Part shown: positions 1 to 64,000 of the stretch, in pieces
How the letters are laid out: each line of letters starts with the position of its first letter
Position numbering within the stretch: the first letter of the stretch is position 1
Source: Lachnospiraceae bacterium M18-1
GTDB taxonomy: Bacteria > Bacillota > Clostridia > Lachnospirales > Lachnospiraceae
DNA length: 64,000 nucleotides
Reading direction: 5' to 3'
Assembly (NCBI GenBank): GCA_000403295.2
Contig: KE159609.1
Location: 314,142-378,141, forward strand
Made by a program: the position numbers and the translations under genes
Notes under the pieces: generated by a model
What the model was told of the DNA's origin: nothing
Database searches by the model: none
What the model saw: the letters and a program-made list of their open reading frames with translations, nothing else

Positions 1-1
1 T

Positions 2-169
2 GCGATTATGACGGAGGAAAAGGGCAACCAGAAAGAAACCTTGAAAATCAACACAAGCAAGCTGAAAAAATACTTTCCGAAGAACACAACGCCGAAGCAG
101 ATGGAGGAAACCATCATCAAACTTTTGGAGCGTGAGTTGCAGAGGAAACGCAACCGTGACAGCCGCTAA
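2..169 (+). CDS. ParB/RepB-like partition protein, C-terminal end
   Basis: The open frame enters from the left edge and stops at 167-169, giving the last 55 residues. The tail (KYFPKNTTPKQMEETIIKLL, then a basic end) resembles the C-termini of ParB/RepB/Spo0J-like proteins coded in Clostridia ICEs. Such proteins bind DNA and support partition or maintenance of the excised element. The N-terminal DNA-binding part is not visible, so the assignment rests on recall of the tail and on context: an ssDNA-binding protein and a recombinase follow on the same strand. Confidence 0.5.
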   Translation, partial: AIMTEEKGNQKETLKINTSKLKKYFPKNTTPKQMEETIIKLLERELQRKRNRDSR

Positions 170-214
170 TCTTCTTTTTTCGGGAAGTAAATACAGAGAG
201 TTGAGGTATGGAGA

Positions 215-445
215 ATGAGAGAAATCCAGTATGAAATCGTAAAGGAAATCGCAGTATTGTCTACGGGCGACAGTGGCTACACAAAGGAAATCAATCTCAT
301 TTCATGGAATGGGAAAGAGCCGAAGTATGACATCCGCAGCTTTTCCCCGAACCGTGAAAAGTGCGGCAAGGGAATCACGCTGAACGCTGATGAAGCGGCG
401 GCACTCCTTAAAGCATTACAGAAAGAATTAAACAGCGAGGATTAA
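215..445 (+). CDS. PC4/YdbC-family ssDNA-binding protein
   Basis: A 76-residue protein of the usual length for the YdbC/PC4 family. These are small Whirly-like dimers that bind single-stranded DNA. The core reads LISWNGKEPKYDIRSFSP followed by GKGITLNADE and a C-terminal helix, the typical layout of this family. In ICEs it probably protects single-stranded transfer or replication intermediates (inference). It follows the ParB-like gene and its stop overlaps a possible ATG at 445. Confidence 0.8.
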   Translation: MREIQYEIVKEIAVLSTGDSGYTKEINLISWNGKEPKYDIRSFSPNREKCGKGITLNADEAAALLKALQKELNSED

Positions 446-516
446 TGGTATCTGATTGGCAGGGCGGGGACATTTCCAAACTCTTCCCTGCCCTGTCTGG
501 AAAGGAAGATTTAAGT

Positions 517-708
517 ATGGGCGAGGATAAGAAAGCAGATAAAAAGAGAAAGCGTATCGTGCCAAAAGCACCAGTGCAGATGATAATCAGCCGTGAATAT
601 GTCGGCACACAGACCGTTACAGAAGCGTTTGTCCCGATTATCTCCGAGGATATTCGGAAGAAGATTGCCGAGGGCGACACCTTCGACAATGAGGGGCTGT
701 CCGCTTAG
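517..708 (+). CDS. Small conserved ICE protein of unknown function
   Basis: The reading frame is open from 445, but the ATG at 517 has a good ribosome binding site (AAAGGAAG eight bases upstream) and gives a 63-residue product beginning MGEDKKADKKRKR. The start is lysine-rich. The rest (APVQMIISREYVGTQTVTEA, then PIISEDIRKKI) looks like a conserved small protein found before serine recombinases in Clostridia ICEs. I do not recognise a function. It lies 54 bp upstream of the recombinase and is probably co-transcribed with it. Confidence 0.55.
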   Translation: MGEDKKADKKRKRIVPKAPVQMIISREYVGTQTVTEAFVPIISEDIRKKIAEGDTFDNEGLSA

Positions 709-762
709 AATGTACGCAATGGGACATGAAAACAGATAGGACAGATACGGAGGTTTTACAGT

Positions 763-969
763 ATGGCAGGAATCAAAGAAGAAAAGAAAATCTATTTAGT
801 CGGCATTTATTGCCGCTTATCTAAAGACGATGGTACGGATAACGAGAGTGCGAGCATTGCGACACAGAAATCCATCCTCACGGATTATGTGAAAAAGCAG
901 GGATGGCACATAGCAAAAACGTATGTGGACGATGGTTATTCTGGTACAAATTTTGTTGAGGTAAGATAA
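763..969 (+). pseudogene. Large serine recombinase, 5' part, split by inner ICE
   Basis: The first 64 residues are a genuine resolvase N-terminus: YCRLSKDD carries the catalytic serine (residue 20), followed by SIATQKSILTDYV and VDDGYSGTNF. After Phe64 the frame runs into inner-ICE DNA and stops at 967-969. The rest of the gene resumes in frame at 35071. The joined protein would be about 618 residues, normal for TndX/TnpX-like enzymes. The ATG at 763 is preceded by GGAGG. While the inner ICE is present the middle element should have no working recombinase; excision would restore the gene. Confidence 0.9.
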
Positions 970-1003
970 CGATACCTTTTTTGCAGAGGGTGTTATCTTA
1001 CCT
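958..1003. repeat. Inverted repeat at left end of inner ICE (att arm)
   Basis: GAGGTAAGATAAC at 958-970 is the exact reverse complement of GTTATCTTACCTC at 991-1003. The same core occurs inverted at the right end near 35050-35063 as GTATCGTTATCTAAC. Paired inverted motifs beside a crossover site are expected for serine recombinase binding. The left copy also overlaps the end of the truncated host frame and lies just past the inner recombinase stop. Confidence 0.75.
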
Positions 1004-1017
1004 CTTTTTGATGTATG

Positions 1018-2739
<1,722 letters not shown>

Positions 2740-2794
2740 CTATATTATACCACATACCGCTGCCTGTGTCATGTATAAAATGTGAAGAAACGCC

Positions 2795-2962
2795 CTATTT
2801 CCGGGCGTTTGCGGGGTTCAGCTCCATGTCCTTGCGAATGAGCTTCTTTATCTTTTTATCCAGTGTGTCCGTTGCGCGTTCACTTGCGGACGAACATACA
2901 AGGTAAGTAACTTTTCCGATTTTATGCTCCGTTGTGGTAACGGGCGTCTGGTTTTGCGTCAA
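2795..2962 (-). CDS. TnpW-family transposon protein
   Basis: A 55-residue protein: TQNQTPVTTTEHKIGKVTYL, then SSASERATDTLDKKIKKLI. This is the typical TnpW form found immediately upstream of large serine recombinases in Clostridia elements. Its function is not established; an accessory role in excision is plausible. I choose the TTG at 2962, since AAAGGGGG lies nine bases upstream, over a longer frame beginning at 3022. Confidence 0.75.
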   Translation of the reverse strand: MTQNQTPVTTTEHKIGKVTYLVCSSASERATDTLDKKIKKLIRKDMELNPANARK

Positions 2963-3022
2963 AGAAAATCCCCCTTTCTTTCGCAAACATATAATACAGT
3001 CTATGAATAGCAGCAAGTCCAC

Positions 3023-3436
3023 TATTCAAGAAAACAAAGGCTTTAATCGGACGGTTATTAGCATAACCTCATGGGAATTTCACCCCGGCATGGTTCTCAT
3101 GCAGCCCTACCCATTGCCTGCGACGCTCTTAACGCTCGGACTGTGGCTGTAAGGAAGTATCATTGTATATTTTGCGTGTCGTCGCCCGCAAGCCGCTACA
3201 CTTGCTTTCCGGCGCGGTGTTGGTCGCTCGGCTGTCCGGGCGGGGATAACCTCACCCGGATAGCGTCATGGCGCACCCACCGTATGGCTCGGCGCAAAAG
3301 GAACGTATCCGATTTGCCCTATGCTGCGCCGCCGTTATCTTGCGCCGCTTTCTTTGTCAAGGTTCAGAATGGCTTTGCTGCCGCGTCAGCAGCGGAACGG
3401 AAAAGGGGGAGAGAGAAAGCGTCCCGCCGCTGCGGT
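3023..3436. other. Non-coding GC-rich stretch with hairpins
   Basis: About 410 bp with no credible gene between the HTH protein and TnpW, although neighbouring genes are tightly packed. Several hairpins are visible, for example GCATGGTTCTCATGC near 3088 and a CCGGG...CCCGG stem near 3237-3258. It lies in the minus-strand transcription path and could be a structured RNA or a long leader before tnpW and the recombinase. No named RNA family is recognised. Confidence 0.45.
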
Positions 3437-3703
3437 TTATTCCTCTGCCTTAAAGGTGAGGACAGCCATCATCAGTTTTGCTTGCAGCCGTTCCCGAATG
3501 TCGTGGTCTACGCCAAAATAGACGTTCCCGCGCTCGTCGTACAGCTTCCGCATGGAGAGGCGGGCTATGTAGCCGCTGAAATGCTGCAAGACAATCTTCA
3601 TAGCGTCCGGGTCGCCCTTTGTCGCTGCCAAAATGACAGGATAGGGAACAAGGGCTTTTTCCGGGTAGCCGGGTTCGTTACCATTCGTCCCATTCATCAG
3701 CAT
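3437..3703 (-). CDS. HTH_16-type helix-turn-helix regulator
   Basis: An 88-residue protein with the conserved pattern of small conjugative-transposon HTH proteins: PVILAATKGDPDAMKIVLQH, then GYIARLSMRKLYDERGN, then DIRERLQAKLMMAVLTF. Such proteins accompany sigma-like factors in Tn916/Tn1549-type elements and probably control element genes. The start overlaps the end of the sigma-like gene by 26 bp; GGAGG precedes it and either the first or third ATG could be used. Confidence 0.8.
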   Translation of the reverse strand: MLMNGTNGNEPGYPEKALVPYPVILAATKGDPDAMKIVLQHFSGYIARLSMRKLYDERGNVYFGVDHDIRERLQAKLMMAVLTFKAEE

Positions 3704-4109
3704 TTTCCTCCAGATATTTTTTTAGCAGCTCAAAAGAGCTTGTCCGCCTGTACTGTATCGTGCTTCTCGACGTATCGAACAGCTCCGCAATCTCGGTGTC
3801 GTTCATTCCCTCGAAATAGTACAGGAGTACGGCTTTGCGCTTTTCTTCCGGCAAAGTACGGATTGCTTCAAGAAGCAGCTTCGGCGTGATTTTCTTCCCG
3901 GCTCTTTCAAAGGCGATTTCCCCTTTGAAATATTCATCAAAGGTATGAAGCTGCCGCGCTTCTTCTAAGGTCAAGTCGGAAAAGGTAATCTCCCTTGCCT
4001 TATGCCTGTGCAGCTCTTTGTGAGCGTCACACGCTTCATTGTGCAGTACCGTATTACAAAACTTCTGGAAAGCGCACTGTTTTATAAACTCCCTGCGATT
4101 AGGTTCCAC
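3678..4109 (-). CDS. Sigma-70-like regulator (region 4)
   Basis: A 143-residue protein with a sigma region 4 helix-turn-helix: LPEEKRKAVLLYYFEGMNDT, then EIAELFDTSRSTIQYRRTSS. It resembles Tn916 Orf7-type RNA polymerase sigma-like regulators. The GTG at 4109 is preferred because AAAGGGGGTGAGAAT precedes it; the longer frame to 4232 has an unlikely Phe/Lys-rich start. It probably directs transcription of recombination or transfer genes (inference). The next gene overlaps its end, suggesting translational coupling. Confidence 0.85.
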   Translation of the reverse strand: MEPNRREFIKQCAFQKFCNTVLHNEACDAHKELHRHKAREITFSDLTLEEARQLHTFDEYFKGEIAFERAGKKITPKLLLEAIRTLPEEKRKAVLLYYFEGMNDTEIAELFDTSRSTIQYRRTSSFELLKKYLEENADEWDEW

Positions 4110-4284
4110 ATTCTCACCCCCTTTCTCGTTGGAAAGTTGGTGGTGCTTCCCCCTTTTCGCGGGGCAATACTGCCTTTTGAAAAAAACGCCGAAGATTTTC
4201 GGATTTTTTTCAAAAAATTTTTTGAGCAGCAAAATACGCCTGTCCGAAAAGCCCGGACAGACGTATAGGTATTGTAAGCGGTAT

Positions 4285-4395
4285 TCAGATGATTAGACAG
4301 TTCATATTGATAGACGTAGTTTTCCCCGGCGGTGGTCGGGCTTTTTTTGATGTGTCAATGACCGTCGGATTTTGTCGATATGGTATGTGCTTCAT
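4285..4395 (-). CDS. Small ORF, 36 residues, with strong RBS
   Basis: A short frame starting MKHIPYRQNPTVIDTSKKAR, then PPPGKTTSINMNCLII. The Shine-Dalgarno sequence AAGGAGGT lies seven bases upstream of the ATG, better than that of many genes here. It sits between the methyltransferase terminator and the sigma-like gene on the same strand. The proline-rich PPPGKTT segment is distinctive. Function unknown; it could instead be a leader peptide for the sigma gene. Confidence 0.5.
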   Translation of the reverse strand: MKHIPYRQNPTVIDTSKKARPPPGKTTSINMNCLII

Positions 4396-4565
4396 GGCGG
4401 CTACCTCCTTTTAGCCGCCGCTTTTAACAGTGATACCGCGTCATTTCATTAGAAGATAAAAAGAAACGGCGGCTTTGGTTTTTCAAAGCTGCTGCGGAAA
4501 TCAAAGAACGACAAGCAACAGTTCTGATTTTGCTCCAATATGGTTATTGGGGGCACAAATTAAAT

Positions 4566-4615
4566 CAAAAAAGAGCCGATAACAGCAGTATTTCAAACTG
4601 CATATTATCGGCTCT
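4566..4615 (-). terminator. Terminator after the methyltransferase gene
   Basis: The arms AGAGCCGATAA and TTATCGGCTCT (4572-4615) form a long stem. Read on the minus strand the stem is followed by a run of T (complement of 4566-4571). It lies 30 bp past the stop of the radical-SAM methyltransferase and should end that cargo transcript. Confidence 0.85.
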
Positions 4616-4645
4616 GCGTCTGTGCGTCTGGCTCTTTTAATTAAA

Positions 4646-5635
4646 TTATTTTTGTTGTTTTTTGGCTTTATTATATGTATTAGCTAACTGTCCACAAGCT
4701 GCTTTAATCTCTCTACCATGAGAAACTCTCATGGTAACTTCAAGTCCTGTTTGCTCTAATTGATGTTTGAACGCAACCATTTCTTGTTTTTGTGGTGCTC
4801 TAATTTTTGAATTACTCGTCGGGTTGTATTGCAGCACGTTAATCATAACATTTTTGCCCTTAAACCATTTTGCAAGTTGCCTTATATCTGAGGAACGGTC
4901 ATTTATACCTGGTAAAAGCAAATACGCAAATACCACTTTTCGATTATGCCTTTGTGAATAGGACAATGCTTGCTTAACAACATCTTCAATAGCGTACATG
5001 TGCATATGAGGAATGATGCAGTTTCTCGCAGCCTGTGTTGCTGCATGTAAAGATATTGTCAACTGAATTTTTAGATGTTCTTCGCGCAATTTTTTTAATT
5101 GATTAACTGGACCAACTGTTGATACGGTAATGCCGTCGGTTGGAAAGTTAAGTCCATTTCTATCTCGAAGAATATGGATTGCTGCAATCAAGTTGTCGTA
5201 ATTGAATAAAGGTTCTCCCATTCCCATAAAAACGATACGATTTACTTTTTGACGTATCAATATGACCTGTTGCACAATTTCAGATGGTGTTAGATTACGA
5301 ACGAAACCATTGCGTCCGGACTCACAAAAAATACAGCCAACAGAACAACCAACTTGCGTACTTACGCAAACAGTCCCACCATCTCGCCGTTTAATAAAAA
5401 CCGTTTCGATATACCTGTTGTCTTTCAATTCATAAACATACTTTTCAGTATCGCTACTTTTATAGACTTTTTTTGTTGATATTGATAGATTTTTTTTGTG
5501 AAATGGCTGTTTATACAATTCCGCATATAAGGCTCTTGCTTTATCCTCTCCAATTACTTCCGACATTTCTTTGTAAGTAAATCCGTATGGGTCATTCAAT
5601 ATTTCCGTAAGTGTACTTTTAGGTAAGTGTTTCAT
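4646..5635 (-). CDS. RlmN/Cfr-family radical SAM rRNA methyltransferase
   Basis: A 329-residue radical SAM enzyme. Family members methylate A2503 of 23S rRNA at C2 (RlmN) or C8 (Cfr, antibiotic resistance). Visible features are the cluster motif CSVGCIFC, the upstream CVSTQVGC cysteine, FMGMGEP, and AACGQL near the C-terminus, so both mechanistic cysteines of the family are present. LLPGINDR and YNPTS look more Cfr-like, whereas MGMGEP is RlmN-like; neither subgroup is matched closely. It lies one base after the KTR gene, in an AT-rich cargo block behind an attenuated promoter. Acquired ribosome protection is a reasonable inference, but the methylated position cannot be read from sequence. 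Confidence 0.85.
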   Translation of the reverse strand: MKHLPKSTLTEILNDPYGFTYKEMSEVIGEDKARALYAELYKQPFHKKNLSISTKKVYKSSDTEKYVYELKDNRYIETVFIKRRDGGTVCVSTQVGCSVGCIFCESGRNGFVRNLTPSEIVQQVILIRQKVNRIVFMGMGEPLFNYDNLIAAIHILRDRNGLNFPTDGITVSTVGPVNQLKKLREEHLKIQLTISLHAATQAARNCIIPHMHMYAIEDVVKQALSYSQRHNRKVVFAYLLLPGINDRSSDIRQLAKWFKGKNVMINVLQYNPTSNSKIRAPQKQEMVAFKHQLEQTGLEVTMRVSHGREIKAACGQLANTYNKAKKQQK

Positions 5636-5821
5636 TTAATATCCTTCCTTTTGTTTTTCAGAGTTTTTGATTATGATTTCTAATTTTTCAACATCAATGA
5701 TATGTGTTAATTTACATTTAGGGCAGAAAAGAGGAAAATTTCTTAATACCGTATTATAAAATACTTGAACCCTCGTCTTTCCGTTACAAATTGGACATTT
5801 TATCCAATATTTTTCAAGCAT
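5636..5821 (-). CDS. Cysteine-rich KTR zinc-ribbon protein
   Basis: A 61-residue protein with two CxxC pairs, CPICNGKTRV and CPKCKLTHII, matching the KTR family found with resistance genes in Tn916-type elements. It probably binds zinc; its function is unknown. ATG 5821 is preceded by AAAGGAG. The gene directly precedes the radical-SAM methyltransferase with one base between them, so the two are translated from one message. A terminator hairpin lies right before its ribosome binding site. Confidence 0.8.
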   Translation of the reverse strand: MLEKYWIKCPICNGKTRVQVFYNTVLRNFPLFCPKCKLTHIIDVEKLEIIIKNSEKQKEGY

Positions 5822-5840
5822 AATATTTCTCCTTTTGTGC

Positions 5841-5880
5841 AAAAAAATACAGGTCAATTCTCAACATGAGCATTGACCTG
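5841..5880 (-). terminator. Attenuator terminator 2 before the KTR gene
   Basis: CAGGTCAAT (5850-5858) pairs with ATTGACCTG (5872-5880). On the minus strand the stem is followed by TATTTTTTT. It sits between the leader region and the KTR ribosome binding site, so it would stop transcription before both genes unless read through. Further inverted repeats upstream (5901-5961) could form alternative folds. Confidence 0.75.
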
Positions 5881-5981
5881 CATTTATACATATAACACTA
5901 CAACAAAATTAAGGCATAGTTTTTATACTATGTCTATACATCGTTAGTTTTGTTGTATAGCATACGCAAAATAAGCATGAC

Positions 5982-6005
5982 AAAAAAGCCCATATTGAAA
6001 ATGGG
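5982..6005 (-). terminator. Attenuator terminator 1 after the leader peptide
   Basis: On the minus strand CCCATTTTCAATATGGG is followed by CTTTTTT, a compact intrinsic terminator about 25 bases after the leader stop. The leader-coding sequence (6030-6056) is partly complementary to 5955-5979 beyond it, so a structure enclosing this hairpin can form. Ribosome stalling in the leader could change which fold forms. Confidence 0.75.
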
Positions 6006-6029
6006 AAAAATCTTTTTTGATTTCAATGC

Positions 6030-6056
6030 TTATCGAATACGCATGCTATGTAACAT
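6030..6056 (-). CDS. Macrolide-type leader peptide MLHSMRIR
   Basis: An eight-codon ORF, MLHSMRIR, with a strong ribosome binding site (AAAAGGGGG eight bases upstream). An in-frame ATG at 6062 would add two residues but lies too close to that site. The Arg-X-Arg ending matches the macrolide arrest motif (+X+) and closely resembles the known leaders ErmDL (MTHSMRLR...) and MefAL (MTASMRLR). It lies just downstream of a consensus promoter and upstream of two terminators. Inference: macrolide-stalled ribosomes permit readthrough into the KTR and methyltransferase genes. Confidence 0.75.
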   Translation of the reverse strand: MLHSMRIR

Positions 6057-6079
6057 AAACATTTCCCCCTTTTAATAAT

Positions 6080-6108
6080 ACTATACAAAAAAAGCGGCTA
6101 ATTGTCAA
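6080..6108 (-). promoter_or_regulatory. Promoter of the attenuated cargo operon
   Basis: Read on the minus strand, TTGACA (6108-6103), a 17-base spacer and TATAGT (6085-6080) form a near-consensus sigma-A promoter. Transcription would start about 6073, only a few bases before the leader's ribosome binding site. Confidence 0.85.
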
Positions 6109-6202
6109 CATATACATATGAATTATTTTGGCTAACTGATTGAATTGTGTAGACATATCCAAGAAGAAAGGGGAACAGTAAAATGTAACAGGGTGAATAA
6201 CT

Positions 6203-6556
6203 ATGGCAAAAAGACCAGTACCGAAATACGATTTCAAGGCTTTTGGGGCAGCGATAAAGGCGGCGCGGACAGGGCGCAAGGAGAGCCGCAAGAAAGTGAG
6301 CGACGAAATGTTTATCTCGCCGCGCTACCTTGCGAACATTGAGAACAAGGGGCAGCACCCAAGTTTACAGATTTTCTTTGAGCTTATGCTCCGCTACAAT
6401 ATATCCGTAGACCAGTTTCTTTTGGAAACGCCGCCAGAGAAGAACACGCAGCGGCGGCAGCTTGACGCGCTTCTTGACGGTATGAGCGATACAGGCATAC
6501 GGATTGTGAGCGCAACGGCAAAGGAGATAGCGGAAGTCGAAACAGAGGGCAGATAA
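6203..6556 (+). CDS. XRE-family transcriptional regulator
   Basis: A 117-residue protein with an N-terminal helix-turn-helix of the XRE type: FGAAIKAARTGRKESRKKVS, then FISPRYLANIENKGQHPSLQ and MLRYNISVDQFL. The C-terminal ~40 residues have no recognised domain. It is encoded on the plus strand, divergent from the cargo operon and upstream of oriT, mobC and the relaxase, with its own terminator. It probably represses transfer or recombination promoters of the element (inference). Confidence 0.88.
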   Translation: MAKRPVPKYDFKAFGAAIKAARTGRKESRKKVSDEMFISPRYLANIENKGQHPSLQIFFELMLRYNISVDQFLLETPPEKNTQRRQLDALLDGMSDTGIRIVSATAKEIAEVETEGR

Positions 6557-6590
6557 GAAGTGTCCGTCAGAATTGAATAAGGTTTAGAGA

Positions 6591-6626
6591 GCGTTGTAAT
6601 CTTTTTTTGAGGATTGCAGCGTTTTT
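6591..6626 (+). terminator. Terminator after the XRE regulator
   Basis: GCGTTGTAATC and GATTGCAGCG pair (with G-U pairs) around a T-rich loop, followed by TTTTTC. It separates the regulator gene from the oriT-mobC-relaxase block. Confidence 0.7.
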
Positions 6627-6692
6627 CTTTTGCGGAAGTTTGGCAAAACCGGGCATAGCTCCGTAGTAAGGCATAAGGGATAAAAACATTCG

Positions 6693-6791
6693 TAGCAAGC
6701 ATAGGAAGCGGGTACCCACTTCCGTATTTTCCCCTCCCGCGCTGCGGCGCGTCGGTTGAAAATTGCTTGTTGGGAAGTGTCCCAAACCCTC
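6693..6791 (+). other. oriT-like block, copy 1
   Basis: This block lies between the XRE gene and mobC, the usual place of an origin of transfer. It contains GGAAGCGGGTACCCACTTCC, an imperfect palindrome, and TTGGGAAGTGTCCCAAA, an inverted repeat beside TTGCTTG. Its two outer parts recur inverted at 13932-14031, one identical over 34 bp and the other differing at one base in about 30; the middle differs. A nick site cannot be located from sequence alone. Confidence 0.65.
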
Positions 6792-6817
6792 GGAACGGAA
6801 AGGAAAGGAGCGAATAC

Positions 6818-7147
6818 ATGAACGGACGCAAAAGAACGGTGCAAATCAAATTCAGAGTGACGGAAGCGGAACGGGATTTAATACTGGAAAAAATGAAGCT
6901 CGTACCCACCCGGAACATGGCGGCATATCTGCGGAAGATTGCCATTGACGGGTATATCATTCAGATAGACCATGCCGATATAAAGGCAATGACCGCAGAG
7001 ATACAGAAAATCGGTGTCAACGTCAACCAGATAGCACGCCGCGTAAACGCGACGGGGAACGCATACCAAGAGGACATAGAGGAAATAAAGGGGGTGCTTG
7101 CGGAGATATGGCGGTTACAAAGATTAAGCCTATTAAAAGCACTCTAA
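6818..7147 (+). CDS. mobC: MobC-family relaxosome protein
   Basis: A 109-residue protein that would bind oriT and help the relaxase. It shows the ribbon-helix-helix start (VQIKFRVTEAERDLILEKMK) and the MobC signature IQKIGVNVNQIARRVNATGN. The ATG at 6818 is preceded by AAAGGAG; an upstream in-frame ATG at 6767 lies inside the oriT-like block and is not used. The end overlaps the relaxase start by 40 bp in another frame. Confidence 0.9.
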   Translation: MNGRKRTVQIKFRVTEAERDLILEKMKLVPTRNMAAYLRKIAIDGYIIQIDHADIKAMTAEIQKIGVNVNQIARRVNATGNAYQEDIEEIKGVLAEIWRLQRLSLLKAL

Positions 7148-8454
7148 GCAAAGCCCTTGACTATATCGAAAACCCGGACAAGACGGACGGAAAAATGCTT
7201 GTGTCCTCTTTCGGCTGCTCCTATGAAACGGCAGATATTGAATTTGAATATACCTTGTCCCAAGCACTCCAAAAGGGGAACAATTTAGCCTTTCATCTGA
7301 TACAGTCCTTTGAGCCGGGGGAAGTCGATTATCAGAAAGCCCATGAAATCGGAAAGCAGCTTGCCGACGCGGTAACAAAGGGGCAGCATGAATATGTACT
7401 CACGACGCACATTGACAAAGGACACGTCCACAATCACATTATTTTCTGCGCCGTAAATTTCGTAGACCACCGCAAATATAATTCCAACAAAAGGAGCTAT
7501 TACGGCATACGGAACATGAGCGACAAGCTGTGTCGGGAAAATGGCTTGTCCGTCGTCGTTCCCGGCAAGGGCAGCAAGGGAAAGAGCTATGCGGAGTACC
7601 AGGCAGAAAAGACGGGTACAAGTTGGAAAGGCAAGCTAAAGATTGCCGTTGACGCGCTTATCCCCCAAGTTTCCAGTTTTGAGGAATTGTTGCAGCGGTT
7701 ACAGGCGGCGGGCTATGAGATAAAGCCGGGGAAATATGTGTCATGCCGCGCCCCCGGACAGGAACGCTTCACCCGTCTTAAAACCCTCGGCGCGGATTAT
7801 ACAGAGGAAGCCATAAGGGAACGGATAGCGGGCAGACGGGCAAAGGCGGCGAAAGCCCCCAGAGAGCAGCGCGGCGTTTCGCTGCTTATCGACATTGAGA
7901 ACAGTATCAAGGCGGCGCAGAGTAAGGGCTATGAACAGTGGGCGAAAATCCACAATCTGAAACAGGCAGCAAAGACCATGAATTTCTTGACGGAACATAA
8001 GATTGAACAGTACGCGGATTTAGTCAGCCGGATTGAAGAAATGGCAGCGGAAAGCGGACAGGCGGCAGACGCATTGAAGGACGCGGAAAAGCGGCTTGCG
8101 GACATGGCGGTGCTTATCAAGAATGTTTCCACCTACCAAAAGACAAAGCCCGTCTATGACGCATACCGCAAGGCAAGGAACAGGGAGAAGTACCGCGCCG
8201 GACAGGAACAGGCGATTATCCTACATGAAGCCGCCGCAAGGTCGCTGAAAGCGGCGGGCATTGCAAAGCTCCCGAACCTTGCCGCGCTGCAATCGGAATA
8301 TGAAGCCCTCCAAGCGCAGAAAGAAGCCCTTTATGCCGACTATGGGAAGCTGAAAAAGAAAGTCCGGGAATACGATATTATCAAGCAGAACATTGACAGC
8401 ATTTTACAGGCAGACAGGCAGCCGGAACGGGAAAAGGGAACAGAGCGCGGATAA
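7108..8454 (+). CDS. Relaxase/mobilization nuclease (MobP-like)
   Basis: A 448-residue relaxase that should nick oriT and pilot the strand into recipients. The N-terminus (MAVTKIKPIKSTLSKALDYI) is typical of Tn1549-like relaxases. The metal-binding histidines are in HIDKGHVHNHIIF, with His at about 101, 106, 108 and 110. The C-terminal half (about 270-430) is a charged helical, probably coiled-coil, region. It overlaps mobC, is on the plus strand, and faces the long minus-strand transfer operon. Confidence 0.93.
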   Translation: MAVTKIKPIKSTLSKALDYIENPDKTDGKMLVSSFGCSYETADIEFEYTLSQALQKGNNLAFHLIQSFEPGEVDYQKAHEIGKQLADAVTKGQHEYVLTTHIDKGHVHNHIIFCAVNFVDHRKYNSNKRSYYGIRNMSDKLCRENGLSVVVPGKGSKGKSYAEYQAEKTGTSWKGKLKIAVDALIPQVSSFEELLQRLQAAGYEIKPGKYVSCRAPGQERFTRLKTLGADYTEEAIRERIAGRRAKAAKAPREQRGVSLLIDIENSIKAAQSKGYEQWAKIHNLKQAAKTMNFLTEHKIEQYADLVSRIEEMAAESGQAADALKDAEKRLADMAVLIKNVSTYQKTKPVYDAYRKARNREKYRAGQEQAIILHEAAARSLKAAGIAKLPNLAALQSEYEALQAQKEALYADYGKLKKKVREYDIIKQNIDSILQADRQPEREKGTERG

Positions 8455-8517
8455 GGATAGCAAAATCCCCGCCGCTGTGCTATGATAGGGCTATCAAAAA
8501 GCAGAGGAGCGTTGAGC

Positions 8518-8769
8518 ATGGAAAACCAGAAAATGCCGGAATATGAAACCATACGCGCCGCCGTTGCCGGGGAAAAATGGGCGGTGGAGAAAGTCGTGGA
8601 GTGCTACAAGGACGAAATCGACAGGCTATCGACGGTAGCGGTCAGACAGCCGGACGGAAGCACGAAACAGGAAATCAACGAAGATATGCGCCAGTCCATC
8701 ACAAAGAAGCTGATAGAAGCCCTCCCGCAGTTCCCGCTTGAAGAAATGGAAAAGGGAAATGTCAGATAG
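8518..8769 (+). CDS. Small HTH_16-like conjugative transposon protein
   Basis: An 83-residue protein of the same type as the product at 3437-3703: YETIRAAVAGEKWAVEKVVE, then YKDEIDRLS and DMRQSITKKLIEALPQF. It probably acts as an element regulator. The ATG at 8518 is chosen because AGAGGAG precedes it; the frame extends upstream to 8482 without a good site. It follows the relaxase and ends at a strong terminator. Confidence 0.75.
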   Translation: MENQKMPEYETIRAAVAGEKWAVEKVVECYKDEIDRLSTVAVRQPDGSTKQEINEDMRQSITKKLIEALPQFPLEEMEKGNVR

Positions 8770-8780
8770 GCAAAAAAAGA

Positions 8781-8825
8781 ACAGGGCGCGGAAGCCAGTA
8801 TATGACTTCCGCGCCCTGTCTTTTT
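8781..8825 (+). terminator. Terminator of the mob operon
   Basis: ACAGGGCGCGGAAG and CTTCCGCGCCCTGT form a 14-bp GC-rich stem followed by CTTTTT. It ends the XRE-mob transcription block and faces the end of the minus-strand transfer operon. Confidence 0.9.
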
Positions 8826-8846
8826 ATGGGTGCTGTTTTCGTGAAT

Positions 8847-8958
8847 GTTACGCAGTAGAACGCCATTTTTGGGGGTAAAGGTATAAAGTATCGCCTATCC
8901 GATTTTCACGCCCGGAAAGCCCTGTAAATCAAGGGATTTTCCGCGCCTACTGCGTAAC
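8847..8958 (+). repeat. 112-bp direct repeat, copy 1
   Basis: The unit starts with GTTACGCAGTAG and ends with its exact reverse complement CTACTGCGTAAC. Inside are a GGGGG-TAAGGTATAAA-like block and CGCCCGGAAA. An equally long copy in the same orientation lies at 34798-34909. The right arm overlaps the end of the cysteine-rich VLP gene and encodes its last residues and stop. Confidence 0.85.
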
Positions 8959-9312
8959 AGGGGCGCGTCTTTTCCTCATGCGCTCGGCGGCTTGTCTGCG
9001 GGTGATACGTTTCCGGCAGACGGGGCAGTATTTGACACTGTTAGAGGTTGACGCAAAGAACGCGCCGCACTCGGTACATTTCTTCTTATCCCCTGTCTGG
9101 TAAAGCTCCGCATAAAGCAGCCTGTCGGCGGGAAGCACCGCAACCCGGAACCACTTGCAGAGAAGCGAATAGGAAATGAGCTGCGGACATACGCACTCGT
9201 CCCCGTCGTCCAGTAAGATACAGTTCCCGTTATCATAATTGCAGCACGTCCGGCGCACAAGGGCGTTGACTTTCCGGCTCTGGGGCGGCGTCAGCCGCTT
9301 AACCCCGTTCAT
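8947..9312 (-). CDS. Cysteine-rich VLP-domain protein
   Basis: A 121-residue protein with many cysteines: CCNYDNGNCILLDDGDECVC in the N-terminal half, then CTECGAFFAS and YCPVCRKRI, which look like zinc-binding pairs, and a basic C-terminus. It matches the Cys-rich VLP family of Clostridia ICEs, whose function is unknown. It is the last gene of the transfer operon; its start overlaps the upstream gene by four bases, and its final codons lie in the 112-bp repeat. Confidence 0.8.
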   Translation of the reverse strand: MNGVKRLTPPQSRKVNALVRRTCCNYDNGNCILLDDGDECVCPQLISYSLLCKWFRVAVLPADRLLYAELYQTGDKKKCTECGAFFASTSNSVKYCPVCRKRITRRQAAERMRKRRAPVTQ

Positions 9313-9521
9313 ACTTCATCAGCGGCGTAAATGGGAAGCTCTGCAAATTCCGCTTCGGTCAAAGCGTCCACTTTGGAAAGGGTGCGCTTTGCAAGCTCCC
9401 GCATATCCGCGTCCATGTAGGGCAGCGCGGCGTTGACATTCTCAATCAAAGCCCGCTTGCCGCCCTCGTTGTAAATGCTCAAAAGGTTTGTTTCTTCAAC
9501 AGTCAGTCTAATCATGCTCAT
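9309..9521 (-). CDS. Transposon-transfer assisting family protein
   Basis: A 70-residue protein (IRLTVEETNLLSIYNEGGKR, then ALPYMDADMRELAKRTLSKV and FAELPIY) of the small transposon-transfer-assisting family. A distant relative with the same pattern is coded in the outer ICE at 45864-46100. The exact role is unknown. It overlaps both neighbours by four bases, indicating coupled translation. Confidence 0.75.
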   Translation of the reverse strand: MSMIRLTVEETNLLSIYNEGGKRALIENVNAALPYMDADMRELAKRTLSKVDALTEAEFAELPIYAADEV

Positions 9522-10471
9522 ACCTCCATATCGTGATTTTTTGTTTTTGCCGCCGCCTTTTTCGGGGCGGTCTTTGCCTTGTCTGCTTTAAGCTGCGCCC
9601 GGATAGAGGGGCGGGGCTTCCTTATCTCCCTGTCCCGGTTCTCCCCCTTGTCAATCAGCGCATACGTCCCATGTCTGCCCTCGATTTTGGAAAAGGAAAG
9701 GGTCTTGTAGGGCAGCATGGAGAAAAGGCGGTCAGTGTCCTTTGTGGCTGCAAGCCGCATGAACGCCGGGGAAAGCTCTGCCATGAAATGGGTCTTGTTC
9801 GGGCTGTTCGGCTCGTAATGCCGCTTCATTTCCCGCACAATGCGCCGCGCTTCCGTTTCAATCAGCCCGTCCCGCAAAGCGGCAATATGCGCCTTGAAAT
9901 CCCCCGGCGAAAGCTGCTCCCGGCTGCGCCGTTCTTCCTGTAAGAGCGATTGCAGCGCGTCCGGGTCGTTGGGTACGGCTTCAAAGCGTTCAAATTTCCC
10001 AAGCTGCGGGTCTGGGGTTCCGTCAAAATATCTCCCGGCTTCCTGTACCCTTTCCCCATGCTCATAAATCAGCTTCACCGTATCGGCGGGCAGCTCCTTT
10101 TCCTTGACGCGCTCATAATGTTTAGAGTAGTCCAGTTCGTACAGATTGCCCTTGATTTTCCCGCGCTCCTTTCCCGTCAGCTCGATTGCATAGGCAAGAA
10201 CGCGGTCGCTTGTCTGCTCCATGTAGAAACGCCATGTGTTGTGGGGCGCGGTGTCTTTGAGGAAAACGTCGCGCTCCCGGAAACAGTGCGTCCCGGACGG
10301 GCGGCAGAACCACAAAAGTGTTTTGTCCTCCCTGTGGGGGCTTGCCGCCGCCTTTGCGATAATCTCTTTGTCAATGTCTAAGTCGCTCTGGTAAAAGCCT
10401 GTGTTCTGCTTCATAATCGCTTCAAGGGAAGCAAACAAATCCATGTTTTCAAATTTGCTCTGTTCCGGCAT
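9518..10471 (-). CDS. ICE accessory protein with PSIRAQL tail
   Basis: A 317-residue protein with no domain I can name securely. It is charged, rich in acidic/basic patches, and conserved in position among Tn1549-like elements, directly downstream of the ArdA/ArdC polyvalent protein. The last ~30 residues (RPSIRAQLKADKAK, then a Lys/Ala-rich end) repeat the tail of the upstream protein and of PcfB, which suggests a shared targeting function. Only three bases separate it from the upstream gene. Confidence 0.65.
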   Translation of the reverse strand: MPEQSKFENMDLFASLEAIMKQNTGFYQSDLDIDKEIIAKAAASPHREDKTLLWFCRPSGTHCFRERDVFLKDTAPHNTWRFYMEQTSDRVLAYAIELTGKERGKIKGNLYELDYSKHYERVKEKELPADTVKLIYEHGERVQEAGRYFDGTPDPQLGKFERFEAVPNDPDALQSLLQEERRSREQLSPGDFKAHIAALRDGLIETEARRIVREMKRHYEPNSPNKTHFMAELSPAFMRLAATKDTDRLFSMLPYKTLSFSKIEGRHGTYALIDKGENRDREIRKPRPSIRAQLKADKAKTAPKKAAAKTKNHDMEV

Positions 10472-10474
10472 GGG

Positions 10475-13400
10475 TCAGCTCCTTTCCAAGTCCTGTGACT
10501 TCTGCTTTGCGTTTTTCTTCTGTGCCTTTTCCTTGTCGGCTCTAAGCTGCGCCCGGATAGAGGGTTTCTTTTCCGGCTTCGCTCCCTTGCCGCGCTCCTT
10601 GTCGGCTTTGACAGCGTTAGCCAGGTCAACAAGGGAAATCTGCTCGCCCGCCTTTACCTTTGCTTCCAGTTCGTCAACGGTGGGGGTGTTGTTGATGATA
10701 CCGTCAATCATGTTCCCGTTCTGCTCTGTGGTCTGCTCGGCGGTTTTCAAGGGATTGTCCCGCTGCGCCTGTTCTGCGGCAACGGCAAACGCCCGCGTCC
10801 CATTCCCCATAATCAGATACTTTCCGTCGTCCGACTGGTGGTGAAAGCCATATCCGGCGGCTTCTATCTGCTCCCGGCTCATGGCGGTCACATGGAAAGT
10901 CCCCCTCGGTGTCTTGACAGTTTCGCCCGTTTCCAAGTCGTCCGGGGTAAGCTGCTTTTGCTCCTGTAAAAACTCCGGCACTTCCCGAAAACCTACACTG
11001 TCAACGAAATGCGCCGCGTCCTGTCCGTCCTGATGAAGCACTACCACGTCGGAAACGGAAAGGCTGTGTCCCTTAAAATCTTTGGGGTGGTCGATATTGA
11101 AACAGGTGTAAATATCTTCAAGGGAAGTTTCCGGCGCAAGGGGCGCGGAATAGACAAGCTCATAGTTCGCCCTGTCAACCACATTTCCCGCCGCCTGCAG
11201 GCGGTCGTATGGCTCAAAGCGGAAATCCCTTGTTTCGTCCCCGCCCTTTATCTGGTAAATGGAAAAGGTGTCTTTGTCCTGTCCGGCGGTCTGCGCCGTT
11301 TCCTGTGCCTTTGCGTAAAGCTGCTTCACGTCGCCCTCGGTCAGCTCGCCGCTTTTGAGCTGCCCCATAAGCTCGCGGCATTTCTCCGGCGTTCCCGTAT
11401 AAAGCACGTCGCCCATTTTCGCCCGCCCGTTCTCCTGTGTCACATAGGCTTGCAAGAGGTAGCTGTTTTCCCGGCTGTCGCTGTAAGGGTTCCGGCGCAC
11501 TCTGTAAATCGTTTCCGGGGTAAAGGCTTCTTTCGGGGCTGCGCCCGCTTTTTCCTGTGCGCCGGATTTTCCCGGTGCGGCTGCTTCCGGATCCGGCTTC
11601 TCCGGCGCGGCTTCCTGTCCCTCTCTGGTGGGCTGCTCCTGTCCGGCGGTCTGCTCCTTGTCCTGTGCCTTTTGCAGCTCCGCTAAGTTCTCGTCTATGG
11701 AATTGATAATCTCGGCGGCTGCGCTGCGTATCGTTTCAAGGGAGCTTTTCAGCTCGGACAGCTCCCGCCCGCTGCTCCACCCGGCGACATAGCCGAAAGA
11801 GTAGTCCGACGTGTCAAGCCCGTAATGTTGGCAGACAGTATAGGCGACGCTTTCCGCTTCGACTTCGCGGGTGCGGCGGTCAACGTGGGGCTGCTGCTCG
11901 TCCTTTGGCGCGTTGAGGTCAATGTCGTGCAGCTTCGCATGGGCGATTTCGTGAATAGCGGTCTTTAAGGTCTGTAATTCGCTCATGCCCTCGTTGATAG
12001 CAATGCGCTTGTCCTCCAAGTGGTAGTAGCCATGAGAGCCGCCCTCGATATTCTCAAAGGCGATAGGAACGGGGGAAGTCTTTTCAAGGGCTGCGAAAAA
12101 ATCCTTGTAGCGGTCAACGTCGCCTGTCAGCTCGTCAACCGCAATGTCCGGCAGCTCCTTTCCCTCGGTCTGGGAAACGTCAAAGACGGATACCACCTTG
12201 TAGGCGGGTATGGTGACTTCCTTTTCCTCGGTGACGGGCTTCCCGTCCTTGCCGATAACGGGCTTCTGCGTGTGCGGGTCGATTTTCTGCATTTCCTGTT
12301 TGATTTTATAGGGTGACGGAGCAATGATTTTAATTCCCTTTTGCCCTTTCATCACGTTTCGTTCAAAGTTGTTCTTCCAAGCGGAAAAGCCCGCCACAAG
12401 GGAAGCGTCCGGCTTCTGCATGGCGATAAGGACGGTGTTTCGGAAGCTGTAATTATGGAATTTTGACATGACTTTCAGATATTCCCGGTAACGCTCGCTG
12501 TCAAAGAGTTCCGCAATACCCTGTTCCAGACGGTCGGTAATCTCTTTGAGCTTTTCGGCGGGCTTCTCGCTCGTCAGCACGATAGGGATAACCGGGCGCG
12601 GCTCCTGTGGCTGCTCTGCGGTCTGCGCCGTTCTCTGCCCCGGCGCGGCTGCGTCCATTTCTACCTTTGACGGGTCGGGTCTTTCCGGCTGCGGGGGCTG
12701 CGGCGTTACCCGGTATTCCTCCGGCACGTCGCGCCCGTCGTACCATTCTGTAAAGGTGTTGCGGTTGTTGTAGATATAGCCCTTTTCGGTAAACATACCG
12801 TCGTCGTTAATGGAAGCGTCCCGCCCGTATTCCTCATACATGAAATACTTTTTCGCTTCTTCGGGAAGTTCCGGTTCTTCCAGTTCATCAACCAGATAAC
12901 GCCCGTATTCTTCTTCATTGTGGACGGACGGATAAATCCAGTAGCAGTCAAGGTTCTGTGCAAGGTTGATAATGTCCTGTAAGCTGTCGGCATGGTCGCC
13001 GTATTCAATGGCTGCAATGAATTTCTCCCGGTCGTCGTCAAACTGCATTTCCAAGAGCTTCCCTAAATAGTTCAGCTCGTCGGGGTGGGAATACTCGCTT
13101 AAATGCTCCGTCAAGCCGGGGATAGTGGATTGAAATTCTGTGAAATGCCATTCCTCATAGTGCTTGAAGTCAATCCCGATACGGTCAAAGACTTCTTTCA
13201 GATGTTCGGCAGTCGTGGGGAATGTCACCCATTCGCCCGCGGGTCTGCCCTCGGTGTACTTCCCAAGATTGGAAAGATAGCCGCTTAAAATCGGTTCTGC
13301 CATTTGTTCGCTCCTTTCTTTTTCAATCATGCGGTGCATAAGCTCAAAATCCTCAATGCTCATGCTCCCGTCAAATACATAGGGGTTAAAATCCTCCCCG

Positions 13401-13801
13401 TCCCGGTAGGGCTTTTCGGAAAAGGGAAGCCCCGCTTCATGGGCGGCTGCCCTCGCTTCCTCGATAACCTCCGGGGGAAGCCTGTCGTCATGCGCTCCGA
13501 TAAAACCGTCAATGTCGTTCATGCTGTTTTCGTAGTGGTAACGCACTCCGGCGGTCAGCTCGTCAAGGCTCATGTCCTCGCCTAAATGCCCGCAATAGTA
13601 GCCGTTTAAGATAACGGCGGCGGGGTCAATGCTTTTTATTTCCTCTAACCGGCTCCTGTCCTCCGGGTAGAGCGTATCGTCCATATCAAGATGAAAATAT
13701 TCCGCGTTCCATGAACGCCCCTGTTTCCAGAACGCCACCCATGCGATACCGTCCCTAAGCTCGTCTTGATAGTCCTTTACGGTGTCCCGTAAACTTGCCA
13801 T
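10475..13801 (-). CDS. ArdA-ArdC-YodL-DUF4316 polyvalent antirestriction protein
   Basis: A 1108-residue fusion. In order: an N-terminal region, an ArdA-like antirestriction domain (about 170-375, with EWVTFPTTAEHLKEVFDRIG), an ArdC N-terminal ssDNA-binding domain (about 420-560, MSKFHNYSFRNTVLIAMQKP), a zincin metallopeptidase with HEIAH near residue 616, a proline/glutamine-rich linker, a YodL domain (about 860-980, GHSLSVSDVV), and DUF4316 with the PSIRAQL tail. ArdA mimics DNA to block type I restriction; ArdC-type proteins can protect incoming DNA. Such polyvalent proteins are thought to act in the recipient early after transfer (known concept, applied here by inference). Confidence 0.88.
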   Translation of the reverse strand: MASLRDTVKDYQDELRDGIAWVAFWKQGRSWNAEYFHLDMDDTLYPEDRSRLEEIKSIDPAAVILNGYYCGHLGEDMSLDELTAGVRYHYENSMNDIDGFIGAHDDRLPPEVIEEARAAAHEAGLPFSEKPYRDGEDFNPYVFDGSMSIEDFELMHRMIEKERSEQMAEPILSGYLSNLGKYTEGRPAGEWVTFPTTAEHLKEVFDRIGIDFKHYEEWHFTEFQSTIPGLTEHLSEYSHPDELNYLGKLLEMQFDDDREKFIAAIEYGDHADSLQDIINLAQNLDCYWIYPSVHNEEEYGRYLVDELEEPELPEEAKKYFMYEEYGRDASINDDGMFTEKGYIYNNRNTFTEWYDGRDVPEEYRVTPQPPQPERPDPSKVEMDAAAPGQRTAQTAEQPQEPRPVIPIVLTSEKPAEKLKEITDRLEQGIAELFDSERYREYLKVMSKFHNYSFRNTVLIAMQKPDASLVAGFSAWKNNFERNVMKGQKGIKIIAPSPYKIKQEMQKIDPHTQKPVIGKDGKPVTEEKEVTIPAYKVVSVFDVSQTEGKELPDIAVDELTGDVDRYKDFFAALEKTSPVPIAFENIEGGSHGYYHLEDKRIAINEGMSELQTLKTAIHEIAHAKLHDIDLNAPKDEQQPHVDRRTREVEAESVAYTVCQHYGLDTSDYSFGYVAGWSSGRELSELKSSLETIRSAAAEIINSIDENLAELQKAQDKEQTAGQEQPTREGQEAAPEKPDPEAAAPGKSGAQEKAGAAPKEAFTPETIYRVRRNPYSDSRENSYLLQAYVTQENGRAKMGDVLYTGTPEKCRELMGQLKSGELTEGDVKQLYAKAQETAQTAGQDKDTFSIYQIKGGDETRDFRFEPYDRLQAAGNVVDRANYELVYSAPLAPETSLEDIYTCFNIDHPKDFKGHSLSVSDVVVLHQDGQDAAHFVDSVGFREVPEFLQEQKQLTPDDLETGETVKTPRGTFHVTAMSREQIEAAGYGFHHQSDDGKYLIMGNGTRAFAVAAEQAQRDNPLKTAEQTTEQNGNMIDGIINNTPTVDELEAKVKAGEQISLVDLANAVKADKERGKGAKPEKKPSIRAQLRADKEKAQKKNAKQKSQDLERS

Positions 13802-13931
13802 AGTGAAAAACCTCCTTTCTCTGCGGCAGCGTCATAAGCTGCATTTTTTGGCTGCATGGTCTACTACGGGTACGCCCGCATTTCTGCCAAATATTTTTGA
13901 AAATTTTTAGAGGGTGAAGCCCTCCGCAAAA

Positions 13932-14031
13932 GAGGGTTTGGGAAACTTCCCAACAAGCAAAATCCCCGTCCGGCGCGTCAGCGTCGCAACGGGGATTTAC
14001 GGAAGTGGGTACCCGCTTCCTATGCTTGCTA
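13932..14031 (-). other. oriT-like block, copy 2 (inverted)
   Basis: This is an inverted second copy of the block at 6693-6791: the arm containing GGAAGCGGGTACCCACTTCC is identical over 34 bp, and the GGGAAGT-TCCCAAACCCTC arm differs at one base. The middle is replaced by a hairpin (AATCCCCGT...ACGGGGATT). It lies between topB and the polyvalent-protein gene. It could be a second relaxase-binding site or a relic. Confidence 0.6.
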
Positions 14032-14040
14032 TTCAAGTTT

Positions 14041-16125
14041 TTAGTTCTTCTGCACTTCGATACGGTAGTTGACGTATTTCCCGCCAGTGTCAGCCAGAAC
14101 GATAGTTCCGTCGTAGGTCTTGCCTGTTTTCGGGGAGTAGAGCTTCTTCACATTCGCCTTGCCGGATTTAAGGAGCGCGGCGGCAATCTTCGCGGAAAAA
14201 GCGGTCTTGCGTTCCTCGAAAAAGCGGTCATTCTTCCACATGACAAAGGCACATTCTTTGTTGCTGCAATAATAGTTTTTCTTCCCCTCATGGACGGGGG
14301 AACCGCAACGGGGGCATTTGCCGACAGAGGGCTTTTCCTCCCGGAACAAATCCTTTTTCCCGTCCAGTGCTGCGGCGTGTGTCTGCACAAGCTCCCGCGC
14401 CATAGCTTCAATGCCGGACAGAAATTCGCCGGGGTCTGCGGCTCCCTTTGCTATCTGCGTCAGATTGTTTTCCCATTCTGCGGTAAGCTGTGGGGAAGTG
14501 AGTATATCCGGCAGAATACAGATAAGGCTGTTCCCGTTTTTGGTAGGGATAAGCTGCTTCCCCTTGCGCTCCGCAAAGCCGCCCTTTACCAGTTTTTCAA
14601 TGACGGCGGCGCGGGTGGCGGGAGTGCCAAGCCCCCGGCGTTCCGCGTCCGGGTCGGTGTCCCCGTTCCCGGCGCGTTCCATAGCCGACAAAAGGCTTGC
14701 TTCGCTGTGGGGCTTCGGCGGCGTTGTGGTATGCTCCGTTACTTTTGCGGCGGGGTTAGGAAAGCCCTGTCCCTCGGAAAGCTTCGGCAGCGTCACGTCT
14801 GCATTTTCCCCGTCCTCCGCTTCGGGCTTATCTTTCAGCGTCGCCCGGTATCTGCGTTGAAGCTCTTTCCAACCCTCCGCAAGTACGGTCTTTCCCCTTG
14901 CGGTGAAGTCTGTCCCGGCGCATGAGAAAACCGCCGTAACCGCTTCATAAATATGCGGCTCGGCGGTGGCAAAAAGCAGACGCGCCCCCGCAAGGGTAAG
15001 GATATTCTTCTCGCTTTCCGGCAGCGCGTCCGGGTCAGCCTTTGCAAGCTCCATAGTGGGAATGATTGCGTGGTGGTCTGATACTTTTTTACTGTCTAAT
15101 ACCTTTACAACCTCCGGCGTGAAGTCCGCGCCCGCCATAAAGGGGAGTTTTTCGCAAAGCAGCGCGATAATGCCCGCTGCGGTGCCGCCCATGTCGTCAG
15201 TAAGAAAGCTGCTGTCCGTCCTCGGATAAGTAAGGAGCCGCTTTTCATAAAGGGATTGTGCAAGGTCAAGGGTCTGCTTCGCGGTGTAGCCGAAAATGCG
15301 GTTCGCTTCCCGCTGCAAAGAGGTAAGGTCAAAGAGCTTCGGCGGGGCTGCGGTTTTCTTCTCTCTGGTGAGGGAAACGCATACCGCCGTTTCCGCTTCG
15401 CAAGCCCCTTTCAGCGCGTCGGCTTCTGCCTTGTCGGAAATCCTCCCGCTTGCCGCTTCCGCGCCGGATAAATCAAGGCGCACATGATAATATTTTTCTT
15501 TCTGGAAATGGGAGATAGCCGCGTCCCGGTCGGTGAGCATTTTTAAGGTCGGGGTCTGGACGCGCCCCACGTTCAAGGTCTTTCCATACAGGCAGGAGAA
15601 AAGCCGGGTGGCGTTAATGCCGATAAGCCAGTCAGCCTTTGCGCGGCAGAGGGCAGACGCAAAGAGCGCGTCGTATTCCTGCCCGTCTTTGAGGGAAGCA
15701 AAGCCCGCCTTGATTGCCCCGTCCTCCATTGAGGAAATCCACAAGCGGCGCATGGGCTTCTTGCAGCCCGCCGCTTCGTAGACAAAGCGGAAAATCAATT
15801 CTCCCTCGCGCCCCGCGTCACACGCATTTACCACTTCGGAAACGTCGGCGCGGTGCATAAGCTCTTTTAGGGTTTTGAATTGCTTCCCCTTGTCCGGGTC
15901 AACGGCGTACTGCCATTCCTCCGGCAGAATGGGTAAGCTCTCAAAACTCCATTTTTTATATTGCTCCCCGTAGGCGGCAGCTTCCGCAAGCTGTACCAAA
16001 TGCCCGACGCACCATGAAATGAGGCAGCCGCCGCCCTCGATATATCCGTCTTTCTTTTCCTTAACGCCAAGCGCGGCGGCGATAGTCTGCGCCACGCTCG
16101 GCTTTTCTGCAATAATCAGTTTCAT
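14041..16125 (-). CDS. topB: DNA topoisomerase III
   Basis: A 694-residue type IA topoisomerase that would decatenate DNA during transfer or replication. The toprim domain starts MKLIIAEKPSVAQTIAAALG and contains ACDAGREGELIFR (101-113). The catalytic tyrosine is Tyr300 in LLTYPRTDSS. A C-terminal zinc ribbon (CPRCGSPV...YYCSNKECAFVM, about 600-630) and a small domain follow. It belongs to the minus-strand transfer operon, as in other Tn1549-like ICEs. The start has a GGAG-containing site upstream. Confidence 0.95.
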   Translation of the reverse strand: MKLIIAEKPSVAQTIAAALGVKEKKDGYIEGGGCLISWCVGHLVQLAEAAAYGEQYKKWSFESLPILPEEWQYAVDPDKGKQFKTLKELMHRADVSEVVNACDAGREGELIFRFVYEAAGCKKPMRRLWISSMEDGAIKAGFASLKDGQEYDALFASALCRAKADWLIGINATRLFSCLYGKTLNVGRVQTPTLKMLTDRDAAISHFQKEKYYHVRLDLSGAEAASGRISDKAEADALKGACEAETAVCVSLTREKKTAAPPKLFDLTSLQREANRIFGYTAKQTLDLAQSLYEKRLLTYPRTDSSFLTDDMGGTAAGIIALLCEKLPFMAGADFTPEVVKVLDSKKVSDHHAIIPTMELAKADPDALPESEKNILTLAGARLLFATAEPHIYEAVTAVFSCAGTDFTARGKTVLAEGWKELQRRYRATLKDKPEAEDGENADVTLPKLSEGQGFPNPAAKVTEHTTTPPKPHSEASLLSAMERAGNGDTDPDAERRGLGTPATRAAVIEKLVKGGFAERKGKQLIPTKNGNSLICILPDILTSPQLTAEWENNLTQIAKGAADPGEFLSGIEAMARELVQTHAAALDGKKDLFREEKPSVGKCPRCGSPVHEGKKNYYCSNKECAFVMWKNDRFFEERKTAFSAKIAAALLKSGKANVKKLYSPKTGKTYDGTIVLADTGGKYVNYRIEVQKN

Positions 16126-16203
16126 TTTCTGTTCTCCTTTCGGTTGTTTTAGGTTTGAAATTGGTTTATACTTTAAGCATTACTATAAGAAACAGGTGAC
16201 AAT

Positions 16204-16956
16204 ATGAAATCAATACATACTTTCGATGTTTTTGCTCCTACTGATGAACAGGAAGAAGCAATGAATAAAAAACGTGGCGGGCATTACAGGCGCGGTAAAA
16301 ACAAAGAAATGGATTACTTTATTGAGTGTGCTACTTCGCTATTTCCCAACAACCATTATTCAAGGTTCACACCTATATATGATACGACAAAAGAGTTTTA
16401 TCAACTGATTACTTCTTCCGATACAACAGAAAGAGCTATACTAAATTGGATAGCTTCTAATCGTGCATGGAATTATTTGTTTGGCTTATTACGGCATTAT
16501 TACAGAACAGGACACCATGACGATAATTATATCTTTCCAGAGTTCAAAATCGGGTCGGCTTATGTGGCTGATTATCTGCTCATAGGTAATAGTTCAGACG
16601 GTTATCAATTTGTCTTTGTGGAATTAGAAGCTCCCAACGGGCGGATAACAAAAGAAAAAGGTACTCGTTTCGGGGAAGTAATCAATAAAGGGATTGAACA
16701 GGTTAGGGATTGGCAAATGTATATTGCTGCAAATTGGAATGTAATTGTAGCAGAATTGGAAAAGCACTCATTCTCCAATACAAAGTTACCCAGACAATTA
16801 TACAAATATTGCCCTTATCAAATCTACTATGCTGTGATAGCCGGACTCCGTAAAGATTTTGAGAATATTCGTGATAGAAAGCTCCAACTGCAAAATGAAA
16901 ATAACATAACACTTTTGCATTACGAAAATCTCATAGATGTTGCAAACGAAAATTAA
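16204..16956 (+). CDS. Shedu-like (DUF4263) antiphage nuclease
   Basis: A 250-residue protein with a C-terminal PD-(D/E)XK-like core resembling SduA of the Shedu defence system: FPEFKIGSAYVADYLL (acidic residue), FVFVELEAPNG (ExE), then a helix with EQVRDW. The N-terminal ~90 residues are variable, as in other Shedu proteins. Known Shedu proteins are nucleases that restrict phage. It is AT-rich and on the plus strand inside a GC-rich minus-strand operon, between topB and a small ICE protein, so it is a cargo insertion. The ATG at 16204 has AGGTGA upstream. Confidence 0.7.
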   Translation: MKSIHTFDVFAPTDEQEEAMNKKRGGHYRRGKNKEMDYFIECATSLFPNNHYSRFTPIYDTTKEFYQLITSSDTTERAILNWIASNRAWNYLFGLLRHYYRTGHHDDNYIFPEFKIGSAYVADYLLIGNSSDGYQFVFVELEAPNGRITKEKGTRFGEVINKGIEQVRDWQMYIAANWNVIVAELEKHSFSNTKLPRQLYKYCPYQIYYAVIAGLRKDFENIRDRKLQLQNENNITLLHYENLIDVANEN

Positions 16957-16966
16957 AAGTCCATTT

Positions 16967-17155
16967 TCAGCGTTCCGGCTCACTTGCCTTTTTCTCCTGT
17001 ACCTGTTTCAGACAGTAGCCCACACAAGGGAGCTGCCCTTTGTACGGACAGGAAGCGCAAGCCGGGGAATGGGGAACGGGCGGCGCATTGTCACGCCGCC
17101 CGCCCGGTCTTTGTATCATCATCTTTTCAAAGGGATTGTCGGTAAACAGGGTCAT
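16967..17155 (-). CDS. Small cysteine-containing ICE protein
   Basis: A 62-residue protein, MTLFTDNPFEKMMIQRPGGR, then a segment with four cysteines (CASCPYKGQLPCVGYC) and a charged end. This pattern is conserved at this place in related ICEs, but no function is known; the cysteines may bind metal. Its start overlaps the upstream gene's stop by four bases. The Shedu-like gene ends 10 bp from its stop, so the cargo was inserted just after it. Confidence 0.65.
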   Translation of the reverse strand: MTLFTDNPFEKMMIQRPGGRRDNAPPVPHSPACASCPYKGQLPCVGYCLKQVQEKKASEPER

Positions 17156-17862
17156 GCTTCCTCGTCCTCCTGTTCTTCATCAGAAAGCCCGTCCCCCTCG
17201 TCCGGCTCGTCCTCGTCGTAGTCGTCAAAATCGAAATCTTCAAGGTCGGTGCCGCCCTTGACGTTTTGCTTCGGCTTCATAAACTTAAAATAATAGAACG
17301 CGCCCCCGCCGCCAAGAAGTGCCACGACAAGGAAAAGCACAAGCCCGCCCGCATTGCCTTTCTCTTTGGGCAGCTCCGGCGGTTCCTCGGTTTCCGGCTC
17401 TGCTTCCTTGCCGCTGCAAGCGGTCATGTTGTCCTTGCAGACGGGGCAGCTCACATTTACCTTTCCGGCTTCGCATTTTTCGGTGCAACTGCAAACGGCG
17501 GGCGGGGCTGCTTCGGTGCTTCCGTCCTCCATAAGTGCTAAGAGGTCGGCTTCGTCCACTTGATTAAGGAAATGTACGGTGTTCTCGCCCTCGTCGTCCC
17601 GGTCAATGAGGATATAAAAGTAATTGCCGTTTTTGGTCGTTACGGTGATAAGCTGCTTGTTGCCGCCGAAATCGTCTACAAGGGTCGCGTTCCCGTCCGG
17701 GGTAAGGGGTTCTTCCTTTTGGGGTTCCTCGTAGACAACGCCGCTGTCGTTGGTGTCGTCCTCTCCCTCCGGGGTCTGTGCAAAAGCGGTGACGGAAAAG
17801 CCGCCCGAAAGCATAAGGGCGGCGCAAAGTGCGGTCAGTGTTCTAAGGATTTTCTTATTCAT
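17152..17862 (-). CDS. DUF4366 (CD1107-family) membrane protein
   Basis: A 236-residue cell-surface protein of the transfer apparatus. It has a signal peptide (MNKKILRTLTALCAALMLSG, cleavage near AFA), a DUF4366 domain with NGNYFYILIDRDDEGENTVH and a cysteine-rich segment (CSCTEKCEAG...CPVCKDN), a transmembrane helix (about 175-195, GLVLFLVVALLGGGGAFYYF) and a very acidic C-terminal tail (DFDFDDYDEDEPDEGDG). The start at 17862 is chosen because the longer frame has no signal sequence. It overlaps the DUF4315 gene by eight bases. Confidence 0.85.
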   Translation of the reverse strand: MNKKILRTLTALCAALMLSGGFSVTAFAQTPEGEDDTNDSGVVYEEPQKEEPLTPDGNATLVDDFGGNKQLITVTTKNGNYFYILIDRDDEGENTVHFLNQVDEADLLALMEDGSTEAAPPAVCSCTEKCEAGKVNVSCPVCKDNMTACSGKEAEPETEEPPELPKEKGNAGGLVLFLVVALLGGGGAFYYFKFMKPKQNVKGGTDLEDFDFDDYDEDEPDEGDGLSDEEQEDEEA

Positions 17863-18133
17863 TCTCGGTGTCCTCCATTTCTTCGGTGTCGTGGTCTGCG
17901 GGTTCTGCGGGGTAGCCCGGCGCGGCTTCCATGCCCGGAATACCGCCCCCGGAAAGCATAGCGGAAAGCTCATGCGGGGAAAGGCGCATGGAGCGCACAA
18001 GCTGTACGATTTGCAGGTTTTCCGCTTCGGTTTTCTGCGCTTCAAGCCCCCTTAATTTATTCTGGTACTCGGTGATTTTCTCGCGGGTCTTTGCAATCTC
18101 CTTGTCGATACGTTCAATTTTGTTCATAGCCAT
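17855..18133 (-). CDS. DUF4315 family protein
   Basis: A 92-residue protein with an N-terminal coiled coil (KIERIDKEIAKTREKITEYQ, then NKLRGLEAQKTEAEN), a short helix (VRSMRLSPHELSAMLSGG) and an acidic end. This is the DUF4315 layout, always found beside DUF4366 in Tn1549-like transfer modules. The function is unknown. The ATG at 18133 is preceded by AAAGGAG. Confidence 0.82.
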   Translation of the reverse strand: MAMNKIERIDKEIAKTREKITEYQNKLRGLEAQKTEAENLQIVQLVRSMRLSPHELSAMLSGGGIPGMEAAPGYPAEPADHDTEEMEDTENE

Positions 18134-18171
18134 CAATAAATTTCTCCTTTCAGATTTTCATTTTTTTGTTG

Positions 18172-20319
18172 TCAGTTCCAATTCATTAAGCCGTAGCCCT
18201 TGATACAGGAGTAATTGACGGGGTAGCTCTTTATCTTGCAGGCGTCGCCGGAATTGCCCTCGACGGTATAGACGCGCTCCCCGTCCGTCCCGATAACAAG
18301 CCCTACATGGTCTGCGCTCCCGTCCCCGTCCCAGTCGAAAAAGATAGCGTCGCCGGGGGCGATATTCTCATAGCCCCTCGCGCCCCATTGCCCGCGTGAC
18401 TGGAACCAGGGTACGCCCTGTGACTGGCACCCGGCAAAGCGCGGCTCGCTTTTCCCGGCTTGATTGTAGCACCATGAAACAAAACAGGCGCACCATTCCA
18501 CGCGGCTGTTAAATCCGTACCAGCTCCAAAAGGGTCGCCCGCCTACGTTGCCGACTTGCCGCTTCGCAAGGTCTACAACGGCGGTGTTGCCGGGGCGTGT
18601 GCCGTTTACAAGCTGTACGCCGCTTAAATCCTCGGACGCGCCCATATCGGGGGAGCCGCCGCCGAAAATCAGCGGCTTGTTTCCGCTTGTTTCCAGATAG
18701 ACGCGGTACATTTCAAGCTGCTGTGGCGTTAGAAGTTCCTCCGCAATCTCGGAAATGGGCTTGTTCGTCAGCTTCACGTTGAGGATATGGTACTCGTAGG
18801 GTACTTCCTCGCTGGTCGTTTCCCCTGTTTCCGGGTCTGTGCTTGTTTCTGTGCGGTAGCGGATTTCCGTTTCTTCCGTCAGCGTCAAAGTGTACTGCAT
18901 GGCAAAGACGCGGTTTAGTTCTGCCTGTGCGCTCTGCGGGGTGTAGGTCTGTAAAAGGGCGGTGAGGTAGGACGCTAACTCATGGGGGTTATGCCCGATA
19001 CTGTCAAGGTCATAGCGGTATTCGTCATAGCCGGGGTGGGTGCTTTCGATATTGTCAATCTGCTGCTGAAGCTCGTTTTCCTTTGCGGCGTAATTATTTT
19101 CCGTCGCCACAAGGTCGCTGTCCTCCGACGTGTAGGAAGTCCCAAGTATGCCGTTCATCAAGCCGGAGAACATGGAGCCGCAAGAGGAAAGCCCCGCCGA
19201 TACCATGATGAATAAGAGCAGCGCGGCAACGGCGATACATACGCCCGCCGGGTGCCGCCCTACAAAAGCGATTGCCTTTTTTGTTTCCTCGGCGGTCTTT
19301 TTTGCCGCCTTGCGGGTGTTCTCTGCGGCTTTCTGCGCCGTTTTTGCGCCGCCTTTCCTTGCCGACTTTGCATACTGCCGCTTGATTTGCTGCTTCTGCA
19401 TGAAGCGGGAAAGGGGATTGCCCGCAATCTGCGGATTGTCATGTAGGGATTTATGGTACTGGAAATCCACATTCGCCTTGAACGCCGCTTTCTCTGCCTT
19501 TGCCGCCGCCCGGTAGGGTTTGAGCTTGTGGCTGCGGTAGCCCTCCTTGACTTTCCGCGTCCCGTACTTTGCGCCGCGCTCTGCCAGTTCTTCGGATTTG
19601 TGCGCCCCCTCAACGCCGGAATTGTCCTTTTCAACGGAATGTATCTTGTTGTGGACGAAAATACCCGCTTCCTGTGCGGGGCGGGATAGCGGGTTATTGT
19701 GGGGCTTATTCCTTCCTATGGGCTTTTCCTGTTCCTCAAAATGTAGGCGGGTCTTGCCTTTCCCGGTGGCTTCATCAAAGGTGCGCTCCCGTACAAGTTT
19801 CTTTTCTTTGGGGATAGCCGCCTTTGCCGCGTCCAGACGGTCGGCTGCTTTGTCCGATTTTCGGATATACCTTTCAAGCTCCGGCGTTGCCCGTTCCTCG
19901 TCGGTAAACTGCAAGCGGGAAGATTTTTCTTTTGCTGTGGCTTCTGCCTGTGCTTTCCTCGCCGCCTTTTTGCTCGCCTTTCTGGTACGCGCCCCGTCGA
20001 TACGCTCCAAGACGCGCTCGGCTGCGGCGGTGTCCTGTTCCCGTTCTGCCCCCGGCGCATGGGGAAGCGGCGGCGCGGCGGCTGTGGGCGCGGGAGCTGC
20101 GCCGCCCGGTATGGTCTGCGCTGCCTGTTCCGGCGGCTGCGGTGCTTCGGTCTTTGCAAAGTCCGCGTCCCTTATCCGCTTGCTGATACGTTTCTTTTTC
20201 CCGGTGGCGGCGTTTACCTCGACAGCCCCCTCGCGGGTCATTTTCTGCGTGACTTTCTCACGCGCTCGATACTGTTTTATTTTTCTGTCCCTCCAATCCG
20301 CGCCCTTGCAAGGGCGCAA
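18172..20319 (-). CDS. CD1108-family protein with CHAP hydrolase domain
   Basis: A protein of up to 715 residues. The N-terminal ~350 residues are basic and Ala/Lys-rich. A transmembrane helix follows near 365-385 (VCIAVAALLLFIMVSAGL), then an extracellular region and a C-terminal CHAP amidase/peptidase domain (about 575-715) with catalytic Cys in RVEWCACFVSWC and His in SADHVGLVIG. It should open the cell wall for the conjugation channel. The frame overlaps the methyltransferase gene by 43 bp; a later start such as the Met in QKMTREGAVEV is possible. Confidence 0.87.
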   Translation of the reverse strand: MRPCKGADWRDRKIKQYRAREKVTQKMTREGAVEVNAATGKKKRISKRIRDADFAKTEAPQPPEQAAQTIPGGAAPAPTAAAPPLPHAPGAEREQDTAAAERVLERIDGARTRKASKKAARKAQAEATAKEKSSRLQFTDEERATPELERYIRKSDKAADRLDAAKAAIPKEKKLVRERTFDEATGKGKTRLHFEEQEKPIGRNKPHNNPLSRPAQEAGIFVHNKIHSVEKDNSGVEGAHKSEELAERGAKYGTRKVKEGYRSHKLKPYRAAAKAEKAAFKANVDFQYHKSLHDNPQIAGNPLSRFMQKQQIKRQYAKSARKGGAKTAQKAAENTRKAAKKTAEETKKAIAFVGRHPAGVCIAVAALLLFIMVSAGLSSCGSMFSGLMNGILGTSYTSEDSDLVATENNYAAKENELQQQIDNIESTHPGYDEYRYDLDSIGHNPHELASYLTALLQTYTPQSAQAELNRVFAMQYTLTLTEETEIRYRTETSTDPETGETTSEEVPYEYHILNVKLTNKPISEIAEELLTPQQLEMYRVYLETSGNKPLIFGGGSPDMGASEDLSGVQLVNGTRPGNTAVVDLAKRQVGNVGGRPFWSWYGFNSRVEWCACFVSWCYNQAGKSEPRFAGCQSQGVPWFQSRGQWGARGYENIAPGDAIFFDWDGDGSADHVGLVIGTDGERVYTVEGNSGDACKIKSYPVNYSCIKGYGLMNWN

Positions 20320-21236
20320 TACTCGGCGTTTATCTCAATGCCTATATAATGCCTGTCAAGCTGCCTTGCGGCTGCTCCCGTCGTGCCGCTGCCGAAAAAG
20401 GGGTCAAGCACAACGCCGCCTTTCGGACAGCCCGCCTTGATACAGGTTTCGGCAAGTTTTGGCGGGAACGCGGCGAAATGCCCGCCCTTGTAGGGTACGG
20501 TATTGATAAGCCACACGTCCCGCCTGTTCCGCATGGTCGGCATGAGGGCTTCGTCGTAGTAGCTGCCGCTTCTCGCCCGGTTAAGCCCCTGTACTTTCCC
20601 CTGTCCGGGTACTTCGTCCGCATATTTCTGTCCCGCGCTGCGCCCGGTGCGGTACCGCGCCGCCGTTGTGGGGGCTAACGGCTCGGCTATGGCGGCTGCG
20701 TCATAGAAATATTTCTTTGACTTCGTAAGCAGAAAGATATGTTCATAGCAGCGGGTAGGGCGGTCTTTCACGCTCTCCGGCATGGGGTTTTCTTTCTGCC
20801 AGATAATGTCGCTCCGTAAATACCACCCGTCAGCGCGTAGGGCAAAAGCTAAAAGCCAAGGGATACCGATTAAGTCCTTTTGTTTGCAGCCGGAAACGCG
20901 GTTGTTTTTTGCAATCTGCTGTCCGTTTCTGCCTTTCGGGTTCTTCGGGTCTGCATGGTAGCCCTTGTTCCCTGTGCCGCAGTAGGTGTCCGCGATATTC
21001 AGCCAGAGCGTACCGTCAGAACGCAGTACCCGGCGCAGCTCGCGGAAAACCTCGGTCAGCCTGTCAATGTACTGCTCCGGCGTGTCCTCCCGCCCAATCT
21101 GCATATCAAGCCCATAATCCCTAAGCGCATAGTAGGGCGGGCTTGTGACGCAACAGTGTACGCTTTCCTCTGGAAGCTCCCGCAAGGCATAGAGCGCGTC
21201 CCGGTTGATGATGGTGTCAGTTTTCAGCCCGTTCAT
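20277..21236 (-). CDS. Site-specific DNA methyltransferase
   Basis: A 319-residue amino-methyltransferase of the beta type: the catalytic motif TSPPYYALRDYG (31-42) comes first, and the SAM-binding motif DPFFGSGTTGAAA near residue 285 comes last. Such enzymes make N4-methylcytosine or N6-methyladenine; which one is not clear. There is no partner nuclease nearby, so it is likely an orphan enzyme that marks the element's DNA against host restriction (inference). It overlaps the VirB4 stop by four bases. Confidence 0.9.
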   Translation of the reverse strand: MNGLKTDTIINRDALYALRELPEESVHCCVTSPPYYALRDYGLDMQIGREDTPEQYIDRLTEVFRELRRVLRSDGTLWLNIADTYCGTGNKGYHADPKNPKGRNGQQIAKNNRVSGCKQKDLIGIPWLLAFALRADGWYLRSDIIWQKENPMPESVKDRPTRCYEHIFLLTKSKKYFYDAAAIAEPLAPTTAARYRTGRSAGQKYADEVPGQGKVQGLNRARSGSYYDEALMPTMRNRRDVWLINTVPYKGGHFAAFPPKLAETCIKAGCPKGGVVLDPFFGSGTTGAAARQLDRHYIGIEINAEYCALARARIGGTEK

Positions 21237-23671
21237 GCTTCGCCCACTTCCTCCGGCTTCGTCGTCATTACCCGGTAAAGCTCGGTGTCTTTCGGGAAGC
21301 GGTCTACAAAGGGCAGCACCACGTTCCCGTAGAAGATAAGCCCCTCGCCCGCTTCGGTGTGGGTGACATATTTCATCTGCTGCGGGGAGATGTTGAGCTG
21401 CTTCGCAAGGATAGCCCGGTCGCCCGCCGCCTGATTGAGCATGAGGACAAAATCAGAGTTTTCAAAGATATTCTCCACTTCGCGGGAAGCAAGCAAATCC
21501 TTGACATTCTGCGTAATGGCTGTGGGTATGCCGCCCCATTTTCTGAAACGCTTCCAGATTTCAACGGAATAGGCGGCGGTCTGTTCCTCTTTCAAGAGAA
21601 GATGAAATTCGTCCATAAAATACCGGGTGGATTTCCTTTCTGCCCGGTTGACGGTGACGCGGTTCCATACCTGGTCCTGCACAATGAGCATACCTAACTT
21701 TTTGAGCTGCTTCCCAAGCTGCTTGATGTCAAAGCAGACAAGGCGGTTGTTCAGCTCCACGTTGGTACGGTGGTTGAATACGTTAAGGCTCCCGGAAACA
21801 TACAGCTCCAACGCCGCCGCAATACGCGCCGCTTCCGGCTCCGGCTGCTTCAAAAGCTCGTTGTAGAGGTCGCCCAAGATAGGCATTTTCTCCGGGTCGG
21901 GGTCTGCAAGGAAAGGGCGGTACACGTTCCTAACGGCGCGGTCAATGACGGTCTTATCGACGGGCTGCAAGCCCTCCTTGCCGCCTATGACAAGCTCGCA
22001 GAGGGAGAGGATAAAGTCGGATTTCAGCGCAAGGGGGCTGTCGTCCTCGCTGTAATTGAGGTTAATATCCATAGGGTTCACATACTGGGGCTTCCCGTCA
22101 ATGCCCTTGCCCGTAGGGGATAAGCGTATCACTTGCCCGTCAAGCCGCTGCACAAGGGAAAAATACTCTGCTTCCGGGTCGCAGATAATTATGTCGTCGT
22201 CGGTAATGAGGAAAGCGTTTGTCATTTCCCGTTTGGCGGCAAAGGATTTCCCGCTTCCCGGCGTACCCAAGATTAAGCCGTTGGGGTTCTTTAGCTGCTT
22301 GCGGTCGCAGAGTATCATGTTGTTACTAAGGGCGTTTAAGCCGTAGTACAAAGCCGCGCCCGTCTGGAAAAGCTCCTGTGTGATAAAGGGGATAAAGATA
22401 GCGGTGCTTGACGTGGTAAGCCCTCTTTGAATGGGGATAAGGTTCTCCCCAAGCGGTACAGAGGACATAAGCCCCGCTTCCTGTTGGTAGTCAAGGCGGG
22501 TTAAGGCGCAGTTGTTCTTCTGTGCAATGCCCGCCGCCGCGAATACGTCATTTTCCAGTTTCCGCTTCGTGTCCGCCATGTTCACCACAAGGAACGTCAA
22601 GAGGAACATTCTTTCATTCCGGCTCTGCAAGTCCTGTAAGAGATTCTTCGCTTCGCTGCCGAAAGTGGCAAGGTCGGACGGTATAATATCCATGTCATAG
22701 CCGCTGCGTACCGCTTTCTTCTGTTCCTCGATTTTCATTTTGTCAAGGTCGGTAATCTTGCGCTTGATTGTCTTTATGGCTTCGGTCTGGTCGATACTGT
22801 GGATATGCAGATTGACGATAACGCCCGTTTCCAAGTCCAGAATGTCAGATAAGATACGGTCGTTTAATTCCGGCGCAAGGATTTCAAGGAATGAAACCGC
22901 GCCGATTTTGCGCCCCATGCGGAAATAACGCCCCTCGCCAAAACGGAAAGAGGACGGGGCGATAAAGTCCTTTGTGGAAAGCCCGGACGGGGCAAGCCAT
23001 GAAAAATCAAAGGCAAACTGCCCGCCCTCCGGGTGGAAAATGCCATGCAGCATTTTAAGGCGTTCATAGCCTGTCATGGGGCGGGCAGACACGCCCAAGA
23101 GCTTAAAGTTGTTGAGTACGTCCGTTTCGATACGGGCAAGGCGGGATTTCGCCGCGCCCAGACTGTCGGCTTCAATGGCAAAGGTGATATATTTTGCTTT
23201 GACAAGCCCGTTGTTGCCCTTTGCAAGCTGGTTTTTCAGCATATCCCGGTATTCTGTGCGGATAGAATTGAAAGCGTCCTCCTGTGCCGGGATATTGACC
23301 GCCTTTTCCGCTTCGCCGCGCTGCGTCCCTTGATTGATGAAAGAAAGCTGCACCGAAACGGAAGCGTCAAAGTAGTTGAGGAAGTCGCACCAGTTCTCAA
23401 AAATGGCGGTCTTGTCGTCTGCCTGTGCAAGCTGATAGTTAATATCTTCAAAGGCGACGGTCTTTGAGTATTTCCGTCCCGTAACCTTGCAGATACCGTC
23501 CGGGTACATCTGGATATAGGGGATTGTCTGCTGCGCGGTGTGGGCTTTCCCGTCGCCCTTTGCCTGTCTGATGATTTCCGCAATCTGCTTTTTCTCGGCG
23601 CGGGTGAGCTTGCGGGGCGGGTTAGGCTTTGTGCTTCCCGCCGCGCTGTTTCTTCGTGTTTCCTTTTGCAA
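21233..23671 (-). CDS. VirB4-type conjugation ATPase (CD1110 family)
   Basis: About 812 residues; the ATPase that powers assembly of the mating channel. Walker A is GTPGSGKSFAAKREM (about residues 470-480), and IIICDPEAEYF and YFMDEFHLLL follow as expected for VirB4/TraE. I prefer the TTG at 23671, with AAAAGGAGG nine bases upstream, over the ATG at 23692, which has no site and overlaps PrgI more. It lies between PrgI and the methyltransferase, the standard order. Confidence 0.93.
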   Translation of the reverse strand: MQKETRRNSAAGSTKPNPPRKLTRAEKKQIAEIIRQAKGDGKAHTAQQTIPYIQMYPDGICKVTGRKYSKTVAFEDINYQLAQADDKTAIFENWCDFLNYFDASVSVQLSFINQGTQRGEAEKAVNIPAQEDAFNSIRTEYRDMLKNQLAKGNNGLVKAKYITFAIEADSLGAAKSRLARIETDVLNNFKLLGVSARPMTGYERLKMLHGIFHPEGGQFAFDFSWLAPSGLSTKDFIAPSSFRFGEGRYFRMGRKIGAVSFLEILAPELNDRILSDILDLETGVIVNLHIHSIDQTEAIKTIKRKITDLDKMKIEEQKKAVRSGYDMDIIPSDLATFGSEAKNLLQDLQSRNERMFLLTFLVVNMADTKRKLENDVFAAAGIAQKNNCALTRLDYQQEAGLMSSVPLGENLIPIQRGLTTSSTAIFIPFITQELFQTGAALYYGLNALSNNMILCDRKQLKNPNGLILGTPGSGKSFAAKREMTNAFLITDDDIIICDPEAEYFSLVQRLDGQVIRLSPTGKGIDGKPQYVNPMDINLNYSEDDSPLALKSDFILSLCELVIGGKEGLQPVDKTVIDRAVRNVYRPFLADPDPEKMPILGDLYNELLKQPEPEAARIAAALELYVSGSLNVFNHRTNVELNNRLVCFDIKQLGKQLKKLGMLIVQDQVWNRVTVNRAERKSTRYFMDEFHLLLKEEQTAAYSVEIWKRFRKWGGIPTAITQNVKDLLASREVENIFENSDFVLMLNQAAGDRAILAKQLNISPQQMKYVTHTEAGEGLIFYGNVVLPFVDRFPKDTELYRVMTTKPEEVGEA

Positions 23672-24023
23672 TCGCTGATACCTCCTTTTCAAGTTTTCTC
23701 TGCCGTTCTAAGACGGAATAAAAGTTGTCTGTCCTGTATGGTCGTTCTTTGGGGGCTATGAATTTTGTCCGTATGATGTTCTTCACCACCACTTCAAGGG
23801 GCTGTCCATGCTTCTCATACATGGCAAAGAGGAAACAGGGCAGCATGACGGCAATCATAGCCATAGACGCAAGGCTTGTGCCTGTGCTGTCTTTGAGCAG
23901 AAAGAAAAGCGGCAAGCCGAACAGGAGAGCCGCCGCAAAACATACAATCTGCCGTTTGGTAAGGTTGAAAGCTACTTTTGTCTTGACTTTGGATAAGTCT
24001 TTGGGTACGGGTACATACGCCAA
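23622..24023 (-). CDS. PrgI family channel protein
   Basis: A 133-residue protein with two membrane helices (about 28-45 and 50-67), beginning MAYVPVPKDLSKVKTKVAFN, as in PrgI-family proteins of Gram-positive conjugation systems. It is expected to be part of the membrane core next to VirB4. The basic C-terminus overlaps the start of the VirB4 gene. Start supported by AAAGGAGG upstream. Confidence 0.9.
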   Translation of the reverse strand: MAYVPVPKDLSKVKTKVAFNLTKRQIVCFAAALLFGLPLFFLLKDSTGTSLASMAMIAVMLPCFLFAMYEKHGQPLEVVVKNIIRTKFIAPKERPYRTDNFYSVLERQRKLEKEVSAIAKGNTKKQRGGKHKA

Positions 24024-24200
24024 GTGAAAACCTCCTTTCTCTGGGTTTGGTGTTGCTGTAATTTTCCATAAGGGTAATCAAGGCAAAGGTCAATCTATGC
24101 CCTTTGCCCGCCCGTATTATATGGGGGTTATCCGCGTCAAGGTCGGGTCGTATTTTCGCCGCTTCGCTCTGAAAATCTCCACCCTGCCCTTGACACGCCG

Positions 24201-25070
24201 CTAATGCGCGGAGAATATCGACTTCGCCAGTGCGCCGGATTTGAACAGGGAGAAACAGAGGATAACGGTATAGGCTGCAAGGGAGAATATCGCGCTGTGC
24301 AGATTGTCCGCTATTATCATGTTGTTTACCAGAACCGCGTAAATGCCGACGCATATCATAATGAGGAAGCCTTGAAAACCGATAGCGAACAGGGATTTTA
24401 GGTAGTTGTTTCCTATCTGCCCCCATTCCCGGTTCGTCATAGTTGCAAACGGGATAGGCGATACCGAACAGTAAAGGTAAATTTCTATCATGCGCCCGTA
24501 GAGGATAACGGTTATCAGTACGGACATGATTTTCATGCACAAGCTCACAAGGCTTGTTTCCATGACAAGTAAGAGCAGTTCGGGGATTTCCATAGCGTCA
24601 AGCCCGCTCTGCATGGAAGCAAGGGCGGCGGCAACATCAATCTCTGTGCTGCCGCCGATTACCCCCGCCGCGCCGGAAACAACGTGCTGCGCCATATCGA
24701 ACACCGCCATAGTAATGTCAAAGGTGTGCGTCACAAGGTAGACTGCCACAAACGCCTTGAACACCCACTTGAAGAACATGGAAGTGTCAACGTCGTGCAT
24801 ATTGTTCTTTTCCGTTACCATGCTGATAAGCTCATAGCATAGGACGTAGGTAATGACAAGCCCCGCAATGGGTACGATTACATTTTCACTAAGGGTCTGT
24901 ATCATGGAGAATATATTTGCGTTCCACCCTTGCGGGGTCTGCCCTACCTCTGCGGCGATAGTGCCGACTTTTTCGTTTACGTCCCCGAACATAGTTGACA
25001 GATTACCGTTTATGGCTCCTATGAGGATTTCCTTTATCCATTCGTTAATCGCGTCAAGTATGCTCTGCAT
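24201..25070 (-). CDS. VirB6/TrbL-like channel protein (CD0414 family)
   Basis: A 289-residue polytopic membrane protein with about six hydrophobic helices (for example VIVPIAGLVITYVLCYELIS and FAIGFQGFLIMICVGIYAVL). It matches the VirB6-like component of ICE mating channels. It sits between Maff2 and PrgI as in related elements. The 177 bp between it and prgI hold no convincing gene. Confidence 0.9.
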   Translation of the reverse strand: MQSILDAINEWIKEILIGAINGNLSTMFGDVNEKVGTIAAEVGQTPQGWNANIFSMIQTLSENVIVPIAGLVITYVLCYELISMVTEKNNMHDVDTSMFFKWVFKAFVAVYLVTHTFDITMAVFDMAQHVVSGAAGVIGGSTEIDVAAALASMQSGLDAMEIPELLLLVMETSLVSLCMKIMSVLITVILYGRMIEIYLYCSVSPIPFATMTNREWGQIGNNYLKSLFAIGFQGFLIMICVGIYAVLVNNMIIADNLHSAIFSLAAYTVILCFSLFKSGALAKSIFSAH

Positions 25071-25089
25071 AAGCCTTTACCCGCGCTTC

Positions 25090-25305
25090 TTAACCGAACA
25101 AGCCGGAAAGCAGCGGTACAAGGGTCATGCCGATAAGGGCAACGCCGCCGCCCGCCATAAGCTGCTTCATGCCCTGGCTCTTTGCGCCCGGATTGTCATT
25201 GCCGTAGCCCTCCATCAGATTGATTACGCCCCAGATACCAAGCCCGGCTCCAAGTGCTACAACAAGGGTCTGCAAAACGTCTACTGCGCTATTGAAAAAT
25301 GCCAT
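25090..25305 (-). CDS. Maff2 family membrane protein
   Basis: A 71-residue protein, MAFFNSAVDVLQTLVVALGA, with two hydrophobic helices and a GAKSQGMKQLMAGGG loop. This is the Maff2 family, small membrane proteins of mobile elements with a pilin- or VirB2-like size and topology; a structural role in the channel is an inference. The ATG at 25305 is chosen over the longer frame to 25344 because of the conserved MAFF start and the AAAGGA site. Confidence 0.88.
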   Translation of the reverse strand: MAFFNSAVDVLQTLVVALGAGLGIWGVINLMEGYGNDNPGAKSQGMKQLMAGGGVALIGMTLVPLLSGLFG

Positions 25306-25716
25306 AAATATATCCTTTCTGCCGCGTCTGCGGCTGTCCGGCAAGCGGACAAAAGGCGGTCAGCGTATGGTCGCCGCCGCACAAAAAAACCGCCCTCTGG
25401 TAAAGGCGGCTGTCCCCGCGCTGCGTAAGTTCTGCGGCGCGGCGGTATTCAGTTGTAAGGGGTGCGGCTCCTGCCGCTGTGTACTGCGCCGGAAAGTGGG
25501 GGCGCGTATCATGTAGCCGGTATGGATAGATGTGATTGCTTCAATCGCTCCTTTCTGTGTTCCGCTGTGCTGCCGGACGTTTTTTTCAGACTTGCGGGAA
25601 GTGAATAGCTTGCGTAGCAAGGTGTTCGCTTCCCGCAAGTTCACAAAGGGGTAGCTGCCGCAAGGCAGCGTAGGGGAAGTGTAGCTTCCCCTGTCCCCCG
25701 GCGGTCTGCCATGCTG
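25306..25716 (-). other. Non-coding leader with consecutive hairpins
   Basis: About 400 bp without a credible gene, upstream of Maff2 in the operon. Three hairpins follow one another: GCGGGAAG...CTTCCCGC (25597-25640 region), CTGCCGCAAGGCAG and GGGGAAGTGTAGCTTCCCC (to about 25692). Such structures could set the high expression of Maff2 relative to upstream genes by RNA processing or protection (inference). Confidence 0.45.
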
Positions 25717-25887
25717 TCACTGTTGCGGGATAAGCCCCCGGCGCGTGACATACTCCGTTGCAAAACGGCGGTGTTCCGCTTCCTTTTCCCGCCAATACTC
25801 CCATAATGCAGCGTCGGCGGCTTCCGCAACATTCATTAAAAACCGTTCAAGCTGCTTTTGTTTTTCCTCTGCGCTACGTTTCCTCAT
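25717..25887 (-). CDS. Small charged ICE protein, unknown
   Basis: A 56-residue protein starting MRKRSAEEKQKQLERFLMNV, then AEAADAALWEYWREKEAEHR. The composition suggests a single amphipathic helix. It overlaps the end of virD4 by 14 bp, as expected for a real operon gene, and a small protein is commonly found here in related elements. Function unknown. Confidence 0.5.
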   Translation of the reverse strand: MRKRSAEEKQKQLERFLMNVAEAADAALWEYWREKEAEHRRFATEYVTRRGLIPQQ

Positions 25888-26215
25888 GGTCTGCGTCCTC
25901 CTGTAAGTCTGCCGCGTCAAGCTCGTAATAGTCAAAAACCTCGTCGGGCTTGACAATGGCGGGGCGGCGTTTAAGGTGCTTTTCCATGTCAAAGGCGTTC
26001 TTCGGGTCTGCGTCGGACAGGTACTTGTATTTCGGGTGCTTCGTTATGTCGAATTTGTCCGAAAAGAACGGGCGCACCCCGCGTAGCTGCAAGATACATT
26101 TCCCTCCGTCCATGACTGCAATTTCATCTTCCGTCATAAGCTGCTTTCCCAATTTCTGATAGTTCAGCCCATGCGAAAGCTCCCGCCCCCTTGTTTCGGA
26201 CGTGTTAAAGCTGTC
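25874..26215 (-). CDS. VirD4-type coupling protein, exon 3
   Basis: Third coding segment of the coupling-protein gene (residues about 490-602). It restarts with GAC after intron B, giving KETI-DSFNTSETR across the junction. It contains LGKQLMTEDEIAVMDGGKCI, then LQLRGVRPFFSDKFDITKHP, the standard C-terminal part of this family, and ends in an acidic tail. The three exons sum to 1809 bp (602 residues plus stop), with frame kept at both junctions. Confidence 0.88.
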   Translation of the reverse strand, partial: DSFNTSETRGRELSHGLNYQKLGKQLMTEDEIAVMDGGKCILQLRGVRPFFSDKFDITKHPKYKYLSDADPKNAFDMEKHLKRRPAIVKPDEVFDYYELDAADLQEDADHEET

Positions 26216-28763
26216 ATGAGGTAAGCGCCTCGTGGACGCTCCCTCCCGAACCGTGCGGGCACCTCTCGATGCACACGGCTCTCCATATGCCATCAACTAA
26301 CAAAATCAGTCTTTTCCGTGTATCTCACGGTGGCACGCCGGGCATACTGCCAGCGTTTTCCTATGGTTCTTTAACATAACTTTTTCCCACTCATATTTAC
26401 CGCTAAGGCTTTTCAGCCGTTTCACCTGATGAATCTCCACGTCATTTGTGTACTGTCCGCAGAGTTCACAGGTTTTGGAGCGCAGTTTTGCCGCTATGCG
26501 GTTCGGTTTATCATACCGCTTATAGGCGGGCAGGATATCTGCCTGCGGCACATTAGGCTTGTCCTTGCGGATAAAAGGCCCTCTGTAAAATACGCTCTCC
26601 TTCATACCGCCTTTTGTCTTATAAATGACTGTAAACCGTCCATTTCTGAAATATCTCTTTTTGATTTTTCTGGTCTTTGTGCGGTATTTATTTGCGAATG
26701 TTTTCAACATACTATAATGCATTAAACTCGCATACTTGCTCATTGCGCATACATTACATGCCAGTGAGTAATAGTTGTACAAACCTCTGATTTCAGAGTT
26801 GTACTTTGACAGGATTTCGATATCCTTACGGTTAATGAGCTGTGGTCTGTGAATGGCTTTCCAATGCTCTTTTTGTGTAACTTTGTCCTTCTTGATACGG
26901 ATTGCGCCATACTCCAACAGTTTTGATTCCCATTTTTCATGCGGCATGTATAACTTTACTGCGCCGCTGTACCCCTTCACTTTCCTGCCTTGGCGTTTTG
27001 TGATTTCCCGGCTCTTTGAAATAGAGATATCATAGCCGAGGAATCTCGCCCGGTCAGTAGCATAGGTGATTTTGGTTTTCTCCACTGACAGCGTAAGGTT
27101 TAATTTTTCTTTGAGGAATACAGCAAGGTCTGCTTTTAATTCTTCCGCATCCCTTTTGCTCCCGATAATGCTTATGATAAAGTCATCCGCATAACGGACG
27201 TATTGCAGGTTTTTATAGGTTTCATCCCTGAACTGCTTAGACGGGATTTCCCTCTGTTTCTCCCGCAGTCTGCGTAATTCCCCGGCACGTTCTTTCTTTT
27301 CGGCTTCGGTAAGCGTATCCCATACTTCCCTGTTCTGGCGCATGAACTTCTGCACTTCACGGTTCCGTCTGGCGTATTCCGGGTTCACTTTACGGTTTAC
27401 CCGGTTCCCTTTTATAAAGCCTTCTTTGTATTCCTCCACATACATATCCAATTCATGCAGGTAAATATTTGCCAATATGGGACTGATACCGGAACCCTGC
27501 GGAGTGCCGCAGTAAGTCCTGTTGTACTGCCATTGTTCCATATATCCGGCTTTCAGAAATTTCCACATCAATGAGATAAAAGCTTCGTCATCAATGCGCC
27601 TGCGCAGAATATCAATGATAACATGGTGGTCGAAGCTGTCAAAACATGCCTGAATGTCACCTTCCACAAACCAGTTTGCCCCCGCAAATGTCCGCTGTAT
27701 CTGTTCGAGGGCTGTATGGCAGCTCCTTTTCGGGCGGAATCCGTGGGAATAGTCGGAGAAGGTTGGCTCATAAATGCTTTCCAATATCATTCGGACTACT
27801 TCCTGCACCAGCTTGTCATCCCCGGAAGGAATCCCAAGCGGACGCTTCTTACTGCTGTTTTTCTTTGCAATATATGTACGCCGTGCAGGTTTTGGGCGGT
27901 AAGAACGGTCTTTTAATGCGCTGATGATACGCTCTATTCTCGGACTGCTCATTCCGTCCAGTGTTTCACCATCCACACCCGGCGTCATGCTTCCCTCATT
28001 GGCGTAGATATTTCTATATGCCAAAAGGTAAAACTCCGGGTTGTACAGGTTCCGGTAGAGCCTTTGGAACCTATACGATAAATCTTTAGACTGTTTGTTT
28101 AGGCTATTCAATACATCAGTTGGATTTCTCATGATGCCTCACGCACCTTCCTTTCTTTCTCTGTATTAAAAGCATACTGCTCCCCTTCGTCATGTGGGCG
28201 GCTCTCCCGCTTCCGTTTTTACGGCTATCCCTGTAAATCCAGAGTCCACGGGCTACTATGGGAGCTGTGTAACCATGCCCGCATATGGGCGGGTTTAGGT
28301 CATCCCCGGTAGCGTATGCCATACTTAGCGTTCCGTGTTGTCGGTAATCTTTGTAGATATGTGGCGTTCGCCGTTCAACCTAATCTAAGGCTTGCCCTGC
28401 TTTGGATATCGCACGTCTGCCGACGATTGAGCGACAGACGCCAAAGCACCGTGCGTTTCATCTTCTTTCGCACGTAGGCCAGATACTCCCAGGCTCCGGC
28501 TACCAATCAAGCAGTTTAGCTTTCATCCTCATACACGGATTTTCATCCCCACATAAAACAGCGGTTAGAAGATTGCGCCGTTTTATGCCAGTTATAGCGT
28601 TAATAGTGGCGGCTATAACAACGACATGCTACACTCCCCAGAGGGTTTCCCCTCACGGATAAGTCGTGGAATGATAGACTATAAATTTTCACCGTCCTTT
28701 CTTTGATATCTTTGTCTACCGCTTGCTAAAGGCGGTTTATGGCATACACCCTAACGGGCGCAC
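26216..28763 (-). mobile_element. Group II intron B in virD4
   Basis: The 5' end on the minus strand is GTGCGCCCG (28763 downward), directly after codon ATA. The 3' end is ...CTTACCTCAT with a likely branch-point A, before GAC. A domain V hairpin of the form AGAGCCGTGTG...CGCACGGTTC lies near 26245-26283. A maturase/RT is encoded inside. Removing the element restores the frame exactly, so splicing should permit VirD4 production. Confidence 0.88.
26306..28132 (-). CDS. Group II intron B reverse transcriptase/maturase
   Basis: A 608-residue multifunctional intron protein. The reverse transcriptase core contains KKRPLGIPSGDDKLVQEVVR, GTPQGSGISPILANIYLH and the catalytic YADD box in VRYADDFIIS. 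A maturase X domain follows, then a C-terminal HNH-type endonuclease with CELCGQYTNDVEIHQVKRL and CPACHREIHGKD. All motifs look intact, so the intron may still be mobile and splice-competent. It differs clearly from the proteins of introns A and C. Confidence 0.95.
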   Translation of the reverse strand: MRNPTDVLNSLNKQSKDLSYRFQRLYRNLYNPEFYLLAYRNIYANEGSMTPGVDGETLDGMSSPRIERIISALKDRSYRPKPARRTYIAKKNSSKKRPLGIPSGDDKLVQEVVRMILESIYEPTFSDYSHGFRPKRSCHTALEQIQRTFAGANWFVEGDIQACFDSFDHHVIIDILRRRIDDEAFISLMWKFLKAGYMEQWQYNRTYCGTPQGSGISPILANIYLHELDMYVEEYKEGFIKGNRVNRKVNPEYARRNREVQKFMRQNREVWDTLTEAEKKERAGELRRLREKQREIPSKQFRDETYKNLQYVRYADDFIISIIGSKRDAEELKADLAVFLKEKLNLTLSVEKTKITYATDRARFLGYDISISKSREITKRQGRKVKGYSGAVKLYMPHEKWESKLLEYGAIRIKKDKVTQKEHWKAIHRPQLINRKDIEILSKYNSEIRGLYNYYSLACNVCAMSKYASLMHYSMLKTFANKYRTKTRKIKKRYFRNGRFTVIYKTKGGMKESVFYRGPFIRKDKPNVPQADILPAYKRYDKPNRIAAKLRSKTCELCGQYTNDVEIHQVKRLKSLSGKYEWEKVMLKNHRKTLAVCPACHREIHGKD

Positions 28764-29206
28764 TATCGTTTCTTTTCCTAAAATTTCCGATATTTCTTTA
28801 AGGGTGGTTTTCTCCTTGCCGCCCAAGAAAAGCGTGGTGTCGCAGTTGCCGACTATGGTATCGGCGTTGTCTTTGTAAATGGCTTTTAGCTGTGACTGGC
28901 TCTGCAAGATGATTGACGCGGATATTTCCCGGCTCCGTATCGTTGCAATGAGCTTTTCAAACTTTGGTATCTGCCCGATATTCGCAAATTCATCAAGTAA
29001 GCACCTAACATGGACGGGAAGCCGCCCGCCGTATTCATCATCTGCCTTGTCACAAAGCAAGTTGAATAGCTGTGTGTAAAGGATTGAAACGACAAAGTTA
29101 AAAGTGTCGTCGGTGTCGCTGATGATGACGAAAAGGGCGGTCTTTCTGTCGCCTATGGTGTCAAGCTCCATTTCGTCGGTTTCCATAAGCTCCCGCAGCT
29201 CCTTAA
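28764..29206 (-). CDS. VirD4-type coupling protein, exon 2
   Basis: Middle coding segment (residues about 342-489). It starts with TT completing an Ile codon begun in exon 1, giving FD-I-KELRELM across the junction. It contains TALFVIISDTDDTFNFVVSI, then the Walker B region VRCLLDEFANIG and ATIRSREISASIILQSQSQL, and ends at KETI before intron B. Confidence 0.88.
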
Positions 29207-31995
29207 ATAGCGATAGGTAATCCTTTGATGTTATCTCTGGATTTTCCCCCGCCCTAAACCGGGCGTGAACCTTTCAGCTCACCCGGCTTGCCATCAGGAA
29301 CAGATTTTATTTCATCTCAATAACTCTCAACGTGGATAAGGCTTCTTAACTTGTTGAGTTTTTCTTTCTGCTTTTGGTCAAGTTTAAAGGTTTCCATATA
29401 TTTCTTGATAATATCAGGGTTTGTGGCATGGATTAAGCGATGCATATCTTCGCATACCAGTATCAGATTCTGATAGTTGTCTTTCCCGCCTAAGTGCCGT
29501 GGCACTTTGTGATGGCAGTGAATATCACCAATCGAAAGCACCCTGCCAGACACAGCGCATTTTCCCATTTGTGCCGAATACAGCGAAAGCCTGTTATCGT
29601 TGTATTCGATAGAACGGTACAGAACAGGATTCCTCATCAGGTAATGAAGAACTGTCATGTCGATTCTGTCCAGATTCTTATGGATTTCGGCTCTGCCTTC
29701 CGGCGTATAGGAATTGATTTTGCGCTTCATGGACTTCGGGGGCTTGTGCCGTATGTAACCAATCGGGACAACTGCGTGTCCGGCTACATATCGGAGCTGT
29801 CTGCTTTTTCCGTACCGTTCCCTGATAACTTTCGATACTTCACATGGAATCTTCCTTTTCCTGACCTGTTTTTCAGTTTTTACACGTTTTTTCAATCTTG
29901 CCCGCAGGCTCTTGTGGACAGATAAGGCGAATGGTGCAAGGTCGTCGCAGACCTTTGTGGCTAATTGGTAATAATCATGGATTCCCATTACATAGGCGTT
30001 ATAGCGACAAATCGCTTGATATTCAGTACGCCTACCCTGTGACGGGAACTCAATGTCATAAATCAGCCGTTTTAGGTTTGGTTTTATTTTCGCAATAGAT
30101 TTCTCCCTGATATGGCTTTCCACTACATATTTGGTATTCCCATTGCTCCGTTTCCCACGAGGGATAACCTTTAGCTTGAAACCAAGAAACTCTGAATACT
30201 GCTCTTTCAGGTTAATCACCTTTGATTTTTCAGGACTGATTTCAAGCGAGAGCCTTTCATGAAGCCAACTTTTGGTTGCGTGGAATAATTTCACCGCATT
30301 TTGATAGCTGTTCGTAAATATCTTAAAATCATCAGCGTATCGGACGCAGGTGACTTCTTTCAGTCTTGTCCTCCGCAGTGCGGCGAATTTATGGCTCTTG
30401 CTCACGCTTCCATTGTAATTGACAGATTCCTTGTAAGGGAACTCCGTTGGTATTTCTTCCCATTGGCTGGCAAGCCACCAATCCAATTCGTTTAGAACTA
30501 CATTGGACAGCAGGGGAGAGATAATACCTCCCTGCGGCGTACCGACCTCCGGGAATCCTATCCCGGCTACCTCCGCTTTTAGCATAGCTGATATAATACT
30601 AAGCAGCTTCTTGTCACGGATTCCCATTGTCCAGAGCTGTTTGAGCAGTTTTCCGTGATTCACGTTGTCAAAGAACCCTTTAATGTCTATATCTACGACA
30701 TAGTGGAGATTGCTTCTCTGCATATTTTTGTGAACCTGAGCGATTGCGTGCTGTTGGTTCCGATTAGGGCGGAATCCATAGCTGTGGTCGTGGAATTTCG
30801 CCTCACATATCGGCTCCATGACCTGCAATACGCACTGTTGTATCAGCCTGTCCATAATCGTTGGTATTCCAAGCGGGCGTTTCTTTGCCGGGTCATTCCC
30901 TTTTGGGATTTCTACCCGCCGGACGCTTTGCGGAACATACCAGTCTAATTTGCGCTGTACGGCGCATATAAGCTGCTCATCAGAGAGTGTTGATAATTCT
31001 GTGATTGTTTCTCCGTCCGTACCAGGCGTCATGCTCCCGTGGTTTTTCTTGACGCTGCGGTATGCCAGCCGTATATTTTCGGGTAATGCAATGATTTCAA
31101 CCAGATGTTTGAAAACTTTGCCTTTGTTGCTGTCGGCATACAGCTTATCTTGAATTGCCTGGAAGTCATAATACTCGGCGTGTCTTATCTTATCTTTCTT
31201 CTTTGCCTTTCCTGTTGCCATAGTCGGTTACTTATCCCCACTTTCGTTTGGATTTTCGCCTTTCTTAGTCCTACTCGAACCTATGCGTGTTTATTGAATA
31301 TGGTTTTGTTTCTGTTCCTGACTACAGCCCGTCCCTCCGCCGCTTACTTTATTCACGGCTTCACAGGTAGCATGGCTGCTCTTTCCTCCCGGATTAAGAA
31401 CGGTTATACCGCACCTCCCGTAAAGGCGGCACGGTTTTCCCGCCCATTGCTTCACTGTGCGTATCCACTCCACATCCGGGGCTTTCCACGTTCCGATATT
31501 CCTATCTTTGCATAATACCCTTAACCCTGCCCTTTAGGCCTGTATGCTTGATGATGCCTGTAACACCATAGGGAATTTCATATCGACAAATCTTACTTTA
31601 CCCCACATACGCCGTTTTCACGGCTATGGCATTTCTACCATATCCCGTTATAGACCTGTACATTCGGGCTTTTGTCAGCGGTAGTCAGCCGCATTCTGGA
31701 CATAGGTACTTTATAGACCTCCGGCCTAACACCCCCGGCCACCTCTGGCTCGGTTTTGCTTTATCCCCAAAGGGGACAGTCGCGGGTGCAGACAGCCGAC
31801 TTCAGCGTGCTGTGTCAGTCGCGGGAAATACGTCCCGTTTCTTCCAACGCAGTATCAAGGGAAGCGTTTCAGGGCGTTACCCCGTCATTCCACTTCTCGG
31901 AATATCAGTTAGAAAGGCCGTAGCCTTTCCGTCACTTTTACCTCTTTGCAGGAAAATCCCACGTAGAGTTTATATGCGACAACGTGTCGCTGCAC
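29207..31995 (-). mobile_element. Group II intron A in virD4
   Basis: The 5' end is GTGCAGCGACACG (31995 downward) and the 3' end ...TTACCTATCGCTAT at 29207. A domain V hairpin AAGCCGGGTGA...TCACGCCCGG lies near 29250-29290. The boundaries were chosen because they restore the conserved FDIKELRELM frame; shifting them breaks it. The intron is 2789 bp and encodes its own RT/maturase. Confidence 0.85.
29317..31221 (-). CDS. Group II intron A reverse transcriptase/maturase
   Basis: A 634-residue intron protein. It shows KKRPLGIPTIMDRLIQQCVL, GTPQGGIISPLLSNVVLNEL, the catalytic VRYADDFKIF, an X/maturase region and a C-terminal HNH endonuclease domain (DIHCHHKVPRHLGGKDNYQN, then ILVCEDMHRLIH). The N-terminus contains the usual SMTPGTDGETI. 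Apparently intact. It is unlike the protein of intron B, so the two introns arrived separately rather than by local duplication. Confidence 0.95.
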   Translation of the reverse strand: MATGKAKKKDKIRHAEYYDFQAIQDKLYADSNKGKVFKHLVEIIALPENIRLAYRSVKKNHGSMTPGTDGETITELSTLSDEQLICAVQRKLDWYVPQSVRRVEIPKGNDPAKKRPLGIPTIMDRLIQQCVLQVMEPICEAKFHDHSYGFRPNRNQQHAIAQVHKNMQRSNLHYVVDIDIKGFFDNVNHGKLLKQLWTMGIRDKKLLSIISAMLKAEVAGIGFPEVGTPQGGIISPLLSNVVLNELDWWLASQWEEIPTEFPYKESVNYNGSVSKSHKFAALRRTRLKEVTCVRYADDFKIFTNSYQNAVKLFHATKSWLHERLSLEISPEKSKVINLKEQYSEFLGFKLKVIPRGKRSNGNTKYVVESHIREKSIAKIKPNLKRLIYDIEFPSQGRRTEYQAICRYNAYVMGIHDYYQLATKVCDDLAPFALSVHKSLRARLKKRVKTEKQVRKRKIPCEVSKVIRERYGKSRQLRYVAGHAVVPIGYIRHKPPKSMKRKINSYTPEGRAEIHKNLDRIDMTVLHYLMRNPVLYRSIEYNDNRLSLYSAQMGKCAVSGRVLSIGDIHCHHKVPRHLGGKDNYQNLILVCEDMHRLIHATNPDIIKKYMETFKLDQKQKEKLNKLRSLIHVESY

Positions 31996-33019
31996 TGTCG
32001 AATGGGGCTAACCTCGCGCCGCATGAGATAAGTATGCTTTTTGCGGTCTTGCCCGCCGCAAGTTTGTATTTTTTGTACTGCTTGACTGCAAAATGTTCCG
32101 GGTCTTTTTCTTCCAGACGTTCAAACATGAGGTCAACCGGGTTCTGGAAATCCTCGTCGTCCTCGCGGGCTTCCGACGCATTTATCATCTCAAGCAGCGT
32201 CGTGAAGTTCTTCTCGTCCTCCGGGGCTTCATACCAGATGTAGCCGATTAGCGCGGTGTAGTAGAGCTTTTCCGCTTTCACCCAGAAATCCTCGCCGGAT
32301 TTTTCCCCGTCGCCTTTGGTGTTGGCGATAATGGTATTGACTAACTTCAAAATGTCCTTTTCGCTCCGCAGATAGGCAAAGGGATTGTATTTCATGGATT
32401 TTTTGAAGTTAATCGTATTTAGCACTTTGATACGGTATTTGTACCGCTGTAACATTTTCCCGGTTTCCAAAATCAGTGTTCCTTTCGGGTCAGTGACGAT
32501 ATACGACGTTGGAAAATCCTTTGACGTACATTGCATGAGCGACGGTTTCACAAAGAACCGGGTCTTGCCGCTGCCGGAACCGCCGATTACAAGGATATTT
32601 TTGTTTCTTGCGTATTTCGGCTGCTTCGGGCGGCTGTTCATGGTGAGCCGTTCCGTCTGCGTTAAGGGGATATTGTTCTCAAATACCGGGTCGGTGTACG
32701 GCTTTATGTCGTCAGCCCCGCCCCAACGCGCCGAACCGTATTCTGTCCCGCGGCGGTATTTCTTCGCGTTCTTGCCTTTGGTGTAGATAATCAGCCGGAC
32801 AATGACCGCCCCCGCAATGCCTAAAGCTAAGTCTGCCGGGTGGAAGCTCGGCGCGATACTGGAAAAGGCGGCGGTAAAACCGTCCCCAAGATGTAGCAGC
32901 TTTGCGCTTGCGTCCGCGCCGGGGGAGAGCCGGACAGCCGCGCCCACTTTATCAAAGAGCCAGACAAAGAGCAGATACGGGAGATTTAGGATAAGCAGCT
33001 TCTTGATTTCCGGCTTCAT
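31996..33019 (-). CDS. VirD4-type coupling protein, exon 1
   Basis: First coding segment (residues 1-341 plus one base) of the type IV coupling protein, which brings the relaxosome to the channel. Two N-terminal membrane helices (about 8-25 and 62-80), then EYGSARWGGADDI and Walker A GGSGSGKTRFF (146-156). The exon ends in ISCGARLAPFD plus A. It overlaps the upstream PcfB gene by four bases. Expression of full-length VirD4 needs splicing of two introns. Confidence 0.92.
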
Positions 33020-33492
33020 AGCGATACCTCCCTGTCCTTGTTCTTGACCTTTGCCCGTTCCGCGTTTCTGCCCTGTGCAGCTTCTTTGAGGGTAGAGAGC
33101 AGCTTTCGGATTGAGGGCTTTTTCTCCTGTGTCAGCTTTTTTGCGGAAAATTCCTTAAAGGCTGCGGTCAGTACGTCCGCGTCCCGCCCCTTGAAGAAAA
33201 CCAGATAGCGGGGCGGGCTTTCCGTCGCGTCCTTTTTCAGCGCAAAGTCGATACCGTACTTTTTCGCCGTACTCTCAAAGGCTTTGATATTGCCCTCGGT
33301 AATCTCAATGTTGGAAACGCCCGCGTTCTGCTTCATAAGCTGCTTTAAGCTCTGCTTGCCCTGTGGCGGTTTTGCAAGCTGCTTTTTGCCCTTTGACAGT
33401 ATGGCTTTCATTGCCTTTTGGAGCGTCTGCGCGGTCAGCTTCCCGGTCTTGATGTAAAGGGCTATGGTCTTTTCGTTTACTTCGTCCTGCAA
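33016..33492 (-). CDS. PcfB family (DUF3801) protein
   Basis: A 158-residue protein with the DUF3801/PcfB layout: an N-terminal helical region (KLTAQTLQKAMKAILSKGKK), a central domain with EITEGNIKAFESTAKKYGID and RYLVFFKGRDADVLTAAFKE, and the basic tail KPSIRKLLSTLKEA. PcfB of pCF10 is a relaxosome accessory factor that interacts with the coupling protein; this gene directly precedes virD4, which fits. Its C-terminal tail is shared with several other proteins here. Confidence 0.88.
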   Translation of the reverse strand: MQDEVNEKTIALYIKTGKLTAQTLQKAMKAILSKGKKQLAKPPQGKQSLKQLMKQNAGVSNIEITEGNIKAFESTAKKYGIDFALKKDATESPPRYLVFFKGRDADVLTAAFKEFSAKKLTQEKKPSIRKLLSTLKEAAQGRNAERAKVKNKDREVSL

Positions 33493-33533
33493 TTTGTCGC
33501 GTCCTCCTTTCGCGTTTCTTTATGGGGCGGCGG

Positions 33534-33755
33534 TCAGATACGCACCCGCAGCCCGTTCAAGTCCTCGGCTCTGATACCCACAAGATACCAGTTGTCGCCG
33601 TACTCAATCCGGGTCGGCTTCCACTTGCCCCGCACGAATACGTCAAAGCACTCGCCGCAATGCAAGCCCCCGTAGTAGCTGTTTAAGTCAAAGCGGATGT
33701 CGTAACGGTCGGTGCGCTCGTCAAATACCAATGCTCCTGTCATTTTCTGTGCCAT
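33534..33755 (-). CDS. DUF5348 family protein
   Basis: A 73-residue protein (MAQKMTGALVFDERTDRYDI, then GECFDVFVRGKWKPTRIEYG and NWYLVG) typical of DUF5348, a small beta-rich family found in ICE operons. Its function is unknown. The ATG at 33755 follows AAAGGAGG; the longer frame upstream runs into the preceding gene and is rejected. Confidence 0.82.
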   Translation of the reverse strand: MAQKMTGALVFDERTDRYDIRFDLNSYYGGLHCGECFDVFVRGKWKPTRIEYGDNWYLVGIRAEDLNGLRVRI

Positions 33756-33786
33756 AATAAAATCCTCCTTTTGTGGTTGTGGGTGG

Positions 33787-34770
33787 TTACAGGCTTTCGC
33801 CCTCATTGCATGAATAATAGTCCGGGTCGCCGTACTGCGGCTTTTTCGGTGACAGTGCGCCGCTTGCCATGTCATGGGCGACAAGGGAAGTGTAGTAGTT
33901 GCCGATTGTGGACGGGGCGTTGAAAAGGGCGGCTTTCAGATATTGCTTGATGTTGCGGATTTTGGTTGTGTTCTCCCGCATACAGTCAAGCACAAAGCGG
34001 ATATGCTCGCCGTCTAGTTTCATAAACTTTGACTTCACAAGCTCTGCCGGGTAGTCGTCCCCCGCAATCCGTACCCGCTTTCTGGCGGTGCATACGGTTT
34101 CAAGCATGAGGTCTACAATCTCGTCCAGCCTGTCACTGTCAAACTTCATGTCCTGTTTGAGAATGTGGTAGTCGATATTGTCCTTGATGATTTCCCGGTA
34201 TATATCAACTGCGCTCTGTGCTGCCGCTTCCGTTCCTTTCCGTTCCGGCGGCGCAGCCGCTTCTCTGCAAGGAGAGGGGTTAGGGGAAAGGATAGGAATG
34301 GAATGGGTACTTGATAAATCTGTATTTGATTTTTCTTTTTTTGGTAAGTCAGTTCTTTGTATATCTTTATTTAATTGCGTTGGATTTTCCAACGTAGGTT
34401 TTTCCAATGTTGGTTTTTCCTGCATTGGATTATCCAATGTTGGATTTTCCAATGTAGGTAAATCCGGCGTAGGCGGCTGCGGCTGCTCGAATATCACATA
34501 GTCCGCGCCCCGCAAGCGTCCTTTCTCGTCGCGCTCCCTTGAACGGACGATATACCCGGCGCGTTCAAGTTCCTTAATGGCTTCGCGGATAGCGTCTATC
34601 TTCTCCCGGTTGATAAGGGATAAGCCTTTCAAGGTGTAGTCCCAATCTTCGGGGAGTGACAGCATTTGCGACAACAGCCCCTTTGCCTTTAGGGAAAGCT
34701 CCTTGTTGCGTAGGTGGTGGTTGCTCATTACGGTATAGCCCTTGTTTCGTTCCACTCTGAAAACTGCCAT
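33787..34770 (-). CDS. Replisome organiser-like HTH protein (DUF6017 type)
   Basis: A 327-residue protein, first gene of the transfer operon. The N-terminal winged-helix domain (about 1-100) contains NKELSLKAKGLLSQMLSLPE and LERAGYIVRSRERDE, as in phage/ICE replisome organisers. A linker with a five-residue repeat (PTLEN-type, about 105-135) follows, then a C-terminal domain with LKQYLKAAL-like sequence of the DUF6017 type. It may support replication of the excised circle. The start has AAAGGAG upstream. Confidence 0.8.
   Translation of the reverse strand: MAVFRVERNKGYTVMSNHHLRNKELSLKAKGLLSQMLSLPEDWDYTLKGLSLINREKIDAIREAIKELERAGYIVRSRERDEKGRLRGADYVIFEQPQPPTPDLPTLENPTLDNPMQEKPTLEKPTLENPTQLNKDIQRTDLPKKEKSNTDLSSTHSIPILSPNPSPCREAAAPPERKGTEAAAQSAVDIYREIIKDNIDYHILKQDMKFDSDRLDEIVDLMLETVCTARKRVRIAGDDYPAELVKSKFMKLDGEHIRFVLDCMRENTTKIRNIKQYLKAALFNAPSTIGNYYTSLVAHDMASGALSPKKPQYGDPDYYSCNEGESL
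34377..34460 (-). repeat. Fifteen-base tandem repeat in the replisome organiser gene
   Basis: Imperfect copies of a TTGGATTTTCCAATG-like 15-mer code for repeated P-T-L-E-N/K units in the linker of the protein. Copy number could vary by slippage without breaking the frame. Confidence 0.7.
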
Positions 34771-34797
34771 AGTTCATAGCTCCTTTGCTTTGGATTT

Positions 34798-34909
34798 GTT
34801 ACGCAGTAGAAGCGCGGTTTCGGGGGATAAGGTATAAATCCCTTTCCGCGCCAGATACGCGCCCGGAAAACCGCTTGTAGCAAGGCTTTTTCTGCCCCTA
34901 CTGCGTAAC
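34798..34909 (+). repeat. 112-bp direct repeat, copy 2
   Basis: Second copy of the unit at 8847-8958, with identical 12-bp inverted ends GTTACGCAGTAG and CTACTGCGTAAC and partly conserved interior (GGGGG-ATAAGGTATAAA, CGCCCGGAAA). It lies 28 bp upstream of the first gene of the transfer operon, so it is well placed for the operon promoter or operator. Confidence 0.85.
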
Positions 34910-34918
34910 AAAGGGCAT

Positions 34919-34969
34919 GAAAAAAGCGGCGTTCCTGTTCTCCCATGTAGAGAGTAAGAAACGCCGCTT
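34919..34969 (-). terminator. Inward-facing terminator at right end of inner ICE
   Basis: AAGCGGCGTT (34924-34933) pairs with AACGCCGCTT (34960-34969); on the minus strand the stem runs into TTTTTC. It would block transcription entering the element from the right, shielding the transfer operon from outside promoters. Confidence 0.7.
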
Positions 34970-35070
34970 CTGCGTCGTATTCAGTTTTTAGTACAATACC
35001 CTGCTTGTCCGTCGCTCGAAAAACCTTGATTTTCCAGTGTTTTCAAAAGTATCGTTATCTAACGTCAGCT

Positions 35071-36738
35071 TTCCAAAGACCAAGTTTCCAGAATATGATA
35101 AAAGACATTGAAAGCGGTCTGATAAACTGCGTGATTACGAAAGATTTATCCCGTCTGGGGAGAAACTATCTTGATTGTGGGTTATATCTGGAAGTTTTCT
35201 TCCCAGAGCATAACGTGAGGTATATAGCGGTCAATGACGGCGTAGATACCTTGAATAAATCTGCTATGGACATCACGCCTTTCCGCAACATTTTAAACGA
35301 AATGTATGCCGCTGACATATCTGTTAAGATAAAATCGGCATATCGGGCGAGGTTTCAACAGGGGAAATTCATGGGAACTACCGCCCCTTATGGCTATATC
35401 AAAGACCCTGCCGACCACAACCATCTGCTGATAGATGATAAAGTGGCACATGTTGTAAAAGAGATATTCGACCTTGCATTAAAAGGGAATGGAGTTGCCA
35501 AAATTTGCAGACATCTTAATAAACAGCATATCCTACGCCCTGCCGCTTATGCGGCGGAGCGTGGCGAAACAGGCTTTGAACGTCATTTTGAGGGGAACGA
35601 GGACAAACGCTATATTTGGAGTGGGAACAGCGTGAGGAGCATTTTAAGAAGCCCGATATATGCGGGAAATCTTGTAGGCTACAAACGGATTGCCGCCAAT
35701 ATGAAAAGCAAGAAACGCCCCTCTAAGCTGCCCGAAGAATGGGAAGTGATACCCAATACCCATGAGGGAATAGTCACGCAGGAGGAATTTGATATTGTCC
35801 AACAGCTTATTACAAGTCGTAGGCTTCCACAGAACAAGGGAGGATTTGTAAATATTTTTGCAGGCGTTATCAAGTGTGTGGACTGCGGATGTGCTCTGCG
35901 GGCAATGAACGTACACAGGAGGAAACGCCCAGAGATTATCGACTGTGTACAGTATTCATGTAATAATTATGCAAGAAACGGAAGAAGCGAGTGTAGTGCC
36001 CACAATATAGAAGCAAGGGATTTATTCAATGCCGTTCTTGCCGACATCAACTGTTTTGCGGATATGGCAGTGAATGATGAAAAGGCGGTCAGGGCCATAG
36101 AAAAGCGGCTCACGGAAACAGACCAGAGCAGGGCGAAAGCATTAGAGAAAGAACGTAAGAAGCTGAACAAACGCCTTGCGGAACTGGACAGGCTGTTTTC
36201 CTCTCTCTACGAGGATAAGGTCATGGAGCGTATTACCGAGCGGAATTTTGAGATGATGTCGGGGAAATACCAGAAAGAGCAGCTTGAAATTGAAGCAAGG
36301 CTGAAAGAGGTGACGGAAACTCTTAATGAAAGCTACGAGAAATCACGGGGAATCCGTGACTTCCTCGCCCTTATCCGAAATTATCAAGGCTTAAAAGAAC
36401 TGGATGCAACAGTTATAAACGCACTCATAGACAAGATACTTGTTTCGGAGCGTGAGAAGATGGCAGACGGAACAGTGAAGCAGGAAATCAAGATTTACTA
36501 TAAATTCATCGGCTTTGTCGATGAATTACATATCATACCTACAAAACGGTGGGCAGCAATGCCCGCTAAAAATTGTACGGTGTGCGGCGTTGAATATGTC
36601 CCGGGCTCTGGTGCATCAAGGTATTGTCCTGCTTGTGCCAAGAAGATACGGAGGGAGAAATCAAACGAGAGCAAACGCAGGAGCAGAGAACAGAAAAGGA
36701 TAGCATGTATGAACTGTCCGCAAAAAATGACCGACTGA
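35071..36738 (+). pseudogene. Large serine recombinase, 3' part, split by inner ICE
   Basis: Continuation of the gene begun at 763. The frame resumes at F-QRPSFQNMI, continues through [20 protein letters not shown], a recombinase domain (about 180-280), a zinc-ribbon region (CVDCGCALRAM), a long coiled coil and an unusual extra C-terminal zinc ribbon (CTVCGVEYV...YCPACAKKIRR), and stops at 36736-36738. Without the first 64 residues, including the catalytic serine, it is inactive. An ATG at 35005 in inner-ICE DNA gives an open frame but no catalytic domain. Confidence 0.9.
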
Positions 36739-36841
36739 TTTGGAGCAGCAGGAGGGCCGGATTCTTAGGCAGGGAAACCAGAATGACAAGGTACAGATTT
36801 ACAGATATGTTACTGAAAATACATTCGACGCCTACATGTGG
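36737..36841 (+). pseudogene. SNF2/methylase-type helicase fragment before intron C
   Basis: Thirty-five codons in frame, DLEQQEGRILRQGNQNDKVQ, then IYRYVTENTFDAYMW. This is the conserved C-terminal helicase motif VI region (QxxGRxxRQG) of the large SNF2/N6-methylase proteins of Tn1549-like ICEs. The upstream part of the gene is separated by the middle element and lies outside the window. The first codon GAT overlaps the recombinase stop TGA, marking the junction. Confidence 0.85.
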
Positions 36842-39196
36842 GTGCGACACGAAGTCGCTTAATTTAACTGTTTGGCGGCAATGCCGACCAAACCATCCAT
36901 TCCGTTGGATGAAGCCGTTGTCCCCGGCTCTGCCAGTAATGGCACTGTTCGGAAGCGGACATAAACGTAACCCTATTTGGAATCCAAACCGTGAGGGGAG
37001 GATGAAGCTGCGAGCTGCAATGCGGTTAGGGTGCAGGCTTTTACTGATAGCATGGTTAATTAACTGAATCGCCGTAAGCTTCGTTAAGGCTGAACAAGCC
37101 AAAGCAGCTGACAGGCTTGAACCAAAAGGTGTGCAGTCGGTTACTCCTCTCCACGCTTGGGAGTACACGGACGTTATGACTGCCGGAGTAGAGGCGGAAC
37201 CTAAACTATCAAAATAATTGTTGGTTAAGTGGAACGTGTCAAGCCCGTATTCCTGCCCATAGGGCAAGCCGACCGTAAGGGAAGCCGTTGGGAATGCGGG
37301 TATAGGATTGCGGAAGAAGCGAATGCCGACCTTGTAATGAGGACGGACAGGGGTTCAAAATTTGCCCCACCCGAAAGGGTGCCCAATTCCGCAGGGTGCT
37401 TGATTACGAGAGAGTTTATAGAATTTTTGAAAGGAGTAAGGCAAATGAACGGTAAAACGTGTGCGACTTCTGACATTGCAAAGGCATGGGAATCCATCGA
37501 CTGGAACAAAGCCGAAGCATATGTTAAAAAACTGCAAATGCGTATCGTAAAGGCTCATCAACAGGGCAGGACAGGCAGGGTGAAATCTTTGCAGTGGCTG
37601 CTCACACACTCTTTTTATGGACGTGCTTTAGCTGTAAGAAGGGTAACGAGTAATAAAGGTAAAAAGACAGCAGGCGTAGACAAAGTTTTATGGTCTACCC
37701 CAAAACTGAAATACGAAGCAATTCTCGATTTGAAACGCAGGGGTTACAAGCCACTGCCACTAAAAAGGGTGTATATACCGAAGAAAAACGGGAAAATGCG
37801 CCCGTTAAGCATTCCATGCATGAAGGACAGGGCAATGCAGACATTATATAAATTTGCATTGGAGCCGATTGCGGAAACCACAGCCGACCCGAATTCCTAT
37901 GGATTCCGGGCGAAAAGATGTGTACAGGACGCTATCGAGCAGTGCTTTACCTGTCTGAATAAAGGGAAATCACCAAAATGGGTGCTGGAAGGCGACATTA
38001 AAGGCTGTTTTGACAATATCAGCCATGAGTGGATTCTGAATCACATCCCAATGGATAAAGACATTCTGCGGAAATGGTTAAAAAGTGGGTATATCGAAAC
38101 AGGGAAGTTATTTCCGACGAATTTGGGAAGCCCACAGGGTTCATCTATCTCACCAACTATCTGCAACATGGTATCAGATGGTCTGGAAGTCCAGATTAAG
38201 AAGAAATACCACAAAACGAAAGTAAATGGGAAAGCATATTTTCCGAAAGTGAACTTTGTGCGTTATGCTGATGATTTTATTGTCACTGGCGAAAGCAAAG
38301 AGATTCTGGAAAATGGCGTGCTTCCCATTATCCGGGAATTCCTGTCAGAGAGGGGGCTGGAACTGTCGGAAGAAAAGACAGTCATTACCCATATCGAAGA
38401 TGGGTTTGATTTTCTCGGAAGCAATATAAGGTGGTACAAAGACAAACTTCTGACGAAACCGTCCAAAAAGAATTATAAAGCCATAGTGAGCAAGATAAGG
38501 GAGATAATCAAGAAGAACCCGTCCATGAAACAGGAAGATTTGATACGGAAGCTGAATCCGGTTATCCGTGGGTGGGTAAATTTCCAAAAGTATAATGTTT
38601 CGTCACAGGCATTTGAAAGATTTGATTTTGATGTGTGGAGATGTCTATGGCAGTGGTGCAGACGCAGACACCCTAAAAAGAGCCATAAATGGATAGCAAA
38701 GAAATATTTCAGACAGGTTGGCACGAGAAGCTGGACATTCAGCGTTAAAACGTCTGATTCGTTTGAACTCAACCTGATTTATGCCACTAATACAAAAATC
38801 GTAAGGTGGCTGAAAACAAAATCAGAAGCGACGCCATTTGACAGCAGGTTTGCAGGATATTTTGAAGAAAGAGATACAGAGAGAATGTTTCGTGAAATCA
38901 AGGGCAGAAGGAAGCTGAATGCCCTCTACAAAGCACAAAAAGGAATCTGCCCTATATGCGGCGGTGCTATCACAGTAGAGGAAGGGTACAGAATCCATGA
39001 AGCCACGGGGAACGATTATAAGATAACAAGAATTTTAGTAGACACAGGCTGTCACAGAAAACTGCATTACTCAAAAGAAGTTGGTGAACCGGCTCTGGTG
39101 ATACAGGGCTTATAAGTGCTTGAGCCGTGTGAGGGGAAACTCTCATGCACGGTTCTTAGAGGGGAAAGCGGTAGTAATACCGCTGACCTACTCGAC
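36842..39196 (+). mobile_element. Group II intron C in the helicase gene
   Basis: The 5' end GTGCGACACGAAG follows TAC ATG TGG; the 3' end is ...CTACTCGAC before CAG ATC. A domain V hairpin (GAGCCGTGTGAGGGGAAACT...) is at about 39121-39157 and a domain VI stem AGCGGTA-TACCGCT follows. Removal joins YMW to QILENKQKF, the expected family sequence. It is 2355 bp and encodes an RT/maturase. Confidence 0.9.
37445..39115 (+). CDS. Group II intron C reverse transcriptase/maturase
   Basis: A 556-residue intron protein starting MNGKTCATSDIAKAWESIDW. It shows KNGKMRPLSIPCMKDRAMQT, GSPQGSSISPTICNMV, catalytic VRYADDFIVTG, maturase X domain features (NPVIRGWVNFQKYN) and a C-terminal HNH-type zinc endonuclease (CPICGGAITVEEGYRIHEAT...GCHRKLHYS). 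The ATG at 37445 is preferred because AAAGGAG lies upstream; the frame is open back to 37229 through ribozyme sequence. Confidence 0.95.
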   Translation: MNGKTCATSDIAKAWESIDWNKAEAYVKKLQMRIVKAHQQGRTGRVKSLQWLLTHSFYGRALAVRRVTSNKGKKTAGVDKVLWSTPKLKYEAILDLKRRGYKPLPLKRVYIPKKNGKMRPLSIPCMKDRAMQTLYKFALEPIAETTADPNSYGFRAKRCVQDAIEQCFTCLNKGKSPKWVLEGDIKGCFDNISHEWILNHIPMDKDILRKWLKSGYIETGKLFPTNLGSPQGSSISPTICNMVSDGLEVQIKKKYHKTKVNGKAYFPKVNFVRYADDFIVTGESKEILENGVLPIIREFLSERGLELSEEKTVITHIEDGFDFLGSNIRWYKDKLLTKPSKKNYKAIVSKIREIIKKNPSMKQEDLIRKLNPVIRGWVNFQKYNVSSQAFERFDFDVWRCLWQWCRRRHPKKSHKWIAKKYFRQVGTRSWTFSVKTSDSFELNLIYATNTKIVRWLKTKSEATPFDSRFAGYFEERDTERMFREIKGRRKLNALYKAQKGICPICGGAITVEEGYRIHEATGNDYKITRILVDTGCHRKLHYSKEVGEPALVIQGL

Positions 39197-40183
39197 CAGA
39201 TCCTTGAGAACAAGCAGAAATTTATCAGCCAGATCATGACAAGCAAATCCCCTGTCCGTGCTTGTGAGGACGTGGACGATACGGCGTTAAGTTATGCGGA
39301 GATCAAGGCTCTGGCTACGGGCAATCCGTATATTAAAGAGAAGATGGATCTCGACATTCAGGTAAGCAAGCTGAAACTCTTAAAGGCGAACCATACCAGC
39401 CAGAAATACCGTTTGGAGACGGAAATCGCAAGGAATTATCCGGTCAAGATTACCGCATTAAAGGAACGGATTGCCGGGTTGAAATCAGATACGGAAGCAG
39501 TGAAGCCTTTATTGGAAAAGGATAAGGAAAAAGATAATTTTTTCATAACTATCGGCGGGAAAGCCTATACAGACCGGAAAGAAGCGGGGACGGCGCTCAT
39601 TGCCGCCTGCGCCGGGTTAAAGGCGGTGGATGCGGCCGGACAGATCGGAGAATTTCATGGTTTCCGGTTGTATTCAGACTTTGACAGTTTTAACCAGGTT
39701 TACAGGCTGACCATCAAGCGGCAGTGCAGCTATCAGATTGAAGTGGGGAAAGATCCGTTAGGAAATATGTACCGTATCAGTAATGCCCTTTCCGGGATTG
39801 AGAAGAAGCTGGCTGAAGCGAAGCTGAATCTGGAAACCGTGCAGCAGCAGCTTGCCACGGCAAAAGAGGAAGTGGAGAAGCCGTTTGCAAAAGAAGGTGA
39901 GCTGACAGAGAAGATGGAACGGCTGTCGGAATTAAACGTTCTGCTGAACATGGATGAAAAAGGACCGTCGGAGGCGCTTGGCATGGAGGAAGATGTTCCG
40001 GAAGTGGCAGACTGTCCGAGGAAACCGGTCAATTATGCAGGACGGGTATCGGATGCTTCCAGAATTGCAGATGGGGTGCGCAAACCCTCTGTATTAAACA
40101 AGCTGAAAGAAGCAAAGGAAAGGATCGCCGCAGGCCACGGAAACCATCCGAAGCCAGAAAGGAAAAAAGAACAGGAACTATAA
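39197..40183 (+). CDS. SNF2/methylase-type helicase, C-terminal exon
   Basis: In-frame continuation after intron C: QILENKQKFISQIMTSKSPV, then RACEDVDDTALSYAEIKALA, GNPYIKEKMDLDIQV and a long coiled coil (LKERIAGLKSDTEAV; about 329 codons in total). This is the C-terminus of the large helicase/methylase found in Tn1549-type ICEs, probably acting on transferred DNA. The protein ends in KPSVLNKLKEAKERI, the same kind of tail as the ArdC and PcfB proteins. With its 5' part displaced by the middle element, it cannot be expressed as a full protein. Confidence 0.85.
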   Translation, partial: QILENKQKFISQIMTSKSPVRACEDVDDTALSYAEIKALATGNPYIKEKMDLDIQVSKLKLLKANHTSQKYRLETEIARNYPVKITALKERIAGLKSDTEAVKPLLEKDKEKDNFFITIGGKAYTDRKEAGTALIAACAGLKAVDAAGQIGEFHGFRLYSDFDSFNQVYRLTIKRQCSYQIEVGKDPLGNMYRISNALSGIEKKLAEAKLNLETVQQQLATAKEEVEKPFAKEGELTEKMERLSELNVLLNMDEKGPSEALGMEEDVPEVADCPRKPVNYAGRVSDASRIADGVRKPSVLNKLKEAKERIAAGHGNHPKPERKKEQEL

Positions 40184-40238
40184 AACAGAAGCTGTGCCGT
40201 CAGTCAGATGGGATGGCATTTTTTATATCATAGTATAC

Positions 40239-40282
40239 GGACAGCCGGGGAGAGGTGTCAATCTCCGATGGCTGTCCTTTTT
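40239..40282 (+). terminator. Terminator after the helicase gene
   Basis: GGACAGCC (40239-40246) and GGCTGTCC (40270-40277) form a stem followed by TTTTT, between the helicase and the giant polyvalent-protein gene. Confidence 0.75.
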
Positions 40283-40377
40283 GTCAGAAATACGGATATG
40301 CCTGTGGACTATCCTGATTCCGATTGGAAGTGGATCTGACCAGGCATCCGTCAGAGATTGGAGGGGATTTATTATCT

Positions 40378-43300
40378 ATGGCAGGAAAACGGGAAGAACA
40401 GATGAAGGCGATCACGGAACGGTTAGAGCAGGGGGTTCAGGAGCTGTTTACTTCGGAAAAATATACAAAGTACCTGAAAGCAATGTCGCAGTTTCATCAT
40501 TACAGTTTTAACAATACGCTGCTGATTGCGATGCAGAAGCCGGAAGCAACATTGGTAGCTTCCTATGGCACATGGAATAAGAAGTTTCACCGTCAGGTGA
40601 AGCGTGGGGAGAAAGGGATTAAGATTATTGCTCCCATACCAATCCGGCAGAAAGAGGAAATAGAAAAACTTGACCCGGAGACAAACGAGCCAGTCCTGCG
40701 CCCGGACGGACAGCCGGAGACGGAGGAAACCTGGTATATCGTCCCACGTTTCCGGGAGACGACGGTTTTTGATATTTCGCAGACGTATGGTGATCCGTTT
40801 CCGGAACTGGACACGCCGGAATTGATGGGAAGCGTAGAGAACTTTCCTATATTTATGGAAGCAATCAGGAGCGTTTCGCCTGTTCCCATGCGTTATGCAG
40901 AGATTGATGGGGAAGCGAAAGGGTACTACAGCAGTGCAAAAAAAGAGATCGTGATCCAGGACGGCATGAGCGAAAAGCAGGCGATGAAAACCGCCGTACA
41001 TGAAGTGACCCACGCTATGTGTCACGACCGGGACATCATGGAGGAATTGGGGGAGAAGAAAGACCGCATGACCAAAGAGGTGGAGGCTGAGTCAGTAGCG
41101 TTCACAGTCTGCAGTTTTTTCGGACTGGATGATGTGTCAGACTACTCCTTTCCGTACATTGCAGGCTGGTGCAGCGGCAAAGATATGAAGGAGCTGCGTT
41201 CCTCAATGGATTTTATACGCAAAACGGCAGGTTCTTTTATTGATGATATGGTGGAGAATATCCAGAAGCTGCAGAAGGAAAAAGAAGCAAACCGGGAGCT
41301 GGGGGAGGATGATTTAGTTTTTCAGATTTCGCTTTTAGGTGAAGAAACAAAGACGTTTTATCTTGTGGATAATGTCGGCCGGGTAGATTTTCTAAGGCTG
41401 TTACAAGATTTTGCAGACCAGAAAGGGGAAGACAGAAGCCCGGTGCGGTTTTTGAAAGAGCATGGCGTACATCTGGATTTATGGAAGGATTCTGAAAATC
41501 CGGAAAGAAATGAAGATATGCCGGATTTTTATGATGTCTTATATATAGATATGGATCATATCGTGGATGCGTCAAAGTTTTCCACTCTAATTCAGGTGGA
41601 GCAGATCATCAGCCGTGCGGAGTATGGGCATACGGCGCTTGACAGGGAAGCACATAATCTGGCAGTCCGTCATGCTTACAAACTGGACGATTTACGGGAG
41701 ACAAAAAAGCTGGTGGAGGCAATGATTGAAGCGGCGGAGAATCCGGGAATTAGAAATATGAGGGAGATCATGGAGGATGCGCAGGCGGAGATTGACTTCC
41801 TGCCAGATAATGCAATCGGTCTTATGCAGATGCATGAATTTGGCTATCGGAATGATTCGGTGCTGCCGCTTACAATGGAACGGGCGGTAGCGCTTCACCA
41901 TGCAGGGCTTCATATCTATAGCCTGCATGAAGATGGGAGTTCTACCCTGATGAATACGGAGCTGGATATTTTAGAGGCCGGAGGGATATTCGGTGTGGAT
42001 GCAAGGGCATGGGACAGCTATCTGGTAATGGAATCCGTGCGTGAGAGAAATAAGGAAAAAGAAGAGCAGACAGATAATATTCTGGAAGGAGGCATTATGC
42101 AGGAGAAGAATGGAAATGAACATAAAGAAGAAATGAGCGAGGAATATGAGGAAGTAGAGATTTTCGAGATCCCGGCCTTGTTCTCTAATGGGCGGATAAC
42201 AGATGGCGATGTGCCGGATGGATTTTACCGTTATGACCTGCGAGGTTCCGGTGACGATCCAGGTGACCCGGTTTCGATGGAGAACCGTGTTATCGTCAAC
42301 CATGCGGGGACAATTCTTACTATGCAGCCGCTTCCAATTCCGGAGAGAGGGTTCCTGAACTTAGGTGAAGAACTGAATTTTACAGGCGGGATATCAACAC
42401 CAGAGCAATTTCGGCAATATCTTACGGGAATGAATTTTACCGGGCTGGAAGAAAAAATGCAGGATGCGGTGATCGGCGCCAATGAAGAACTGCTGTATAC
42501 AGATACAGTTGACCGTTACGCCATTTTCCAGATTGATGAAAATGGGAAAGGCAGGGAGTACCTGTTCTTCAATATGGATTTCATCCAAAGGAAGGGCATG
42601 GAGGTAGAAGGCGGTGATTATGAATTGATCTATAGCGGCAGGCTTGGTCAGCAGGAAGATTTAAACACCATTTATGAGAAATTCAATCTCAATCATCCGG
42701 AAGGATATACCGGGCACTCTCTTTCCGTCAGTGACATTGTTGTGATGAACCGTGGAGGACATGTATCAGCGCATTTTGTAGACAGTTTTGGCTTTACGGA
42801 GCTGCCGGATTTTGTACGCCAGAGAGAAAAGATCATAACGGAAAGGGCGGCTTTAACAGGGCAGGACATAGCGGCGGCGGATGATCGAAAAATATATCAG
42901 GAAGTAAAGATATTTGAAATTCCGGCGTTGTTTTCAAAGGAACGAATACCTGACAGTGAGATCCCGGAAAGATTTGTGCGCTATGAATTGCGGGGTTCCA
43001 ATTCTGAACCCGGAAATCCGCTGATCGTGGAAGAACATGCGGAATCTGATTTTGCAGGGACGCTTCTGTCTGTGTATGGGCTGCAGATTCCGGAAAGAGG
43101 GTATTTGAAAGTTGGCAAAGAATTCCGTTTCGTTGACAGGATGTCAACGGTTGAACAATTTATACAATCCCAGATCGAGCCTGACGGCATAGAAACTTTG
43201 GACGGACGCAGGCAGAATGCAGTGATCCGAGCTAATGAGGAACTTTTATATACGGATATGGCTGACCGCTACGCCATTTTTCAGATTAACGAAGAAACGA

Positions 43301-45867
43301 AAGGCCGGGAGTACATACTCACCAACAGGGATGATATTAAAAAGTATGGCTTTGAGATAGATGGGGCGGATTACTCATTCATTTATGGCGGCATACCAAC
43401 GCTGACAGACAGTATGGATTCTATTTGCGAGAAAATCACTGCGTCTCTTCCGGAAGGATATGAGGGAAATTATCCCGGTGAAGGCAACGTGATCGTCATG
43501 AACCGTGGAGGGAAAGTGACCGCATGTTTTATAGATATATATGGATACATGGAATTGCCGGATTTTATACGCCAGAGGGAACAGTTGATAGAAAGGGAAT
43601 CCATGCGGTCTGTGGAAGAAGCAACGTATCCGCCCCTTTATCCGCATACGATTGAATACGCAATGGAACACGGCAGGGCGGACGACTGTCTGGAATCCAG
43701 GAAGCTGAACCTGGACTGTAAAAAGGCGGTAGAGAACGCAATCCGGGAGAATTTTGACGGGATGCATCTGAAGCAGGATGCCGCAGAGTCGGTACTGAAG
43801 GAATATGGCGCGCAACGGGTGACGTTTATCCTTGCCAATACGGTACAGCGTTTGGAACATGATGGGCGCTTTTCCAGGGACACAAAGGAATGGGCGAAAG
43901 GTTTTACGATACCTGAGAATATCAGCCGTGGCATGGACTTGAACGCTGATTATATCGTAGACAGCCATCCGGCTGTACTGGATGGTTTTATCGGGCTTTC
44001 CAGAGACATCATACGGGAGCAGGAGAAGCAGAGGGAAACGGAAATACAGATTGATATAGGAACCAAAGGCTTTACGGTGGACGGGCATTTTGGCACGTGG
44101 CATACGGCAGGGATGAAGGTGATCGGCGGGGAAGCATTTTATCTGATGGAGCATGACGAATATAAGGATTCAGTTGCCGCAATCATTGTGAATCAAAACG
44201 GGACATTGGTGGCGGAAGATCTGGAACATGGGTTTGACCAGGGAGCGAAAGAGGCTATCCGTGAATATCTGGCTGAAAAAGGGAAGGTTTATGCAATGGA
44301 GATGCCGTTTATTGCGCAATATTATGTGATAGCGGATGCGCATGGAGAAGGCGCAGAAAAGGAATTTCAGTATTTCCCGGATTTTGAAGTAGCGATAGAT
44401 GTATACCAGAGAATCCCGAACCACAAGGATAAAGAAATCGGTATGGAGAGCATAGAACAGCCGCCTACCAGGATGTCTCTGATCGTATGCCAAAACGGGA
44501 TTGAAACACTTACCAATATCGAATTTTGTTCCCTAAGCGGGAAATGGGTGCTTGAGGAAACGATGGAAGCGTCCCGGAAAGCGGGGGAGTACCTTGATAA
44601 CTGTGACACGGAACTTGCCTATCAGACAGGCAAAGGATATTTCTCTATCCAGACCGTTTCGGATGGATATGATTATACGTTTTACAGTAAAGATTTCCGG
44701 GAGATAGACGGCGGTGTGTATGATAATCGGGATGTGTCCATTCAGGATGCAATGCATACGATTCTTGAAGAAGAAGGAATGTCGCTTGTATATAGCGAGG
44801 TTATGGATTATGAAGAACTACAGGAAAAAGTGGATGCGGTGGCGCAGGAAGAATTACAGAAAGCCCGGAAGGGCTTACAGGAGACACAAGAAGAAAAGAA
44901 GCAGGAAGAGGAAAAGGAGCCGGAGAAAATGCTGCCTATATCTGACCGGACAGAACCGGAAACTGCGCTGAATGGGCGGAGTTGTGCGGATATAGAAGAA
45001 ACCGTACTCTGCTATGCGCAGGCGCAGATTGATGAAATGGGATTGGCAGACGAAGTGAAGCTGCTTGGCGCAAGGGTATACGGAAGCCGCAGCCGGGAGG
45101 GATTATACAAGGAAGGCTCGGATATAGATGTTGCAGTCTCTTACAGCGGCGATTTCAGGGAGGATGCTTTTTTCAAAGCGCTCCATGAGGACGGTCTTAC
45201 GATTGCCGGAATTCCGGTTGACATCAACCCGATCTCAACGGAAAAGACAGGGACTTTGGAAGAATATTTGGAGAGTGCGGAAAAATACTTGGATGAGAAA
45301 CAGAACAATATGGAAATCGGCTCTAAAAAGGTGGAGACAGAGCAGGAGGCAGGAATTACGTTTTATGTTGCGGAATGTTCGGAATTTCCTGTCTTGGGTG
45401 AATACCATGAACGGTTGGAAACACTGCAGGAAGCGATGGAATTATATGATAACATTCCGTCAGAGCGTATGAACGGTATAAAAGAGATTGGGTTTTGCCT
45501 TGAGGACGGCAGCATTTATGATGGAATGCCGCACTCTTTGATGGCGGCAGGGGAGGTTCAGAAAGAATTGATCAATGAGATTCCCCACTATAAGGACAGC
45601 GCTTTAGTACAGAAAACGATTGTGGATATGGAAACACTCCTTTCTGAACGGGCAGAACAGGACATGCAAAAGCCAGAAATAAAAGTGCCAGAGCCGGGAA
45701 AAACGGCTGAAACTACCCTGAAAACGGACAAGGGTATTTCTGGTATCAGTAAAAAACAGTCTGTTCTAAACGCCCTCCGGGAGCGGCAGGCAAGACTAAA
45801 GGCACAGGATAAGGAAAAGCAGGGGCAGAAATCACAGTCCCGCAAGAAAGGAGGACAGGAATTATGA
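40378..45867 (+). CDS. Giant ArdC-type polyvalent protein with nucleotidyltransferase domain
   Basis: About 1829 residues from the ATG at 40378. In order: ArdC N-terminal domain (about 1-110, FHHYSFNNTLLIAMQKPEAT), zincin metallopeptidase HEVTH (208-212), unnamed regions, two tandem copies of a module (about 585-820 and 835-1065) each made of an EIFEIPALFS-type domain plus a YodL domain, a DUF3849 domain (about 1080-1190), further unnamed domains, a nucleotidyltransferase-like domain with GSRSREGL and GSDIDVAV (about 1568-1590), and a C-terminal tail QSVLNALRERQ. Likely protects transferred DNA or modifies recipient defences (inference). Confidence 0.85.
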   Translation: MAGKREEQMKAITERLEQGVQELFTSEKYTKYLKAMSQFHHYSFNNTLLIAMQKPEATLVASYGTWNKKFHRQVKRGEKGIKIIAPIPIRQKEEIEKLDPETNEPVLRPDGQPETEETWYIVPRFRETTVFDISQTYGDPFPELDTPELMGSVENFPIFMEAIRSVSPVPMRYAEIDGEAKGYYSSAKKEIVIQDGMSEKQAMKTAVHEVTHAMCHDRDIMEELGEKKDRMTKEVEAESVAFTVCSFFGLDDVSDYSFPYIAGWCSGKDMKELRSSMDFIRKTAGSFIDDMVENIQKLQKEKEANRELGEDDLVFQISLLGEETKTFYLVDNVGRVDFLRLLQDFADQKGEDRSPVRFLKEHGVHLDLWKDSENPERNEDMPDFYDVLYIDMDHIVDASKFSTLIQVEQIISRAEYGHTALDREAHNLAVRHAYKLDDLRETKKLVEAMIEAAENPGIRNMREIMEDAQAEIDFLPDNAIGLMQMHEFGYRNDSVLPLTMERAVALHHAGLHIYSLHEDGSSTLMNTELDILEAGGIFGVDARAWDSYLVMESVRERNKEKEEQTDNILEGGIMQEKNGNEHKEEMSEEYEEVEIFEIPALFSNGRITDGDVPDGFYRYDLRGSGDDPGDPVSMENRVIVNHAGTILTMQPLPIPERGFLNLGEELNFTGGISTPEQFRQYLTGMNFTGLEEKMQDAVIGANEELLYTDTVDRYAIFQIDENGKGREYLFFNMDFIQRKGMEVEGGDYELIYSGRLGQQEDLNTIYEKFNLNHPEGYTGHSLSVSDIVVMNRGGHVSAHFVDSFGFTELPDFVRQREKIITERAALTGQDIAAADDRKIYQEVKIFEIPALFSKERIPDSEIPERFVRYELRGSNSEPGNPLIVEEHAESDFAGTLLSVYGLQIPERGYLKVGKEFRFVDRMSTVEQFIQSQIEPDGIETLDGRRQNAVIRANEELLYTDMADRYAIFQINEETKGREYILTNRDDIKKYGFEIDGADYSFIYGGIPTLTDSMDSICEKITASLPEGYEGNYPGEGNVIVMNRGGKVTACFIDIYGYMELPDFIRQREQLIERESMRSVEEATYPPLYPHTIEYAMEHGRADDCLESRKLNLDCKKAVENAIRENFDGMHLKQDAAESVLKEYGAQRVTFILANTVQRLEHDGRFSRDTKEWAKGFTIPENISRGMDLNADYIVDSHPAVLDGFIGLSRDIIREQEKQRETEIQIDIGTKGFTVDGHFGTWHTAGMKVIGGEAFYLMEHDEYKDSVAAIIVNQNGTLVAEDLEHGFDQGAKEAIREYLAEKGKVYAMEMPFIAQYYVIADAHGEGAEKEFQYFPDFEVAIDVYQRIPNHKDKEIGMESIEQPPTRMSLIVCQNGIETLTNIEFCSLSGKWVLEETMEASRKAGEYLDNCDTELAYQTGKGYFSIQTVSDGYDYTFYSKDFREIDGGVYDNRDVSIQDAMHTILEEEGMSLVYSEVMDYEELQEKVDAVAQEELQKARKGLQETQEEKKQEEEKEPEKMLPISDRTEPETALNGRSCADIEETVLCYAQAQIDEMGLADEVKLLGARVYGSRSREGLYKEGSDIDVAVSYSGDFREDAFFKALHEDGLTIAGIPVDINPISTEKTGTLEEYLESAEKYLDEKQNNMEIGSKKVETEQEAGITFYVAECSEFPVLGEYHERLETLQEAMELYDNIPSERMNGIKEIGFCLEDGSIYDGMPHSLMAAGEVQKELINEIPHYKDSALVQKTIVDMETLLSERAEQDMQKPEIKVPEPGKTAETTLKTDKGISGISKKQSVLNALRERQARLKAQDKEKQGQKSQSRKKGGQEL

Positions 45868-46100
45868 TACGGTTTGAGGAAAATGAATATATTCTGATAG
45901 CAATGTTTCAGAAGGAGAACAGGCGGGCAACCATAGACGAGATACATAACGTGATCCCCTATATTGGCAGGGATGAAGAAATGCTCGTCTTAATCAACAG
46001 TACGCTGGAAAAGCTGTGGTTCCTCTCGGATGAAGCATTTTCAGAATTGGATCTGGAACCATACAAACAGGAGCCGGTGGAGGAGGAAGCATGGACATAA
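45864..46100 (+). CDS. Transposon-transfer assisting family protein
   Basis: A 78-residue protein (MIRFEENEYILIAMFQKENR, then RDEEMLVLINSTLEKLWFLS and FSELDLEPY), the outer-ICE counterpart of the gene at 9309-9521. The start ATGA overlaps the stop of the giant protein gene and its end overlaps the next gene, so the three are translationally coupled. Function unknown. Confidence 0.75.
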   Translation: MIRFEENEYILIAMFQKENRRATIDEIHNVIPYIGRDEEMLVLINSTLEKLWFLSDEAFSELDLEPYKQEPVEEEAWT

Positions 46101-46936
46101 ACCAGTTTGCAGTCTATCAGCTAAAAAATATCCCGGAGAATCGGGAAATCAGATTTCGTCCATATCATATGCTGCAGGAGAAGAACATTCAGGTGCGGAG
46201 CAGAGACTATGAGCAGGCATATCTGGGGAGGATGCAGCCAAAAGATACGCCGGAGATTATCCGTAACCGGTTTGAGAAACAACTGCCACGGACATTCAAA
46301 GGACATTCCATCAGTGTCAGTGATGTGCTGGTGCTGAATAAAGAAGGGGTGGTGACGTCTTATTATGTAGAAAAAACTGGATTTACGGTAATTGTGGGAT
46401 TTATCCGAAACGGTTCGTCCGGTGCGCTTGTGTCTTTTGACACTACGAATTTCCATATCGAAGGGAAGGAGGGGAGCTGGCTTGCCTTTGACAGCATGAT
46501 TATTGACGGGAAACAATTTTTCCTGATGGAGCATGAAAAACATGGGAAAGCGGCAGCATGGACAGTTGTGGATGAAGGTGGGAAGCTGATTGTGGATAAT
46601 GTTCAGGATGGTTTTAACGAGACTGTCCTGCAGCAGATCAGGGACTATCTCAATCCCCCACAAATGGTGACAGAATCGGAAAGACAGAAACCCCAGCTTG
46701 AAAACTGGCAGAAATATATGGAGAATGGGGAGTATCTCCGTAGTTCGGAAATCGACGAAGAACAGAACTATAATATGATTGACGGCAGACGGAATAATAT
46801 GCCCGTAAAGGGCAAAAACGGCAGACCATCCGTACTTGCGAAGCTGCGTCGGAAACAGGCGGAGATTGCAAAACGGAGCGGGAAGCCTGTTCCACAGATG
46901 GGAGTTACAGAGGATATGGAGCGTAGACGGAAATAA
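46091..46936 (+). CDS. YodL-domain protein with DUF4316-like end
   Basis: A 281-residue protein. The YodL domain (about 1-115) includes FAVYQLKNIPENREIRFRPY and KGHSISVSDVLVLN. A second region (about 120-200, FHIEGKEGSWLAFDSMIIDG, then GKQFFLMEHEKHG) also occurs inside the giant protein upstream. A DUF4316-like segment (YNMIDGRRNN) and the tail RPSVLAKLRRKQAE follow. It may be a free-standing version of modules of the giant protein. A strong terminator lies 10 bp after it. Confidence 0.8.
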   Translation: MDINQFAVYQLKNIPENREIRFRPYHMLQEKNIQVRSRDYEQAYLGRMQPKDTPEIIRNRFEKQLPRTFKGHSISVSDVLVLNKEGVVTSYYVEKTGFTVIVGFIRNGSSGALVSFDTTNFHIEGKEGSWLAFDSMIIDGKQFFLMEHEKHGKAAAWTVVDEGGKLIVDNVQDGFNETVLQQIRDYLNPPQMVTESERQKPQLENWQKYMENGEYLRSSEIDEEQNYNMIDGRRNNMPVKGKNGRPSVLAKLRRKQAEIAKRSGKPVPQMGVTEDMERRRK

Positions 46937-46944
46937 GGAAAAGG

Positions 46945-46983
46945 AGAAGTGTCTGGCTATAGATGCCAGATGCTTCTTTTTTT
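46945..46983 (+). terminator. Terminator of the polyvalent-protein operon
   Basis: AGAAG-TG-TCTGGC pairs with GCCAGA-TG-CTTCT, followed by seven T. It ends the 40.4-46.9 kb operon. Confidence 0.9.
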
Positions 46984-47047
46984 GTAGATTTATTTTCTTG
47001 TATCTGGTAAAGGTTGCTTCTTGAATAATGAAGCGTTTCTTTGTATA

Positions 47048-47377
47048 ATGGAAACACAACAGAAAGGGCGGCTCTATTCTGCCGGACAGAGGAAAGACGA
47101 AAACGGAGATGATATTGTGCAGGAAGAATCAAAAGAAGTAGTATTAAAAGAGGAATCGGTTGCGAAATATACGGTCAAGGACAGCGTATTTACATCGCTC
47201 TTTAAGGATAAAAAATATCTGATACAGCTTTACCGTGCGCTTCATCCGGAAGATCAGGAGACTGTGGAAGACGAATTGACGGACATTACGATAAGGAATG
47301 TGCTGACCAATGGAATCCATAATGACCTGGGCTTTCGGGTAGGGGAAAAGCTTATGATCCTCATAGAGGCACAGTCG
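47048..47377 (+). pseudogene. Rpn-family nuclease gene, 5' part, split by RIT element
   Basis: The 5' portion of a recombination-promoting nuclease (Rpn/PD-(D/E)XK transposase-like) gene: TVKDSVFTSLFKDKKYLIQL, then YRALHPED and GEKLMILIEAQS. The GTG at 47117 has GGAG eight bases upstream and may be the true start; the frame is also open from an ATG at 47048. The gene is broken at TCG (47375-47377) and resumes at 50964, giving IEAQS-SWTKN. The break lies in the E-x-Q part of the catalytic motif. Confidence 0.8.
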
Positions 47378-47399
47378 TTATGTTATGCATAACATAAGG

Positions 47400-47429
47400 A
47401 TTGTTATATAAGGTAAATAGTTATGTAAA
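47400..47429 (+). repeat. RIT left inverted repeat
   Basis: ATTGTTATATAAGGTAAATA... (30 bp) matches the reverse complement of 50932-50961 with a single difference at the tenth base. Confidence 0.95.
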
Positions 47430-47498
47430 GTTAGCCATCTCAGGCCTGAAATATCAAGGGTTTGCGACGGCTGTTTCTTTACATAACATTTTACAATG

Positions 47499-48503
47499 CT
47501 ATAAGGCCTTTTTCAACCAGTCAATCAAATCTTCCTTTTCTTTTTTACCATATTTTGCTGTTGCATTGATAGATGTACTGTTTTTCTTAAGCTGCTCCTC
47601 TTTTATCTTAGGGTTTGTCCTTGCATAAATTTCTGTAGTCAGTATAGATGTATGGCCGAGCAGATCCCTAATATAGACAAGGTTGACCCCCGCTTCCAAC
47701 AAATGCATGGCTTTACTGTGGCGGAAGGAGTGGTTCGTAATCCTGCTTTTAAAATAATCCGGTTTCTGTTTCTTTCCCATATTTATATATTTATCAATGA
47801 TATACTGCGTCCCGGCACGTGTCAGCTTTTCGCCTTTACGGTTTACAAACAGGGGACAGTCAGGCACATCCCTGCCGCAACGCTTCATATAGACTTTAAG
47901 GATCTTTGCAACATTATCGCAGATTGGAACCAGCCTTGTTTTATTCCCTTTTCCGTGTAGTGTAATGGTATTCGTTGCTCCAAAACGGATATGGCACGGA
48001 CATAAGTCTGTTAATTCCTGCACCCTTGCCCCGCTCTCATAAAGCAGGACAAGGACGGCCAGATCCCTAAGCTGCATGTCATCTTTCTGGTTTGGCAGGG
48101 AAAACAGGAAAGTGGTTTCCTCAAGGGTCATATAGCTTACCGGAACAGCAGGGGCTTTTTTAAAGGGTACGGACAGCACCTGGGCACACTGGCTGAACCC
48201 TGTCGGATCACGGTATTGCAGGTACCTGAAAAAAGCATGGATTGCTGCCAGCCGCTGGTTTCTTGTCCGGATGCTTATTTTACGCGTGTCCTCCAGCCAT
48301 TTGAGGAATTCTTCAATCCGCTGTGCTGAAAAAGAACTGTATTCCAGCTTTTCTGGCGGAATACGGTAAGATTTCTTGTAAAATTCCATAAGCTGTACAA
48401 ACGTATCACGGTACGAGCGGATGGTATGGATGGAAGCAGCAAGCTGGTTTGGAAGATAATCAGAAAAATATTTTGTCAGATGGTAAGTAAACGTGTTACC
48501 CAT
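47499..48503 (-). CDS. RIT tyrosine recombinase C
   Basis: A 334-residue tyrosine recombinase, third gene of the trio. The N-terminal SAM-like DNA-binding domain (LAASIHTIRSYRDTFVQLME) precedes the catalytic domain with ESGARVQELTDL (first Arg), HSFRHSKAMHLLEAG (His/Arg) and LGHTSILTTEIY (His/Tyr), so the catalytic set is complete. I use ATG 48503, which overlaps the upstream stop by eight bases; the frame open to 48770 is only overlap with the second gene. Confidence 0.9.
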   Translation of the reverse strand: MGNTFTYHLTKYFSDYLPNQLAASIHTIRSYRDTFVQLMEFYKKSYRIPPEKLEYSSFSAQRIEEFLKWLEDTRKISIRTRNQRLAAIHAFFRYLQYRDPTGFSQCAQVLSVPFKKAPAVPVSYMTLEETTFLFSLPNQKDDMQLRDLAVLVLLYESGARVQELTDLCPCHIRFGATNTITLHGKGNKTRLVPICDNVAKILKVYMKRCGRDVPDCPLFVNRKGEKLTRAGTQYIIDKYINMGKKQKPDYFKSRITNHSFRHSKAMHLLEAGVNLVYIRDLLGHTSILTTEIYARTNPKIKEEQLKKNSTSINATAKYGKKEKEDLIDWLKKAL

Positions 48504-49494
48504 GGGTCTTTTCTCCAATCTCCGGGAATAACCCCGGTGTGTATTCCCCTGTTTTTTCGAGGACATTCTCCTGCCTGTCTTCAACCAGGCGGAGATAGTA
48601 TTCCGTTTCCCGGATATGCTTATGGCCAAGATAAGCTGACAGCAGCGGGAGAGAGGTATAAGTATCAAACCCTTTTTCCTGCATCTGCTCAAGTGCATAG
48701 ACACAGAAGGTATGCCTGACATCATGCAGCCTGTGCACTCTTCCGTCCTCCCTGTCAGGTATACCGGCATTTTTCAGGAGGCTGTGGTACATTTTATAAA
48801 GGGAAGCCCTGCAAAAAGGCTTATCTTTATGTTTTGTTCCGTGGAAAAGGAATGTATCAGGGCTGGAGTGTGAATGGTATTTACTACAGAATGATCCCAT
48901 TCGTGAAAGAAGGGTGTCTGATGCAAGGACAATCCTGCTCACACGGTTTTTTCCATCCAGCACGGTCACTTTCCCTGTCTGGAAATCGACATCGCAGAGC
49001 CTGAGCATAACAACTTCCGATTTTCTGAAACCGCAGCAGTAATACATAGACATCATTGCACGGAATGCTTCGTTTTCATAGCAGGGAGCTTTGGAACAGT
49101 TTTCATCCAGCAGGGCAAACATGCGGGAGATTTCCTCCTTTGAAAACACATAAGGGATATAGTCGCTGTTGAAGGAACGCCTGTCGTCATGCCCGACATA
49201 AACATCCTGGTATCCATTAGATATCAGATATTTCCCAAAGGAAGATAGTATGCTCCTCCTGCGGGACGAAGTCACTTTTCTTTCACCTGGTTTTACTGCT
49301 GTCCAGACTTCGTACATTTCCCTTGTAATGACAGGCTCTGATATGCCCATCTCCTTGAAGAGCCTGTCCATCTCCCGCAACCGATAAAGGTCGGTTTCTG
49401 CCACTTTATAGCCACAGGAACGTTTATACTGCACATAGAGGGGAATCTCTTTTGAAAATGGGCCAGTAAATTTGAAATCATCTATATCACGCAT
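48496..49494 (-). CDS. RIT tyrosine recombinase B
   Basis: A 332-residue tyrosine recombinase, middle gene of the trio. Catalytic residues are visible in CCGFRKSEVVMLRLCDVD, HDVRHTFCVYALEQM and LGHKHIRETEYYLRL. It overlaps both neighbours by eight bases. The three RIT recombinases are thought to act together; their reaction is not well understood. Confidence 0.9.
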   Translation of the reverse strand: MRDIDDFKFTGPFSKEIPLYVQYKRSCGYKVAETDLYRLREMDRLFKEMGISEPVITREMYEVWTAVKPGERKVTSSRRRSILSSFGKYLISNGYQDVYVGHDDRRSFNSDYIPYVFSKEEISRMFALLDENCSKAPCYENEAFRAMMSMYYCCGFRKSEVVMLRLCDVDFQTGKVTVLDGKNRVSRIVLASDTLLSRMGSFCSKYHSHSSPDTFLFHGTKHKDKPFCRASLYKMYHSLLKNAGIPDREDGRVHRLHDVRHTFCVYALEQMQEKGFDTYTSLPLLSAYLGHKHIRETEYYLRLVEDRQENVLEKTGEYTPGLFPEIGEKTHG

Positions 49495-50704
49495 TTGGCA
49501 CCTCCAATGAGACTTCTTTCAGATGTTTCTCATCAATCGTAAGATATATTTCTGTAGTCAGGGTACTGGTATGCCCAAGGATATCTGATATCCCGCTGAC
49601 CGGGACATCCCCGGACATAAGGTTTGTTGCTAGGCTGTGCCTTAAGGCGTGCGGCCCCCGGTGTCTTCCTCCAGAGTCAATGCCTGACTTTTCAATACAG
49701 GCTTCTACAACGTTGTAGAGGACTCCTCCGTTTGCATAGGCCTTATGGGGCGCACGCAGGGTAATAAAGATATGTTCTGTATCGCTGCTCTGATAACGTG
49801 CATTTTTAATATAGTCAATAAGTGGATAACGGATTTCATCCAGAAGAGGGAGCATCTGCGGGTTCCCAGTCTTATGCTGGCTAAACCGAATCGAGCCCCT
49901 GTTCCAGTCTATATCTGAAAATCGGAGACGGATGACATCCCCGGCACGCATACCAAGATAAGCAAAAAAACATACTGCGCAGTATGCAAACTTCCCAGAC
50001 CTGCTGTCCGTATCAATGGAAGAAAGAATCTGACCAATTTCTTCTTTTGAATAATACGACATGAGCTTGCGCCGTGTTTCGTCATGAATCACCGGCAGTG
50101 CATCCCAGCCTGAAAAATGGATGTATCCTTCTTCATGAAGCCAGTCCAGGATCATGCGCAGGATGACTTTGTGCCCTTGTAGAGTTTTTGGTGCATACCC
50201 GTCCAGGCTTTCTATAAAGTCATATACATTTTTTCTTTCGGCTCCATGAATTTCTGTTATTCCAATACCGTCAAGATAATGGATAAACTTTGCGAATGTC
50301 AGGATGCGTTTAAACCGGGAGCTTCTTTTAAGTTCCAATCCCTCAATATACATCCTATACTCCTGGAAAAGCGCATCATAATTCCTGGGGATTTCTACGC
50401 TGTTCGGCTTATTATGAGTCTTGGCATATGTTCCGTTTTTATCAAATTCAAATAATGTCAGGAGCGGATACCTGATTGCGTACTGTATGGGAATAGAGGG
50501 GTTATACAGGTCAAAATCAAAATGCTCTCCTACAAAATCAGCTGCGTTGGAAAGTGAAATGGATTCAATTCCTTTCCTTTTGCAGTACTGGCAGAACAGT
50601 CCTAAGACCCACCGGCTTTTTCCAAGTATCTGTTGGCTATAGCCATCGTCTGTCATCCTATCTAAAAGGGCTTCCGATAGAGGCTCTAAATCATTTTTCA
50701 ACAT
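49487..50704 (-). CDS. RIT tyrosine recombinase A
   Basis: A 405-residue tyrosine recombinase, first gene of the trio. The catalytic domain contains LGMRAGDVIRLRFSDID, HALRHSLATNLMSG and LGHTSTLTTEIYLTID, a complete R-H-R-H-Y set. AAAGGAG lies upstream of the ATG at 50704. The 227 bp between this start and the right inverted repeat hold no other gene and should carry the promoter. Confidence 0.92.
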   Translation of the reverse strand: MLKNDLEPLSEALLDRMTDDGYSQQILGKSRWVLGLFCQYCKRKGIESISLSNAADFVGEHFDFDLYNPSIPIQYAIRYPLLTLFEFDKNGTYAKTHNKPNSVEIPRNYDALFQEYRMYIEGLELKRSSRFKRILTFAKFIHYLDGIGITEIHGAERKNVYDFIESLDGYAPKTLQGHKVILRMILDWLHEEGYIHFSGWDALPVIHDETRRKLMSYYSKEEIGQILSSIDTDSRSGKFAYCAVCFFAYLGMRAGDVIRLRFSDIDWNRGSIRFSQHKTGNPQMLPLLDEIRYPLIDYIKNARYQSSDTEHIFITLRAPHKAYANGGVLYNVVEACIEKSGIDSGGRHRGPHALRHSLATNLMSGDVPVSGISDILGHTSTLTTEIYLTIDEKHLKEVSLEVPNA

Positions 50705-50931
50705 ATTTATCTCCTTTCTTTGGCAGGAACCAAATATCTTTCCTTCATGCTAAAGATATAGTAAAATAGGAAGAAATTCGAGTCTGTTTTTGAAAAATTT
50801 AAAGACACATAATAAAAGGTTGAGGCTTTTACGCATCGATGGAGCATGGATAAATCTATTGAGTTAGAGAATTAGTTATGCTATGATAAGACATAAGAAA
50901 AAGCCCTGTTTTTTAAGAAACAGAGCCTGTA

Positions 50932-50961
50932 TTTACATAACTATTTACCTTTTATAACAAT
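50932..50961 (-). repeat. RIT right inverted repeat
   Basis: Right-end counterpart of 47400-47429; reverse complement with one mismatch. Its last base overlaps the TCG shared by both junctions. Confidence 0.95.
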
Positions 50962-50963
50962 CG

Positions 50964-51584
50964 AGCTGGACAAAGAATATCATTATCCGTGCGCTGCTTT
51001 ATCTGGTACAGACTTACCATGATTATTTTGAACAGCAGGGAGTAAATCTGTATGGCAGTAAAAAGGTTAAAATGCCGGAACCAGAGCTATATATGATATT
51101 TACAGGAGAGAGAAAAGACCGGCCGCAGACGCTCTCCCTTTCAGAGGAATATTTTAATGGAAAAGAATGCTCGATTGAGGTAAAAGTAAATGTAATTTAT
51201 GATGGAAAAGACAATGACATTATCAGCCAGTATGTTACTTTCACAAAGGTATACAACGAACAGGTGAAGCTGCATGGGAGAACCCAGAAAGCCGTTACAG
51301 AAACAATCCGTATCTGTAAAGACAGGGATGTGCTGAAAGAATTTTTGACCAGCCGTGAGAAGGAGGTTATAACAATTATGATGACTTTATTTGATGAAGA
51401 GCGGATCATACACGCATATGTAGCAGAGGAAAGACGGGAAGCAGCAGAGGAAAGCGTCAGGAAAGCAGCAGAAAAAATGCTGAGAGCAGGGAAAATGTCT
51501 GTAGAAGAAATTGCCAGTTACTTTTCTGAACTTTCCGTAGAGGACGTTCAGGAAATTGAAAAAGGGATGCTTCAGACAACATAA
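50964..51584 (+). pseudogene. Rpn-family nuclease gene, 3' part
   Basis: In-frame continuation of the gene at 47048-47377: SWTKNIIIRALLYLVQTYHD, then MPEPELYMIFTGERKDRPQT, ERREAAEESVRKAAEKMLRA and EEIASYFSELSVEDVQEIE. These are the typical middle and C-terminal parts of Rpn/PD-(D/E)XK nuclease transposase-like proteins. Joined, the protein would have 293 to 316 residues depending on the start. Rpn proteins are DNA endonucleases linked to recombination. Broken by the RIT element. Confidence 0.85.
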
Positions 51585-51616
51585 TGTTTTTTGTGAAAAC
51601 AAAAGAAAATAACAGT

Positions 51617-51644
51617 CCCCGGCTGTATGCAGATGCAGCCGGGG
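51617..51644 (+). terminator. Hairpin after the Rpn gene
   Basis: CCCCGGCTG and CAGCCGGGG form a stem around a 10-base loop, followed by TTATCTAT. It ends 30 bp after the Rpn stop and makes a start at 51584 for the next gene unlikely. Confidence 0.65.
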
Positions 51645-51652
51645 TTATCTAT

Positions 51653-52132
51653 ATGGAGGGAACAGTGAAAAATTCGGAGTTAATCGGAAAGGTACATTCC
51701 GCAGTATATCATCAGTGCCGTCAGAGAGGATACGCTGCCCCTGCCGATGTGCTGGTGGATATCGGAGTGCTGCCGAAGCAGAAATATGAGGACTGGCGGT
51801 TTGGAAAAGTGCGGTATCTGGAACAGGTCTGCACTTGCAATCTGAAGAAACTCTCTTTTATTATGAAACAGATCCGTTCTTATGCTAAAAAAGCCAATTT
51901 AAAGCCGTCATTTTGCTATTACAAGCGGTGGGGCGTGAAAAAGAAGCATGGGCAGAAGGCAGTAATTCCTTTACGTTTCAGCAAAAGCGGAAACCCGGAG
52001 ATCGAGCGGGCATATGCAACGCACTATGTAGATTTGGGGAGAGTGGAACAGTTAAAGAAAGAGAGACAGAAACAGAAAGAGGCGGATGATTCAAAGGAGA
52101 CAGTAAATAACGATGGAGAAAGAAACGGATAA
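51653..52132 (+). CDS. Conserved mobile-element protein of unknown function
   Basis: About 159 residues (ATG 51653) or 155 (GTG 51665, which has GGAGGG just upstream and may be the true start). Sequence: LIGKVHSAVYHQCRQRGYAA, then PADVLVDIGVLPKQKYEDWR, LEQVCTCNLKKLSFIMKQIR and LRFSKSGNPEIERAYATHYV. Proteins of this form are common on Clostridia mobile elements, but no function is known; the basic helical character suggests nucleic acid contact. It overlaps the next gene by 20 bp. Confidence 0.7.
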   Translation: MEGTVKNSELIGKVHSAVYHQCRQRGYAAPADVLVDIGVLPKQKYEDWRFGKVRYLEQVCTCNLKKLSFIMKQIRSYAKKANLKPSFCYYKRWGVKKKHGQKAVIPLRFSKSGNPEIERAYATHYVDLGRVEQLKKERQKQKEADDSKETVNNDGERNG

Positions 52133-52739
52133 AAAGTATGAAGTTATGAAATCGGTGATGGATAGGCTGAACGAGATTTTGTGTTCCTATCAGGGCAGGG
52201 GACATCAGACAGCATATATTGACCTGGATTCCCTGGCGCTTCTGGCCAGCCTGATTGTCTATGGGCAGATGAAAGGAGAAAAGCACCAGTACAAATATAA
52301 TGTCGATATTGACAAGGATGAAGAAGCTGTAAAGATTTACAGGGAGCTTGCGCCGCAGACGAGATGGCGTGTGGGACGCCATACGCAGACCCCGCCAATC
52401 AGGATGAATGCATTGAAGCAGTTTGCAGCTATGGGTACGCCTGCATATAGAGAGCATATTTATTATGCAGACACAGGAGCTGTCCTGGAATGCGGGGAGA
52501 TTCTGCCATTTGAGATTTTCCAATTATTTTCTGATATGCCGGAGGTGAAAAAACTGTATGTCTTTCCCTATCCGTTTCGGAATGAAAAGGAGCCGCCGGT
52601 TTATTTTTCTTTTGAGCCGACAGAAACAGCACGGGAGGAAATGCGGAAATATGTGGAGAAGAAATTTGAAGAAGCATATGAAATTGCGAGGAATGCAGGC
52701 GCTAATGTAATTCCAGATGTAGAAGAAATTAGTTTCTGA
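52113..52739 (+). CDS. Unknown protein, outer ICE
   Basis: A 208-residue protein (MEKETDKKYEVMKSVMDRLN, then HQTAYIDLDSLALLASLIVY and ELAPQTRWRVGRHTQTPPIR). I do not recognise a domain. It is mostly hydrophilic with an acidic C-terminus and no membrane segment or signal peptide. It overlaps the preceding gene by 20 bp, suggesting coupled translation, and ends at a strong terminator facing the relaxase gene. Confidence 0.65.
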   Translation: MEKETDKKYEVMKSVMDRLNEILCSYQGRGHQTAYIDLDSLALLASLIVYGQMKGEKHQYKYNVDIDKDEEAVKIYRELAPQTRWRVGRHTQTPPIRMNALKQFAAMGTPAYREHIYYADTGAVLECGEILPFEIFQLFSDMPEVKKLYVFPYPFRNEKEPPVYFSFEPTETAREEMRKYVEKKFEEAYEIARNAGANVIPDVEEISF

Positions 52740-52756
52740 ACGTCTGTGGATGGAAA

Positions 52757-52796
52757 GCAGACAGCCAATACTGTTATTATGGTTTAGGCTGTCTGC
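52757..52796. terminator. Bidirectional terminator between convergent genes
   Basis: GCAGACAGCC and GGCTGTCTGC form a perfect 10-bp stem between the plus-strand unknown gene and the minus-strand relaxase. T-runs are weak on both sides. Confidence 0.65.
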
Positions 52797-52807
52797 ATCC
52801 GGGACAA

Positions 52808-54460
52808 TTAAGAAATATCAGCGTTTTTCTGTTTTTCGGTCTGTCTGCTGTGCGGTTTCCCTAAAATCATATCTACATTGGAGCAGACGGTATTCAATTC
52901 TTTTTTATAATCCCGATAGTAGTGATAGTGTTTCTGTGCCTGTTTTTTCTGTTGCAATAGCTGTTCTTTTTCTGATTTCAGCAGTTTCAGGGACGGAAGC
53001 TTACCGTCTTTGGAATGTTCTTTCAGAAATTTCCGTGCAGCTTCATAAAGGGCGATTTCAGCGGAGTGTTCTTTCTGGAACGATCCTTTATTCCTGGATC
53101 TGCAAAATTGCTGGTAGATGGATTTATTCGCAAGGTATTGTCCGGTATAGTGAATCTGTTCGTTTGCTGCCCTCAGTCTGTCCTCAATGGATTTTAATTT
53201 TTTTCTGGAACGGGAAGCCTGATTCTTAATCTCTGAAAAAGAATCTTCCAGTGAATCCCTTGTATCATAACCATGTTCCTGTATGTAAGCGACGGTCTTA
53301 GCCATTTCCTTTAGATTGGAAAGTTTCACTTTATTGGTGTAAGCGGTGTTTTGCTGCGCTTTTACGCAATCCTGCAGATTGATTACAAGCCGCAGATCCG
53401 ATTTCATAAATAAGATAGATAGAAATTCTTCCTGCGGTGGTTTGGACTGTGGAACTGTATATGGCTTTGTCTGTATATTGAGAGTATCCTCAACAATTCT
53501 TTGCTCTTTACTTTCTTTTTCTTTTGCATTTTCCTCAAATAGCTTTAAAAGATAATCTTTCTCGTAATGCGTACCGAGTGCCCGTCCGGTGATATACTTG
53601 CTGCGCTCCGGGTGAAGATAGCTGAATCTGCCACGGTTGATTTTGAATGTGATGCGGTATTTTTCCATAAGCAGTTTTTGAAATTCTTCTGCGTTGCAAG
53701 AAATAGCGGCGGCATCTTCGATTGCAGTTCGTAGGAATTCTTTCTGTGTCTGGAAAGTAGTTTTGCGTGGAGTAAGGCCGTCTGCCAGAATCTGTCTGTT
53801 ACGTTCATCCAGTTTCCTTTGTCCGCTGCGTTTCGCATGATATTCCCGGTCAGTGATTTTCTTTTCTGCAGGGGCAAGCAGATCTACCTGGTGCAGATGT
53901 TCCCGGCGGCAGATATCCATAAGAGATTGCTTTAAATGAATCAGGTAATCTTTGGATACGTGGTGTTTGTATCCGGCACGGGAATCACATGCCCGTTCCA
54001 TAAAGTCCTGCCGTTCTACGTCCAGTTTCCGCAGGCTGTTGATGACGATATGCACATGGATGTTGCCGCTCTCATTGTGCCCGTCCATGTGTGTACATAT
54101 TAAAGCCTGATGACCGGGGAAATTTTTGCGGGCATACTCTAAGCCAATCTGCTGTGCTCGTTCTCCGGTCAGTTCATTTTCTGCTTTGTCTTTCGGAGCG
54201 AAGCTAATGATGTAATGATGGGATTTGATTTCATCATAGGATTCGTTTTTATGATAAAGAGCATTTAGCTCCCGGCATTCCATATCAAATGTAAACGGAT
54301 CGCAGTTTAGCCCGTCCATGTAATATTCTTTGCGTGGGATTAATTCGCCGTTTTCGTCAAGTATCGGTTTGCCCGTAAGTTCATCGTACTGGAACATGAG
54401 GTAACGCTGTGCTTCTCCATAATCAGCATTTTTACTCGCTATGTGTTTCAGTATCGCCAT
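52808..54460 (-). CDS. Relaxase/mobilization nuclease of the outer ICE
   Basis: A 550-residue relaxase starting MAILKHIASKNADYGEAQRY. The metal-binding motif is HMDGHNESGNIHVHIVINS (about residues 119-137). The C-terminal half is charged and coiled-coil-like (about 360-530). It is only distantly related to the inner relaxase. It is co-transcribed with mobC, which overlaps its start, and the oriT-like sequence lies upstream. The ATG at 54460 is taken rather than 54478 because the family starts at MAILK. Confidence 0.9.
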   Translation of the reverse strand: MAILKHIASKNADYGEAQRYLMFQYDELTGKPILDENGELIPRKEYYMDGLNCDPFTFDMECRELNALYHKNESYDEIKSHHYIISFAPKDKAENELTGERAQQIGLEYARKNFPGHQALICTHMDGHNESGNIHVHIVINSLRKLDVERQDFMERACDSRAGYKHHVSKDYLIHLKQSLMDICRREHLHQVDLLAPAEKKITDREYHAKRSGQRKLDERNRQILADGLTPRKTTFQTQKEFLRTAIEDAAAISCNAEEFQKLLMEKYRITFKINRGRFSYLHPERSKYITGRALGTHYEKDYLLKLFEENAKEKESKEQRIVEDTLNIQTKPYTVPQSKPPQEEFLSILFMKSDLRLVINLQDCVKAQQNTAYTNKVKLSNLKEMAKTVAYIQEHGYDTRDSLEDSFSEIKNQASRSRKKLKSIEDRLRAANEQIHYTGQYLANKSIYQQFCRSRNKGSFQKEHSAEIALYEAARKFLKEHSKDGKLPSLKLLKSEKEQLLQQKKQAQKHYHYYRDYKKELNTVCSNVDMILGKPHSRQTEKQKNADIS

Positions 54461-54848
54461 GAACATAACCTCCGGCAAGGGAGTGGAAATCTCCAGCCAT
54501 CTTTAACACTTCGTACTTCATCTCATAGATTCTGGTCACACTCTGGTCGATTTTCTTACGCATTTCCTGAGAATGGATGCCGCCGCTGTTGAAATGCCTT
54601 GCGATCTGATTTAGGTTGCTTCCTATTTTTCCAAACTCTGCAATCAATTTTTTTAGTTCCGGCAGGTCTACCATAATCTCATACTTTGCGGTTACTTTCT
54701 GTTTCATGACTTGCTTCCGAACATATTCTGCCAGAGGGAGACGTGCGGCTTTTGCGCTTTCAGAGACAATTTCATATTCCGTATCGGTGAGACGGAGCAT
54801 AATCTGGTGTTTGTGTTGTAGCTCTTTGGCTTTTTTTGGTCTTGCCAT
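54432..54848 (-). CDS. mobC: MobC-family relaxosome protein, outer ICE
   Basis: A 138-residue protein: MARPKKAKELQHKHQIMLRL, then TDTEYEIVSESAKAARLPLA and EYVRKQVM (ribbon-helix-helix), and the MobC signature FGKIGSNLNQIARHFNSGG. It should bind the nearby oriT and help the relaxase. It overlaps the relaxase gene by 29 bp. Confidence 0.9.
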   Translation of the reverse strand: MARPKKAKELQHKHQIMLRLTDTEYEIVSESAKAARLPLAEYVRKQVMKQKVTAKYEIMVDLPELKKLIAEFGKIGSNLNQIARHFNSGGIHSQEMRKKIDQSVTRIYEMKYEVLKMAGDFHSLAGGYVHGDTETHSE

Positions 54849-55080
54849 TTCATAATTCCTTTCTGCCTAATCGGTATTCATAAGATAATTTTGTTTATAA
54901 AGGTTTCTATAATATAAGCCGATTGGAGAGGAATGGTGGGAAATGAAAAAGATTTTTTTATAGAAATGTTTGTATTTTCCGTGATTGGTACAATCACGCT
55001 GCGACTGTTTTTGACAGGAGCCAGAACAGCATATTTTGAAAAATATGCGACAATCGAGGGTATGGGGAGCGGAATCCCCA

Positions 55081-55167
55081 TCAAGTTTGCCAGGTGCTCC
55101 AAATCCACGAAGTGGGTTTGGAGTAACTCTGGCGAAACTTGCTTTCTTATCCCGAATTCGGGATAAG
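55081..55167 (-). other. Likely oriT of the outer ICE
   Basis: CTCCAAATCC...GGTTTGGAG (55097-55123) forms a hairpin upstream of mobC and the relaxase. It is followed by TAACTCTGGCGAAACTTGC and a perfect 22-bp palindrome centred on GAATTC (55146-55167). Position and inverted repeats fit an origin of transfer; the nick site is not determined. ORFs drawn through this stretch have no convincing start. Confidence 0.55.
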
Positions 55168-55169
55168 AT

Positions 55170-55590
55170 ACTTTTCGGTATAATTTCTAATTTGTATTTA
55201 GAGGGTATTGATCAACATCGCTATGAGTAACCTTGGCAGGTCATTGTGTAGCGATATTATTTAAAAAAATTATTTCGCAATTGTGAAAAAAGCAGAACAG
55301 AGCAAGCTTTGTGAGCATATTTATGAGTGTTTCGTATAGTTTATTGCTTTCATGGAAAGCAAAGATGCGGAATTTGAAATAGTACAAGGAGAAATGTGTT
55401 GTTTTTGTTGTTTCGGCCTTTGCATTGTGGGCAGTGGTATCCTTTTTTTATTCAAGGCTTTTTATTAGACGGCCATAAATCGTTAATGAGATGATAAAGA
55501 AAAAGTATAATGGGATTTATACGATATGCAAAAAAGTAATGTCAATATTACATGAAAACAAAAAAGTAGTGGTTTCTAAAGGAGGGTATG
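55170..55590. other. AT-rich non-coding boundary region
   Basis: About 420 bp without a supported gene, between the outer ICE's oriT and the chromosomal Rrf2 gene. It probably contains the right end of the outer element, but no inverted or direct repeat that fixes the junction is visible because the other end lies outside the window. Confidence 0.4.
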
Positions 55591-55591
55591 A

Positions 55592-56029
55592 TTATTTGTT
55601 TTCAAGCATTGAATGATAGTTATTCACAATTATTTCCATTGTTATAGATTTCATGCTAGATATCAGATCTCTTTTCAATGTGTCGTATGTCTGGCATAGA
55701 ACGTCACTTATATTTCTTCCAACCGGACAAAAAGGAGAGGGGGTGGAGTGAATGCTTATCATTTTGTCAATTGCTTTTGGATCTACCGCCATACAAACCC
55801 GATATAGCGTAATATTCCGAATAGGAACTGCAAGTGTGGTTCCGCCTGTTCCAAATTTCACGTTTATCATTCCATCTTTTTTCATTGCACTAATGATATT
55901 TCTAATGGTAACCGGATTGCAACCTGTAGAGAGAGAAAGCAATTCGCTTGTTACCTTCTTTTCTTCACCATACTCATTTATAAATATTAAACAGTGGACA
56001 GCAATTGAACACTTATTACTAATATGCAT
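55592..56029 (-). CDS. Rrf2-family transcriptional regulator
   Basis: A 145-residue winged-helix protein: VHCLIFINEYGEEKKVTSEL, then LSLSTGCNPVTIRNIISAMK with the recognition helix, and GTGGTTLAVPIRNITLYRVC. Two cysteines (CPVG and VLCQ, in the region where Rrf2 proteins may hold an Fe-S cluster) suggest redox sensing. It is divergent from the EFR1 ferredoxin gene and probably controls it. Confidence 0.88.
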   Translation of the reverse strand: MHISNKCSIAVHCLIFINEYGEEKKVTSELLSLSTGCNPVTIRNIISAMKKDGMINVKFGTGGTTLAVPIRNITLYRVCMAVDPKAIDKMISIHSTPSPFCPVGRNISDVLCQTYDTLKRDLISSMKSITMEIIVNNYHSMLENK

Positions 56030-56081
56030 AATATCAATCCTCCGTCAGTCATTTTATCATATAATATTAATGATGTAAATA

Positions 56082-56110
56082 TTGACACTACACCAAACAT
56101 AAAATATAAT
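56082..56110 (+). promoter_or_regulatory. Promoter of the EFR1 ferredoxin gene
   Basis: TTGACA (56082-56087), a 17-base spacer and TATAAT (56105-56110) make a consensus promoter. GATGTA occurs just before the -35 box and again with inverted TACATC at 56120-56142, a likely operator for the divergent Rrf2 regulator. Confidence 0.85.
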
Positions 56111-56157
56111 AAAGGAAAAAGATGTAGTTTTATTTTTTACATCAAAGGAGGAAATAC

Positions 56158-56913
56158 ATGAAGTATTATCAGATTATTTTTAGTCCGACAGGTGGAACGG
56201 AAAAAGTCGCAAAAGCAGTTACACGGAGCTGGCCGCAAGTTGAAATGATTGATCTGTCTGTTTCGTCTACCAATTATACGGATATTTCTTTAGAAAGAAA
56301 TTCTCTTGTTCTAATTGCAATGCCATCTTTTGGAGGAGTTGCACCTCAGCTTGCATTGAACCGTCTTGCCATGGTTAGAGGAAACGAATCAAAATGTGTG
56401 ATTGTTGCAGTCTATGGAAATCGGGCTTATGAGGATACTCTTGCCCAAATGGAGGATTATGCTGAAAAAGCTGGGGTTCAGGTGATTGCCGCCATTTCCG
56501 CTGTGGCAGAACACTCCATCATACATAAATATGCAGCTGGAAGGCCTAATTTTGAAAACTGTGAAGAACTGAAAAAATTTGGAAATCAAATTCTTGAAAA
56601 AGCGGTTTCTGACAGATGTTCCAAGCCATATATTCCCGGAAATAGACCATACAAAAAAGCTGGAACCGGAATGATTCCAAAAGCAGATTCTTCCTGTACT
56701 TTCTGTGGACTATGTGCGCAAAAATGTCCTGCAGAAGCCATTTCTAAGGATAATCTTAAAATGTCTGATAAAAACAAATGCATATCATGTATGCGATGCG
56801 TTTCTATATGTCCCACATATGCTAGAAAAGTCAGCGGATTTATGACTTTGGTTGCATCAGCAGCAATAAAAAAGGCTTGTTCTGTTGAAAAAACAAATGA
56901 ATTGTATATCTAA
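56158..56913 (+). CDS. EFR1-family flavodoxin-ferredoxin fusion
   Basis: A 251-residue electron carrier. The flavodoxin-like domain (about 1-150) starts MKYYQIIFSPTGGTEKVAKA, with FMN-binding loops such as AMPSFGGVAP and AVYGNRAYEDT. The C-terminal domain has two 4Fe-4S motifs, CTFCGLCAQKCP and CISCMRCVSICP. It would carry electrons in anaerobic metabolism; the partner is unknown. GGAGG precedes the ATG, and a terminator follows. Confidence 0.92.
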   Translation: MKYYQIIFSPTGGTEKVAKAVTRSWPQVEMIDLSVSSTNYTDISLERNSLVLIAMPSFGGVAPQLALNRLAMVRGNESKCVIVAVYGNRAYEDTLAQMEDYAEKAGVQVIAAISAVAEHSIIHKYAAGRPNFENCEELKKFGNQILEKAVSDRCSKPYIPGNRPYKKAGTGMIPKADSSCTFCGLCAQKCPAEAISKDNLKMSDKNKCISCMRCVSICPTYARKVSGFMTLVASAAIKKACSVEKTNELYI

Positions 56914-56933
56914 AATTTTTATCATATACTTAG

Positions 56934-56971
56934 AATCCTCCCAGTAATTTAAGGCGGGAGGATTATTTTTT
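56934..56971 (+). terminator. Terminator after the EFR1 gene
   Basis: AATCCTCCC and GGGAGGATT form a stem followed by ATTTTTTT. Confidence 0.9.
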
Positions 56972-57201
56972 TACAAAATTATTCTGATGCGCTTGATGCA
57001 ATTATGTTATCCTGTGGAAAGTTAGTGTTAAAAAATATATCAATCATATAGGATATTTTTTATAAAAATATGCCAATTTTATTGTTAAAAAGAAGAATAT
57101 TAAAAGAAAATATCAATGAATATGATTAGAATAGACAATCGAAAAATTTAAGAAAAGAATTATAATTTATATATAAAAAATAATGATACGGAGGGAGAGA
57201 G

Positions 57202-59535
57202 ATGCTGGACGCAAGAAAAAACTGGATTAAGCTGAAAAATGATATGGTAAAAGACAGGCCGATGCGAATGCTTTTCCGCAGGACGTTTTACTTTGACGAG
57301 CCGCCAGAAGTGGCCAAGCTTATGGTTTCAGCGGATTCCAGATATAAGCTGTATGTGAATGGCCAGTTTGTTGAGGCTGGCCCGTGTAAAGGAGACAGTG
57401 AAGTCTGGTATTACGACACATTAGAATTGGTTTCTTATCTAAAGACGGGAAAAAATGTAATTGCTGTAGAAGTGCTTGCATTTCCGAATGAACATGGAAA
57501 TGGCAGTTTTAGCATTTTCCGTACAGGTCATCCTGGGATGTTTGTATCGGGAAAAGCCGAGAGCCGTCATATTGCGATTGACTTGTCTACAGATGAACAA
57601 TGGAAGGGGCGGATAGACCCCGGTTTTTCCATTATCAAAGAATCAGATCTTTTTGCACCGCTGCAGATGATAGAGGAAAGAAAGGCATCTCCGGAGCTGA
57701 TTCAATGGAACCTGACAGATTATGATGATTCATCATGGGAAAATGCAGTTTATGATACAAGACTTAGTGCTGAATTCAGTCCCGGTAACTTAAATGAGCG
57801 TGTAATACCGTTTCTTTATCGCGAAAATAAGAAGTTCATGGATGTCAGGGTAATAACGGCAAAAAATGAAAAAGATGAGATGGATGCATTTTTAGAAGGC
57901 GACCACCCGATTACTATTGCCAAAGAACAAAAAATGATTCTGGAACTGAATGCCGGGGAGGAAGAGACGGGATATTTGCATCTTAAGATAGCGGGAGGAA
58001 AAGGAAGTATTGTAAAGATTCTTACTTCGGAGGGCTATGTGCAGGAAGGATTTCAAGGAGATCTTAAGAATCCTTTCAAAAAAGACCGGCTTGATACGGA
58101 GTGCGGACACCTTCATGGATTTACAGATACCTATTATCCTGCCGGAAATGGAACCCATGACAAACCTGAAGAATATGCACCGTTTTGGTTTCGTACTTTC
58201 CGATTTGTGCGTTTGGAAGTGGAGACAAAGGATGAGCCGATGACACTATTGTCTTTTGATTATGAGGAGACAGGATATCCCCTGATGGTAAAGACAAAGG
58301 CGGGGGCAGATGATCCGGATTTTGATGCGATATGGGATATCTCTGAACGATCACTTAGAAGATGTATGCATGAGACTTATGAAGACTGTCCGTTTTATGA
58401 ACAGCTACAGTACGTGATGGATTCCAGAACACAGATTCTTTATACATATGCTGTTTCGGGAGATGACAGGCTTGCCAGAAAATGTATGGATGATTTTCGG
58501 CGTTCGCAGCGGTATGATGGCCTGACGAATTCAAGTCATCCGAATTATGAATCAAATGTAATTCCCGGATTTTCCATCTACTATATCCTTATGGCGTATG
58601 ACCATATGATGTATTTTGGGGATAAAGAATTTCTCCGGGAACATCTGCCGCATATTGACCGGGTGCTTGGCTTTTTCCGAAGACACTTGACGAAACATGG
58701 GTATGTGGATAAAATTGGTGGATTGAACGGGCGTGCAAGATTTTGGTCTTTCATTGACTGGGCTGTGGAATGGAACCAAACATCAGGAATTCCTCCCGCA
58801 ACATTGCAGGGACCGATCACAATGGAAAGCCTTTTGTATATTTACGGACTTCAGGCCGCAGCAGAAATTGCCGCATATCTTGGCTTTAAAGATCTGGCTG
58901 ATAACTATAATCTTGAAGCAGAAAATGTCAGGAAAGCAGTGCAGAAATTTATGATGGGAAGGAAAGGTATGCTGGCAGACGGGCCTGGAATTGAGGATTA
59001 TTCACAGCATGTTCAGGTATTTGCTATCCTGACGGATACGGTCAGCCGGGAGGAAGGAAGAAAAGCGCTTCTTGAAACCATGGAGAAAAAGGAAGAGTAT
59101 CCGCAGTGTTCTGTTGCTATGGCATTCTATCTGTTCCGGGCACTTGAGAAGACGGGATTGTATGAATATACACGGGAATATTGGGGGATTTGGAGGCGGA
59201 TGCTTGCAAAGCATAGCACTACTTGTATAGAAGATGAGGTTCAGGAGCGTTCGGATTGTCATGCGTGGGGCGCTTTAATTTTGTATGAGCTGCCGTCAGT
59301 TATTCTGGGAGTCAGACCGGCTAAACCCGGTTATCAGTCGGTGATGATAAATCCGCAGCCAGGGTATTTAAAGGAAGCAAAGGGAGATATCATTACACCG
59401 ATGGGCATGGTTCATGTACAATGGGCAAAAGATGAAAATGACAAGCTTCGGCTTGAATATGACGTGCCAGATGAGGTGACGGTCATGGTAAAGGAATCAG
59501 ATTCAAATGAAGGAGAAATGGAGGATACAAAATGA
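57202..59535 (+). CDS. GH78-type alpha-L-rhamnosidase-like glycoside hydrolase
   Basis: A 777-residue cytoplasmic enzyme without a signal peptide. The N-terminal beta domain carries a carbohydrate-binding fold (LMVSADSRYKLYVNGQFVEA). The catalytic (alpha/alpha)6 domain begins near 370 and has the GH78 signature ETYEDCPFYEQLQYVMDSRT (about 393-412), GLTNSSHPN, and a conserved FSIDWAVEWN-like segment. A C-terminal beta domain with PSVILGVRPAKPGYQSVMIN follows. GH78 enzymes release rhamnose by inversion; the exact substrate is not evident. The gene overlaps the transporter start by four bases. GGAGGGAGAG precedes the ATG. Confidence 0.87.
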   Translation: MLDARKNWIKLKNDMVKDRPMRMLFRRTFYFDEPPEVAKLMVSADSRYKLYVNGQFVEAGPCKGDSEVWYYDTLELVSYLKTGKNVIAVEVLAFPNEHGNGSFSIFRTGHPGMFVSGKAESRHIAIDLSTDEQWKGRIDPGFSIIKESDLFAPLQMIEERKASPELIQWNLTDYDDSSWENAVYDTRLSAEFSPGNLNERVIPFLYRENKKFMDVRVITAKNEKDEMDAFLEGDHPITIAKEQKMILELNAGEEETGYLHLKIAGGKGSIVKILTSEGYVQEGFQGDLKNPFKKDRLDTECGHLHGFTDTYYPAGNGTHDKPEEYAPFWFRTFRFVRLEVETKDEPMTLLSFDYEETGYPLMVKTKAGADDPDFDAIWDISERSLRRCMHETYEDCPFYEQLQYVMDSRTQILYTYAVSGDDRLARKCMDDFRRSQRYDGLTNSSHPNYESNVIPGFSIYYILMAYDHMMYFGDKEFLREHLPHIDRVLGFFRRHLTKHGYVDKIGGLNGRARFWSFIDWAVEWNQTSGIPPATLQGPITMESLLYIYGLQAAAEIAAYLGFKDLADNYNLEAENVRKAVQKFMMGRKGMLADGPGIEDYSQHVQVFAILTDTVSREEGRKALLETMEKKEEYPQCSVAMAFYLFRALEKTGLYEYTREYWGIWRRMLAKHSTTCIEDEVQERSDCHAWGALILYELPSVILGVRPAKPGYQSVMINPQPGYLKEAKGDIITPMGMVHVQWAKDENDKLRLEYDVPDEVTVMVKESDSNEGEMEDTK

Positions 59536-60938
59536 AACAGGCAATAAAAAATAAAATGTCTATGATGAGGATTGTTGGCTATGGAAGCGGCTGCCTTGGG
59601 GCAAATCTAATGAACAATACAGTTTCATCATTTATCAGTTTCTATTATACAGAAGTAGCGGGACTTCCCATTGCGGCAGTAGGGATCATTCTTCTGGCGT
59701 GCCGTCTCCTAGACGGGGCATCTGACTTAGTCATGGGTGCAATTGTGGAACGTACATATACGAAAGAAGGAAAAGCACGTCCGTGGGTAAAACGTATGGC
59801 AATCCCATTTGGGTTATCCATATTCTTAATGTTTTTTTCACCGTCCTTTGGCATGACAGGAAAAATTGTCTGGGCAGTCTGCACTTATATTGCGGGTATT
59901 GCGATTATTTATACGGCAATTATGGTTCCATATAATACGTTGTCTGCAGTATCTACAGAGGATGTGGATGAAAGAACGAAGCTTGTTACCGCAAGAAATA
60001 TGTTTGGATTTGTCGGACCGTTGGTAATCGGCGCAATCTCTATGCCGATTGTAAACTTCTTAGGCGCAGGACAGTTGGCCTGGTCAGTATTGACCGGAAT
60101 ATACGGCGTTCTTGGCACACTCTGTTATCTGTGGGTATATTTCAGTGTAAAAGAAGTTGGTGCAGAGGAACGATATGAGGAATATCTGGAGAGAAAGAAT
60201 ACGAAGCAGACTGTAACAGAAAAGAAAGGACAAAGGAATCTGCTGGATGACCTCAAAGCGCTTATCCAGAATAAATACTGGCTTATCGTATTGTTCATAC
60301 AGTTAGTTATTTTCTTTAATTATGGTGTAAAAGCAGGATATCAGACTTATTATACAAAATATGCCCTTGGGGATACAAACTTTTATTCCTTTCTATCATC
60401 CTGTGGCATGATTCCTAATATTGCGGTATGCTTTATGATTCCATGGCTTTCCAGGAAGTTTGGAAAGAGAAGAATCTCTGTTATTGGATGCTTTCTTGCT
60501 ATCTTAGGAGGTATTGTCATGGCACTCAATCCGGTGAATCGTACACTGATCCTGGTGTCTACACTTTTGAATTGCGCCGGTATGGCTCCAATCTGCAACT
60601 GTGCGTTTGCAATGCTTGGAGATACGGCTATCTACAGTGAATGGAAATCTGGTGTCAGAAATGAAGGGCTGTTGTTTTCGGCGGAGTCATTTGCGGAAAA
60701 AGTGGGCGGGGCGCTTGGCGGCGCTGCAGTAGCTTTTGCGCTGAGCCTTGGCGGATTTGTGGGGAATGCAGCGGTACAGACAGAATCAGCTATGGCAGTC
60801 ATGACAGGGCTTATGGTGTGGTTCCCGGTAGCTGTAGCCGTAATCTGTATTTTAGCTCTTATTTTCTACGATCTGGATGGAAAGTATGATACACTTTTTG
60901 CAGAGGTTATGGAAAGACGTAAAAAATCTGGAGAGTAA
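59532..60938 (+). CDS. MFS sugar:cation symporter (GPH family)
   Basis: A 468-residue membrane protein with about 12 hydrophobic helices, resembling MelB/GPH-type glycoside symporters: LLACRLLDGASDLVMGAIVE in the conserved loop near helix 2, then GKARPWVKRMAIP. It is translationally coupled to the rhamnosidase-like gene, so it probably imports that enzyme's glycoside substrate. The sugar specificity cannot be read from sequence. Confidence 0.9.
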   Translation: MKQAIKNKMSMMRIVGYGSGCLGANLMNNTVSSFISFYYTEVAGLPIAAVGIILLACRLLDGASDLVMGAIVERTYTKEGKARPWVKRMAIPFGLSIFLMFFSPSFGMTGKIVWAVCTYIAGIAIIYTAIMVPYNTLSAVSTEDVDERTKLVTARNMFGFVGPLVIGAISMPIVNFLGAGQLAWSVLTGIYGVLGTLCYLWVYFSVKEVGAEERYEEYLERKNTKQTVTEKKGQRNLLDDLKALIQNKYWLIVLFIQLVIFFNYGVKAGYQTYYTKYALGDTNFYSFLSSCGMIPNIAVCFMIPWLSRKFGKRRISVIGCFLAILGGIVMALNPVNRTLILVSTLLNCAGMAPICNCAFAMLGDTAIYSEWKSGVRNEGLLFSAESFAEKVGGALGGAAVAFALSLGGFVGNAAVQTESAMAVMTGLMVWFPVAVAVICILALIFYDLDGKYDTLFAEVMERRKKSGE

Positions 60939-61089
60939 AAAATATTATTGTTTTGGTTGTAATAATACAAAAAAAGAAAATCATATTTTGTTAAGTATCA
61001 CCTTTTTAAGCGGTGGCAAAAAATATAATATATTTATACAATAATGTGATTTTTGCGAAATAGTAATATATGTTGGGCACATCGTTTCA

Positions 61090-61118
61090 TTTACAGGCGG
61101 GTACCCTTTTACTATAAT
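61090..61118 (+). promoter_or_regulatory. Promoter of the ABC importer operon
   Basis: TTTACA (61090-61095), a 17-base spacer and TATAAT (61113-61118) lie about 110 bp upstream of the binding-protein gene. Confidence 0.75.
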
Positions 61119-61140
61119 GTAATCAGCTTGAGTGGTGGTG

Positions 61141-61172
61141 CAGGAAAGAGCAGGCCCGGGCTGCTTTTCCTG
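61141..61172 (+). promoter_or_regulatory. Leader hairpin of the ABC importer operon
   Basis: CAGGAAAGAGCAG pairs with CTGCTTTTCCTG around GCCCGGG, an almost perfect inverted repeat in the 5' leader. There is no T-run, so it is more likely an operator or an mRNA-stabilising element than a terminator. Confidence 0.5.
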
Positions 61173-61226
61173 CCGTAACTGTGTATTCAAACTATTAATT
61201 AAAATATCATACAAAGGAGTGTAGTT

Positions 61227-62546
61227 ATGAGAAAATTATCCCGTATGACAGCAATAGCTATCGTAGTAGTTTTGATGTTGTCGCTTATAGGGTGCAGTAG
61301 TTCAGCGGACAAAAAGACTCATCTCACTTTTCAAATATGGGATGTCTATCAGCGTCCTGGTATGCAGGCTATGTGTGATGCCTATACGGCTCAGCATCCA
61401 GATGTAGTGATTGATGTACAGGCTACCAGTTGGAGTGAATATTGGACGAAATTGGAGGCTTCTGCTGAAAGTAATACTATGCCGGATATTTTCTGGATGC
61501 ATACCAATCAGTTGCTGTACTACGCAGATTTTGGTATGTTGGCAGATGTGACGGAGCTTTACGACGATGTAGATCCTAATTATTATGAGGAACATTTTAC
61601 TGAGATTTCCCGCAGCAATGCCAGCGGCAGTGACGGCCGTCTCTATGGTGTACCGAAAGACAAGGATAATGGCTTATTGGTGTATAATAAAGAAATGTTT
61701 GATGCCGCTGATGTTTCTTATCCTACAGATGATTGGACTTGGGAAGATTTGGCAGATGCGTCTCAAAAGATTCATGACAAGACCGGCAAATACGGTTTTA
61801 TGGCCTATAATGATGACCAGCTGGGCTATTGGTGCTTTGCCTATCAGGCTGGCGGACATATCCTTACCGCTGACCGTACCAAGGCCGGTTATACGAATCC
61901 AGGAACTGTCAAGGGCATGGAATTTTATGTGAATATGCAGAAAGAGGACTGGTGCCCTGACCAGACATATTTCGCTGAAACTGCGCCTGGAACCGCTTTC
62001 TTCTCCGAAGAAGGAGCTATGTATCTGGAAGGTAATTGGAATTTACCTCAGCTGATGGAAAATTACCCTGAGATGCGGGGCAAGTGGGATTTGGCAAAGC
62101 TGCCTAAATGTGAGGAACCCATTGAGGATGATGAAAGTCTTGATCAGGATGGGCGGGCTACGATATCCAACGGCTTGTGCTATTCTACAGCTGCGCACGG
62201 TAAAAAACGTGATATTGCATTGGATGTCATTAAATATTTCGGCACGGAAGAAGCCCAGCGTATCCAGGGAGAGAATGGAGCTGCGATACCTGCTTATATT
62301 GGCTGTGAGGAATCTTGGCGCGCCGCATTTGACCCTTATGATGAAAAATTGAATCTGGATATCATTTTTGAACAGTTCGATTATGCCGTGCAGGCAATTT
62401 ATAATTCTGCAAGTCCTAAGTGGAAAAGTCTGGTGTTAGATGAATTGACGAATGTCTATGCGGGTAAACAGGATCTAATGACTGGCCTGGAGAATATGGA
62501 ACGTGTTGTTAACACAGAAACTGCCAAGAAATTGGCAGATGAGTAA
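61227..62546 (+). CDS. Sugar ABC transporter substrate-binding lipoprotein
   Basis: A 439-residue family-1 solute-binding protein. The lipoprotein signal MRKLSRMTAIAIVVVLMLSL ends in a lipobox (SLIGC) with Cys23. Mature-domain features include FQIWDVYQRPGMQAMCDAYT, MPDIFWMHTNQLLYYADFG and YGVPKDKDNGLLVYNKEMFD. It is the extracytoplasmic receptor for the permeases that follow. Location next to the GH78 gene suggests oligosaccharides containing rhamnose or related glycans (inference). GGAG precedes the ATG. Confidence 0.93.
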   Translation: MRKLSRMTAIAIVVVLMLSLIGCSSSADKKTHLTFQIWDVYQRPGMQAMCDAYTAQHPDVVIDVQATSWSEYWTKLEASAESNTMPDIFWMHTNQLLYYADFGMLADVTELYDDVDPNYYEEHFTEISRSNASGSDGRLYGVPKDKDNGLLVYNKEMFDAADVSYPTDDWTWEDLADASQKIHDKTGKYGFMAYNDDQLGYWCFAYQAGGHILTADRTKAGYTNPGTVKGMEFYVNMQKEDWCPDQTYFAETAPGTAFFSEEGAMYLEGNWNLPQLMENYPEMRGKWDLAKLPKCEEPIEDDESLDQDGRATISNGLCYSTAAHGKKRDIALDVIKYFGTEEAQRIQGENGAAIPAYIGCEESWRAAFDPYDEKLNLDIIFEQFDYAVQAIYNSASPKWKSLVLDELTNVYAGKQDLMTGLENMERVVNTETAKKLADE

Positions 62547-62560
62547 GAGGAGGGATTGTA

Positions 62561-63448
62561 GTGAATAAAAAATTATCTGCTGCTGCAAAGAGGGAGGAGA
62601 GATGGGGCTGGTTTATGATAGCGCCTACCATCATTGGCTTGGTTGTCCTGAATCTCTGGCCATTTGTACAGACTCTGTATTCCAGTTTCTGCGAGCATCT
62701 GGGATTCGGGCATTATAAGTTTATCGGCATACAGAACTATAAGGATATGTTCGGGAATGCAGAGTTTTGGAAAGCCACCTGGAACACAGTTTATTTTTGT
62801 ATCCTGACGGTACCTGTTGGCATTGCTCTGGCCTTGCTGGTGGCTCTGCTCCTCAATGCACATGTGAAGTTCAAAGGCGGTTTTCGTACCATCTTTTTTC
62901 TGCCATTGGTCTGTGCCCCGGCGGCGATTGCTATGGTATGGCGCTGGATTTTCAACACAGAGTACGGTATTTTAAACCAGATATTGGGCGGAAGAATTCA
63001 ATGGATTACTGATCCAAAGACTGCCGTGCTTGCTGTTGCCATTGTGTCAGTTTGGAGCAGCATAGGTTATGATGCTGTTCTTCTGCTTGCCGGATTGCAG
63101 AATATCCCCGGGACACTTTATGAAGCCAGCGGTCTGGACGGTGCAGGCAAGGTTCGTCAGTTCTTTTCTATTACCTTGCCTATGGTCTCGCCAACCCTGT
63201 TCTCTGTTCTGATTATGCGTTTGATGGCATCCATGAAGATTTATGATCTTATATACATGATGGCGGACGAGACGAATCCAGCACTGACGGATATGCAGAG
63301 CCTGATGTATCTGTTCTATCGTTCCTCTTTCGTAGCAGGAGACCGAGGTTATGGTTCCGCTATCGTTATCTGGACGGTTAGTCTGATCCTTCTCGTGACT
63401 CTTGTACAATTCCAAGGGCAGAAGAAGTGGGTTACATACGATGTTTAA
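62561..63448 (+). CDS. Sugar ABC transporter permease, MalF/UgpA type
   Basis: A 295-residue inner-membrane protein with six predicted helices (GWFMIAPTIIGLVVLNLWPF at the start) and the cytoplasmic EAA loop in YEASGLDGAGKVRQFFSITL. The GTG at 62561 follows GGAGGGATT. It forms a heterodimer with the next permease; the ATPase is not in the window, and related systems often use a shared MsmK-type ATPase. Confidence 0.93.
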   Translation: MNKKLSAAAKREERWGWFMIAPTIIGLVVLNLWPFVQTLYSSFCEHLGFGHYKFIGIQNYKDMFGNAEFWKATWNTVYFCILTVPVGIALALLVALLLNAHVKFKGGFRTIFFLPLVCAPAAIAMVWRWIFNTEYGILNQILGGRIQWITDPKTAVLAVAIVSVWSSIGYDAVLLLAGLQNIPGTLYEASGLDGAGKVRQFFSITLPMVSPTLFSVLIMRLMASMKIYDLIYMMADETNPALTDMQSLMYLFYRSSFVAGDRGYGSAIVIWTVSLILLVTLVQFQGQKKWVTYDV

Positions 63449-63460
63449 GGAGGTATTGCA

Positions 63461-64000
63461 ATGAAAAAATCTTTGAAACGCTCCTATATGATGAATAAAC
63501 TGCTCACATATTTTTTCTTAATTCTAGGTGCGGTCATTATGATCTTTCCCTTTGTGTGGATGATCCTTACCAGTTTTAAGACGGTTCCTGAGAGTATGCA
63601 GATTCCGCCGGACATTTTACCTAAACAGGTCAATTTGGATAATTTTAAAGAGGCTATTGCCAGTCTGCCTTTTGGAAACCTGTACCTGAACACGATACTG
63701 ATGGTATTCTTCCGTGTGGTCTGTGCTGTTGTGTTTAGTTCTATGGCAGGCTACGCATTTGCTAAGTTGAAATTTAGAGGTAAAAAAATTCTTTTTGGCA
63801 TCGTACTGATTCAGATGTCTCTGCCAAGCCAGATTTTTATTATCCCACAGTATCAGATGGTTGCCAAGATGGGGATGGCTAATACGATCTTCGCTTTAGT
63901 TTTCCCCGGTCTGGTCAGCGCTTTTGGTGTATTTTTTCTGCGCCAGGCGTATATGAGTATTCCGGACGAAGTAGGTGAAGCTGCCTATCTGGATGGCTGC
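63461..64000 (+). CDS. Sugar ABC transporter permease, MalG type, 5' part
   Basis: The first 180 codons of the second permease: FFLILGAVIMIFPFVWMILT (first helix), SFKTVPESMQIPPDILPKQV and the start of the EAA loop (GEAAYLDGC) at the window edge. GGAGG lies upstream of the ATG. The gene continues beyond 64000. Confidence 0.93.
   Translation, partial: MKKSLKRSYMMNKLLTYFFLILGAVIMIFPFVWMILTSFKTVPESMQIPPDILPKQVNLDNFKEAIASLPFGNLYLNTILMVFFRVVCAVVFSSMAGYAFAKLKFRGKKILFGIVLIQMSLPSQIFIIPQYQMVAKMGMANTIFALVFPGLVSAFGVFFLRQAYMSIPDEVGEAAYLDGC

Follow-up and report, generated by a model that had tools for sequence, protein, structure and literature searches.

Leader peptides of the macrolide type, attenuation and paired terminators are already known from published descriptions of ermD/ermK and mef(E), and macrolide control of a non-Erm rRNA methyltransferase is known from tlrB. 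The mef(E)/mel attenuator of S. pneumoniae Mega (PMC4335068) is described with an 8-codon leader (MTASMRLR), a long leader hairpin, an intrinsic terminator, and distal repeats that pair once the leader is occupied, all of which resemble the locus studied here. Unlike this locus, it controls an efflux operon and has one terminator, and its antiterminator uses the repeat just behind the leader, whereas the one predicted here uses terminator 1. The erm(K)/erm(D) attenuator, compared by its description (PMC4335068, PMC8298421), shares the leader type (MTHSMRLR) and, in erm(K), two adjacent terminators, but regulates an Erm methyltransferase. In Bacillus subtilis tlrB, a macrolide-stalled R-x-R leader attenuates a non-Erm 23S rRNA methyltransferase, as it does in our proposal; however, TlrB is RlmAII (G748) and not of the RlmN/Cfr fold, its leader is MIIQFIRYR, the system responds to tylosin and not to erythromycin, and the stalled ribosome itself is reported to block the terminator, with translation attenuation acting as well (PMC6851288). 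The Listeria hflXr/rli80 system has an RLR leader ORF and a terminator/antiterminator switch induced by lincomycin and erythromycin, but encodes an HflX-type ribosome-splitting factor (PMC6310831).

MrmA was described in 2025 as an RlmN-like enzyme carried by Tn6105, Tn6110, and Tn7806 (PMC11983580). In E. coli delta-tolC it is reported to raise the MIC of erythromycin 512-fold and that of streptogramin B 4-fold, with MICs of tylosin, pristinamycin IIA, clindamycin, tiamulin, chloramphenicol, and linezolid unchanged (PMC11983580). The paper covers the enzyme and the MICs, and neither 'leader' nor 'attenuat' occurs in its main text (PMC11983580).

Operon layout and enzyme identity

The window (the whole stretch of 64,000 nucleotides analysed, from Lachnospiraceae bacterium M18-1) contains the following features, listed in the order of transcription.

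6080..6108, minus strand: promoter TTGACA-17-TATAGT (TTGACA 6108-6103, TATAGT 6085-6080; 11/12 consensus letters)
6071-6065, minus strand: ribosome-binding site AAGGGGG, 8 nt ahead of the leader ATG
6030..6056, minus strand: leader ORF MLHSMRIR and stop, ATG at 6056
6024..6060, minus strand: segment 1, leader arm of the OFF hairpin (folding and pair counts)
5981..6019, minus strand: terminator 1, core CCCAT/ATGGG at 6005-5989, then T6 (terminator scanner and pair counts)
5975..5998, minus strand: 5' arm of the antiterminator, i.e. loop and 3' half of terminator 1 with the next bases
5947..5979, minus strand: segment 3, antileader arm of the OFF hairpin (folding and pair counts)
5887..5968, minus strand: hairpin 3+4:5, arms 5968-5927 and 5920-5887, predicted alongside the antiterminator
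5861..5881, minus strand: 3' arm of the antiterminator, i.e. 5' half and loop of terminator 2
5841..5884, minus strand: terminator 2 with T7 tail (hairpin 5884-5846, T run 5847-5841), a short way ahead of the KTR ribosome-binding site
5636..5821, minus strand: cysteine-rich KTR protein (PF14205), 61 aa (profile match)
4646..5635, minus strand: MrmA-like radical-SAM methyltransferase, 329 aa (WP_004607971.1 in NZ_OY725736.1)

The sequence-only reading had proposed the near-consensus promoter and two intrinsic terminators behind the leader, and both proposals held. Between 5401 and 6400, 8 promoter-like sites were found (4.5 in shuffles), of which this promoter ranked highest, and its position would place the RNA start near 6073; in the group of loci at 86% enzyme identity (see below), TTGACA-17-TAAAAT precedes the leader. 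Terminator 1 (6005-5989) was detected by the terminator scanner. Terminator 2, the stronger of the two, escaped the scanner, an internal mismatch being the probable reason, and was present in the unblocked full-length folds of 8/8 sequences. A leader start at ATG 6062 (MFMLHSMRIR) was rejected, as it lies 2 nt from the ribosome-binding site and is missing in the 86% group. Relaxase, MobC-type, and serine-recombinase genes lie near the KTR/mrmA-like operon, which, as judged from these neighbours, is on a putative mobilizable element.

Elsewhere in the window, the Rfam pemK RNA (RF02913, 60.1 bits) was matched at 3069-3166 (minus strand); the genes just above it, at 3437-4232, are of helix-turn-helix and sigma-factor-like types. 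At 26216-39196, group II introns were matched five times, which suggests at least two introns.

Besides the CxxxCxxC motif, a C-terminal cysteine is a criterion of the RlmN/Cfr radical-SAM superfamily. In the window enzyme, Cys97/101/104 of CxxxCxxC and Cys314 align with RlmN 6fz6 and Cfr 9p0p, and by these cysteines the enzyme is assigned to that superfamily. It scored 270.9 bits with the housekeeping RlmN model TIGR00048 (curated cut-off 290), and 191.1 and 197.6 bits with the Cfr models TIGR04432 and NF000424 (cut-offs 550 and 530). Cfr and housekeeping RlmN were both rejected as its identity, the curated cut-offs of all such models having been missed. The description 'Cfr/RlmN-like' in the sequence-only reading does not hold as given: the enzyme is neither of the two and is 86% identical over 326 residues to the MrmA-type protein P0012. 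The forward primer printed in the MrmA paper translates to KRLPKY followed by two bases that would begin a Thr codon (PMC11983580), and P0012 starts with the matching MKRLPKYT. By this match of protein starts, P0012 was taken to be MrmA (WP_002584956.1), and the window enzyme is regarded as MrmA-like by its identity to P0012. MrmA of Tn6105, Tn6110, and Tn7806 (PMC11983580) would by its start belong to the 86% group, whose loci share the leader peptide.

In the enzyme tree, which had 8/21 inner branches well supported and a long-branch warning, 9 leader-bearing rows fell within one group of 16, separate from 8 RlmN-like rows. A separate rlmN over the cut-off was found in 6/6 mrmA-bearing genomes tested, a result that agrees with acquisition of the mrmA-like gene. 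By analogy, the window enzyme would confer erythromycin resistance like MrmA. Macrolide control of the gene had been called unusual; it is instead to be expected, because the enzyme resembles MrmA, reported to raise the erythromycin MIC, and TlrB provides a precedent.

Related loci and conservation of the leader peptide

The survey comprised 54 loci including the window, 48 of them encoding an enzyme of 72% identity or more (minimum 72.7%, in L004). Genomes with an enzyme match numbered 23/397 in the family, 9/392 in the order, 8/391 in the class, and 3/398 in the phylum sets, which overlap. Excluded from the counts were L005-L080 and L085, RlmN-like relatives at most 42% identical (among the best 80 of 590 rows), and L129, L130, and L133-L138 were dropped as repeats of other loci. 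Some assemblies may be represented twice, under different names; L003 and L120 do not differ here.

Leader and terminator 2 were both present in 42/48 loci, representing 10 distinct sequences. Two loci (L113 and L083) had the leader without terminator 2 and were omitted from the alignment for that reason; L083 has about 212 extra bases between leader and gene compared with its relatives, and other sequence at the position of terminator 2. Neither element was found in 4/48: the contig of L101 runs out, and different DNA lies upstream in L095, L081, and L004. In L128, KTR is absent between terminator 2 and the methyltransferase gene. An apparent stop in the L128 enzyme was discarded, as none appeared with a nearer query and the first query probably overran the natural end.

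The attenuator device was found in 0/6 more distant loci (62-65% identity), and no leader of the MLHSMRIR kind was seen in up to 1.5 kb ahead of the gene in L111, L112, L121, L089, and L084. The Paraclostridium bifermentans plasmid L088 (NZ_CP094938.1) carries a 62% relative of the enzyme with a leader of its own, MIINFMRIR, which resembles that of TlrB as published (MIIQFIRYR; PMC6851288). A Mef-like MFS gene, hflX, and the MrmA-like gene stand in a row at 479-4330 of L088, and its hflX has a possible leader, MMVICRGIFFLRLRG, with ATG at 1751. In L112, a Mef(A)-like transporter gene (2533-3750, minus strand; 542 bits to NF000245, cut-off 675) is directly followed by a 63% MrmA relative.

The attenuator DNA matched 16 of 250 genomes searched, beside an mrmA-like gene in 14; the remaining 2 matches were short and were rejected, as chance, as attenuator relatives apart from mrmA. 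The same search of plasmid records returned two mrmA carriers and nothing else. No Rfam family reached its gathering score over the device, and two DNA patterns searched in viral contigs matched only contigs already known as mrmA carriers.

The leader MLHSMRIR had been likened to ErmDL (MTHSMRLR), and this was borne out: H-S-M-R-x-R is common to both, and MLHSMRIR is a short ORF with R/K-x-R/K in the Ser4 context, as the +X+ definition has it. SMR[ILVM]R in an ATG ORF of 6-20 codons occurs at a single site in the 64 kb (one ORF, with two nested starts); across ten mononucleotide-shuffled versions of the window, one ORF of this kind turned up. ErmDL is reported to arrest at Arg6-Leu7-Arg8, codon 7 being in the P site and codon 8 in the A site, Ser4 and Met5 are its erythromycin-critical residues, and in inverse toeprinting with erythromycin all Ser4 replacements but Ala or Gly lowered stalling (PMC8298421).

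The peptides in the 42 loci were MLHSMRIR (38), MLHSIRIRK (2), MLHSIRIWK (1), and MFSYNYI (1). Codon variants were mostly silent (TTA/TTG, CAT/CAC, AGC/TCT, CGT/CGC, CGA/AGA), silent changes being found at Leu2, His3, Arg6, and Arg8 among the window, L114, L003, and L128 (Arg8 is Trp in L128). Outside L119, the amino-acid changes were one Met5/Ile5 and one Arg8/Trp; 13/63 possible single changes in codons 2-8 are silent. Ser4 is encoded by AGC, or by TCT in L128, a telling switch since most Ser4 replacements weaken erythromycin arrest on ErmDL. As judged from these codons, the leader peptide appears largely preserved through silent changes. The leaders of L119 (MFSYNYI) and L128 (MLHSIRIWK) are both without +X+; in L119, MFSYNYI stands in the leader frame in place of MLHSxRIR, and the terminators and antileader are still recognisable.

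It is quite improbable that the leader chiefly senses ketolides, 16-membered macrolides, or streptogramin B and not erythromycin, as the window leader retains the Ser4 and Met5 on which erythromycin arrest of ErmDL depends (PMC8298421) and MrmA resistance is reported as strongest for erythromycin and absent for tylosin (PMC11983580). What speaks for such a spectrum is Ile5 in the L003 and L128 leaders, together with reports that ketolide arrest requires +X+, that the TlrB leader with RYR responds to tylosin and not erythromycin (PMC6851288), and that MrmA also raises the streptogramin B MIC (PMC11983580). Erythromycin-type macrolides are the preferred signal in what follows.

Predicted RNA structures and the proposed switch

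The leader RNA folded at -75.1 kcal/mol (z -7.58), and 0/200 shuffles were as low. The leader and antileader form 30 pairs (6060-6024 with 5979-5947), the core of which is the pairing of the leader strand with 5955-5979 proposed earlier. Folding of the alternative structures also gave an antiterminator joining terminator 1 to terminator 2, which the sequence-only reading had missed. In the fold with the leader blocked to mimic a ribosome at codon 7, the RNA ending in the terminator 2 loop, the 3' half of terminator 1, UCAAUAUGGGC, pairs with GCUCAUGUUGA in the 5' half of terminator 2, and a hairpin of the antileader region sits between the two arms. This helix excludes both terminators. The window antiterminator has 13 contiguous pairs, a run reached by 0/2000 shuffles; the runs of L128, L114, L003, and L119 were matched by 2, 5, 40, and 497 of 2000, respectively. 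In L115, terminator 2 is inverted end for end (33 contiguous bases of L114 recur there in exact reverse complement), which keeps the stem and abolishes the antiterminator; L115 was retained in every pair count.

Pairs were counted in an alignment of the 10 distinct sequences (identical rows merged, few independent lineages), with the helices taken from the window's own fold, so that the counts favour them. Leader/antileader cells were paired in 88.9% of 287 (0/500 shuffles reached this), with 3 pairs changed on both sides (68/500) and a covariation score reached by 18/500. Hairpin 3+4:5 had 92.2% of 268 cells paired (15/500; score 19/500), and the antiterminator 93.9% of 179 (34/500; score 49/500) with 2 pairs changed on both sides (160/500). 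Controls with slid arms gave 28-43% for the antiterminator and 28-54% over all helices counted. The terminators were paired in 94.0% of 284 cells (302/500; score 477/500), and their pairing and covariation show no excess over shuffles. With 10 sequences of few independent lineages, covariation support is thin.

Decayed or chance structure, i.e. AT-rich hairpins ahead of a constitutive gene, would suit the 5/48 loci that, contig end aside, lack the leader, terminator 2, or both (L095, L081, L113, L083, L004). Against the fold z of -7.58, the silent changes that preserve the peptide, and the retention of the device in 42/48 loci, this explanation is highly improbable, and a functional attenuator is preferred.

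With the leader blocked, at the two shortest lengths past the terminator 2 loop, antiterminator probability was 0.90-1.00 in 5/7 sequences. At full length and equilibrium with the leader blocked, terminator 2 reached 0.95-1.00 in the window, L096, L114, and L115; the antiterminator prevailed in L003 (0.92) and L128 (1.00), and L119 had terminator 2 at 0.55 and the antiterminator at 0.09 (at most 0.18 at all lengths tested). Since a blocked leader does not displace terminator 2 from its equilibrium lead in the window, the switch there has to be kinetic. In unstalled RNA, the leader hairpin of the window was already formed at 119 nt (0.97), and at lengths just short of a complete terminator 2 the antiterminator was favoured in the window (0.88-1.00 at 213-217 nt), L096 (0.95 at 218), L003 (0.87 at 210), and L128 (0.64-0.95 at 211-219). 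Blocking the leader raised terminator 1 pairing right after synthesis from 0.07 to 0.34 in the window and from 0.23 to 0.91 in L114; because the block raises this pairing and does not lower it, terminator 1 is doubtful as an independent attenuator. Given its weak early pairing, it may be more an antiterminator donor than a terminator. In sum, exclusive terminator and antiterminator helices were found, their coupling to leader occupancy is predicted, and the full-length equilibrium in the window favours terminator 2.

That equilibrium would also suit a leader working mainly through RNA stabilisation or translation effects, where the stalled ribosome protects the transcript and the terminators are partly relieved; transcript protection alongside attenuation has been reported for mef(E). 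This is improbable in view of the T7 tail directly behind terminator 2, the conserved antiterminator helix, and L128, which retains the device with the methyltransferase gene right after terminator 2.

The reading we hold, with good though not full confidence, is that a macrolide-induced, ribosome-mediated transcription attenuator governs the KTR and mrmA-like operon. The switch parts, their conservation, and the helix exclusivity are read in the sequence, and stalling, timing, termination, drug spectrum, and resistance through the window enzyme are inferred. In the drug-free cell, the ribosome would translate the leader and release, and the leader RNA would pair with the antileader; terminator 1 would then be locked in the long hairpin, terminator 2 would form, and RNA polymerase would halt there, ahead of KTR. 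When a 14-membered macrolide occupies the tunnel, the ribosome would stall at codon 7 (P site, Ile7; A site, Arg8) and mask the leader, and the antileader would pair downstream as hairpin 3+4:5. This hairpin would juxtapose the 5' half of terminator 2 and the 3' half of terminator 1, by then free to pair, and the helix formed between them would preclude both terminators, so that KTR and the methyltransferase would be expressed. The macrolide-induced read-through into these genes predicted earlier thus finds backing for its attenuator logic in the comparative data, in which leader and antiterminator appear conserved.

Implications for a putative RlmN/Cfr-fold resistance gene

In open-licence PMC text, no published mention of MLHSMRIR was found, nor, among the matches listed, of a leader for mrmA. 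To our knowledge, this would be the first RlmN/Cfr-fold gene with a macrolide-type leader, none being present among the literature matches listed. The layout of two terminators with one antiterminator made from halves of both would be new. The chances are about even for a wider proposal: that a single ribosome stall disables both terminators by means of one long-range helix composed of a half of each, that an RlmN/Cfr-fold enzyme is thereby drug-inducible across gut Clostridia, and that the variants MLHSIRIRK, MLHSIRIWK, and MFSYNYI mark changed drug sensing.

The two plasmid records that annotate an mrmA-like gene name it rlmN, a label under which a probable macrolide-resistance gene on mobile DNA can readily escape notice. 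Tn6105, a carrier of MrmA, was reported by a survey of 2021 in 269 C. difficile genomes (31 with a flagged resistance gene) and linked to vancomycin; 'leader peptide' and 'attenuat' are absent from that survey (PMC8307371). A leader of the macrolide type would imply that the drug itself is the signal, and would give independent support for MrmA as a macrolide-resistance enzyme.
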